Source of the DNA: Lytechinus variegatus
Lineage: Eukaryota > Echinodermata > Echinoidea > Temnopleuroida > Toxopneustidae
Assembly: GCF_018143015.1 (NCBI RefSeq)
Contig: NC_054746.1
Coordinates: 37,946,687-38,010,686, forward strand
DNA: 64,000 nt
Direction of reading: 5' to 3'
The translations under genes and the position numbers were made by a program. The notes under the pieces were generated by a model. The model searched no databases. It was not told the DNA's origin and was given only the letters and a program-made list of their open reading frames with translations. Below, piece after piece: positions 1 to 64,000 of the stretch; position 1 is the stretch's first letter; every line of letters starts with the position of its first letter.

Positions 1-60
1 ACCTGTTTGAGAAGTTTCCTTGTAATTCTCTTCATGCTATTCATTTCTCTGACTTTATAG

Positions 61-3000
61 AATGACCAATCTAGTTGTCCGTAGGATACGGAACTTCATG
101 TTGTGGCCTGATCTTATTTATAAAAGAACTGCAGCGGGGAAGGAGCATGACAAGACATTGCGAGTACTTCATACAGTCACAGAAAAGGTATTTATTCAGT
201 CTCTGCATTTTTTTCACTGAAATAAGCATTATTTTCCACAAAATAAAAATTTGCAGATGTTTTGGTATAGAAATGGTGGTATTCACTAATAGTTTTATAC
301 AGATCTGTTGAATATATCTTAGAGGTTGTCCGTCATATTTTTCCGGCATATAAATGGTTGCTTGAAATATGATTTATATGTTGCGAAATACTTGTTATTA
401 CAAGAAGTTCCTATCATGATTATGTTGAAATGTATCAATTGCTTTCACCCTGGTTGATCAGATGATTCAGGAGAGACTCCATCACATTCCTTCAAATAAA
501 AGTGAAACAGACCAAAGCGAGCCAATCACTGGACAACGCAAAAGAATCGCATTCCTAGATCTTCTTCTTCAGATGCACCGTGAAGATCCCAGCTTTACTC
601 TTAAAGACATCAGAGAGGAAGTAGACACATTCATGTTTGAGGTGAGGAATAAGTATGTTACAGCCGGGGCACTATTATCTTCGCAATTTCCAATCTTGTA
701 CGGTTCGAGAACATTTGAATTGCCAATGTTTCTTAACGATTGTTTCGGTCTGTTTGGTTAGATTATGTCAGCGATCTTAGAATTTTCTCAATCATTACGC
801 AGACGCTTTTTATATCGCATAGAATCTTTTGTTAAAAACCCATTAAAGACAAAACAGCCTTTGATGAAAATCGGTCAATCAGAATAGCAGTGTCGTATTG
901 GACTCGGGACAAATGACATAATTATTCGCAATTTTTCGTCCTTTCCGAATTATCGGGCGATCTGCTGTCCTGGTCAACCAAATTTCGACAAAAAACATCA
1001 CAGCAGTCCACTGTGATTTGACTTGCATTTTCAAATTAATTGGTTCGTTGTAGATAGCGTCTGCACTGTGATTGCGAACATTCCCTATCATTGAAAGTCA
1101 GGAAATCACAGTAATACCGATTATTCCATTTGCATTCCTCTGTTTAGGGTCATGACACAACATCTTCAGCAATCAGCTGGGCCCTTCTTCTTATCGGACA
1201 GCATCCTGAGATTCAAGCTCGTCTGCATGATGAAATAGATGAAATCTTTGGTAGGTAGGATTATTCTGAATAATAATCCATGGTAGGCATGATTACGCTT
1301 TGGTTCCATGAGCTAGAGGCACCCGACTATGGAAATATCGACCACGTCCCTGATCTGAGAACATTGTTCAGGAGGAACATCATAATGTATTTCACTAATT
1401 ATTTTTTCAAACGTTAACATACAATGAAATATAAAACACATTTTTTTCATATTTGAATAATGTGTTTTCAATGTCACAATAAACCGTGATCTTAGGTATC
1501 TGCATGTGATTTGCATGAATTGATGGTATCCACAAAAAATAATATATTAATTGCACGAAAATCGATAACTCGTGAAGGATTTCGGCATGTTTAAAAAATG
1601 TTGTCTTCTAAGATAATTCTTGTCCTTGTTTATTGTATACGGAAGGAAGATATATTAAAAAAAATCTTTTTGAAATCCATAATAGGTAAATCTGAGCGAC
1701 CTGTCACATCAGATGACATCTCTAAAATGTCATACTTAAATTGTGTTGTCAAGGAATCCCTTCGTTTAATACCAGCTGTCCCTGGTATTGGTAGAGACAT
1801 CGAAGATGATATCATCGTGGGTAAGTGTACTTCTGGTTGCTTTCACAAACCCTTTCTTTATATACGAAGGCATTATTTACTTTATATACCTTTTTTCATT
1901 TGATTAATCAATAGGATTTTATTTGCGGTCGAGATGGCAGTGACCTGCATGGATTTCCATTTCTGATTCTAAAGTAACAGAAAATACTCTCCTATCCACT
2001 GCAATTAGCAAAATATTGACTAACATAAAAGGAATTCTTGGTCTATTGCAGATGGAAAGGTAGTACCAAAAGGAACATTCATCTTTGTGAATATCGCTGG
2101 CATACATCATGACCCGGAACAGTTTCCTGATCCAGCTCGGTTTAACCCTGATCGATTCTTACCTGAGAATTCGGCTAAGCGACATCCTTTTGCCTTCATT
2201 CCGTTCTCTGCAGGACCAAGAAACTGCATTGGTATGAAAATAGATATATAAATAATAAATGAATAGTTAAATCGTAAATATATAAATGAATGAATGAATG
2301 AATGAACAATTAATTATTATAGCATAATTTCCTAAAGATTCTAGAATGACTGATACATGATTGTATACTTTTGTGTTTGCTAGTTTTCTTTTGAATTTTT
2401 AATATCTGAATGTTTGAAGATTAGATTGAGCTTTTGGGGGAGATTAGATCGTAGCATTGTAATTACAAACAATATGAGAGAAACGGATAATATATGGAGC
2501 ATATCAGATTCACAGGTTCACAATATAATGTATATAAATTTCATCCATCGGCAATAATAGAACGAAAAACTAAACATACAACTACATGGAAGAATTTATG
2601 GTTCGCTTGGCATAAGTAAATAAATAAATTCTTCAAAATCGATATTGTAGAGCTATTCAAATAGAATAAAATTGAATGTACAGATTCAATATATAAATAC
2701 AATTGTAAAGAGTGATCAAAATTAAAATTTGATTAAAATTGAATTGAAACGAAGACTAAAGAATGATAGGTTTTGTATACGATTTTAAGACTGAATTTGA
2801 TTTTATTTGAATCTACTCAATTCAGTCCTATAATGTGTGGTAATGCACATTTATTAATACGATCTGGTTTGCATTTCAACTGCAAAAAATTCGGAATACT
2901 TTTTAGTGGAATTAAACGTTTTTTTTTCGGCAGCCAGTTTGCAATAAATATTTTTTAAGCGACTTTGCAAATTTAGTACATAATCTTTTCGTCTTGTTTC

Positions 3001-3269
3001 TAAATATTGTAATACCCAATGTATCGATGCATTTTGGAAGTTTACAATGCAATTTGTACTAAAAATTAATTTACATACTTTTTATTTTCTCTAAATCTTA
3101 TGCAGGTCAAAAATTTGCAATGATGGAGGACAAAGTTATCCTGATCAACATCCTTCGAAAGTTCTCCATCAAATCACTTCGGACTCTGGATGAGGCCAAA
3201 CCAGGAGGACAAATAATCATCAAACCTATAGATGGCACTATTCTTGTTAAATTAATTCAAAGGATGTAG
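61..3269 (+). CDS. CYP4V2-like: Cytochrome P450 4V2-like, copy 1 (3' six exons, 5' end outside window)
   Basis: Haem-thiolate monooxygenase of the CYP4 family, expected in the ER membrane, where CYP4V enzymes hydroxylate fatty acids. Coding exons read as 61-187, 462-641, 1148-1250, 1686-1820, 2052-2231 and 3106-3269, all with GT/AG borders and joining in frame to a TAG stop; 295 residues are visible. The protein has the I-helix motif FEGHDTT (its Glu is the residue that links haem covalently in CYP4 enzymes), the K-helix ExxR as KESLR, the PDRF segment, and the haem-Cys signature [11 protein letters not shown]. Exon lengths match the downstream copy exactly (127, 180, 103, 135, 180, 164). No stop or frameshift was found in these exons, so it looks functional. 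The first five exons must lie upstream of the window. Family assignment is secure; 4V2 orthology is inferred from the overall match to my memory of the human protein. Confidence 0.93.
2280..2306. repeat. (AATG)n microsatellite
   Basis: A short run of ATGA/AATG units lies in the last intron of the first P450 copy, just after the haem-signature exon. It is an ordinary simple repeat. Confidence 0.8.
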
Positions 3270-4084
3270 TACAGGCAATATTTGGTAGTTTTACACACGT
3301 TGCATTTTCTAATGAACCATCAGTTTCAGTGAGGTCACGCGTAATAGTTCCTCATTCGCCTTACAACCGTCCAAATGGCCATGCCAGATGATAACAACCT
3401 GATGTGCTATAGAGCATTCATGTTTTTATAATATTTCATTAATTAGAGGCATTAATGATGCAACAATTTCAAGTCATATTTCATTTGTAGACACATCACT
3501 TAATAAAAAACATGGTAATTTTCATGATCATGGTTTATACATATCATCAAAACGCATTGCGGGACGATTGTCGGGCAATTGACATGTCTTTTTGATAAAG
3601 ACTACTGGGGGTGAGGGGCGTGTGGGATGCAAGATGGAAGTTATATTTGATTTTTGTTTTGGAACAGTTGGGGGAGATTTCTGTTTCTACGTGACTTTGA
3701 CACTTAAAAAAAATAAAAATGCCGCCATTTTATTAAAAAATGATGAAGGCTTGGCAAGACTTAAGAAAATATCGTTATTCTGAAGAGGAGGTACTATATT
3801 CAATAATCAAAATATTTGTATAAGAGGTAAAACGATTTTTGATTTTTTCCAATAAAGGAATATTTAGCGTGGATCAAATTTTTGATAATGGACGCATTAA
3901 GCCTGTGACTTTTTTTCAAAATCCCGGTATTACCGCAAATTAACTTCTCCAAATATATTGTTCACGCTATACCAACAAGTTTCAATAAAGTTTTTAAAAA
4001 TTAATTTCGTAGACTTTGTGATAAGTATGTATATTGGAAAACAGGAAACAGCTTTTGATGTTATCAAATAAAAAAAAACAATTT
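3270..4084. other. Intergenic, no gene recognised
   Basis: This stretch follows the P450 stop codon. An AATAAA-type signal lies near 3502 (aataaaaaac) and may serve as the poly(A) signal of the P450. The only open frame (3592-3783) is short and low-complexity, with no domain I recognise. Confidence 0.5.
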
Positions 4085-4720
4085 ATAACTTGTTTATTAC
4101 CAATACAAAAATTATACAGGATGGTCACAGTGGTTTTAATTTTACTGATGTAGAAATTTGTAAATTAGATGGATATATCAGGAGTACAACTATTACAGGA
4201 AAAAAAGGGAATTTCAGTTTATGCTTTTACATGGAGCAATATATGCAAAAGAACATTTGATGAGATTTGGTTTCGTGGTGGATAATTATTGCTCGTTTTA
4301 TTGTACAAAAACTGAATCGTACTTTCATATACTCATGGATTGCATAAAAGTTAAACCTCTCTGGCAATTTTGTATTGATCATTTTTGTTTAGTTGAATTA
4401 AGAACTTTAAATTGGAGGGAAATATTCTTAGGATTACCTGGAAATTCTTAAAGTATCAAATGTGTCAATTCTGTTATTTTATTTATTAAATATACAATTC
4501 TTAATTCCAGAGCTGAAGGCCGGATACCCTCATTCATTAAATACAAATATATATTATTGGTTGCAGAGAGGAAGAAAGTCGCCTGGCAACGAAGTCAGAC
4601 AAGTAAAGTTTACATTTACAGAAATGGGATGAACTGAAGGTGAAAAGAGATTTGAATGTGATTAGGTAGGATGTGTCCAGTGTGATGCGAGTGTGGTTTC
4701 TTTTTTAACTAGTTCTTTTC
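4085..4720 (+). mobile_element. L1-like LINE, 3' end of ORF2 (fragment)
   Basis: From about 4203 to the TGA at 4635-4637 one frame reads like the C-terminus of an L1-clade ORF2. It has the EFQFMLLHG / LMRFGF segment, then a Cys-Cys-His-Cys knuckle (CSFYC ... HILMDC) followed by PLWQF, then the terminal helix region RAEGRIPSFIKYKY and WQRSQ. A single in-frame TAA at 4449-4451 interrupts it, and the frame upstream of about 4200 is shifted. This is a 5'-truncated, decayed copy; the reverse transcriptase domain is absent. Sequence after 4637 is probably its 3' untranslated tail, with no clear end. Confidence 0.75.
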
Positions 4721-5217
4721 AATTTCCTCTTTTCTTGTATCAATCGGGTTTGCAGGTTCTTGTCTTTCTGTATCTTATTTCGCGAACAATTAAACGTTAA
4801 TATACAGATTTGTATATAATTGTTTGTTTACGTATGCATGCTGTGTGTGAGTGCATGTTAGGGGGTGTGCTTGTATGTGTGTATAATTATGAAAATGTAT
4901 TTTAAAGCTTGATGTAAAATGGGATTAGGGATGCAATTATAATGTTGATTTTTGTTTTCCTGCAAATCATTCAATATTAATTATTATTAAAATAGAGGGT
5001 TGGTGGCTAAGTTTAGTTTGTTTAGATATAAGTGTATTTTTAATGCATTTCATTCCATTCTTATTTGCTTCAGTTTTTGGTAAATATTTTTTTTGCATAT
5101 CCTTGTTGCTTTAAAATGAAGATTTGTATTTTTTTTTATTTATCGAGTTTATGTAAACCATTTGAATGAAATCCTTAATAGAAACATATTGAAAAAAGTG
5201 GGGGTTTTGGGGGAGAG

Positions 5218-5562
5218 GCTGGGAAGCGGGGGTGCTGGGGATGCTGAAGCGCCCCCAAGATTTTCCTTGGTGGTGCTTCGTGTATTATTGTCCAAAGGCA
5301 GCACCCCAGGCATTATTCAAGGTGTGTAAAAATTGAAAAAGGTAACCAAAATGGCTTTCATTTTGGTGATGAAGCCTTTCCTTTTTTTAATTTCCAGGGA
5401 CCAATTTGACCTTCATTTTGTAGTGAAAACTTTTTCTTTTCTTTTTTTTTTTTGCTTTTCAAATTTATTTGGACCATAATGATCTCGATTTCGTAGCGTA
5501 AAAACTTTGGGGGCGCTTTTCAAACTTACATCAGCACCCCCAGAAAAAGAAATCGTCCCAGC
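5218..5562. mobile_element. Small inverted-repeat element (MITE-like)
   Basis: The left end (GCTGGGAAGCGGGGGTGCTG, followed by GCGCCCCCAA) is roughly repeated in reverse at the right end, where GGGGGCGC is followed by CAGCACCCCC and then CGTCCCAGC. There is no coding capacity and I could not settle a target-site duplication. The G/C-rich ends and AT-rich middle are typical of the short non-autonomous DNA transposons seen throughout this window. Confidence 0.55.
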
Positions 5563-7641
5563 GCCGGGCGCGCGGGGAGGGGGTAACTGTAAAACTTAAG
5601 CATAGTAGTAGTCTTGACCAGTCCAAGTCGATATTAGTTGGTGCAATTAGATTGATCTCGCTGAAGGCCGAGTATATGAACACCAAAAAAAAATTCATTC
5701 ATTTCATTTTCATTTATTTTCACAATAACAGCAAAGTAAATACATTCTTTTTACATCTCAACATCATTATGGAAAATATATAATTCAAATTACATTGGAA
5801 TAAAACAATACAATACATTCGTGAAAGCAGTCAAATAATTAATAATGATCATGTAACTTAAAAGATGTCATGTGGAGGAAACCTTGTGAAACAGGTTCTT
5901 TTGAAATCGTCAATGGCATCATGTGTGAATGTGTAGGATTAGATTGGATTGTTTCATGTTCCTTTCAGACCAATCCTCTGTAATTAAATATCTGCCGATT
6001 TCCTGTCTCATAAAGGCCCCTCCAACATTAATTTACCAGTTTGTATCTTAAAATACTACCAATATAGTTTTCATAACCCCTCCCCCTTTTCAGCCAATAT
6101 TGATTATGATAATTATCTACACAATTATTGACATGTTTCCTATACTTATCAACTTCTTGTCTTTTCACTGTGCACTAATTCATTGATTGGTATCTTGTGA
6201 TTTTCTACTTTTGATTTTTGAGAATTTATGTCTTTCCTTACGTCATTGTGCTGTTTACATCATTATAATGTATTTCTTATATCTTCGAAACAATAAATAT
6301 GCGGCATGAGAAATTAAATTGGTTAAGGTGTTGACAACTGCCATCGTGTAGAGGAGTCTTGCCCAGAAGTTGCATCCATCCCGTCTGTCTCTCCCTCTCT
6401 ACCCCTTTCTCTCTCTCTCTCTCTCTATCTTTCTATCTATCTATCTTATTTTCTATCTATCTATATTTCTATCTATCTCTAACGGTCTCTCTCCCTCTCA
6501 CTCCCTTCACCCTCCTCTCCCTCCCCACTCTCTGATCTATCTTACTATGTATATATTCCATCTATCGTCATGTTCTGTTTCATTCTTATCTGACATAATT
6601 AGGTCAAGCAAATATATTCTATTTACATGATACATTTCGCGTCACAATCAGTACAAGTTTAAACAATTTGAATTAACATACGGTACTATACGTCATGTAA
6701 AGCGTCATCGGATGAGAGAACATTTCTTGTTTTACTGATCTTGTTGTTTTTATGATGTTAATATTGATATATTCATTCAGTACGTATAACATTTCAATAG
6801 AGGTTGAGGTAATTTGGTAATATCCTCATAAAGTTCTGCATTTTTTCCGTGAACCTGAATCGGTTTTTTTAATAAACCAAAATAAATAATTCATACATGT
6901 TTTCTCACCCTCAACAATCAACGATTTTAAGGCCCAATACAGATTATTTTCTCTATTCATTGCAATATTCGTCGTCTAAAACTTATCCTGAATTGCACTT
7001 CTACATGACATAAAACTACTTTTGTGAACACATTGAATATTATTGTCTTTGTCATATCAATCACGTGATATCAATAAACAATGTGCAGTCTGATAGGGGG
7101 TCCATTATTGATTTACCTGCATGAGCACACTGAAAACCTGTCATATTTGCACCGTCATCTGCAATTTATTCTCTTTGCTCTATACTATTACAATATTTGC
7201 CAATGTCATATAGAAAATAGGACACAGTCAGTATTCGTGATTCTGTATTCGTGATGAGAGACGGAAACGAAACTTGCTTTCTCCTTTCATAAATCAGAGT
7301 GGGAAAAACGGGAAGGGTTGGGGGTTCGCACCCCCTTCCAATTTTTTAAAATAGAAAGATGTGATTATTCATGATTGTTTGGGGAGAAAATGGTAGAATA
7401 GTTCAATGGAATGATACGTTGCTTGACAGGGCATTATCATGATAACGATTATTATTAATTCGGGAGTCTTCCTTTGTGGCGGGGAATGCAACAAAATGAA
7501 TGTTTTCACAGACACAAGAAATATTGTACGGACTTCTAAGTGTTAGATGCGGAGGCATATATGCAACACCAAATGTAAGTAGATTTAAGCCTATACTGTA
7601 TACTTCAACACCATTAAATATATACAGAAAGGGACGGAGGG
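5563..7641. other. Intergenic, simple repeats only
   Basis: I see no gene. A TC-rich tract followed by TATC units spans about 6380-6500. The open frame across it (6370-6630) is only a translation of that tract. Confidence 0.5.
6380..6500. repeat. (TC)n / (TATC)n microsatellite
   Basis: A run of CTCTCT is followed by repeats of CTAT/TATC. It accounts for the serine- and leucine-rich open frame that crosses it. Confidence 0.85.
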
Positions 7642-7645
7642 TTAA

Positions 7646-8183
7646 AGGGATGGTCCGGGCTGAAAATATGTATATCTTAATACATAAAATTCACTGAGCA
7701 AAATGCCGAAAATTTCATCAAAATTGGTTAACAAATAAAGTTATTGAAGTTTAAAGTTCAGCAATATTTTGTGAAAACAGTCATGAATATTCATTAGGAG
7801 GGCTGATGATGTCACATCTCCACTTTCCGTTTTCTTATGTTATTACGTAATTTTTTTTCATTATTTCATACTTGTGTGAATATGTCTCCCTTATAATGAA
7901 ATACGTTGCAGCAATAAATATATAATGCACTTAATCAGTTGTCTATCAAATTTTTCTAGTTCTTGGAGGAAAAAATGAATAAACCGAATTTCATATAATA
8001 AAATACAAAAGAACAAGTGGGGATGTGACATCATCCGCCCACCTAATGAATATTCATGACGACTGTTTTCACAAAATATTGCTAAATTTAAAATTCAATA
8101 ACTTTGTTATTTGTTTTCCGATTTGCTCAGTGAATTCTACTCTATTTATTAAGCTATAAATACTTTCAGCCAGGACCATCCCT
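7646..8183. mobile_element. MITE with TTAA target duplication, copy A
   Basis: The ends are AGGGATGGTCC and its complement GGACCATCCCT, flanked on both sides by TTAA (7642-7645 and 8184-8187). The inverted repeats extend inward well over 150 bases: GATGATGTCACAT on the left matches ATGTGACATCATC on the right. There is no coding frame. TTAA duplications point to the piggyBac or Kolobok superfamilies; the sequence does not decide between them. It shares its architecture with the elements at 16395 and 58902. Confidence 0.8.
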
Positions 8184-8187
8184 TTAA

Positions 8188-11100
8188 ATATAGAGAGAGA
8201 CAGAGCCAGGGGATTGAATTTGAGCCTGGATCATGTATTGTAGGCCTACCTTAAAGAATAAATATCTCTTGAGGCCTATATACACTCTTCTATTTTGCTA
8301 CCCCGGTCCAACGCCCCTTTATTTGACGCCCCATGTGACTTCGTTTATGGATGACCTAGATTTCAGTGTACCTTATCCAGGGTAGACCTCCCGGGGTAGA
8401 CCTACTACGAGAGGCGACTGAAAGGCTTTGAGCCTAACATAATATGATTGAGACATGAGGACCAAATTTACTCCATAAAATCTCTCTGTTCTCAATCCTA
8501 CTCACCAAATTTCTTGGTCATAGTAATTTCTAATCTGATTTGACAGGTCACCTGTATCATAGGGTCTGATGAAAAATTGACAAACTTGAGTTGGCCTTCT
8601 TTCGAGTTAATGACATGAGATGCTACCATTATTATCAGACTGCTACTTGATCTCAGACTGATAGTGAAGAACCCGATTGTCATCAATAAATTATAGTTGT
8701 GAATCGTTCCAAGAAATGGATGGGTTAAATACCAAGTCTCTGCTGGTTCCATGCCTTTCTCATGTATCGATATTCAGGTTTGTCAATTTTTTCATGAAAC
8801 ACCTGATACAGAGATTTGGGAGCCTGTAAAGTGACAGTAGATATTGCTGTGATCAAGTAATATGGTGAATAGGAATAAAAAAATTTGAAATATTTTATTT
8901 TCCAAATATGGTTTTCAAATCTTTCAGCAACCCGCGTATACAGGAAGGAGGAAATAGAAATTAGCTCGATGAAGAACAAACTTGTGTATGGTTGAACTTG
9001 AATGTTGGCCATTCTTCTGCATTGCAGTCCTTGGAACCGGTGAACTTTGATCTGCGCTGTGCGTTCCCTGGATGTGCATGCTTGCTATATATTGCCTCGT
9101 ACTTGGCTGAAATATTTCCATCTTTGCCATCATGCGGGAACATCTCTCTATCTACTAAACTGTAAGTGTATAATGCTCTATTTTCATACAATTATTGTCT
9201 ACCATTATTATATAGTAAATGTTAGTATATATTTCCCCTGCTTTTTACTTCGTTTTCTCGGGTCACCATACAAATCCTGTCCGGTGGAGGGTACAAGATC
9301 TTGCTTTTGGGTTCAAAGACTCCATTATATTTAGCAGTGCACGGCTTTGGTAGGAGGGGGCAGACCAAGACTGGGGGATACATCCCCCACTTTTCGGAGA
9401 GGGGGTCGGCATGTACAATCATCCCCCTCGCCACTTTTCAAGACAGCAACAACATATTTATCAAATAATTGATACTACTGTTAATGCGTTGATTAATAAA
9501 TGCGATCAAGGTGCTTAATTGTCCAATTTTGCATTTTAAAAATGCAAAATCTTTCGCGCGGCCGCTACGGCGTTCCCGCGCTCATTCTAACCAAGGAGAT
9601 ATCCTTGTTCTAACCTTACAAGATTTTGCCAATGACAATTCCCTTCGTTTAGCATATTGCAAATGTTATATCACCTGCATCATGAGAGTATGGTTATAAC
9701 ACGTCCATTTATATATGATACTATTATATTTAAAAGCTGGTTATAAATTTGATCATAAACCAATCAAAGCATCTTTTTAATACACTTGTGAATGTGTGGG
9801 CGTGTGTGGAGGGGGGGGGGGCTCAAGCAGAGGATATTTGTACAAAACATAGAGGTATACTTTATATTTCAAGATACAATGACATAGACAAAATCATTGC
9901 GGCCGTTAATGGAACATAAAGGTAAGTTGGGACAGCATAATTCACAATTTCATCCCTTTATAGGAGACTTTAAATCACATTAATTCCATAATCTAATAAA
10001 CATGATAAATATTTCAAATATTTCAAATATAAACTCATTCTGGAATCATAATATCTGTTTATTAAGGCCTAACTCATTTATAGTATAATAACTACACATT
10101 TTCTTTAGGAGAATAAAACTAAATTTCATTAATGTCTACGAGTTTCTGTTAGAAAGTGAGAATGGAGAAACTAAAATAATAACACTGATGAACACATTAT
10201 GGAATAGTCTTTTACACTATAAATATACTGAATATAATAGAACTAAATTATTTGCATGGTTGTCACATCACTTCGAATAAAGAATGAAATAGACATAAGA
10301 TAAGGGTTTTGTTTTATTTTACTATTTACCCCTTCGGCCCTTCCCTAACAAATTTCAAAACAACCTATGCGTTTTCGATGAATATACTTCGTTCAATCAT
10401 TCAGTATGTCTGCAAAACATTCATACAGTCATAATTATGCAAAGGATACCACATACGCCCCCTCTCCTCCCTCTACGGCACACGGGAAGATAAGATAACC
10501 AAATATTTATTTTTTGATCTATCAGAGATCATTTTTTTGTTACATTTTATTGGATTCATCAATTATGTTTGTGAAAGAAAGCCAAGCTCAGACTAGTTTG
10601 CAGGTGTTCAGGTATTTTATTCTACGAAAAACAGCTTCGCTGCAGAGACAAAGAATAATAAAAATACAATGTAAATATATATTGATAAAATAACATCATA
10701 TGGCCCATGTACAACATTTATTCCATGTGATAACTTACAATTATTTCAATAAATAGTTTACACAATATGATGACTATAAGTCTCAATATGACATTTCTTT
10801 ATTCTTGCTTCACACATGAGGTTTGATAAAAATATACATTTATATCATCCATAACTAAACTGCAGTTTGGATAAAAATGCAAAAGAAACAATTCCTGAAT
10901 ATTACACAATAAAAGACAGGTTTTATTGCAATACGATCCAATTAGTTAAAATAACTCACCGCCCACTACTCAATATCTTTAGGTTACTCTACTCTGGTAA
11001 ATAGAACAAACAATTGAACATCATGAAATGGATCTGATGGTAAGTGGGTTACATTATTTGTAAAAACATTTATAAAAATCTTAACTTCAGAGGCATAAAA

Positions 11101-11274
11101 TATGTCAGTTTACATATAAAATCATCCAGTAGGCATCAATAATTATTTAGTAGGAGTAAAATACATGATTACACAAAGTTTACAAGTATACAGTAGTATA
11201 ATAACAATAATAATTAACTCACTTGTACTTTGACTCAAACTGACACGGGGAAGACAACCTTCTTCTTCAAAAGC
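8188..11274. other. Intergenic, no gene recognised
   Basis: Overlapping short minus-strand frames occur at 8498-9191 but have no motif I can name and no clear splice structure. A short palindrome (ttttgcattt / aaatgcaaaa) lies near 9528. Poly-G/C islands at 7310-7345, 9350-9425 and 9810-9822 look like remnants of transposon ends. The rest is AT-rich and featureless. Confidence 0.4.
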
Positions 11275-11472
11275 TCAATCTCTTCTGCCCTCTTCCCGCC
11301 AAATTTGTGCTCTAGCTGGCTTGAAAAGAAAGCCTCCTATACCTACTGGGGGTACATTATTGCTACCCCCAACTGACTCTTGATTGGTCAAGAGATCAAC
11401 CCAGCCAAGTATATCCAAGGATGCTTCAATGAATACCTGAATACACTTTGAACAATACGGAACAATAGCCAT
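11275..11472 (-). CDS. Small unrecognised open reading frame, 65 residues
   Basis: This begins at an ATG in a good context (AACAATGG) and encodes a protein with balanced composition, including the stretches ASLDILGWVDLL and NNVPPVGIGGFLF; I recognise no family. Past the C-terminal stop, a shifted frame continues with a lysine-rich segment (IELLKKKVVFPVSV), so the frame may be broken or the last part spliced. Its start is only 157 bases from the P450 start at 11630 on the opposite strand, so a real gene here would share a divergent promoter with it. It could equally be a retrocopy or chance. Low confidence. Confidence 0.3.
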   Translation of the reverse strand: MAIVPYCSKCIQVFIEASLDILGWVDLLTNQESVGGSNNVPPVGIGGFLFKPARAQIWREEGRRD

Positions 11473-11499
11473 TGTTCACCAAACTACAGCAAATTTAAA

Positions 11500-11629
11500 T
11501 AGCCTGATACAACCCAATAGGGGTAGCCAATTTCACATTACAACATTTGCAATAATGTTTGTTTCATTGATCCAATAAATGTTGGCATGATTCTTTTTTT
11601 TCAGACAAACTTATTTTCAACTGTTCAAG
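11500..11629 (+). promoter_or_regulatory. Upstream region of P450 copy 2
   Basis: A CCAAT-type box (agccaat) lies near 11525. A pyrimidine run ending in CAG (ttcttttttttcag) sits about 25 bases before the ATG, so the start codon may be at the front of a second exon, with a short untranslated first exon further upstream. No TATA box was clear. Confidence 0.35.
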
Positions 11630-20779
<9,150 letters not shown>

Positions 20780-23755
20780 TTCAAGCGAAAACCAATTATG
20801 ACAAAATATTTCTAAAAATCGAAAAAAGAAAAACTTTTTGTTACTTGCCGCGAGAAAATTTATTTCAAATTTAATTACCATAATATTAACTAAAATGAAG
20901 CGGTGTGATATACTCCACTGTATTCACGTAAATATTTCGAATAGCCAGGACATTTTACTTTGTCATCATTTAAGGCAATTATTTTTATACTTTAAATTGA
21001 CTTTAACAAATTCATGCTTGCCCCCCCCCCCCTCCATGAATGGATCGAGTCTAACCAAGGCTGCACCTGGGTATAGTGATAGGAGGAAGGACGAACTAGT
21101 GGTGATGATTTATTTTTTGTCTCAGTTGGATAACAGAGGTAATCATAGAGATGTAAATACTTTTTTTCTTGGAATGTCATAGGGGTGGTCGCCTCCCCCC
21201 CCATCAGTATCACACCCTGGGTCAAGCAATCATACACTAGACCATGGATTCTCGATCCATGCCTATGTACAGACCTTTTCTATCATTGATGCATGTAGAA
21301 GATTTGATTTGTCTCTGAAAATTACAGGTATTGTGACAGTAATGAAACTAGCTAAGTTACATATATATTGAAGTTTGCTAAATTCCTCTACCAAATGTTG
21401 GTGAAGAAGGTAGAATTGAAATTTTCAGTGCTTTTGTTTACCCTCAGAAATGTTTCAAGTCTCTCACGTGAACACAAAAAAGTGATATGCAAACAGCACA
21501 TCATTTGTAATAATTATATAAATAAGGGGACCAATAACGTTACCAATATTTCTTTCTATTTTTATAAATATGAAATATGTATTGTATTTCTGCAGTTTGA
21601 TTCCCATATAACACAATATCATTTGTGTATGATTTCATTCACCATTATCATCAATTATTTTGATGGTAGAGTTCCTCTTCCATGTCTTCATGACCGAATT
21701 CTATAAAAAATAGAATTCTCTCTATATCGTGTTGGCCTAATAAAACAAAATTAGTGAGTGTGTTAAATCAGATTCCTCATATCGAACCTGATGTGCGCAT
21801 AAATGAAACGATTTCCTTATCTATTATCCAATTTGTATCAAAAAACTTAGCGCCATGTGTATATTTGTCCAAATCAATGCATTGCTGGGGTAGACACGCT
21901 CTGTTTCGAACCCAATAATTGCTAGTCTGTATATACGCTTTAAATTTATGTAAGGGCTAATCTGACAAATTTGAGACAAACCAATAATTATGATTATGCT
22001 CAACTTTACGGCACTGATAATATCAATTAACATTATTTCTATAGCGCTTATCACAAAACATGTCTCTAAACGCCTCGAGGATGAATTAGAGAGAAGGAAT
22101 TTCAGCAAAAATAATAATAAAGTCATTGTATAGTTCACAGTAGAATGTAGACAGTTGAGTGGCTTCATATGCGAAGGTAAATTTAAGGCTTTTAAGTCCC
22201 CCCCCCCAAATAAAATGAAAATAAAAAAATAATAATAAATAGATTGAATAGGTTTTTAACATGGATTTGAATCTGCTTGTTTTATACTTTGATATATATT
22301 CCTAACCCTTGTTATCATGTACTTCTATGTAGCTATATAACAGTTGCCTCAAACTGATCTAGCTTATTTAAAGAAAGTATGATAGCAGAACTACTTATTG
22401 ATTCACAGCTCACGCTCTTATATCGAGCGAGTAAGTGTTATACCTTAATTGCATAATGGAAAAATATGATATGATGGACATCACCAGTGTTTGAATATTT
22501 CTATATAGGGTGAAGGACCTGATAGAACTCATTGCACTAGGCCAACATATTCTTTAAAAAAGCAGCTTTATGACTGAAATATCAAGTCACAAGAGTTTAT
22601 CTCATATTTTACATTAATTTCTTTATTGTTTAAAATGTTTAGCATGTTAAGCGTTACTAACATCTCTCAATAAAGATGTTATCAATCTCAATGACCAATG
22701 AATGTCATCTGCGATATCATTTTTCTTGGGGTGGGGAGGATCAACTATGATGTGATTTCATATTTTTATGAAAGCGTGTATATAGACAGGACAAAACCGG
22801 GGAGAAGGAGAAGGAAGAAGCATTATTAAACGGAAGAGAGATGAATGTCTGTTACTACACAAAATCAGAATTAAAAAAAATCATTACTCCATTATATAGT
22901 CTTTAACGGATTTTTAAAAATCAAAGCTTCACCATTATTTTTTTTTCTTAATTCTGCTTTCATTTAAACATTCAAGATGAACTTTCCTTTAATCTGTAAC
23001 GCATTTCCATTCATTTTGATGGGAGTGGAGAGGTTATGGAGAGTTACTGGGAATGATTTCAACCTAGCTATGAAACAAAGTATAATAAGTGAGCTCCAAA
23101 CGTGACAAAAAATCACAAGAACTTAGCGTTAATCAAGAAAAAGAAATCATGCAGAAATTTTCTTTTTCATTTCCCCTTCTTTCTTTATCTTTTCATTTTG
23201 ACGTTGAGGTCTTCGCATGATTGAGTGTGAATGTGTTTTGGGTATATAAGATAGTTATGGATGCTTGTTGTAGTTATAGTAATGCGGTGGGATTTGTGAG
23301 CATGAGGTAACTTGGATTTAGACTATATTAACCGCATGCTTAGTAGATGCACGAAGAAACCTGTGTATCATTTGTTTTATAGAATGGTGGATTTTTTTTG
23401 GCCAAAAATCTTCTTTACAACCATGCATAAGTAATTACCGGACACAATGGCAAGTTTACCGGATGCATGGCTGGCCATGTGCCATGATTCCGGGTCGGAT
23501 ATAATTATGGTTAATCAATTCATAGCTCAGTAAAAATTTTCAACCTTGATAAATGTTTATGAAAGTCGAAAAATAAATCAGTAAAAGTAAATAATGAACA
23601 TAGGGCCTAATTCTGGCAAAGAATGAAAACTGTTGGTAAAAGCTGACATCAAAGACTATCTTAAACTTAGTCGATTGTGACAAGAGGCACAAGGAAACAT
23701 CTTCTGTGTACATTATTTTATAAACATGATAAATTTAGGATGATCTACTATTTAT
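20780..23755. other. Intergenic, no gene recognised
   Basis: This follows the P450 stop codon. Poly-C runs at 21021 and 21196 and a pair of short complementary stretches around GGATT/GATCC near 21245 are the only structures noted. Open frames are short, AT-biased and have no recognisable domain. Confidence 0.4.
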
Positions 23756-26635
23756 TAGACCGGCCAAACGTCAAAAAGGGCTCTAGATAAGGATTCGACG
23801 GCAAAATTTGTTAATGCTTGGCATCCCAGCTAAAAGTCTTGCTAATACCCAGGAATAGCGTACGGTCGGATGCCATGAAGCGCACTTTTGCGTGAAAGTG
23901 TCATTTTATAGCGTGAAATCTGAAAGATTTTTTTATATTTTGACGGAATAGGTTAACATTTTTGATTACCTTTGATATGCGATCCTTTTTATTTGAATTT
24001 TTAAAATTATAAGTCTGATGAGTATGCATTTCAAATTTGAATATTACACAGACTTAATATGGCGCAGTGAAACATAAAACGACGATTTCCTCAAAATAAA
24101 CGTTTGTGAAAACTATCAATAGTTGGAAGTTTTTTTTACACAACTTTAATTCTTCGATTTAAATGCGTTTACCAATTGAATGTAAAGTAAATGTCATTAT
24201 TACAAATTACAAGAATTTTCAAATAATATGGAAGATATCTCATTTTATTTTATCCGAAAATGGTTTACAAGGTGCGCATTTTTAATTAAAAATTGAATAT
24301 ACCGGAGCATTTTAACATGTCTTTCATGGCAGAAAAGGATGTATATCTCACTAAACAAAAACGTCAGCGTGAAGTGCGAGCTAAGATTGAGAGAGACTGG
24401 GAGCTAAAATTTGGATATGTTATCACATTTTGTTTATGATTAACTTGATGCGTATTTCCCTATAATGCGTGCGAGAGAGGCAAGCAAAAAAAGGCATTTT
24501 TAACTTGACACTATTATAGCATGCATGTCTTTTAAGCTATTTATCTCATTTATAAAAAGGAATACCAGAGCGAAGCTCGGGTTGTATTTTTGTTCTCTTG
24601 TTCTCTAATCCTATATGGGACTCTGAGGGTACAATCAGCACAATAGGCACCATCAGCTCAATAAAAGATTCTGAACTAAAGAACTTGATAAATATTTCTT
24701 TATTCGGATCGAATATTTTGACAGAATGTTCTCGATTGCATATTGCTAGCCCATGCAGGGTCCCGTTGCATAAAGAGTTGCCTTTAAAAAGAACTAAAAA
24801 TCAATAGCAAGTCACTAACCGTGCATCCCATTGGTTTAAAGTCAATTTCATGTTTGATTAATCACGTTTGATTAAAGATGTCATGCCAATCTTCTTAAAC
24901 CTTCATTTTCCTTTTAAATTTAAGTATCAAGTTGTGGGCCGAAAATCTATTTTTAAAAAAGGAAATAGATAAATAGTGAATAAAGAAGTGATGTGCGTAC
25001 TTTATTCAACGCAAAAACGAAACTTGGACTGAGAGGTTTTCTCACGAAATATGAATGAAGGCCCGTCTCTCTTTGTATAATGAATAATATCGCATGAAAT
25101 TCAAGCCAGTTGTATGAAAAAATGCTAATTTATGATTACATAAATCATATAGGATTTAGTAATTTCACTTTATAGTCAGTTAAAGTGCCATTAGCATGTT
25201 TGTGGGACACGCTGTAGTGTACAATTCTTGGTATGATCATGGAGCTACATTATGATCATCCTCTTTAAAACCGGCGGTGTAGTTTTAACATTACTGTTTT
25301 TGAAAAAAAAAAAACACACAAATTATTCTTGTTGTGGCCGTATGCACATGATTGACAACACTCAAAGTCTGAAAAAAGGTGGTTGTAAACAAAGTCCTAG
25401 GTCATTGTGAAAACAAATTCTATTAAAAATCCACGTTTTATAAATAGCAACAGTACAAAAGCACCCAAAATTCAAAAGCTTATACAATCAGAGCAAAGAG
25501 TCCTGCAGTTGTTCAGGTTTCCCTAGATGGCGCTATTGGTTCGTATCTGCTTTAGATGGGATGCCAAGAAATTGAAAATTTGATTTGATTGATTGATTTA
25601 TTTATTTATTGTTTTCTTCTGCATCCATAACATTCGTATATAATACATTTTTCATAACATAATAAACATAATATGTTAGCATTTTTGGCATGAATTATAA
25701 ATAAAGAGTACTAAAAAGATAATTCCAGACAAAACTGATTAACTATATGATATTCACAATTTGCAGGAGAAGGATTGTCATCATAAGCAGATTGCTTGAA
25801 AAAAATTTCAGTCCCAAACTTATACTAATTGAATTAATTAATACATTTATAAAGCAGAATGGGCATATATTTTCAAATACGAAACATGAATTCATGCAAT
25901 ATTTTAATACGAAGATGGAGATGATAAAGCTGAGGGTGACGGTGATAATTATGATGATGATGATGTTGATGATAATGATGATGATAATGATTTTGCTATC
26001 CAAAGTATAAAAACTCTTAGTATGTACTTACACATGTAATTATGTACATATATAATGTACGGTATGTTCAAGTTTTCATTAAAAATGCGCACATTGTAAA
26101 ATACACATTGTCTCCTTTCGGATAACATGAAATGAGATATCTTCCATCTTACTTGAAAATTATTTTTAATATCTGTGGCATTGGACATTTAACTTACATT
26201 CGATGGATAAAAGAATTAAAAATCGAAGAATTTCAGTTGTGTAAAAAACTTCAAACTACTGATAGTTTTCACAAACTTTTATTTTGAGGAAATCGCGGTT
26301 TTATGTTACATTGTGCCATATGTGTGTGTAATATTCAAATTGAAAATGTTTATTTTTAGACTTATATTTTGGAGAAAAAAACAAATAAAAAGAATCGCAT
26401 ATCAAAGATAATAAAAAAATGTTAACATATTCCGTCAAAATATCAAAATGCGTGATTGTCGACATTCTTTCAGATTTTACGCTAAAAATGACACTTTCAC
26501 GCAAATGTGCTCTTGCCATCCGGCCGTACGCTATTTCTGGGTATCGGAGTTTTGCAAGACATTTAGCTGGGATGCCATCATGAGCAAGCAATGTTGCCGT
26601 CAAAAGTATTTTTTGTTATCGTTTTGGCCGGTCTA
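23756..26635. mobile_element. 2.9 kb DNA element with about 560-base terminal inverted repeats
   Basis: Starts TAGACCGGCC and ends GGCCGGTCTA. The left arm (to about 24312) and right arm (from about 26058) are inverted copies: GGCATCCCAGCTAAA, ATAGCGTACGG, GCGTGAAAGTGTCATTTT and GAAGATATCTCATTT each recur in reverse complement. Similarity is clearly imperfect, so this is not recent. The 1.75 kb centre has a GAT/ATG simple repeat (25932-25995) and no transposase I can recognise. Flanking bases CTATTTAT and CTTTATAA might be a decayed 8-base duplication, but this is uncertain. Confidence 0.7.
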
Positions 26636-26759
26636 CTTTATAACGATGATCAAAATATAAACATAAATCGTTATGAATTTACATGTTAGGGGGCCTATAT
26701 TGTATCCTCATATTTTTTTTATCTTGACAAAAATGTAATTTTGTGTAATTATGTTCACG

Positions 26760-26903
26760 CAGGGGCAGCGGAAGCGGGGGGGGGGCTTCAGCCCCCTCCA
26801 CATTTTTTTTTACAAAATCGTGTACAAAAACGTAAAAATGACAGGATTGTGATTTTTTTGCATTAGCCCCCTCCCCACTTTGAAAACCGTTCCGCGGCCC
26901 CTG
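26760..26903. mobile_element. hAT-like MITE
   Basis: Starts CAGGGGCAGCGGAAGC and ends GTTCCGCGGCCCCTG, an inverted terminal repeat of the CAGGG type usual for hAT elements. The core matches the fragment at 12655. The target duplication is not clear (TGTTCACG against GCAGGCAC). Confidence 0.65.
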
Positions 26904-27268
26904 GCAGGCACGCGGCCAATTAGAAAGTCCAACCACTTCCTTTATGACTGATATTTGTTTTCAACTTTATACCTGTAATCAGGGGCGTCGATCTAATATT
27001 TCAGATTGGAGGCAAAATCATAAAATCGACGTTCCAAAGGCGCTCGATCACACAAAAAAAAAACTCACGCCCACACACATAGGCCTATATATATGACTCA
27101 TGAGAAAGAGACACATATCTCACTAACAAATTAATGCGAGCGCGAAGCGAGAGCCGAAATTTTTTAGTGTACTGACCTGAAGTAGGAGAAAAGTACCTGT
27201 TTATAATTAACTGTTTGTAATGACTCATTACTACACTGATAATGCGAGTGCCAAGAACGAGCTGAAAT

Positions 27269-29875
27269 CAGGCGCGTACGCAAGGGGGGGGGGTTTAGGG
27301 GGTTCAAACCCCCTTTTTTTTTTTCTTTTTTTTTTTTGCTTGTCTCCCCAGAGGTCGGTCTGGTCAAGGAGTTATCGGGCAAGCGCCTGATAACTCCTTG
27401 GTCTGGTTACGGACAGTTCCCCTACCCAATAATGTATATGACAGCAATAATGAACAGAATCTCATGTTTCCGACGAAAAACACAGAAAAAATATCCGCTC
27501 GCTTCGCTCGCTCCATTTTATTATATCTTTTATTTCCGCATGTCGCCGAAATGATCACGGTATCGCCATTAACAAGGCCATACATGATTATCATGATGTA
27601 TACTTATGAATACAAGTGAACCAAGAAAAAGACATACGTTTTCTTACAAAATATGTTTTACCAATATGAAAACCAAAATGACGGAAAACGCTAAAATGTC
27701 GGTTAGCTCGCTCCGCTCGCTCGTAATAATTTATGAAATTCCATAAGTATCTATTCTCCTGTTCATGCAAGGCCGTATAGTGTTACGAATAGAAGGACAT
27801 GTAGCATCGACTAATACTTGATTTACTAACAAACTATTGACAAGAAATGTATGTTTTGACGGGAAAACGCGAAAATTTCGGCTCGCTCACTCCGCTCGCT
27901 CGTAATCATTTATAAAATTTCTTAAGTTTCTAGTCTCTTGATCAAGGCCATATCATGAGACTTACGAGCAGAAGGACATGTATCATCAACTAATATGTAA
28001 TCATTACCAACAAGCTATTGAGAAGAATTGTATGTTTTGACGGAAAAACGCAAACATTTCGGCTCGCTCGCTCCGCTCGCTCCGCTCGCTCGTAATTATT
28101 CATGATATTTCTCAATTTTCTAGTGTTCTGATCAAGGCCATATCATGAGTGCCACGATCCGAAGGACATGTAGCATCGACTATGATACCCAGGCGCGTAC
28201 GCAGGATTTTTGAAAGGGGGGGGGGTTTCGAGCTGATTTTTTTTTTTAATCTCCCGCCCAGTCTCTAAAAAGTGATGAGCGGGGGGGGGGGAGGTGATGA
28301 TTTTTTTTCTTTTTTTTCAGAGCTGCAAATAAGAGAATAACATTTAAGTGGGGATGGGGTATGTAACAGTGCGGTCATGACCCGCGAGCGAGCAGAAATG
28401 TTCTCGTTTTTGCGTTGAAAACATAACCTTTTTCCTTTTTGTCAATAGTTTGTTGGTATCATAGTCGATGCTACATGTCCTTCGGATCGTAGCACTCATG
28501 ATATAGCCTTGATCAGAACACTAGAAACTTGAGAAATGTCATGAATAATTACGAGCGAGCGGAGCGAGCGAGCCGAAATGTTTGCGTTTTTCCGTCAAAA
28601 CATACAATTCTTCTCAATAGCTTGTTGGTAATGATTACATATTAGTTGATGATACATGTCCTTCTGCTCATAAGTCTCATGATATGGCCTTGATCAAGAG
28701 ACTAGAACCTTAAGAAATTTCATAAATGATTACGAGCGAGCGGAGTGAGCGAGCCGAAATTTTCGCGTTTTCCCGTCAAAACATATATTTCTTGTCAATA
28801 GTTTGTTAGTAAATCAAGTATTAGTCGATGCTACATGTCCTTCTATTCGTAACACTCATAATACGGCCTTGCATGAACAGGAGAATAGATACTTATGGAA
28901 TTTCATAAATTATTACGAGCGAGCGGAGCGAGCTAACCGACATTTTAGCGTTTTCCGTCGTTTTGGTTTTCATATTGGTAAAACATATTTTGTAAGAAAA
29001 CGTATGTCTTTGTCTTGGTTCACTTGTATTCATAAGTATACATCATGATAATCATGTATGGCCTTGTTAATGGCGATACCGTGATCATGTCGGCGACATG
29101 CGGAAATAAAAGATATAATAAAATGGAGCGAGCAAAGCGAGCGGATATTTTTTCTGTGTTTTTCGTCGGAAACATGAGATTCTGTTCATTATTGCTGTCA
29201 TATACATTATTGGGTAGGGGAACTGTCCGTAACCAGACCAAGGAGTTATCAGGCGCTTGCCCAAACTCCTTGACCAGACCGACCTCTGGGGAGACAAGCA
29301 AAAAAAAAAAAAAAAAAAAAAGGGGGTTTGAACCCCCTAAACCCCCCCCCCTTGCGTACGCGCCTGATTTCAGCTCGTTCTTGGCACTCGCATTATCAGT
29401 GTAGTAATGAGTCATTACAAACAGTTAATTATAAACAGGTACTTTTCTCCTACTTCAGGTCAGTACACTAAAAAATTTCGGCTCTCGCTTCGCGCTCGCA
29501 TTAATTTGTTAGTGAGATATGTGTCTCTTTCTCATGAGTCATATAGGGGGGGTTTGAAGCCCCTAACCCCCCCCCTTGCGTACGCGCCTGATGATACCAA
29601 CAAAATGACTATTGACAAAAAGGTTATGTTTTCAACGCAAAAACGAGAACATTTCTGCTCGCTCTCGGCGCGGGTCATGACCGCACTGTTACATACTCCA
29701 TCCCCACTTAAATGTTATTGTCTTATTTGCAGCGCTGAAAAAAAAGAAAAAAAATCATCACCCTCCCCCCCCCCCCGCTCATCACTTTTTAGAGACTGGG
29801 CGGGAGATTTAAAAAAAAATCAGCTCGAAACCCCCGGGCCCCCCCCCCCTTTCAAAAATCCTGCGTACGCGCCTG
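27269..29875 (-). mobile_element. hAT-like element 'Y1', inserted in X and itself interrupted
   Basis: Its own sequence is 27269-28189 plus 29599-29875. Both ends are CAGGCGCGTACGCA in inverted orientation. The flanking octamers GCTGAAAT (27261) and GCAGAAAT (29876) agree at 7 of 8, and the unbroken X copy at 52.65 kb lacks the insert. It contains repeats about 180 bases long, each carrying a CGCTCGCTCCGCTCGC-type block. The ends are rich in G or C runs. No transposase. It is split by a second copy of the same family at ATGATACC. Confidence 0.85.
28190..29590 (+). mobile_element. hAT-like composite element 'Y2', inserted in Y1
   Basis: Starts CAGGCGCGTACGCAGG, ends CTTGCGTACGCGCCTG, and is flanked by a perfect 8-base duplication ATGATACC (28182-28189 and 29591-29598). 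It lies inverted relative to Y1, so 28455-29541 and 27093-28189 form near-identical arms of about 1.1 kb. An internal copy of the family's right end lies at 29366. The bases after it (29367-29541) are an exact inverted copy of X sequence at 27093-27268, followed by a 48-base stub of the terminal end. It therefore carries captured X sequence. It has no protein-coding gene; open frames over it are translations of repeats. Confidence 0.88.
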
Positions 29876-30398
29876 GCAGAAATTGTTGTATATTCTGACC
29901 TGAAAGCTTAATATCAGTTCGAGCATTTTCGGTACCAATGATTAAGATGGGTATCTAAAGAACAATAGATGCGAGTGCGAAACGCACGAGCTGAAAATCA
30001 TCCTAATGGACGTTTTTGATAAAGAACAATATATATAATCCTATCCAATAAACCATTATTGCATAATTATTCAAGCGGGAGTTCTTTTGAGGTTTATTTT
30101 ATTCACCTATTATATCATGAAAAGTGTGTGTTTTTGCTAGTATAAGACATGCAAGATGCGAGCTGAAAGTTTTTTATCTTCTTTTCTAAAAAGCGGTCAT
30201 TTTAAGCACGATTTTAAATAAAGAACGAGTTGTGTATATACCTCATACAATCTCGCTTGCCAATTTCTGTGTATGTACATCACAATCTTATTTTATTTTA
30301 TGCACATCCGGAATTTTGGGGGCAAAACGATATGCCCCCCCCCCATATTTACATTGGTGGGGCGATCGCCTCCCCCCCCCCCCCCATCGACGCCTCTT

Positions 30399-31193
30399 CC
30401 TGTACTTTTTTTAAAAATTTGTTTTGCATACATGAAAGGAATACATGCAAAAGCCCCTCAAGCAAACCACAAACAAGATATAGGCCCGGGGAACATTCGG
30501 AACAATTCGAATTTGAGAGCCTTGGGATTTTATTGTTCCTCTTAGTATGCTTGCAGTCATATACCCTATTAGTTATAGGCTAGTTGGGATTTTTTATGTT
30601 ACAATTTTAAAGATTTTTTCCTCATTTGAATCTCGAATCCCGAATCTCCCGCTTTCAAATTTGAAGTGAAAAAATAACTTCTTTGGTAAAGTAAACTAAA
30701 AGAGAAAAGGGATTATACACGAAAAAAACAACTTAGTATACTTGTCTGGTCCTGTAACTCTGATAACATCTCATTTTTTATCTTATAATTTATTTCATGT
30801 TGGATATTGAGACAACACTGAAGCCACTGCACTGGCCTGAACGGATTTGTGATCACGGACCACTGATCTCTATCACGGACACCCCTGTTTTCTTATTTTT
30901 TCCTTACCTTAAACTTTACTCCACCATACTTTATTTTATTGTCTCGATCTCGTTGACAATCTCGTACATATACAGCAGCGATGAATTCTCGAATCTCGTA
31001 ACGACATGTAAACAACAACCGCTAGCTTTGCCCCTGGACAATGCACTCGCACAATTGCCAATGTCAATTCCACCATTTTTCTTTCTTTTCACAGTATGAA
31101 GGTATGTCAGGTAAAAGCTAGGATCAAGTACAGACATGTTTTGAATACTAAGTAACAAGTAGATCTATAAATTGACTTTCGAAAGAGAACAGC
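30399..31193. promoter_or_regulatory. Upstream region of the vasohibin gene
   Basis: No separate gene is seen. A pyrimidine-rich run ending ttcacag at about 31093 could be the acceptor of a 5' untranslated exon that runs into the coding start at 31194. No TATA or CCAAT box was convincing. Confidence 0.3.
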
Positions 31194-34100
31194 ATGACTT
31201 CCAAATCAACATCTGACGCTGCTGATGACAAGAGCGACGACGAGAATGAGAATGGCACCGGAGGAAGTCATGGAAGTGGGGGAGTTCTGTTTTACGTCAA
31301 TAAAGATGGTTTTCCCATGACTCACCAAACATTTGAAAAAATGTTTAATCATTGTGCAAGGATTCATCCAGATAAAGAAAAGATGGTGGAAAAGATTCAA
31401 GGCAACAAAAACTTACCGAAGGTAAGAACTAAGTCATAATTGCCAAAAAAAAACCTAAACAAAGGCAAAGCTGACTAAGCTTCACCACTCATGATCATTC
31501 TATGATAGTATGAACAAGATTATGATAACCTTGTTCTCTGTTAGTCCTCCCTGTGTGGTGAAATAAGGTTGGCAATGTTTGGCGTATTTTCTCTTTTTCT
31601 TTGAAACAAATGCTTGCTTTTTTAAAACTTTTCAGTTCCATTACAATTTACAGCTATTCATCATACAACTTTGCTCATAAGTAAATTTGATTCACAATTA
31701 AGTTTTTTAATAAAGAAAAATTAATTTTTCTTTATTAAAAAACTTAATTGTGTGTGTATTTGAGAAATTGAGTTTTGTCAGACGTGTATCATCAATCAGA
31801 TATGAGCTCTGGGACCGACCTTTAACGTCACCATCCGAAATATGTGACCAGGGCTCAGACCTCTGCATCAATTTGTAACTTCCTCACAGCTTGGATTACA
31901 GGCATGACAGGCGCACGCCACAACGCCCAGTTGTCTTGCCATATTACTTTCCACCAATAGAGGGCAGCGGGCGTACACATAAATATGCCCCTAATTCAAG
32001 TTTTGGAGTGCTCTGGGGCCTGTTTCTCAACACCGTCCTAAGTCTATCTTCTTGACCAAATCGGAGATAGTGAGCTACTTGTCTGCTATTGCTAACCATT
32101 TCACGAAGCAGTCTTTACCAAGCTCAGGTACAACTAGCCAGGAGGCTTCTAGAGAGTAAAAATCATTTACTAATGTAAGGTTACTCTCAATGAAGCCAGG
32201 TATCCCTACCCATTCACGTTGCGTGTATGCCGCCAAAACCTGAAAGTTTCGCCCCTGAGATTTCTACTTTCCTTCTAAAAGATCAAGCCCTAAAATGGGA
32301 TGCAACTTCATTTCCGACATTTCTGCGCCATCGATTTCATTTTTAAACAAGAGTTCATCAAAAAATGAGAAAAATATCATGACAAGAAGGAAGAGACTTG
32401 CCCGATGTTTCTGCGCCATCGATTTTATTTTCAAACAAGAATTCATCAAAAAATGAGAAAAATATCATGACGAGAAGAAAGAGACTTGCCCGATGTTTAT
32501 GCCGCCATCTTGTTTCCTTTTGTTCTTCGCCAAAGTTACAGACGCTTGAATTGATGAATTCTTGTTTAAAACTAAAATCGATGGCGCAGAAATGTCGGAA
32601 ATTAAGTTGCATCCCATGCCCCATGTACATGATCTAGATCTTTTAAAAGGAAAGTAGAAATCTCGGCCTACACGCACGTGAATGGATAAGGATACCTGGC
32701 TTTGTTGAGAGTAACCTTATGTTAGTAAATGATTTTTACTCTCTGGAAGCCTCCTGGCTAGGTACAACAACCTCACTAAATATTTATGACACCTTTGAGC
32801 CTGTCATAATTCTTTCTTAATAACGTAGAGGCATCACGTGGGTAGATTATGGCATGCAAAAGTGCCTAGAAATTTTAAAATTATAATTTTACGTAACAGA
32901 ATCCTGACATCGAGGCACAAACTGGACCCTCAGAAAAAGGAAAAGTCCTGTCTCGTTCTTTCTCCTTCTTTTAAAATTGAAAACATAATGGCCGATCGCT
33001 ACCAAGAACGAACGTAACATAGAGATCTAACTATTCCTTTTTTTTTTTGAGGGTCCAGTTTGTGCCTTGATGTCGGGATTCTGTGTCATGATAGACCTTC
33101 ATCCATAATCGAGGTAAGTGCATGATTTATTTTTCCCCTTTTATTTGGAGTGATATTGTGACCCCATTCTACCCCATTTTGGAGAGTATACCATGTTACA
33201 CGGATGAGTCCTGGGCTCCCTGGGTTAGGTAGATCGTAGACCTAATCCTGGGTTTTAGGGGACTAAATTATTTGTACCGACAAAAAATAACTACCTAATC
33301 GCTTACTAGTACACCAAACTTATACATGTCACACTGACTCACTGTCATTTATTGATAGCCCCTCCCCCTACCCAGTCAGAGGGAAGGGGTGGGGTTGACA
33401 GTGTCTGCAGGAATGGGGGAGGGCTTTTCATCATTCAAATTATTTTACAGTGTATAGTGCCTGGGATGAGTTGGGTGAATTTGTCAACCATTTTTATGTG
33501 CAAATTAGTCCCCTAAAACCCAAGATTACCCATAAAAAGGCTTCCTATGTGACAATTTAACTTAATGTTAGATACTGAAATGTGTCAAGTGTGCATCAAT
33601 TTTTTTAACATACATGTAGGGTCTACATAATGTTAGACCCTATTACCTTTTTTGCCTTGATCTGGGACAAGATCAAAGTTACACCAAAAGGTTCAGTCTT
33701 AGGAATTTAATTTCATGTTTATTCTTTTAAATTTTCAGATGTGCAGTCTGCAGACATGAGACCCCCTTCATAATTAATGTATGTCCAGCTGTTGCATGGG
33801 TTGTTTGTCTGGACAAGACACTTTGATTTCAGGACTAGATATACTAATTTGTTCTTCAAGATACATGTAGAATAGTTATAAGGGGGAATTGTCATGAATT
33901 AATTACCCCGTTAATGAATCCCCAGAACAGACAATTATCCTGTCTATAATCTAGGTTGACACTTCATGTACATGTAAGTTCCGTATTCTGATCTTTGGTT
34001 TAGTTCACTTGGTCACTGCAGCCACCCTGCCTTTGGGAAATAGATCTAAGGTATGCCAATGCAGTACACAACACACACTTAAAATATTCATTAAAATACC

Positions 34101-37100
34101 ACTTTTGTGACCAAAAATACTTATTTCCATACAGCTGCAATCTTTTTTTTTATTTGTAACTTGGGAATCATTTTTGTACACATATTCACAAGTGCACTTG
34201 AAAACTTGAATTTTGTGTATGCGATCTATTGGTGGAAAGTAAAATTGCAATTAAATTTTCCTTTTTCAATCTCTATTTTTAATTTAGAAAAAATAATTAA
34301 AATTAAATAATTCAATTTATTTCAGAGACAATTTATATGATGAATAGCAGTAATGGAAATTGACAGTGTAAAAAAAACCCAAGCATTAGTGTCCCCAAGA
34401 ACAAGAGAAAATAAGTCAAATATTGCCAACCTTATTTCACCACACAGGGAATAGTAATAGAGAACAATGTCATGTCATCACCTTGTTCATTGAATGAGTG
34501 GTTTAATCAAGACTCTTGTCTTAACTTGTGGTTTAACTATGGATAGCCAAATGGGACACAGATCTTTAATAGTTCAGTTTTTATTTCTAAGCCCATCTTC
34601 ATGCATGACGCAGGTCATTCATAACCATCTTAACGCTTTTGGCTTCCAAAAATTGTAGCTCAGAGTTAGACCATGACCTAAACTTCAACTGGTCTTCAGA
34701 ATACTTTAAGTCTGGTTTAACTGTTTTAGTTTGATCAAAAGAAATTTCAACTCTTTGCAAGACAATAATGGGCATTATAAATTGTTGTTGTTGGTTGATT
34801 TTAACGATGTATGAAACAGATATTAAGCAGGCCTACTACTGTACAGTTGTATGTACAGGTTAGCAGATATTTTAGCAATCCCCTTTTCACTATTTTTCTC
34901 TCTACTTGTGACAGGTTCCTGTTCCGTCAGTCCCTGCTGTGCACCTTTACCAGTCCGTTGGAGCAAGATTAGAAGCAATCCAGGACTATATGAAAGAACT
35001 ACAGTATCCTTCAAGAAAATAAATAAGTTGCTGATTAAGACTTGGATTTTTACAAAGTCACTAAAATGATACCCACTTGGGCACCAAAATAATTTTCTAC
35101 ATATAGGATACATGTAGCTAGATTAATAAATAAATAAATAAATAAATAAAAAAATAAACACTATATGGCCTATTTTAGGAGATTGTTAAATTAGTTCATT
35201 TAACCTTGCAAGCATAACTTTTATCAGCATTCAAAAGATACCTGGATAGGTTTCAAGAACTACTTTGGCATGCCTGACATAAATAGCATGTTATGAATAA
35301 TAAAAAAATTATAAAATAACAGTCCACTACCTCCACTACACTTAGATGATTTAAAATGTAGGTAAATTATGATTATTTGCCATTACATGTATGTAAAGAA
35401 TTCAAAATGCAGTTATGTTGTGAACAATTAAAAATGACATTGTTATCAAAAGTGCTTTAGTTTAATTAAGAAATATGCTTTATTTATGCACTACAATTTG
35501 AATGTTCCCAATATATTTGAAAAGAAATTGAACCAAAAACAGTTTACCAGTCAATGAAGACTAATTCCCTTGTATTTTCACACTTTTTTTTTACAGCATA
35601 TTGGGACATTGTTAGGTACTTAAGAAAATGATTTGCTTTCTTGCATGATAATGTCCCTTTTTATTTCTATATTTTTTCAATTACATTCTTATAGAAAGGC
35701 AATTTTAATTGATTCGGTTGGAGAACCATGAAGCATGACAGCGCATAATTTCATTTATATTCTACATGTTTGTACATTTCATGATTTCATTGGTATAATA
35801 AAAAATATTAGGCCTATGTTGTTCTGTTATAAGTCACCTTAACTGTAATATTCATTCAGATACAATCACACTGGTATGCAGTTTTATGAAATTAAAAAGA
35901 ACAGGCCATTATCTGGGTAAGTTTTACTTTCTGGTTTTACAATGATTTAAAATCACGATTCAGAAAGAAAAAAAGTACCATATGATAGTTCCTAACTGTG
36001 GTACAGTATCATTGAAAAAAAGTTATGCAAATGGAATAAGATAAACAATTCATCAAGTCATGAGTATAGGCTTTAATTTATGAATATGTGCAGATCATGT
36101 ACTTTGGTTATGAACATTGTTCTTTAGAATTGAAAAGTTGGAGAATGTTTTCTTGATTTTACAATATTTATTGAATTTATATTTCAAAAATTAATTCATT
36201 CATTTTCTTTTCTTCTTTCTTGCAGTTTAATGGATTCTGCTAAAGAAATGATTAGGGAGTCGCTACCCATCAAATGTTTGGAAGCTGTAATTCTAGGAAT
36301 GTATCCTTTCTATAAAATGGAAGTTCTTGTCATGATATTACATTGTTGAGTAAAGTATAAACTCTCAAATTGATTAAGAAATATTGATTATATTACACCT
36401 GATAATTGATGCATAATTGCATTCTGTAAGGTTTTGTATCCCCCAAATATGATCAAAATCATCTCTTATTTTTGCTGTAAAATTCCTCATTGAGTAAATA
36501 TACTTATATGGGAATTTTGGGCTCTAACATTAATTTTTTTTGGGGGGGAGGGGGGTGTCATTTTTTTAGTGTTTGAAATTGAATTGTTTACTATCATATT
36601 TTCTCAACACGCTAAGAACTTGAGAAATCACAATGATTATTGTCAACTTTCAAGAGGAGTTCTATTTTAGCTTCTTATACTACAATGACTGTATGATGGC
36701 AAGTTCATAAATTTCATTTAAAAATGATAATTGCATTCAGGTGCAAATATTGTAGCAAACTGAAACTCAGTATAGCATGATCACCTGTATCAGTGCTACT
36801 GCAAGAAAAGTGTGATTGAAAACATACCTACTTTAGGAGTTTACATGCACAAGAAATCTAGAAATAAATAGTCATCTGCTTTGAAGATGGACCTTCCTTG
36901 TAAGCACTATTTTCACATCTTAAAGCTTAATTAACACATGAGAGGAGATTAATTTCCAATAGCTGTTTTAATTGTTTAAAAAAATATTTTTCATGCACTG
37001 TTTTTAAGAAAGTTGCAATTTTGTTTTATAAAATTGTTTAGTAAGACCCCATTCCAAAGTTAATTAAAAAAGCCTGGCAATGCAGAGATGAGTGTACGTA

Positions 37101-40100
37101 ACCTTCAAAGGCAAAAATATGATAAACACATTCTGCTTAATTACTGTACATTGCTTTTAATACAACTTATTTAGAGAATAAATGGGAAACCTCGATGAAT
37201 GAAAACATCAATCTCCTTTCCTTAACAAAAAATCTTGAACAAATCAGCTACTTGACAAATGGAACCCCAGGATTAGAACGGTTCACAATAAGTTTTAAGA
37301 CTCAATTCCATGGGAATGTCCATAGACATGTGGTACTTGGTTTGGTTCATAACTCACGCTATGGTGCTCTTGGTATGAGCAGGAGAGAAGATCTCATGGA
37401 TAAACCGCTTGAATTCAAGGTATGTTAATCACTTGGAAATGCCATGTGAGATAAATTGTATAAACTTGCTTGCTAAAAAAAAACAAGCCCATTAGTGTTT
37501 GATAGTGGATACACTAGTCTGTGAATTATCAGAAGCTACACGGACAAGAATCACACAATGATAGTCATTAATAATACATGTACAGTGCATTTTTTGTGCT
37601 AAAATTACTTAATTTTCTAGCAATTCTAATTCCATGGTTAAATATTTTAACAATCACATGATGGTTAGATATTAAAAATTTTCAGAATGAAACTGAGTCC
37701 CAGTTAACATGCCTGCAAGCTCTACAGATGTGGTTAATGGAATTACATTGATTATTTCAATTGCCCATGCAAGAATATCAGAAGTTTTTTTCTCTCTTTT
37801 GTGGTGTCACAATCCAACTTTCATTTGCCCTTCTTCTCTTTTAAAAACTTTCACATTCTGTGTTACGTTTACTTTATCCTTTCTTTTCTTTCTTTCTATA
37901 TACTTTCTTTTCTTGTCCAATATTCTGTCTTGGTGTTTCTCTCCCATTTCTTTCACTTACTGAGTAAGTTTGTAACTTCTCAAATGTATAATTCAGTGTG
38001 GGCCTGTACACGTAGGAATTTCAATAATAGTTTTTGTCCATTAGAAATTGTGCTTCTCCTTTCACCACTAAAATCTATAATTTTATCTATTTTTGTAGTC
38101 ACTATCTGAGCTGATCTTTAGCTACCAAGATGCATATAAGAAATGTGAGTACATGTGTATCAATGAACATTGCATCATTACTGATGTATTCATTTCTCTT
38201 TTTAAAAAGAAAATCAACATGACAGTGGATTCTATGCAGTAATAATCAAATACTGTTGACAATTTCATGAGATAGATTGCTGGTGCAAAGTGAAAATATT
38301 GAAATCGTGATCTCTTTTATCACTCTACTCAAGTGTGTTTTGTTGTTTTAGTGTTCCATACAAACTAAGCAACTTTTATCGTAAAGTGTGCACTAATATT
38401 TTAGTGCCAAAAATTTTGCAATTACACCATGTAGGATCTGTAAGATATAAAACAAAAGCTATGTTGTTATGCTATCTGTATGAGGTATGTAGTATAATAT
38501 CATTAAGAACAATGCTGATTATTTAGGTTTTGGAAGGATTGTTTAAGTCATTTATCATGATTCATAAACTTGTTATATTTACATGTGACAAATGATTCTG
38601 TCATTATCAGTAGTTCTTCACGTTTGATTGAAGCTAAGCATTGATCAGTTGCATCTTGTATTTGCTCACAAAATCTCTTATTTCCAGATTGGCATGTAGT
38701 GAAGAAACTGAAGGTTGGATTACCAATCGCTCATGATCCACATAGCTTTGAACAGATACAATGGCGGGTGAGTGATTACTTGATTGATAGACCGATTCTT
38801 ATTTCTCCTACCTCTGTCTTTCTTATCCTCTTCATCTTTCATTATCCTCTTTTCTCCTTTCCTTTTGTTTTTCTTACCCTTCTACATGTATCTCCTTTCT
38901 TTTTTTCTTCCTTATTTCTTTCTACCCTCCTTCTTTTACTTCTCTTTTGTATTCTCCTTTCTTTTTATTTTTTTTGTTCTTTTATTCCTCTTCCTTTTCC
39001 TTCTCTTTCTTCTCCATCTCCCCCTCCTCCTCCACAGTCTCCTTCTCATTATCCTTCTCTTCTTTCTCCTTATTATTCTTTTACTCCCCCCCTCCTTCTT
39101 TTCTTTATAAAAATAATAAAGGGATATTTAATGAGAGTATTATTATTACCTCAGCTTTAGCTGGGCTGCCTAGGCACTCAAGCATAAAAAATTCTTCCTA
39201 CTGGTTACCCATTCAGCACAATGTGGGTGAATGTCTTGCTGATTTAAAACATAACATGGCTTGTAATCGAACCTGCATCCCCCAGATTGAAAGAGAAGAG
39301 TCACAATTACTAGAACACAACCCCCCCCCCTCTTTACCTTTAAGCCAATCTGCACTCACAAAATAAACTTATCACTGGAAATGGGGGGGGGGGGAGGTTG
39401 AGAGGACATGTATCTAGATAAGTCCAGTAGCTACTCTGTAAGATGAGATAATTATATTCTTTTATTCTTCATTTGTAGCATCTGTCTCTTAACATGTGGA
39501 AAATGACCCGCACTGAAGCAAGCAAGGAGATTGACAAATATGCAAAAGATATGAGAGCATGTGTAAGTTTTAATTGTATATATTACTAATGTATACAAGT
39601 GAAATGACCCAAAATGCTTTTTATTAGGTATGCTTATATGAAGGGCAAAAAAGTACATTTTGGTTGGTGTACAGCTTTAAGAAATTGTTGAGAATTCTTC
39701 TTTTGTAAAGATTTCAAACATGATCTAGTTTTGTACAGGATGTCATTTGGTTTGAGAAGAGCCTTTTTTTTGGGGGGGGGTGGTTGCTATCAGCTATCAT
39801 CAATTACATTTTATATAAAAAGAACATCATGTTCATCATTTTTCCTGTTTAAATACAATTTTAGATAGTGCCATGTGAGCAAGCATAAACAGAATTAAAA
39901 TATATCCCGATGTTCAAATATAGATTGATCTACTTTTCTTTCTTTTTTGTATGAGACATTTTTGTGATGTTTTTGTACAGTTTACCTGCTGTTTTTTCCA
40001 AATATTTAAGCAGTTTGAATGAATAAATACAAAATCGAAATTTGGTTGAATAGATATCAAGTACTGCCTATATCAGTGTTTCCACTTTAAAAGAGATTTC

Positions 40101-40636
40101 CAGTATTCCAGGAAACTTTGGAAAGTCCAAAATTTTATAATGTACACAATATTTTAATATAACTATTTTCAGTATTCATGATAGTGGTCACTATTAAAGG
40201 CCAGCATCAGACATGCTGTTTTCATCTTCTGAAGTTTGTTTAAAAATCAAATTTGAAGGTTAAAAAAAAATGGCAGTGCTTTTCAGACAATTCTGGATGC
40301 AGTTTCAGGAAAGAAAAGTTGAGTTGTAGAAGCAGTGCAACATGTACAATTGCCTCCAGTCAATCGATGTGAGAATTATGTTAGATCTCTTTCATCACTA
40401 TTGTCTTTTTACAGTACAAATCAAGTCGCTCAGGGCAGTCCAACTATCAGTTTGTCCAGGAAACCAACCCTTACAACTCACCTCGTAGGAATCCTATTCC
40501 TAGTACTCCTAGGGTTAATAGACCATCCTCTCCCATCGTTGTCAGGGTAACACAAGCTGGAGCTGATGGTAGTGATGATGATGGACCAGTGGTAGAAAAA
40601 AGGTTAACAGGTGGTGGATACGAAATCAGAATATGA
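31194..40636 (+). CDS. VASH: Vasohibin (tubulinyl-Tyr carboxypeptidase), complete, 9 coding exons
   Basis: Vasohibins remove the C-terminal tyrosine of alpha-tubulin, working with the small partner SVBP. Exons: 31194-31421, 34915-35003, 35860-35916, 36226-36300, 37248-37419, 38099-38144, 38688-38767, 39479-39562, 40415-40636. Together they give 1053 bases and 350 residues, against about 355-365 in the human proteins; all junctions are GT/AG and in phase. The protein starts with an acidic Ser/Gly-rich tail, then GGVLFYVNKDGFP, DYMKELQYNHTG, ESLPIKCLEAVILGIYLTNG, HVVLGL and ALGMSRRE, and ends GYEIRI like vertebrate vasohibins. The catalytic residues fall at Cys142, His177 and Ser194, with the same 35- and 17-residue spacing as human VASH1. 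It looks fully functional. It is one gene rather than the vertebrate VASH1/VASH2 pair, as far as this window shows. Confidence 0.95.
31693..31752. repeat. Perfect 60-base palindrome
   Basis: The thirty-base arms, centred between 31722 and 31723, are exact reverse complements with no spacer. The sequence starts CACAATTAAG and ends CTTAATTGTG. It lies in vasohibin intron 1. Confidence 0.97.
31808..31935 (-). mobile_element. SINE with a 7SL/Alu-like head
   Basis: On the minus strand the unit begins CTGGGCGTTGTGGCGTGCGC, then CCTGTAATCCAAGC, which closely follows the order of the 7SL RNA Alu domain (GGGC..GGTGGC..GTGCCTGTA.TCCCAGC). A duplicated GCCTGT lies in the middle. A tail containing TTCGGATGGTGACGTTAAAG and GGTCGGTCCC follows. 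It sits antisense in vasohibin intron 1. I do not know its published family name. Confidence 0.5.
32135..32760. mobile_element. Inverted-repeat element with 8-base target duplication
   Basis: Starts TAGCCAGGAGGCTTC and ends GAAGCCTCCTGGCTA, flanked by a perfect GGTACAAC on both sides (32127-32134, 32761-32768). The inverted arms run about 200 bases and carry GTAAAAATCATTTACTAA and a GCAACTT / AAGTTGC block. The left half holds two tandem copies of a unit of about 95 bases containing CTGCGCCATCGATT. There is no coding gene. An 8-base duplication fits hAT or P-type elements; the termini do not decide which. Confidence 0.85.
32896..33084. mobile_element. Small inverted-repeat MITE
   Basis: The left arm ACAGAATCCTGACATCGAGG, continuing CACAAACTGGACCCTCA, is mirrored at the right (TGAGGGTCCAGTTTGTG, then ATGTCGGGATTCTGT). 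Arms are about 45 bases with few mismatches. It sits in vasohibin intron 1. Confidence 0.8.
33247..33530. mobile_element. Small inverted-repeat MITE
   Basis: TGGGTTTTAGGGGACTAA on the left matches TTAGTCCCCTAAAACCCA on the right. The centre is G/C-richer (GGAAGGGGTGGGGTTGAC). No coding frame. The target duplication is unclear. Confidence 0.6.
38780..39110. repeat. CT-rich low-complexity tract
   Basis: A pyrimidine run follows vasohibin exon 7 (38688-38767) inside intron 7. Open frames crossing it share only their first residues with the real exon. Confidence 0.85.
39195..39320 (-). mobile_element. tRNA-derived SINE
   Basis: The minus strand carries a B-box-like GCAGGTTCGATTACAAG and the tail block CATTGTGCTGAATGGGTAAC, shared with the copy at 44838. 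It lies in vasohibin intron 7. It is a decayed copy. Confidence 0.6.
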
Positions 40637-43078
40637 TACCGATATTAATCACTAACCCATTGCCTAATGGAGCACAAGATAAATACTATATGTGTGGGAA
40701 TTACAGAAATCATCTGTCAATTGGTTGATTGTCTTTTATTACAGGCGCCTGCTTCATGAGGACTTCTTATTAATTCATAGTTTCTATCACAATTTTATGG
40801 TCAGCCAGTCAGATTGAATGATGTCAGTAGCTTTTAACTGTTATTGCAAATTTGTTACAGTAACAAGTTTTATGAAATGAGCTTCTGATCTATGTAGAAA
40901 CATGATATATAGTATTTAAGGTATTTATCATCTGTAAATGAAAACAAAATATTTTATAACTGTCAGTGACTGTATCGAAAAGTAATCATGTGGTTCAATT
41001 GTTGTTTGTATTATGAGAGAGCAAGGAGGGAGGGAGGGAGAGAGAAAGATAAGATAAAGAAAGAAGAGAGAAAAGAGGAAGAAAGAAGCAAGGTTCTGAA
41101 GATAATTTTTGTGTGAAAATGTTGAAACATTTAAGGGAGAGAGATGGAGAAGAAACTTAAGAGAAAGCAGTGCAATTGTCAGAGACATGGGTAGAAGAGA
41201 AACTGAGAGATGGTAAAATAGAAGACCAAATGAGAAAGCAAAAAGACAAAAAAAAAACATGGATTAAGACAGGGGGTTGGGCAAGACATAAAAGCATGAA
41301 GAACAGAATAAATGCTTTAATGTGTTTTTTGCATTATGCCAAAATAAATCTACATTTCCAAGGATTAAATTGCGATTAGTTATGCATTTATATATCACAT
41401 TGATCCAAATGTTTGTCTTTCAATCCCAATCAATAGCTGCTTTCAAAAAATATAGCTAATAACCAGTCATTTTTATTCAGTTTTATACTATAAGTACAGA
41501 GCATCACAGGAAATATTAATGAAGATTCAAAGACTTTTATCTTCCTTGTTAAAATTTGATACCTATACATTTGTTGTAAGTATTTATGTTGTATATTATG
41601 TATTTAGTATTTATTTGTATTCTTTGTTAAATTAGTTATACATGTTAATTACTTGATATTTTTTTACAAAATCTCCAAATTGGCTCTTTACTACTTTTCA
41701 TTGTCTTTCATATTGAATAGTGTAATGGACTTGTCATGAGCCAATTTTGTCTCTGCAATTTGTTTCCGTCCGATGTTTACCGTTCCATCCATTGTTTGAA
41801 TATTTGAATGCTGAATATTAGTGCATCGATTCTCACTTCCTTGCTTTAATACCAGCTCAGACACTTTACCAGGGGGCCACTTAACTATATTGATGTAACA
41901 TGAAGAACTTAATCAGGAAAACATTGATTTAGGTGGTTGAAATGCAAAAGTGAATTGTATGTGATGTATTAGTGTGTTGAAAACACAACATGAACAATAA
42001 CAGAAGAAACGTAAGAGATCTATGCAAAAAAATAAGAATGTGTTGCTGAGTTCATCATTTTGCTAATTGGATATTTTTTCATTCATATCAGTTGGATTTT
42101 TGTGCCACCTAGGATTCTGTGATAAAGGGCATTCTATATTGGCATTACAGTTATGGGGGGAGCAGTTACAATTTAAATGAATTGTGAATAAAGTATAAAT
42201 TTGACCTATAAAATGCATTTAGGGAGTCATTTTGATTTTGAACACCTGTGATCATGCATGTATACAGCATTGTGGTTAAGTGGCCCAAGGTTTGATTTGT
42301 TTAAGGAGAATTTGAGACTCTTTGATCATTATGAATTGACTTTCTGCCATTTAGATGATGTCTGAATTTGGAGGTTGATAAACCCCACTGTAAATTGTGT
42401 TAATTTGTATAAATTACATATTGCTCACACAAACAACACATTTTATATTTGTATACTTGTAGTATGAATACTTCCATTAATAGTACCGTCCAAATTCATT
42501 TTTATAAAAAAGTACCGTCCAAACTTTGTCTCATCTTGTCAACTTTAGAATATGATATAATGCAAGTTATTTTATCTTGACTTCTATGAATTTTTTTATT
42601 ATTGCAGGAAATTGGTGGATGAAATTTAACATTTGTTTAACTGAAATAAAGATTTAATATCTGCCTACTTTCTTTGATGAATGTAAGAAAGGGTATTCAG
42701 TCCTTTCAGCTAGTTTCCAATGTGTATCATCAGTGAGAAGAATTATGATTCAATGTGATAATTGAGGGTGTTTTGTATGCATGCTTGGTGTGTTTAAGTA
42801 ATTGATTTGACTCATAATGAATCCAAACTTCATTTTTATTGTGAGCTCAATGCCAAAATGTTTTTAATCATTATTTTGAAAGAAAAGAGTTGTTGATAAA
42901 AGAATAGTTCTTTTAGTTGCATATAGTTAGGGGCGTTTTCAGAAGTTAATCTCTTGATTTTCAACCAACCATATACCAATCAACATGAACATTAATTGAA
43001 TGTTTGAAATACATTTTATACGATTGATTGGTCGGGGTAACTATATTTTTCACCAGCTGTGTCTCCTAAAACAATAGT
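40637..43078. other. Downstream of vasohibin: probable 3' UTR and spacer
   Basis: AATAAA motifs suitable as poly(A) signals occur near 41308, 42187 and 42646. A GGGA/GAAA purine tract spans 41018-41090. I see no further coding exon. Confidence 0.5.
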
Positions 43079-44704
43079 GGGCTATTCCACGGTTACTCAC
43101 GTTACATTTGGAGACACCTTGACTCATACTTGGAGCTGTAGCTCCATTATTATTGATAGGAACTAAACATCTCCTTATCACAACAAAGTACACAGTCTGA
43201 CTATCCTTCGTATAAAAACAAAACTTGGGAAATTCTATTATGCTCCTGGCAAATCTTTGGAATGTGTCAGTTACTCACGTTACATGATTTGGACATGCAT
43301 AAAATTAAAAGTCAACATAAGTGAAAAGTCTCCTCATACAAGGCTTTTATGAAAGTTGATTATATCCATTTCAAAGAAGTGTATTAGGGAGACAAACTTT
43401 GTATATAATTAAAAAAAAAAACACATGGTTTTTACTTGGGGTGCAGATAATATGGTTACTCACGTTACATTTTGTCTATGTATAGTTAACAACACACATG
43501 TCATTAAAAATTCAATAGTGTGTGTAAAATTCATTGCTAGGAACATCTAAAAGAGATTTTATACCAAAAATTGGAACAATTGGAGCTTTATTAGGGAGTA
43601 GGAGGGAAAAGTATGATTTCGCTTACTAATTATGCATTAACTAGCATAATCGCTTAATACCAATTTGCATGAAATAAATTACTGTATAGTATCGTAGATT
43701 ATGTCCAAGACAACCTGCACGCAAATTTTCGGCGTGATCGTGCGGCCAATGGCCGAGATCTCAAGGGGGGCCTGGGAGCCCCCCCCCCCTCTCCCCCATC
43801 CCCCGGGCCATATCAACTCCCAAAATACCCCGGCCTAGATAGGGTTACTGGTAAGGGCATTCAATGTGTTGTTCAAACACTCTTTAAAGTCTGGTTAATC
43901 AAAACCAAGTCTTACTAATGCACTCTTGCATTGTGAATACTTCTACTAATATTTAATTTTTTTGTGTGATTGTATGACCACTAATATTTTGATGAACAAA
44001 GAGTCGCATCAAAGAGATGTACCCTCATTTTGCTTTTAATTAATCAAAAATAACTTCACAACTCACCATGAGACTTAAAACTTGACATCCCACAGAAAAT
44101 GTTACCGAACTGAATAATTTTTACTGGTTACTCACATTACATGATGGTTACTCACGTTACAAAGTTACTCACGTTACAGTTTTTCTTCATCAATTTTATA
44201 AAAAAAAATGTAATTTTTAATGACTTTGATCGTCATCACTGTGTCAAAGATTGTTTGAAGGAAGAGAATTTAAAATCCCACCAATTAACTGAAGAATTTT
44301 TCTCTCAGAAAACAAAGTCAGTTTTTTGGTTACTCACGTTACATCACCTGAGCAGGTTGCAATATTTATTTTTTGAATGAGTACTACAAATTTAATTGAA
44401 AAGCGGTTGTGTATTTTAAGTAATTTGACTTTTCTAAACTTCAGAAATATGTAAAGTGGTATGTTGTTGCAACAGCAAAATGGTAATAAGGCATATTTCA
44501 TTTTTCACTATTTTTCTTGTATTTTGGTACACAATGGAAGACACAACTTTTGACCATTTTTTTCCAAAGTATACATATGAAAATAAACTTTTTATTTCTT
44601 GTTCCTGAAACTCTCATGTATGAAGGACTTAAAGTATTAAAAAATTCAAGAAAATATTGAATTTGAATTTTTAAGCTCATGTCCACCAACCTGTGGAATT
44701 GCCC
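43079..44704 (+). mobile_element. 1.6 kb element with seven copies of a TTACTCACGTTACA motif
   Basis: Terminal repeats GGGCTATTCCACGG and CCTGTGGAATTGCCC are flanked by TAGT on both sides (43075-43078, 44705-44708). Seven copies of the motif, six exact over 14 bases, lie in one orientation: 43093, 43271, 43456, 44128 (one mismatch), 44148, 44165 and 44330. Between them the DNA is unique and AT-rich with no transposase. A 79-residue open frame (44141-44380) starts inside the motif and is not convincing. I do not know the family; 4-base duplications occur in Sola and Ginger elements. Confidence 0.75.
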
Positions 44705-44837
44705 TAGTAATGATAATAAATAATGATATGTCCATTTATATATACTCAACTGCGCTTTGATACTTGGTATCATATTATTACCACGGCCGTAGCTGACACG
44801 CCATATTAATAGGCACTAAAGCGTTCAAGGAATAAAT

Positions 44838-44984
44838 CGTACCAGGTACCCATTCACCTCACCTGGGTCGAGTGCAGCACAATGTGGATAAATTTCTTGC
44901 TGAAGGATATTACGCCATGGCTGGAATTCAAACCCACGGCCCTCTGTTTCAAAGTCCGGAGACTAATCCAATGGGCCACAACAC
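44838..44984 (-). mobile_element. tRNA-derived SINE, best-preserved copy
   Basis: On the minus strand the head reads GTTGTGGCCCATTGGATTAG, with a later B-box-like GTGGGTTTGAATTCC. The body then contains CAGCAAGAAATTTATCCACA, TTGTGCTGCACTCGACCCAG and GTGAATGGGTACCTGG. The tail block is shared with copies at 39195 and 57605. The cloverleaf is degraded, so it is not a working tRNA. Confidence 0.75.
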
Positions 44985-45720
44985 TCCACATAAGAAATTT
45001 AGTCAATCCTTGACTGTGTACACAGTCAGGACAGTGATATCGATCTTCTTAATTTCACCTTTTATTAATATGAAAGAAAGAAAACTTTTTGAAAGTAAGT
45101 TTATAATACGAAAATGCTCTATTTTGCCATTTATGTCTCAGAAAAATAAATACAATGATTAAATATCTAATTATAGGTCTTCTTAATGTAACATATACAT
45201 ATTTCAGTACGATGCTAGACCATTATGTGCTTTTTAGAATGACAGTTTTTCAAAATGAAATCACATGTTTTTAAATATATATTTACAAATAAGTGTTACT
45301 TCATCTAGACATCATCAATGAAAAAAGAGTAGATGCGTGCATTCATCGGAGCAAAAGAGAAAAGGACATTAAAAAAAATTGTCACTAGTGAAGTGGATCA
45401 TGCTATGATTGTCATGTTCAGGGGGGAAAACGTCTCATTTTGATGATTTGAGAAATGGTTCAGGGGGTCTTAATCAACGAGTCGCCTTCATATTGAGAAA
45501 GCCTGATATATATGTATACAGCGCCCCCCCCAAAAAAAAAAAATGTGGTAGCATTCTCAAATAAATGCGCATGAGTAGAAAGCTCATTTTATGATCTATA
45601 AATTCTATGAAAATTTAATTGGTCGTGCTTCAGCAGTGGTGCATTTCAGCCCATTCTAAGTTTGCAGCATTGAGCATTTCTGCATTGTCTATGGCTATAA
45701 CGCCCATTTTTACATCCAGG

Positions 45721-46185
45721 ATCTGAGTAGGATCATTTCTCTAATCATATCCAGGCTCATCAAATCATTAACTTTGGCATGTTCAGAAGGACAAGAAACA
45801 TAACAAAAATAGTTTGTTTGATGTTGATAAGGGGAATCAGTGCACCAAATGTGAATGATGAATGAGTAAAATAAGCTGAAAAATAAAGGGGAATCCACAT
45901 ATTAATCACGCTTTGCAAAGAGGAACTTTACCAGAGAAAATTTTGACATTTTTTTTCTTTTAGAATTAAATCTTTTAACATCCACTAAAAATAGTATTGA
46001 AAAAATGCAGCATTGTTGGAATTATAGGCATGAAACAGACATGACCCGTTGTCTCAATCATTGTGCATCTCCGTAATCAAACATGAAATGAACCGTCAAA
46101 TATTGTTTTTGCCCTCCTAAACTCATATGCTCAAGGTTGTGATTTGATGAGCCTGGATAGATCATGGATATTTCCCTGGTCAGAT
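45721..46185. mobile_element. Diverged inverted-repeat element
   Basis: ATCCAGGCTCATCAAATC at 45749 recurs as GATTTGATGAGCCTGGAT at 46141, within arms of about 75 bases that both begin ATCTGA. No coding capacity. Confidence 0.6.
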
Positions 46186-46220
46186 AAGGGAATTCCTTAG
46201 AAAGGTCAAAGGGGGTTGAT

Positions 46221-46427
46221 CAGGGGCGGATCCAGGATTTTTCCCAAAGGGGGGCACATTTTTCCTAGGAATAATTTGACAACTAAGCAACAACAACAAA
46301 AGAAAAAGAAAAGGGTTTTAACCAAAAATCAAGGATATTGTGTACCCGAAAAAGCCAAAAGAAAGTCTTTACCTTCAAGGGGGGGCACAGTCGACCCGTG
46401 CACCCCCCCCCCATAAATCCGCCAGTG
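46221..46427. mobile_element. hAT MITE with perfect target duplication
   Basis: Starts CAGGGGCGGATCCAGGATTT and ends ATAAATCCGCCAGTG, flanked by GGGTTGAT on both sides (46213-46220, 46428-46435). CAGGG-type ends and an 8-base duplication identify the hAT superfamily. Its 207 bases have no coding function. Confidence 0.92.
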
Positions 46428-47008
46428 GGGTTGATATGCTAGAAAGTGCAGAACACACATCAGTGCTGCATGCATGCAAATATGGAATGGGATGAAAAGC
46501 ACCACTGTTACATAAATAGACTGTATTCAAAATCACTGAAGCGAGACCAATGAAATTTTTGTAAAAGTTAGAACAAGAGATCAGCTCTGTAGTTGCATAC
46601 AATTTTTGGAGAATAATTTTTATTTTGAAAGTAATTTAGCCGCATATCAGAGGGACATTTTTGGGGGACGCACTGTATATATTTGGTCATTTATTTTTCG
46701 CGTCTGCAATTAACATGGCGAAATTGAAAGAATATCGATCGACAAAGATTTACATTGATAATTCACATAAGGTGAAGAGAGAAAAGATGAAAGAAATAAG
46801 GTTTACAGAAATCAAGCTTGCCTAAGTAGAGACTTCGGAAAATGCATTTAGTATCAATTTGAACTGAAATGAGGTATGAATTAAACACTAACTGAATGAA
46901 AATAGCTCATCGTAATCGACATGATCATGATGATAGAGATCGTTGTCCCCCCCCCCCTCCCAACAAAAAACAACGAAATAAATGAAATTAGGTACAATTA
47001 GTGCAGAG

Positions 47009-47570
47009 CCCGGGGGGGGGGCACTTACATTGACGAGTGGATACCATGCGCGACCCAAAAAACACGTAAAAAGGATGTCTTTTTCACGATAGGGCACGTT
47101 ACGTACGTAACGTGATAAGGGTCCAAAAACACAAAAATAAAATGAAAAAAGGGTATCTATTTCGCTAGGACAATTACGTGTTTAGGGTCGAATTTGCGGG
47201 GATGATAAAACAAAATTAAAATGTTTTATAAAGGATGTCCATTTTTCCCCAACACTTCGTGTTTAGAGTCCGATTTGCGCGAGGTGTAGAAGGTGGGGTC
47301 GTACTAAACCAAAGAAGGTAAAGCCGACGACCGAAGGACCCGTAACAATAAAACATTCCTGTACTTGTTTAGGGGTTCATTTCAGGGAATATTTTCCAAG
47401 ATTATCGTTTTGTTTCCAATACTTGTTAAGGGTAGGGTTTGACACCCCAATACTTGTTAAGGGGTGCATTTTCAGAATATGGAAATTACGTGTTTAGGGT
47501 GCTTTTCGAGACCCCATGGTCAGATGGTCGCGCATGGTATCCACTCGTGAATGGAAGTGGCCCCCCGGGG
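47009..47570. mobile_element. MITE with GTTTAGGGT internal repeats
   Basis: Inverted ends: ACGAGTGGATACCATGCGCG on the left and CGCGCATGGTATCCACTCGT on the right, outside which lie a G run and a CCCCCCGGGG run. The interior repeats variants of ACGTGTTTAGGGT at least six times and holds a perfect 20-base palindrome, CACGTTACGTACGTAACGTG (47095-47114). No coding frame. Confidence 0.85.
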
Positions 47571-48118
47571 TTCAGAGATATGACAAAACATCCTAATAAA
47601 ATTTTCAATTCATTGTAAATACTAATTTTTATCTTACCCCCCCCCCCGGCCCCCCTCCCGTTCTGACTGAGATGAAGTACATTTCCAAAGCAAATTGTAA
47701 CATTTTATTTAACCTCATAACAGGCGTGGTATATGCCTGAGATCCTTACATCCAACAAAAAGTTAACGTCAGAAAGTTTACCGGTAAACTCCTGCTAGAT
47801 TGCAGTGCTGTAAGTGTCTTCAGACTTTAGTCGTAGAAGGCGCTGTTGCATCTATCACGACGCTCTTATCAAACTTTTACAACATATAGAGTACAACATC
47901 GCGAGTAAAAGCTTCCACAAAAAACTTCGAGTTCATGCATTTGAATCATTTATAGACAAAAATTCCTGCGAAGTGAGCACACGATTTTAGAACTTATTGT
48001 CGCCATGACTTTTTTTTTCGTTAGTTACTGATTGTCTCTTAAAAATTCATAAATGTCTATATAAAAAGAAACTCTTTGTTTATGCTATAGAATCACAAAT
48101 ATTTCATTATCTTAAATC

Positions 48119-50241
48119 TTAATCTTTCTCGTCCTGGCTGGATGACGGGTCATCTCCTTTTGTTTTACGTTTTTTGTAAGTACCAATCGTCTTTGCAAAG
48201 ACATTCAGCATCTTGTCATTATTTTCTCTATGTTCCCGCTCATGCTGGACAAGATCATAATCACATTCAAGCTTTACTCCACAATAACGACATATATGAA
48301 GCTGTTTTGCGTGATTACGCTCGTGGCGCCTCAAGTGAACTTTGAGATGAAAGACTTCATTACAGAATCGACAGTGATGATCCTTGTCTGTTCGATGGCT
48401 TCTTTCGTGATTTTTTAGGGAAATGTTCTGATCAAACTCCTTGTAGCAAGTAGAGCATTGGAAGGTAGCACGACTAGCGAGATTGTCTCTTTTTGTCTTG
48501 GTCTTATTATTTGTTTTTGATTGATTCCCTTGATGATGCAGTGATTCTTCAGATTCGAATACATTCTCACTTTGAGGGATGGCAATGGCGGCATTCAAAG
48601 AGACAAATTGTGATTGTATCTGTCGTACACCTAAACCCGGACTGGGTAGACCCATGCTGCTGTTGTTGTTTGCTTCCCATGAAGGAGAAACATCAGATTG
48701 AGGTGAGTGTAGTCCTTGACCGGGGGACGTTGTTGAAAAAGACACAGGCACATCGGTGCTATTGTTTAGAGTTGCTTCGTGTTCAGTAAACCTTTGCTGG
48801 TCATTTAACAAGTCTACAAATGAGAAAGTGCGGTCATTGTGCTGGAATCCGCCGAATGATCATTAGGCGAAAGTTCAGTGATATGCATGTGTGAGCTGGG
48901 GAAAGGATCTTGGAATGATATTGTACTTGTCGGCCTTGTCAAAGGAAAACCAGAGAGTGATGATTGTAAGGGGTTTTGCGGAGAAGTTGGTGACTGATTA
49001 TATGGGTGTAGATGCCTATCATCTTTGGGCGTGAATTGAAAAGCTTTAAGTGGTGCATCCATATTGACTGGGAATACATGTAAAGAGGGTGGGGACATTC
49101 GTAATGTGGAAAAATTCAATACAGTTGTCGGAGACACATTTGAAGAGGGACCTGTCATTTTCGGAGATAGATGTATAGGGGGTACACTAGACTTGTTGAC
49201 AGTGATATCTCCAGGAATCATTGTTTGTTGTGCATATGACGATTGTTTCCTGAATATATCACTTGGGGTAGGATTGAGAAATGATGGGGAAGACACCTTT
49301 GCAAGAGGTGGCGATTGCGATTTGGCGATGTTCTCTGTTTGCATATACGAAGATGGTCTATTAACACCAGTAGGTGATGGCCCAGTACTTGGCATGGGAA
49401 CAGCAAACAGCAATTCTGGCAGTGACGGTTGTACAAAAGTCAATGGACTTTCAACAGGTGAAGCGTCGGAATAACATGACGTTTGTAAACCATGGTAGTC
49501 TCGTGATGTCTTATGACGCTTGTGGCTTCCGGTCGTTTTACTTTCATTTTCAGAGGTTGGAATACGGTTGCTTTTGTCAGTTGGGGAATGAATGTCACCT
49601 GAAAAGGGGACGACAAATCGTATCGGCCTTATAGGCGGTGACAATGGGCTTTCTAGCACAGAGCATTGGGGAAGCGATTGATGATTGATGATAGATATTG
49701 GAGAGTCCATGTTTAAGGTAAAAGCTGGATTTTTAAGTGTGGCTGAACTGGCGACCGTTTCCTTGCTATCGCAAGGAAGATTTAACATCACAGGGCGTTG
49801 TTTTCGGATATCTGATGATTCGTCATTATCCAGCCTTGGTATCTGTTGCTTTGGTAAAGAACTTACCGTCAGGTTTGTGGCCGCCGATATCATAAAAGTA
49901 GCCGGCAGCATTTGACTTTGTTGTTCTTGAGGATGTGGCATATTTGATGATTTGAAAAATCTCGGTCCATCTTCTTTTTCCGGTTCATGGCCTGTAGAGA
50001 CAATTGCCTTCAATGTATTTCTCGCATGATGTTGCGATTTTTGTAGTTCATTTGTTTTAATCATACCACGATGATAATTCGAATTAATTTCATTAGTCTG
50101 ATTAAGCCCCTCCTTATTGTCAATACAAGTGGGTGAACTAACTGTCAGATTAACATCCACAGTGAGGTTCCTAGGTTGAACCGCATTGATTGAGTTTGGT
50201 GCTTCATTGACAGTTTTCGTTTCACTATCCTGAGATGACAT
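48119..50241 (-). CDS. C2H2 zinc-finger protein, probable two-exon model
   Basis: Two minus-strand frames appear to be one gene. The upstream one starts at ATG 50241 (MSSQDSETK) and runs 475 residues to a TAG at 48816-48814; it is rich in Ser, Pro and Asn and has no domain. The downstream one ends at 48119 and carries three fingers (C-x2-C-x12-H-x3-H), CSTC/CRFC/CRYC with HERSH/HERNH/HEREH, then a basic tail. The upstream stop lies in a good acceptor (ctttctcatttgtag). A donor at ACAA|gtacaa (48926) would remove 113 bases and join the frames in phase, giving about 669 residues. A 1-base indel is the alternative. An acceptor-like ttttacag near 50298 suggests an earlier exon. Likely a nuclear DNA-binding protein; family unrecognised. 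Confidence 0.65.
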
Positions 50242-50299
50242 CGTACCACTCCGTCCGCCAGTCACTCGCCTTCGTTGCGGTCTCCAAGTCGCTTCCCTG

Positions 50300-51400
50300 T
50301 AAAATCACATTTACATCAACCCGTTCGTCAATCCCTTTTAAGCTTGATCGCCAGTTATCACATCACTATATTATTTGTCTTATTTTCCCTTTTATCGCGC
50401 ACATTCGTCAACAGTCAACAAATTCGTCACCCGCTGGTCAACCTCACCGTTCTTCACACCCAATTTGGATCGTCGCTTTTCTCGTCCAAATGTCTTTTTT
50501 AGTTCGTGTCACTAAGTCGTCACTGACCCTTTCGTCAATCAGTTTGTCTTTAGCTTGGCAACGTTTTGTCGCCACCCAGCTTATTTTCCTGTCCGTCACA
50601 CTCTCTTCGACCGAAATCGTCACCCTTTCCCGAATGAAAATGCCACTTTTTCACGTTACACAGTTCATTGTAGATTTTGTTTAGATGATAGTCGATACTT
50701 CGCCATTCCGTTAATCGACATCTAATCAAAACTGATGTTAATAACTCTGGTTCTATCTCTGTTCGTCACCCTTTTTTCATATCCATTTAAAGTGAGTTGT
50801 CATTTTCTTCATCAAAACCTTTTGTGTTACTGTTTATCCCCGGTCATCACTATATCGCCAATACATTCGCTACCAGTTTGTCATCCCGCCCATGTCTTCG
50901 CCAACGTACCATTCGTCACTACTTCGTCAATCCGATTGCCATCTCTTCATCAACCTGTTCGTCGACTCTTCGTCAGCACGATCGCCACGCTTCGTCAATC
51001 TGTTCGTCACCCCTTCATCAACGTTTTCGTCACCCCTTCGTCACACTGTTTTCGTTACCCCTTCATCAACCTTTTCTTAACCCATTCGTCAACCGGATCG
51101 CCACTTTTTGTCAACCTGCATATCACCCCTTTGTCAACCTAGTCGCGCTGTCCTTCACCCCAGCCTTCTTCTTTGCTAACCATACCATATATCGACTCAA
51201 AGGTATCTACTTTTCAACTAGATTGTCTCGTTTCTCGTCACACCGTGGCTATAATTTTTCGTCCGACCATCACCATTTTGTTAACCTATTTGTTGACACC
51301 TTGCCGACCTTCTGTTCGGTCCCTGCATGTTTCCACTTTCAACACACTTCTTAAACGTGCTCGTCTCACTGTGGTCACTCGGTCGTCAAATCAATCTCCC
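50300..51400. repeat. Degenerate TTCGTCAMCC array upstream of the zinc-finger gene
   Basis: The hexamer TCGTCA occurs about 17 times in 1.1 kb on the plus strand, often as TTCGTCACCCC or TTCGTCAATC, and many near-variants (TTCATCAACC, TTTGTCAACC) fill the gaps. Spacing is irregular, about 13-60 bases, densest at 50910-51090. On the gene's own strand the motif is TGACGA, containing the TGACG half-site bound by CREB/ATF-type bZIP factors. It could be a decayed minisatellite or a binding-site cluster. Open frames here are low-complexity translations. Confidence 0.75.
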
Positions 51401-51420
51401 TGCTTGCCCCCGAGATTGTA

Positions 51421-52315
51421 ATCCACTCCGTTCATCACCTTTGCAGATTATGGCACAAATCCCTTCGGCAGAAAAATATCATTTTCATTTGTCTTTGCAA
51501 ACTGATTGTTTATGGCTATCCCTGAAGATCCCAAGCTTAATAACAAGCTCATTGTATAATGGATAACTGCCGCTACTTCGATCCTGGCGGTTCGTCACGG
51601 ATGGATTGTAAATCAATATCATTGTTTTGATTCCATCAGACACGCCATTCAGTTCCACCTAACCGGATGATTGTGACCTAATGCAAAGATACAAATCAAG
51701 AAAATGTGCTTTAAGTATTTATTCTTAATTTTTATAAATTTATACGAAGAAGGTTAACACTGCTATCAATTTTATTACTTAAAAAGGAAGACTGTTGACA
51801 ATGATACCCCCGGTCATTTAGCAGTATTCATATATTCTTTTTTTCACAAGGGGTCTTGGGATTAAAAGGTTTATTCCATCGTGTAAAGTATAGATCTTGA
51901 TGACATCGATAAGTTCATTACAGCCCAATGAAATTAATAAACACATGCACTCCTTATTGATTGTTTGAATAAAAGGCGGCTCACTTTCCACCCTCCTTAT
52001 ATTGTTGCAATTATAATATGATAGAACATTACAAATCTGAATGTTTTCTTAATGAGTTAAATGTCTCGGAACCTTAACAAAAGAATGAAGAACCCGGCGA
52101 TGATTTTGTGAATCTCCTATAATCATCAAATTTAAAATCTTATTTCCTCTCCAAATAGCTTAAACTGCTGTTTTTATTTATCAGTGTTATGTTATGTCAT
52201 TTGTGAATTAAAAAAAAATCTCCATATTGTGTATACATAAGTGGCATATAAATATGTTTTGCTAATTGTAAACAAACTTCAAGTTTAAGGTGTTTATCTT
52301 ATTTGTAAATTGAAA
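51421..52315. other. Intergenic, no gene recognised
   Basis: AT-rich spacer between the motif array and the next element. No repeat, domain or RNA gene was noted. Confidence 0.4.
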
Positions 52316-52323
52316 CTTCTCTT

Positions 52324-53128
52324 CAGGGGCGTCGATCCATTTTCCAGATGGGGGGGGCAAAATCATGAATCAGCGTTCCAAAGGCGCTCGATCACACAAA
52401 ACAAACAAGCAGACACACTCACCCACACACACACACACGCATATAGGCATGTTTATCTATATACACATAAACACACACACACACACTCAAATGTAATATA
52501 TGACTCATGAGAAAGAAATGCATTTCACCAACAAATTAATGCGAGCGCGAAGCGCGAGCTGAAAATTTTTTAGTATACTAACCTAAGAAAACAGAAAAAT
52601 GGTACCTGGTTAGGACTGTTTGTAGTGACCCATTACACAGATAATGCGAGTGCCGAGAGTGAGCTCAAGTTTCTTTATAATCTGACCTGCAAAGCTTGAT
52701 ATTTTAAGCATTTTTGGTACCAATGATTAAGATGGGTAACTAAAAATGACAATAGATGCGAACGCAAAGCGCGCGAGCTGAAAATTTTGAAATTTCGATC
52801 TGAAAAATTTACAGTTTAATGGACGTTTTTAACAAAGAACAAGATTTATATCCAATAAACGATTGCTGAAAATCGGAGCGGGAGTTCTCTTGAGGTTTAG
52901 AACTGAAAACTGGACATTCTATTCACCTATTTAGTCATGAAATGTATGGGTTTTTGCTAAAAAAAAATGATGCGGGTGCGAAGCGCGAGCTAAACATTTT
53001 TATATTCCAATCTGGAAAAAGTCATTTCGAGCACTTCCGGAATTATTGGGGGCAAAACGATATGTTCACCCCTCCAATATTGCCCCCCCCCCCCCCTCCC
53101 TCGCCGGCCGGCCTGATCGACGCTTCTG
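52324..53128 (+). mobile_element. hAT-like element X, unbroken copy
   Basis: Starts CAGGGGCGTCGATCC and ends GATCGACGCTTCTG, flanked by a perfect CTTCTCTT on both sides (52316-52323, 53129-53136). The 805 bases contain a CA repeat (52420-52485) and three GCGAG..CGAAGCGCGAGCT-type blocks, but no coding gene. It is the uninterrupted counterpart of the copy at 26980-30398 and shows where Y1 inserted there (between GAGCT and the stretch before AATCTGACCTG, near 52665). Confidence 0.9.
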
Positions 53129-53230
53129 CTTCTCTTATCACTACAGATATTCTGATAGTTATAGTGTTCCATCCGATACGTCGTATAAAATGATCAAGCA
53201 CAGATGAAAATCAAAGGCCAAATTGATGCT

Positions 53231-53648
53231 CGGGGGGGGGGGGGCAGTCAAATATATTGCTGTACACATGCTTGTTTCCCCCCCTCCAAAAAAAAAAAAA
53301 AAAACGCGTTTAGAGGGATATTTTTTTCAAATTTGAAAAAAGGTGGTTTTGAAAGACTGGTTAATGGTCAATCGCGGGGTCAAACGTATTTAGGGTATTT
53401 TTTTCCAAAGCTTTTTTTTTGTAAGACTAACCAAACATGTTTAGGGTATGTTTTTTTCCCAAAGCTTTTTCGCCGAGGTCATATTCTGCAGAGATAGGAG
53501 CCAAATTGTGTAAACAAAGCCCGCGAAAACTTGTTTATAAATAGGGGGTTATTTTGCACACAGAGAAAAAAAAACCCGTGTAGGGGTGTTTGGAAATATT
53601 TTGGTAACGCGTGTGTACAGCAATACGTTTGACCCACCCCCTCCCCGG
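53231..53648. mobile_element. MITE with TTTAGGGTAT internal repeats
   Basis: TTGCTGTACACATGC on the left mirrors GCGTGTGTACAGCAA on the right, inside a G run and CCCCTCCCCGG. The interior repeats GTTTAGGGTAT / TTTTTTTCCAAAGCTTTTT. Its design resembles the element at 47009, although the ends differ. Confidence 0.75.
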
Positions 53649-54839
53649 TTGAAGCCTCTGATATACATGTAAACAACACAACAACTACCCCTAAACAACA
53701 ATAAAGATTGTCAACAACATTATCAATCAGTGGCGTTTGTAGATCGAGGAAAGGGGCGCGTGTTGTCGGGCGTGTTGTAAACGGGCCTCCAAAAGTGAAA
53801 AAGTGAGGAGGAAGAAAAGAGGGAGTAGAATGTCCCGATTCATCAAGTTGGCTATCGGTCTCAGCATAATTATATATGGAAAGGCATTGATGGAGGGAGT
53901 GATTTTGGCGCTGTCAGGCCGAGTGGTTCTTTTATATGCATGTTGTTGATTCCCTTGAAATCCATGTTTTATGAGGATTATCTATCAAAACTGACAGTTG
54001 TCTACTAGTATTTGTCTTTATGTTAATTACTGCTTACTTTTTCGGCCAACATTATTACTTTCCTCTAAAGTTATATTAGGGCGTAGATGATGTTATTCAC
54101 TTTCAATTGAGGTTGAAAAGGTAAATCATCCATGCGTATAGGCCTACTTGCACTGGCGACGATTCGAGCGCAATTAACGAACTTTTTTTTCATTTTCAGG
54201 AGGGGGGCCGGGGCCTACATGAGGCCTAGTCCCGCTATGATATATAGGCTGTGTTGATATCTTGCTTAACTTTTATATTAGTCAAAACCATTTGACCTAT
54301 GCTAACATCATGTTACTTTAGAAAATGCATCACAATTTTAACATCGACGATGAACATGCCCGGTGAACATGATTGCAGTCCTGCCTGTAACATATAGGCC
54401 TAAATATATAGCCACCTACATGTATTCTATAGGCCTATATGCCTAACAGTCAGGCCGATGATCCACACGCAAGATTAGATCGACCCAATGTATATTCATT
54501 TTTAAAAGAAATCATCCCCCAACTAATGGATACTTGATTCTGATATATATTTGACTTACAATTGAACAAATCAATCTGCTCCGCTCCATATAACAGGCTT
54601 GGGAGACCTTGCTTTGACAAGCTCAGCTTCTTGCTGGTTTCCTCTTTCATGACATACCGTACATGTACGTATATACCGGGTATACTTTTTCTTTTTAATA
54701 TGATCTTTGTAGATTTTAAGTGTGCGTGACAATCAAAGTACTTAAGATGTAACAAGTATTTTGTATGATGTTGTTAACTAATGTTATGTACAAATGTTGT
54801 GAAAGAAGAAATAAATGAACCATGAACCATGCTCTATTG
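53649..54839. other. Spacer with a possible LINE/SINE tail
   Basis: No gene is seen. The end of this stretch (54811-54830) has two tandem ATGAACC units after AATAA, a pattern typical of non-LTR retrotransposon tails. An isolated tRNA A-box-like GGCCGAGTGGTT near 53917 has no matching B box. Confidence 0.35.
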
Positions 54840-55040
54840 TTTTCAAAGGGCGCGCTCTTACTGCCTCGATCGCGCGCGCCGATACCGTTTTCGTAGCATG
54901 CAGCTAGCTAGCAGCTAGCTCGGATATCGCCACACGAAAATATCCCCGGGAAATACCCATCGATACATTTACCACAATATTTACTTTATAAGACTCGATG
55001 TCTTGATCTGAACGACACTGGGAATATATAGAAGATCAAT
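54840..55040 (+). promoter_or_regulatory. Probable promoter / 5' region of the acetyl-CoA synthetase gene
   Basis: Locally CpG-rich (GGGCGCGCTC, GATCGCGCGCGCCG) in an otherwise AT-rich region. It has AGCTAGCTAGCAGCTAGCT repeats at 54902-54920 and lies directly before the start codon. A TATA-like GGAATATATAG lies at 55021, perhaps too close to the ATG to act as the TATA box. Confidence 0.4.
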
Positions 55041-55461
55041 ATGGCAGCAACATACAGATCAAGCTTGAAAAGGCTTAATCAGTTAGGAAATGCTGTAAAT
55101 TCATTTAATAACACTGCGATTCGAAGCTCCGTTGTCTGTTCTTTCCGGTGGACCATGAGGAGTCCAAGCAGCCTGAACTTCAGGGGACCTGATGTAAGAT
55201 CGTTCCGCTCTACAGCAGCTGTTCGTGCGATGCAAGTTTCATCAACTAACATCCCAGAACTGAACGATTTTGAAGCGCTGGGTTATTCTTTTGATTCACA
55301 CGAAGAATTGTATAAGTTTTCTCTTAATGAGCCAGAGACCTTCTGGGGAACTCTAGCAAGGACTAGGTTGCAGTGGTACAGAAAGTTTGATGAAGTGATG
55401 GACTGCAATCTTCAAGAGGGTAAAATTGCTTGGTTTCAAGGAGGCAAAATAAACGTATCAG
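55041..55461 (+). CDS. ACSS1: Acetyl-CoA synthetase, mitochondrial-type (first coding exon only)
   Basis: ACSS enzymes make acetyl-CoA from acetate, ATP and CoA. This exon encodes 140 residues. The first 50 contain no Asp or Glu and many Arg and Ser, as in a mitochondrial targeting peptide. After residue 75 the protein follows the N-terminal domain of ACSS1: LYKFSLNEPETFWGTLARTR, then LQWYRKFDEVMD, LQEGKIAWFQGGKINVS. The exon ends at a GT donor (gtaaat) in phase 1. The AMP-binding and catalytic domains are encoded downstream; I found no further exon up to 64000, so the first intron would be at least 8.5 kb. The start is the only ATG that includes the targeting region. Confidence 0.88.
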
Positions 55462-55659
55462 GTAAATATATAAATCTTCAGTTCCATGTAGAGTGTCTAT
55501 GTTACAGGTTTAAAATTGTGTTTCTTTGTGCGTGACTTTTCGTTGCATTTTTGTTTAATTTTTTGTTTGTTTGGTTTTTGTGTTTAACTTAATTCATCCA
55601 ATTAAATCAAAGGTTGCATACGGTACTGCCACTATGACATATGTAGGACCTTCACTGCA

Positions 55660-55795
55660 GCCATCTACTACTACTACTACTACTGCTACTACTACTACTA
55701 CTACTTACTACTACTACTTACTACTACTTACTTCTACTACTACTACTACTACTACTAATACTACTACTACTACTACTTACTACTACTACAGAGAT
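55660..55795. repeat. (ACT)n microsatellite
   Basis: A run of ACT/CTA triplets with a few TTA interruptions lies in the first intron of the acetyl-CoA synthetase gene. It explains the threonine/tyrosine-repeat open frame. Confidence 0.95.
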
Positions 55796-56603
55796 GCCAA
55801 GTTCAAAGACCAGCTACAATGTATGCGTGAGATTTTTTGTGAATCTGAGTGAGATCACAGACATTGTGTATGGTTAGTTCCCCCATATCTGCCCGGTCTC
55901 CCAAGTCTGCGCACCCGCGTATCTGCACGATTCTAGTAAAAGAAGATACGCAACGAGCACAAACTTTACACATGCAATACATAGACAGGTATTCATAAAA
56001 AAATCTGACTCAATATGGTGAAAAAAATAATGAATTCAGGGCATTTCATGTGACGGCCTCAAAATGCAGCCTTTGTCATAAAAATCCCTGAATCGTGTGC
56101 AAAGTGAATGAGTGCGCAGACATGGGATACCATTTTTTTTTTCAATCTGAAATTGACTACCCAAGGTTTTTTCAAGAAAATCCTATATTTTCTTTCATTT
56201 TTTAATGAGAAATCTGTACACTTACTCTTAATAATATAATGAACATTATTAACCAAAAGATTGTTTGAAATAAGAAAAAAATTCATGTTAAATCTTTACT
56301 CAAATTGTTAGTTGCGCAGACTTGGGGCCCACCATCATACAATATGGGGATAGGCTGTGATAGTTGCGTGAGACAGAGATTTTAGGGGATGAACAAGAGT
56401 CCAAAATGCTTGAGTCTCACGCATAATGCGTGAGACTTGGTAGCTCTGCTACTAGAACAGTTTTTGTATAGCGCTGTACAAAGGTCTTACTGTCTTGGCA
56501 TGTTAGGAAAAACAAGAAAAGATCATAAGATGAGGAAAAGCTGCTGGTAATGCTTTCATGATACTATTATCAATTCAATAAATATGTTTTCAATGCAGAT
56601 TTG

Positions 56604-56685
56604 AATTGCCCAAATTGTATCAACTTGCCTTAAATTGTGTGGGAATTCCAAACAATTCAAGGCAAGTTGATACAATTTGGCAATT
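56604..56685. repeat. Near-perfect hairpin, precursor-microRNA size
   Basis: Arms 56604-56637 and 56652-56685 pair over 34 positions with one bulged C and one mismatch, around a loop of about 14 bases. Each arm contains ATTGTATCAACTTGCC or its complement. It lies in the acetyl-CoA synthetase intron. It could be a hairpin RNA precursor or the remnant of a small palindromic element. Confidence 0.6.
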
Positions 56686-57604
56686 AGGATACTCTTTCAG
56701 AGTTCCGTTGCTGCGAGCTCAAACCCCTGTTCACCATAAAACTTTGTCTTAACAACAGGCACATTATACAGTATAAATCCTTGTGAAGACTTGAAGTGAT
56801 CTAAGATTTCAAACAGTTCATATTTTACAAGTAAATCAGACCGACAAGATGGAGCCATTTGTCAAAAACACTGAAATAAGAGTACATGTAGTAAGATTCA
56901 TCCATACAGTTGTGACAGTTGCAATTTAATTTTCATTAGTAACTTGGGGATAGTTTTTATATTCACCAGAGCGCTCGAAAACTTGAATTTTGAGCATTTT
57001 TTGTGTACAGCCTATATTGTTGGAAAGCATTTATTTAGAAAAAAAAATTATCCGAATTCAGTTACTTTATAAGAGCCATACACTGAAATGGAAATCAAAT
57101 TGCCAAATTCAGGAAAAAATTATTTTACGTAATATATTCATGTAATAATTTATGTAATACATTGTCAATGTAATTTGAAAGAGCATTTTGCTGTGCATGA
57201 AATTACATTGTCATATTTCCAGATACTACTTTTTTATCTGTCAACAGATTCTGTTAGATTGAACTTTGAAACTCTTTTGTGACTGCTCCATGGTTGCAGC
57301 ATAGAGCTATTACTATGGTTGCAGGCACAGAAAGAAGGGAACATACTGGTACTGTACTTCTCAGGGGGAAAAAAGAATGAAGACTGGTTAGTGTTATTAA
57401 ATACAAAATGCGGTTCATGAGACCCCTGTCTGACAAAAGAATGCTCATTATGGCTAAATTGTTATGTTATAGTACTTAGCAGTGTAGTCAAAGAAATGAA
57501 TGGTGATGCTACTGCAGACTGCAGAGTGCACATTTCAACTTTGCAAGGTGCTTTTTGCTACATGTATATCATTCATTATGCCTTCATTGTTTTTGTTGCC
57601 TGGC

Positions 57605-57700
57605 CACCATGTTGGCCTATTATTAATGCCAGGTACACATGTGCATTTGATTCACCTGGGTCAAGTGCAGCATAATGCAGAATAGTAAATACTTGGGTGT
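57605..57700 (-). mobile_element. SINE tail fragment
   Basis: GCATTATGCTGCACTTGACC and CAGGTGAATCAAAT on the minus strand match the tail of the SINE at 44838. The tRNA-like head is missing. Confidence 0.5.
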
Positions 57701-57895
57701 AAATTTACTTAGCACTATAACAGTGACAACTTCAACTACATGTACTACATTGAGTTTTACTATTTGTACCGCAATTGCATTACTGTGACTATGATTGACA
57801 ACATATCTACCCTATTATTATTAAGTCTCATACATGTTCTACTATACTGTACTGCTAGTCTGCCGATGACAAGGATGTCAAGGACTGGTATTACC

Positions 57896-57901
57896 ACAAC
57901 A

Positions 57902-57983
<82 letters not shown>

Positions 57984-58470
57984 ACTACCACTACTACTTC
58001 TACTTACTACCACTACTAACTACTCCACTGTACTACTACTACTACTACTACATGTACTACTACTACTACCACTATTTACTACTACTACCACTACTACTAG
58101 TAGTACTACTACTACGACTACTACTACTACTATACTACTACTGCTCTGATACTGCTACATGTACTACTACTACTAAGTACTATACTACTACTGCTCTGCT
58201 GCTACTACTACTACTACTACTACTACTACTATATTACTACTGCTCTGCTGCTGCTGCTGCTGCTACTACTACTACTACATGTATACTACTACTGCTCTGC
58301 TGCTGCTACTACTACTACTACTGCTACTACATGTGCTACTACTACTACATGTACTACTACTACTACTGCTACTTCTACTACTACTACTTCTACTACTACA
58401 TGTACTTCTACTACATGTGCTAGTACTACTTCTACTACTACTCTCTACTACTCTCTACTACGTCGACATG
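57896..58470. repeat. Long (ACT)n / (CTA)n array with ACATGT and GCT interruptions
   Basis: About 570 bases of ACT triplets, broken at intervals by ACATGT and by blocks of CTGCTGCTG. Segments containing TACTACTGCTCTGCTGC recur about four times, so part of the array has a higher-order unit. It lies in the acetyl-CoA synthetase intron. Confidence 0.95.
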
Positions 58471-58901
58471 TACTTATTTTTTTCCTACATTTACATGTAC
58501 TGTATACTATATTTTTTGTTTTACTTTTATCCTCAACATGCCAAGTAGCTCCATGCAATGAATTAAAGATCATAAGTTGTTCGAAGTTAAAATAAAAGAA
58601 CCGAAACAACACTGGGGGGGGGGTCTAGAAAAGGGTCACCCAATTAGACCTCGCATTTCTGCTGAACAAAAATTATGATGCAAAATCAGCTACAGATCTT
58701 GATTTTGCCTCTGAAATGTTTAATCAGCAACCTTAGAACCATGTTCTAGCATTTGAAAAACACTGATTCTGTCTTCGCAAGGGAAGCATACCTGTATACC
58801 CATAGACATAATAGGCCTACTATCTGTACGCATTTCTTAGTTTAATGTTTGCTTTTAAGGTAAAAATGAATTTAGGTCAGTTTACCAGTACGTCTTGTTA
58901 A

Positions 58902-59507
58902 AGGTCAAGTCCACCTCAGAAAAATGTTGATTTGAATCAATAGAGAAAAATCAGACAAGCACAATGCTGAAAATTTCATCAAAATCAAATGTAAAATAAG
59001 AAAGTTAAGATGTAAAAGTTTCGCTTATTTTTAACAGAATAGTTACATGTATATGAACAAGCCAGTTAAATCCAAATGAGAGAGTTGATGATGTCACTCA
59101 CTATTTCTTTTGTTTTTTATTGTTTGAATTATACAATATTTCAATTTTTACAAATTTGATGATTAGGATCTTCTTGCCTGAAGCACAAAATGTTATAATA
59201 ATGGAATTCCGTGTGTTCAGGGAGGATTGAAACTTCATTTCACATGACAATGACAAGAAAATAAAAATATTTCATATTATAAAATACAAAAGAAATAGTG
59301 AGTGAGAGATGTCATCAGTTCCTCATTTGCATACCGACCGAGATGTGCATATACATGTACGGTAACTGTTTTGTGAAATGAAGCAAAACTTTAAAATGCC
59401 ATAACTTTCTTATTTTACATCCGATTTTGAACAAATTTTCAGTGTTATGCTTGTTGAATTTTTCTCTTTTTATTCAAATCAAGTTTTTGTTGGGGTGGAC
59501 TTGTCCT
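58902..59507. mobile_element. MITE with TTAA target duplication, copy C
   Basis: Ends AGGTCAAGTCC and GGACTTGTCCT, flanked by TTAA (58898-58901 and 59508-59511). The left 130 bases are almost the same as the element at 16395. It lies in the acetyl-CoA synthetase intron. Confidence 0.88.
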
Positions 59508-60667
59508 TTAACAAAGGAAATAAGCCCTTTAAAGGAAGTGAGATAAAGTGTAAGTCTGGTTTTCAGATATAAACCAAGGTGTATAAAATTGTTCCATGGT
59601 TTGAGGGAAGAACAGACACAATGGTACCTGAAACCTTGCTCTCAAAATTTCACAATTTTGAATGTTATCCAGAAGACCTACTGCAACTTTCAAAATATAA
59701 ATTACTTTTTAAAATATGACTTTGCCTGATTATGATACATTTACATATACCAAACTGTAAATTTGTGTATGTTTGTCTTGGTTCTGTTCCAGTAAACTTG
59801 TACACTGCAACTTCATGTGACGAGCAATATACTCTGAGAAAGGATTTGAAATTCATTTCTTCTACAACAAAGGTTTTACATGTAACTGTATTACTGTAGA
59901 CACACAAGATTATTTTATTTAGAAATTTCAAATGTCAAATTGCCCTAAGAATGTTAGTCATTTCCCCTTGGTAGTCTCAAAAGTTCATTTATAAAAAAAA
60001 AATGCTGACAAGTTCAGCCCCTGGATTATACAGCAGTGTGGATATAGGGAATCAAATGCAAATGGAGAATTGTTCAAAAAGAGTTTTTTGTATAGAGATA
60101 TATAGGGCCTAAATGAACTTATGAATAAAAATCATATTACTGGTATCTAAACAGTTTCTAAAGTTGCAATTTGCAGAGCTATTGGGATTTCATATGGGCA
60201 GCAAACTACATGTCCAGTACAATGTAATGAACAAATCCCAAGGACAAAACCCTCAATTGCTACAATGTATGAAGTAACTAAAAATTGAAAAGGATGTTTT
60301 TTCTTTTACTACACTGTACACGATGTACATCATCAAAAAAAATTTGGATTTAGAATATAAAATTGTTTTGATTTCTTTTTAATTTTTACATTGTCAGAGT
60401 GTCTGTACATTGTAATCATCTTTACATCACAAAGCTGGGAATTATATGGTGCAGTCCTTCACGTTTATAATTTAGTGGAGCTCAATAAATCACTCTCCTT
60501 ATTTTTTTGAGCTCCTCGGAATCGCTCTCCTTGAGGAGCTCAAATCAATTCAATACAATACATGTATGATAGATTGTAGATTTTTCGTAACATTGTATAT
60601 GCATTAGCTGTGTAGCTATTAATCAATCTGTGGTGAAACTAGGCCTGGGTCAATACGTTTACAAACT

Positions 60668-61040
60668 ATCACGCTCATGCAAAAAAAAAATTAAGAAAAA
60701 AAAATTGCTAAAATTTCACATTTTTCTTCTTTAAATCCATGAAATGGCCATCTATTTTCCATAATTCCTTGAAATTATTTTGATTTAGTTGAAAACTATC
60801 AGAAAAATGAAGAATATTCATCTCTTTCCCGACTCTGATCTACATATGGGACTACTATGATTACCGAGTGCAAATTCAAATCAGAGTCGGGAAAGAGGTG
60901 AATATTCTTCATTTTTCTGATAGTTTTCAACTAAATCAAAATAATTTCAAGGAATTATGGAAAATAGATGGCCATTTCATGGATTTAAAGATATAAATGT
61001 GAAATTTTAGCAATTTTCTTTTTTTTTTTAGGAGCGTGAT
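60668..61040. mobile_element. Long hairpin (palindromic MITE)
   Basis: Arms 60705-60839 and 60880-61013 are inverted copies differing at only a few positions, around a 40-base loop. Outer ends ATCACGCTC and GAGCGTGAT extend the pairing past A/T runs. AGGAGCGCGG and other GAGC motifs follow on the right. No coding gene. Confidence 0.85.
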
Positions 61041-62297
61041 TTTTTGCTCTCCTCATTCTTTTTGTAGGAGCGCGGTAGAAGCGCCAGCGCGATCGCGCTC
61101 CTCAAAAATGAAGGTCTGATGGTGGGCAAACTAGTGCACTGCTTTGCCTCCATATTTTCCTTGACAATACGTTCAATACATTTGTACAAGAGTACACTAC
61201 AGTACACTACATTAAGTCTAATTACATTTTATATCATTTTAAGATGTGTACATTGTACATGTACTTTGCAATCAGTGATTAAATTGAATATGGTATTGAC
61301 AAATGGTACAGCCACCAGCAATGGAAACATAATCCCAAGATAATACAGTCAAGGTAATATGTACATTTCACAATAATGGAGGAAATCAACTTGTGAACTC
61401 TACACTATGTAAACATTTATGTGGACTTAGTAGTAAACTGCATGAACATTGATGCCACGTAAAGTCCATTTTATACTAAAATAGAGGTCAATTAAACAAT
61501 TTAGTAAAATTATTTCTTCAGATTAAATATACTAAAAGAATTTTAAGAGGCAATGAAAAAAAGTATGTTCAATATTGTTTGATGATTTTTATATAAAAAT
61601 CATTCAGTCATTCTATACACAAGATATGTTTTAATGGAGGATATAAATTTGTGACATTCAAAGAACACCGATTTTGCCTCTATTCTACATTTTCATGATA
61701 GGCATTCCCAGGCAGTACATCACCAATAGGTTGGTGATGTTATTTCTTTTAAGCACAAACAATGAAGACAGCAAAGAGAATGTAGGTCTGCATACACCCA
61801 ACAGACAAATAGAAAAAGCAGATAAATAAAAATACCTGAAAAAATTTATATTTCTAAATCTTGACATTTTTTGACAAAAATGTAACATACAATAGACCTA
61901 AATATTTTTGGTATGAAATAATCAACTTTAATAGCACGTTTGATCAATACTCGTAACTTCTGGCAATTTTTGATATTGGCAAAATTATGCACAATTTCAA
62001 TTGTGTTATGATTTTTATTGTGTTTAGAAAAAATTATATTTCACTATGCAGATATTAAATCTTTTAAACACAGACCTGTGTATTCATTTGAAATATTGTG
62101 AACATTCTGAATAATGAAAATAAACACATGATTTAATAATACAGGAATTTAAATAATAGTAGAGGGAATAATTTCAATATTATGTGGTTGGAATGTTTTC
62201 ACACAGTCAATGTCACAATTACATCAAAGTCACATAATTGGCACAAATTTACTACACTCTGACTAAAACTTGTTATTCAAATTAAAATAATGTAATA

Positions 62298-62894
62298 GGC
62301 TTTTTACACAGGATTTTCTTAACCCTGGACTATCGCTAACCCCGTACTATCCTTAATCCCGTACTATTTATTTTCCTTTTCACACATGCCAAATTGTTTT
62401 TGCTAACCCCGGATAAGGAATGCTTGCTTTTTACACACGAAACTCGCTAACCCCGGACTATTGGTAGCTCATGAATGTTTACGAGCGCACCGAGGGGTCA
62501 TTCGGGTCATATCCAAAATCGCTGACTTCTGGCGCGCGCTTTTTTTTTCATCGCCGTGATCGCTGTTCTTAAATATTCATTATACTTACCTCTGATTGGA
62601 CAACAGGGCCGGCTCTGTTGCGGGGCATGAATGGGAGCACTTAGCCCACTTTCGTTTTACACATGCGATCTTAACCCCGTACTATTGCTCTTAGCACCGC
62701 AATTGGTGGGATAACCCTGCTTTTTTGCAGGGCCAAATAATCCCGTACTATAGGTGGGGTTAGCCCACTTTGCAAAAACGCTGTGTAAAACGAAAGTGGG
62801 CTAAGCTTAACCCCGTACTATAGGTGGGGCTAAATTGCCATTTAGCCCCACCAATAGTACGGGGTTAAGGAAATTTTAGCCTGTCTAAAAAGGG
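62298..62894. mobile_element. MITE rich in TTAACCCCGTACTAT motifs
   Basis: Inverted ends GGCTTTTTACACAGG and CCTGTCTAAAAAGGG, with TA on each side. Variants of AACCCCGTACTAT occur about eight times in both orientations (for example 62338, 62673, 62811 and, inverted, 62855). Two AAAGTGGGCTAA / TTAGCCCACTTT blocks pair as well. No coding frame. Confidence 0.75.
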
Positions 62895-64000
62895 TATATA
62901 ATAGATTTGATCAGTCTTCAGTCTGTTTAAGTGTGACATACATGTACTGCAACAAAAATAATGAATGTTTGCAATAGGCCTACAGTACACTGCAAAATAT
63001 TAAACACCACTATACTGTACATATATCAATACATGTAGATGACAAGAGCTGGCATTTTTTTACATGTAAACTAGTGTTAAATGGGTGGTTTTAGTCTAGC
63101 ACCCAGTGGTGTACATTCTTTTCATGTACATGTAGGTGTTTTTTTTTATTTAATAGATTTAAAGGCACTCTGGTTCATTGAAATACAGAAAATGCCATCA
63201 TAACTCCATCAAAAATTGAGGAATAAAAATTAACACAAAATGTTCCAAATTACTGGTACATTGTACATATTGGATTTCATTAAAACTCACCCATTTCAGT
63301 TAACTTTACACATATTCCCATGGCAACAGTCCACTCATTTCAGCCAGGTTGGAAAATTCTGATGGAATTTCAGATATGTATAAGTAATCAATTCCACTTG
63401 CTATGCTCTGAATTATGATACAATATCAGTGTTTGATCCATGAGTTGATTTAGAGACCTTGTGTTAGAATCGTTCAAAACAAACGTCTGTGTAGATATCA
63501 TGTTTGGGATTGCAGGGGTGGAATTCCTCTTTCTCACCGTTGAGAGAACATCACACTTGATTGCTCTCACTCAAGGCAGAACAAAGCAAATGGGTTTACT
63601 TGTAGGGACACACCCACAATCTAAACCTACCATTGCTATTCATTCAACAATCAAAGTACTGCACTTTTTCTCTTTCTTTTTAAATCCATTTCTCTGTCTT
63701 TTTGCTTTTTTTTGCTTTTCTGTTTCTTTGTATGAATTGTTTGCACTATTTCTTTGACTGGGATGGGCCCAGAATAAATAATTGATTCCTTTATGGTGTT
63801 TAAAAACTTATAATGGGTAGTATTTGATCAGTGACTTCCTATTAAATATTACAAGGATTTGTGTAATGTTAATTTTTCATGGTTCCAATACAATACCCTT
63901 TTTAACACCTTTCTGGCCAGTATCTGTTGTTTTTTAGGGGGGGGGGGGTGCAGCCCCCAAAACTTTGAAAACCTGTGTCAGGTAGACTTTTCTGAACATA
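62895..64000. other. Intronic or intergenic, no gene recognised
   Basis: AT-rich sequence, with a G run at 63939-63949 followed by CAGCCCCC that may begin another element cut off by the window edge. The open frame at 63461-63757 has no recognisable domain. Confidence 0.4.

Follow-up and report, generated by a model that had tools for sequence, protein, structure and literature searches.

A hAT-like insertion in Lytechinus variegatus contains a piece of the locus in which it is nested, probably acquired by repair from an inverted copy

Introduction

In P-element gap repair, which can use ectopic templates, and in the abortive gap repair of Ac/Ds, copying that follows a break at or within an element is interrupted and ended by joining. 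Both are experimental systems; the case reported here is a natural one, and its template is nested. The short terminal inverted repeats of hAT elements typically start with CAGG. In the maize double Ds, an element is inserted backwards in one of its own kind, as occurs at the sea urchin locus described below (element Y2 within element Y1); to our knowledge the double Ds, unlike Y2, holds no captured host piece.

The filling of gaps in animal hAT elements with nearby DNA has already been described (Tan et al., 2021; PMC8277862). Among the Pack-TIRs attributed there to gap filling, hAT elements predominate (208 of 370) and most are single-copy; the filler came from within 15 kb in 56.9% of 281 cases, and the joins, with a median microhomology of 2 bp, keep the terminal structure. 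Nested Ds elements have also been described (PMC3260210). A limited search of the gap-repair literature turned up no hAT copy said to have been mended from the one in which it nests, and a search for sea urchin hAT MITEs returned nothing on sea urchin, only work on Drosophila. Here we analyze a locus of Lytechinus variegatus in which a known repair process appears to have used such a template, the inverted nested copy being the unusual part.

Results

Three hAT-type insertions are nested in the window

The stretch of DNA analyzed (64 kb; hereafter the window) is a piece of contig C7 of the 870-Mb, 33-contig genome of Lytechinus variegatus. Exon-like frames of animal-like genes lie at 429-761, 19335-19691, 48119-48859 and 55032-55535; they comprise two cytochrome P450 pieces, of which the first falls below the Pfam cut-off, together with a C2H2 zinc finger and the N-terminus of an acetyl-CoA synthetase.

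Three hAT-type insertions are nested in the window, with Y1 within the outer element X and Y2 inverted within Y1 (Table 1). This architecture, first proposed from the letters alone (the sequence-only reading), was borne out by the termini and by the octamer target duplications, which agree in 7 of 8 positions for X and Y1 and in all 8 for Y2, whose octamers had correctly been read as identical on both sides. The full family unit of Y2 ends where it had been placed, and the captured X piece is indeed free of differences; its length, however, is 179 bases and not about 175, and the terminal stub, for which 48 bases had been given, measures 45.

The element X is itself a repeat with many copies, and presents the 8-bp duplications and inverted ends of a hAT element. 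Its right terminus departs from the left by 3 mismatches in 14, and that of a related copy at 52 kb, which is devoid of Y, by 2 in 14; the 8-bp duplication of this second copy is perfect (8/8), the octamers of both copies having been read by eye from the sequence. Both ends of Y1 and Y2 correspond to CAGGCGCGTACGCA, with short terminal inverted repeats of the hAT type. Allowing up to three mismatches, this motif has six matches in the window versus 0.56 expected by chance, and the exact matches (n = 5) stand, every one, at an element end. The inverted arms of the locus measure 402 bases (99% identity), 304 bases (99%) and 246 bases (100%).

Table 1. Coordinates of the nested elements and of the tracts discussed in the text (positions of the window; TSD, target duplication)
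Feature	Position	Strand	Remarks
X, outer hAT-like element holding Y1	26980..30398	+	octamers CCTGTAAT (26972-26979) and CCTGTACT (30399-30406), 7/8
Y1, left arm (921 bases)	27269..28189	+	TSD GCTGAAAT, 27261-27268
Y1, right part (277 bases)	29599..29875	+	TSD GCAGAAAT, 29876-29883
Y2 composite, backwards in Y1	28190..29590	-	TSD ATGATACC, 28182-28189 and 29591-29598
Full Y unit in Y2 (1177 bases)	28190..29366	-	
Captured X piece in Y2	29367..29545	-	reverse complement of 27268-27090, 179/179 identical
Y left-end stub in Y2 (45 bases)	29546..29590	-	
Putative donor tract: X 27090-27268 followed by Y1 from position 1 to ~505	27090..27773	+	change point; shared markers at Y 225, 486 and 492
Putative copied tract in Y2 (inner edge approximate)	28866..29545	-	
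Related copy of X that lacks Y; empty site for Y1	52324..53128	+	CTTCTCTT on either side

Y is a non-autonomous hAT family

The genome contains 731 candidate places for Y, of which 40 were scored, and the exact 26-base word from the right end of Y occurs at 312 places. Y1 and Y2 were compared with a panel of 31 other copies, which excludes L001, L002 and L009 (in the window), L004 and L007 (the same copies as L018 and L010) and L005 and L008 (matches below 1000 bases). In this panel, the octamers are perfect as printed for 26 copies, agree in 7/8 for one and are unscored for four, in which the match fell short of the left end.

Y is a non-autonomous hAT family, and DNA homologous to Y 53-1177 forms the 3′ part of two inverted elements from contig C9 (L072 and L077; C9:24100000-24110500), whose right ends are about 1.2 kb apart. 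In the left element, the frame adjoining this homology matches Dimer_Tnp_hAT (E 1.6e-4; 21.8 bits, with a cut-off of 21.4) and the frame upstream matches DUF4371 (E 1.4e-27); the coding end of the right element is the same. The left termini of these elements were not located within the stretch examined, and a search of solved structures with the transposase piece gave 0 matches. This transposase-bearing pair is probably a close relative of the parent of Y, and Y probably arose via internal deletion of an element of this kind, with the junction near Y 45-53.

The stub in Y2 ends at this putative deletion junction (Y 45-53). Likewise, a Y copy from contig C1 (L073, C1:33101391-33102533) keeps Y 1-45 and has lost positions ~46-95, a rearrangement whose left breakpoint coincides with that of the stub. 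Computed folding of the Y left end as single-stranded DNA predicts a hairpin of -10.2 to -13.1 kcal/mol (z of -2.5 to -3.1), which makes this end a plausible weak spot.

Internally, Y contains about 2.8 diverged tandem copies of a unit of ~180 bases with GCTCGCTCCGCTCGCTC-like motifs (window 27679-28182 and 28462-28956). The motif CAAGGCCATATC is the site of an interruption in certain Y copies (L005, L008 and L069-L071; C17:30151599, C5:9902201, C4:2706795, C9:9384300), which falls at Y 686 or Y 867, equivalent places of the ~180-base repeat; the inserted DNA starts with CAGGCGCGTAGCCAGGGGGG in L005 and L008 (two printed junctions), and L069 and L071 show a nearly alike match pattern. Additionally, two copies lying ~117 kb apart (L015 and L019; C2:34744284 and C2:34861436) each have ACTACTAC, within an ACT repeat, as their flanks, with 7 unique substitutions in common, so that they are probably a segmental duplication.

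The captured piece and its junctions are restricted to this locus

Matches of 100% to the X piece were found at two places of the genome, both of them at this locus, and all other scored matches (40 scored of 1675 candidates) are of 82% or less. The X-Y junction, sought genome-wide with up to three mismatches, occurs only at the two places of this locus, and the stub-X junction, with up to two mismatches in the 870 Mb, occurs once. Y2 contains, therefore, a piece of its own X locus that is absent elsewhere in the assembly. Since both junctions and the X matches are local, donor and recipient are this locus or its allele, from which the X piece derives; the donor sequence in X is ~2 kb from the captured piece.

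The search of the genome for other copies of the composite, as the sequence-only reading had advised, found none, and the composite is without spread in this assembly. The single stub-X junction and the low identity (≤82%) of the other scored matches to the X piece rule out an established dispersed composite. Three loci with a few X bases beside Y (L069-L071) were considered as a possible sister X-Y locus, but none of the three has an X match adjoining Y, and the flank sequence of L069 is a look-alike motif.

The left end in the stub reads G9, TT and C7, unlike that of Y1, which reads G10, TTT and C5. The sequence at the join is GGCC(TA)4TGAC on the X side and C7(TA)2TGAC in the product, so that the overlap is a single T or, supposing the loss of two TA units, CC; either overlap fits with end joining.

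The sequence-only reading had proposed that a break in Y2 was repaired by copying the adjacent Y1, running on into X and rejoining at the remaining end. This is the best account of the locus and we consider it probable. Its main rival is local macrotransposition: a Y end would once have been present in X at position 27090 of the sister chromatid or allele, and the transposase, acting on this end and the far end of Y1, would have moved the stub, the X piece and Y1 as a single block, which landed in the other copy's Y1. Such an event accounts for the target duplication, the X piece, the stub and the changes shared by Y1 and Y2 (see below), and macrotransposons with Ac/Ds ends are known (PMC3260210). 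However, it requires a third element shrunk to 45 bases, neither a Y end nor a second element flanking the donor X was found at X 27090 in this assembly, and other stub-X junctions are absent from it. Together with the uneven distribution of changes described below, this makes macrotransposition unlikely.

Changes shared by Y1 and Y2 are on the X side

Three changes are common to Y1 and Y2 and are found in 0 of the 31 other copies: 225A, 486T and a CATG insertion near 492. Searched genome-wide, 225A within its exact 24-base context turned up in Y1 and Y2 alone, and so did the CATG haplotype when one mismatch was tolerated, compared with the 312 places of the right-end word; the CATG result rules out a Y subfamily that carries this insertion. 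Only 4 of 528 copy pairs, Y1-Y2 among them, have at least two unique substitutions in common. Besides, Y1 and the inner unit of Y2 are identical over the first 54 bases, a part of Y that is highly variable across the family. This left end was seen in 0 of the 27 other copies whose extracted sequence covered it; the stub has a different haplotype, in support of the repair reading. The shared markers and the common left-end haplotype indicate that Y, to at least position 492, has a common local history in the two elements.

In disagreement with the sequence-only reading, which had the Y arms differing at only a few sites, 21 events private to Y1 or Y2 were counted outside homopolymer runs. They were compiled by hand from alignments, Y 495-510 being read and entered as a shared 4-base insertion plus a 4-base deletion private to Y1; the event test omits the homopolymer runs at Y 16-25, 41-68 (including T/C at Y 57), 1068-1100, 1130-1142 and 1148-1166. 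These 21 events separate the arms and argue against an artefact of assembly or library (a fold-back or chimeric join), of which large inverted arms are typical. The structure is also bounded by element termini, where the target duplications are perfect, and what separates the arms is a Y right end, not a fold-back loop; we consider an artefact extremely improbable.

All three shared markers lie within the 492 bases nearest X, and the remaining ~700 bases contain private changes only. A split at Y 500 leaves 5 private and 3 shared events on its left side, against 16 private and no shared ones on its right; for split points picked post hoc, with the data already seen, this gives a Fisher p = 0.028 (0.042 if the split is set at 560); a one-sided test allowing any split places a change point near Y 505 (p = 0.015). 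In a test from the X end, also chosen post hoc, the X piece plus the first 104 bases of Y (246 usable sites) contain no private event (p = 0.011; 0.042 for the X piece alone), and the respective values for substitutions only are 0.031 and 0.089. The 5 private events in the proposed tract all lie at Y 105-500; if the tract was copied in a single event, this spread is mildly uneven (about 0.09, hand estimate). Y1 and Y2 have, respectively, 5 and 6 own substitutions in Y 501-1060 (other copies: mean 3.3, range 0-11), and 4 and 5 in Y 105-500, two of them shared (other copies: mean 2.8, range 0-8).

The change 1043C is present in Y2 and in two other places of the genome, and is missing from Y1. 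We set it aside as support for descent of the right half of Y2 from a different, recognisable lineage because the combination 1043C+1057T and a 7-base insertion are confined to Y2, no other copy having been found with this multi-site haplotype of its right half; chance recurrence among more than 300 Y copies would explain 1043C.

The distribution of shared and private changes favours the copying of X and ~500 bases of Y1 into a Y2 that was already inserted, consistent with the repair reading, by which shared changes occur only on the copied side. The evidence that Y2 is a mosaic from copying after insertion is moderate and comes from few events: p values of ~0.01-0.09 with 21 events favour the later capture of X. 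Macrotransposition predicts instead even sharing and divergence along Y and X, contrary to the change-point and Fisher tests, although private sites by themselves speak only weakly against it. The composite could also have formed otherwise, with gene conversion from one inverted copy to the other later evening out its X-side arms. Arms that lie inverted at a distance of 1 kb are well suited to conversion, which would likewise yield a clean tract next to X along with a patchwork of shared markers; nevertheless, a separate event is still required for X and the stub in Y2, an extra step that adds no explanation, and we find this scenario quite improbable.

Discussion

We favour, as stated above, the repair of Y2 from Y1. 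An ordinary Y element, Y2, would first have inserted backwards into Y1 and later suffered a break near its left end, next to the G/C hairpin and the C/T run at Y 16-68, that left the 45-base stub on one side. The opposite broken end, trimmed to beyond Y ~492, may then have paired with the arm of Y1 that is homologous to it, inverted and ~1 kb off, and been extended outward by copying Y1 through its left terminus and into X, from 27268 to 27090, where the copied strand would have been released and end-joined to the stub with an overlap of 1-2 bases. Overall, the process would amount to synthesis-dependent gap repair from a template that is both ectopic and nested; the break could be due to the transposase or to the fragile run, and the copying to strand invasion or to replication template switching, no direct trace of the break or of its cause being left at the locus. 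The orientation and order of Y2 are those expected if its end was extended along the left arm of Y1, and this route would explain the direction, the orientation, the single copy and the clean target duplication.

Like the gap-filled Pack-TIRs of Tan et al. (PMC8277862), Y2 is single-copy and has its parental sequence nearby. However, in the cases described there the filler is non-TE DNA that entered by microhomology, whereas that of Y2 is part of an older transposon, X, and its template was seemingly entered where a copy of the same element, lying inverted, offered long homology. Also in contrast to those Pack-TIRs, Y2 misses nothing and acquires a second left end. A hAT element with donor-site DNA inside its target duplication has a parallel in a Ds that has a 598-bp inverted repeat next to it (PMC1978519), although in this Ds, as described, the extra DNA is outside the element end, whereas in Y2 it is between the inner left end and the terminal stub.

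The composite insertions of Ac/Ds are a further parallel, and suggest that Y2 might stem from transposition during replication, with re-replication of Y1 and its flank. As presented in PMC4270019, they also comprise an element and its flank in one insertion within a single 8-bp target duplication, joined by microhomology as in end joining. Nonetheless, these composites have kilobases of flank from both parental elements, joined mid-way, and Y2 has one short flank and a 45-base terminal stub; on timing, re-replication makes the same prediction as macrotransposition. We therefore regard this origin as very unlikely.

Since the process was already described, the surprise is moderate: the locus is a clean, datable case of a known repair accident and does not represent a new type of element. 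A broader, rather doubtful idea is that a non-autonomous hAT nested backwards in its own kind would work as a self-templating capture device, in which nesting feeds the capture of flanking DNA and adds transposon ends; a break in the inner copy would prime on the outer arm and pull host DNA into a two-ended unit that could move. What makes the locus valuable is that the donor, the direction, a tract of ~0.7 kb, the join and the likely order of events can be read at one place, with markers found only in the two arms. For the hAT elements, it suggests that flanking DNA can enter an element with both termini kept, and that a nested inverted copy can act as the template.
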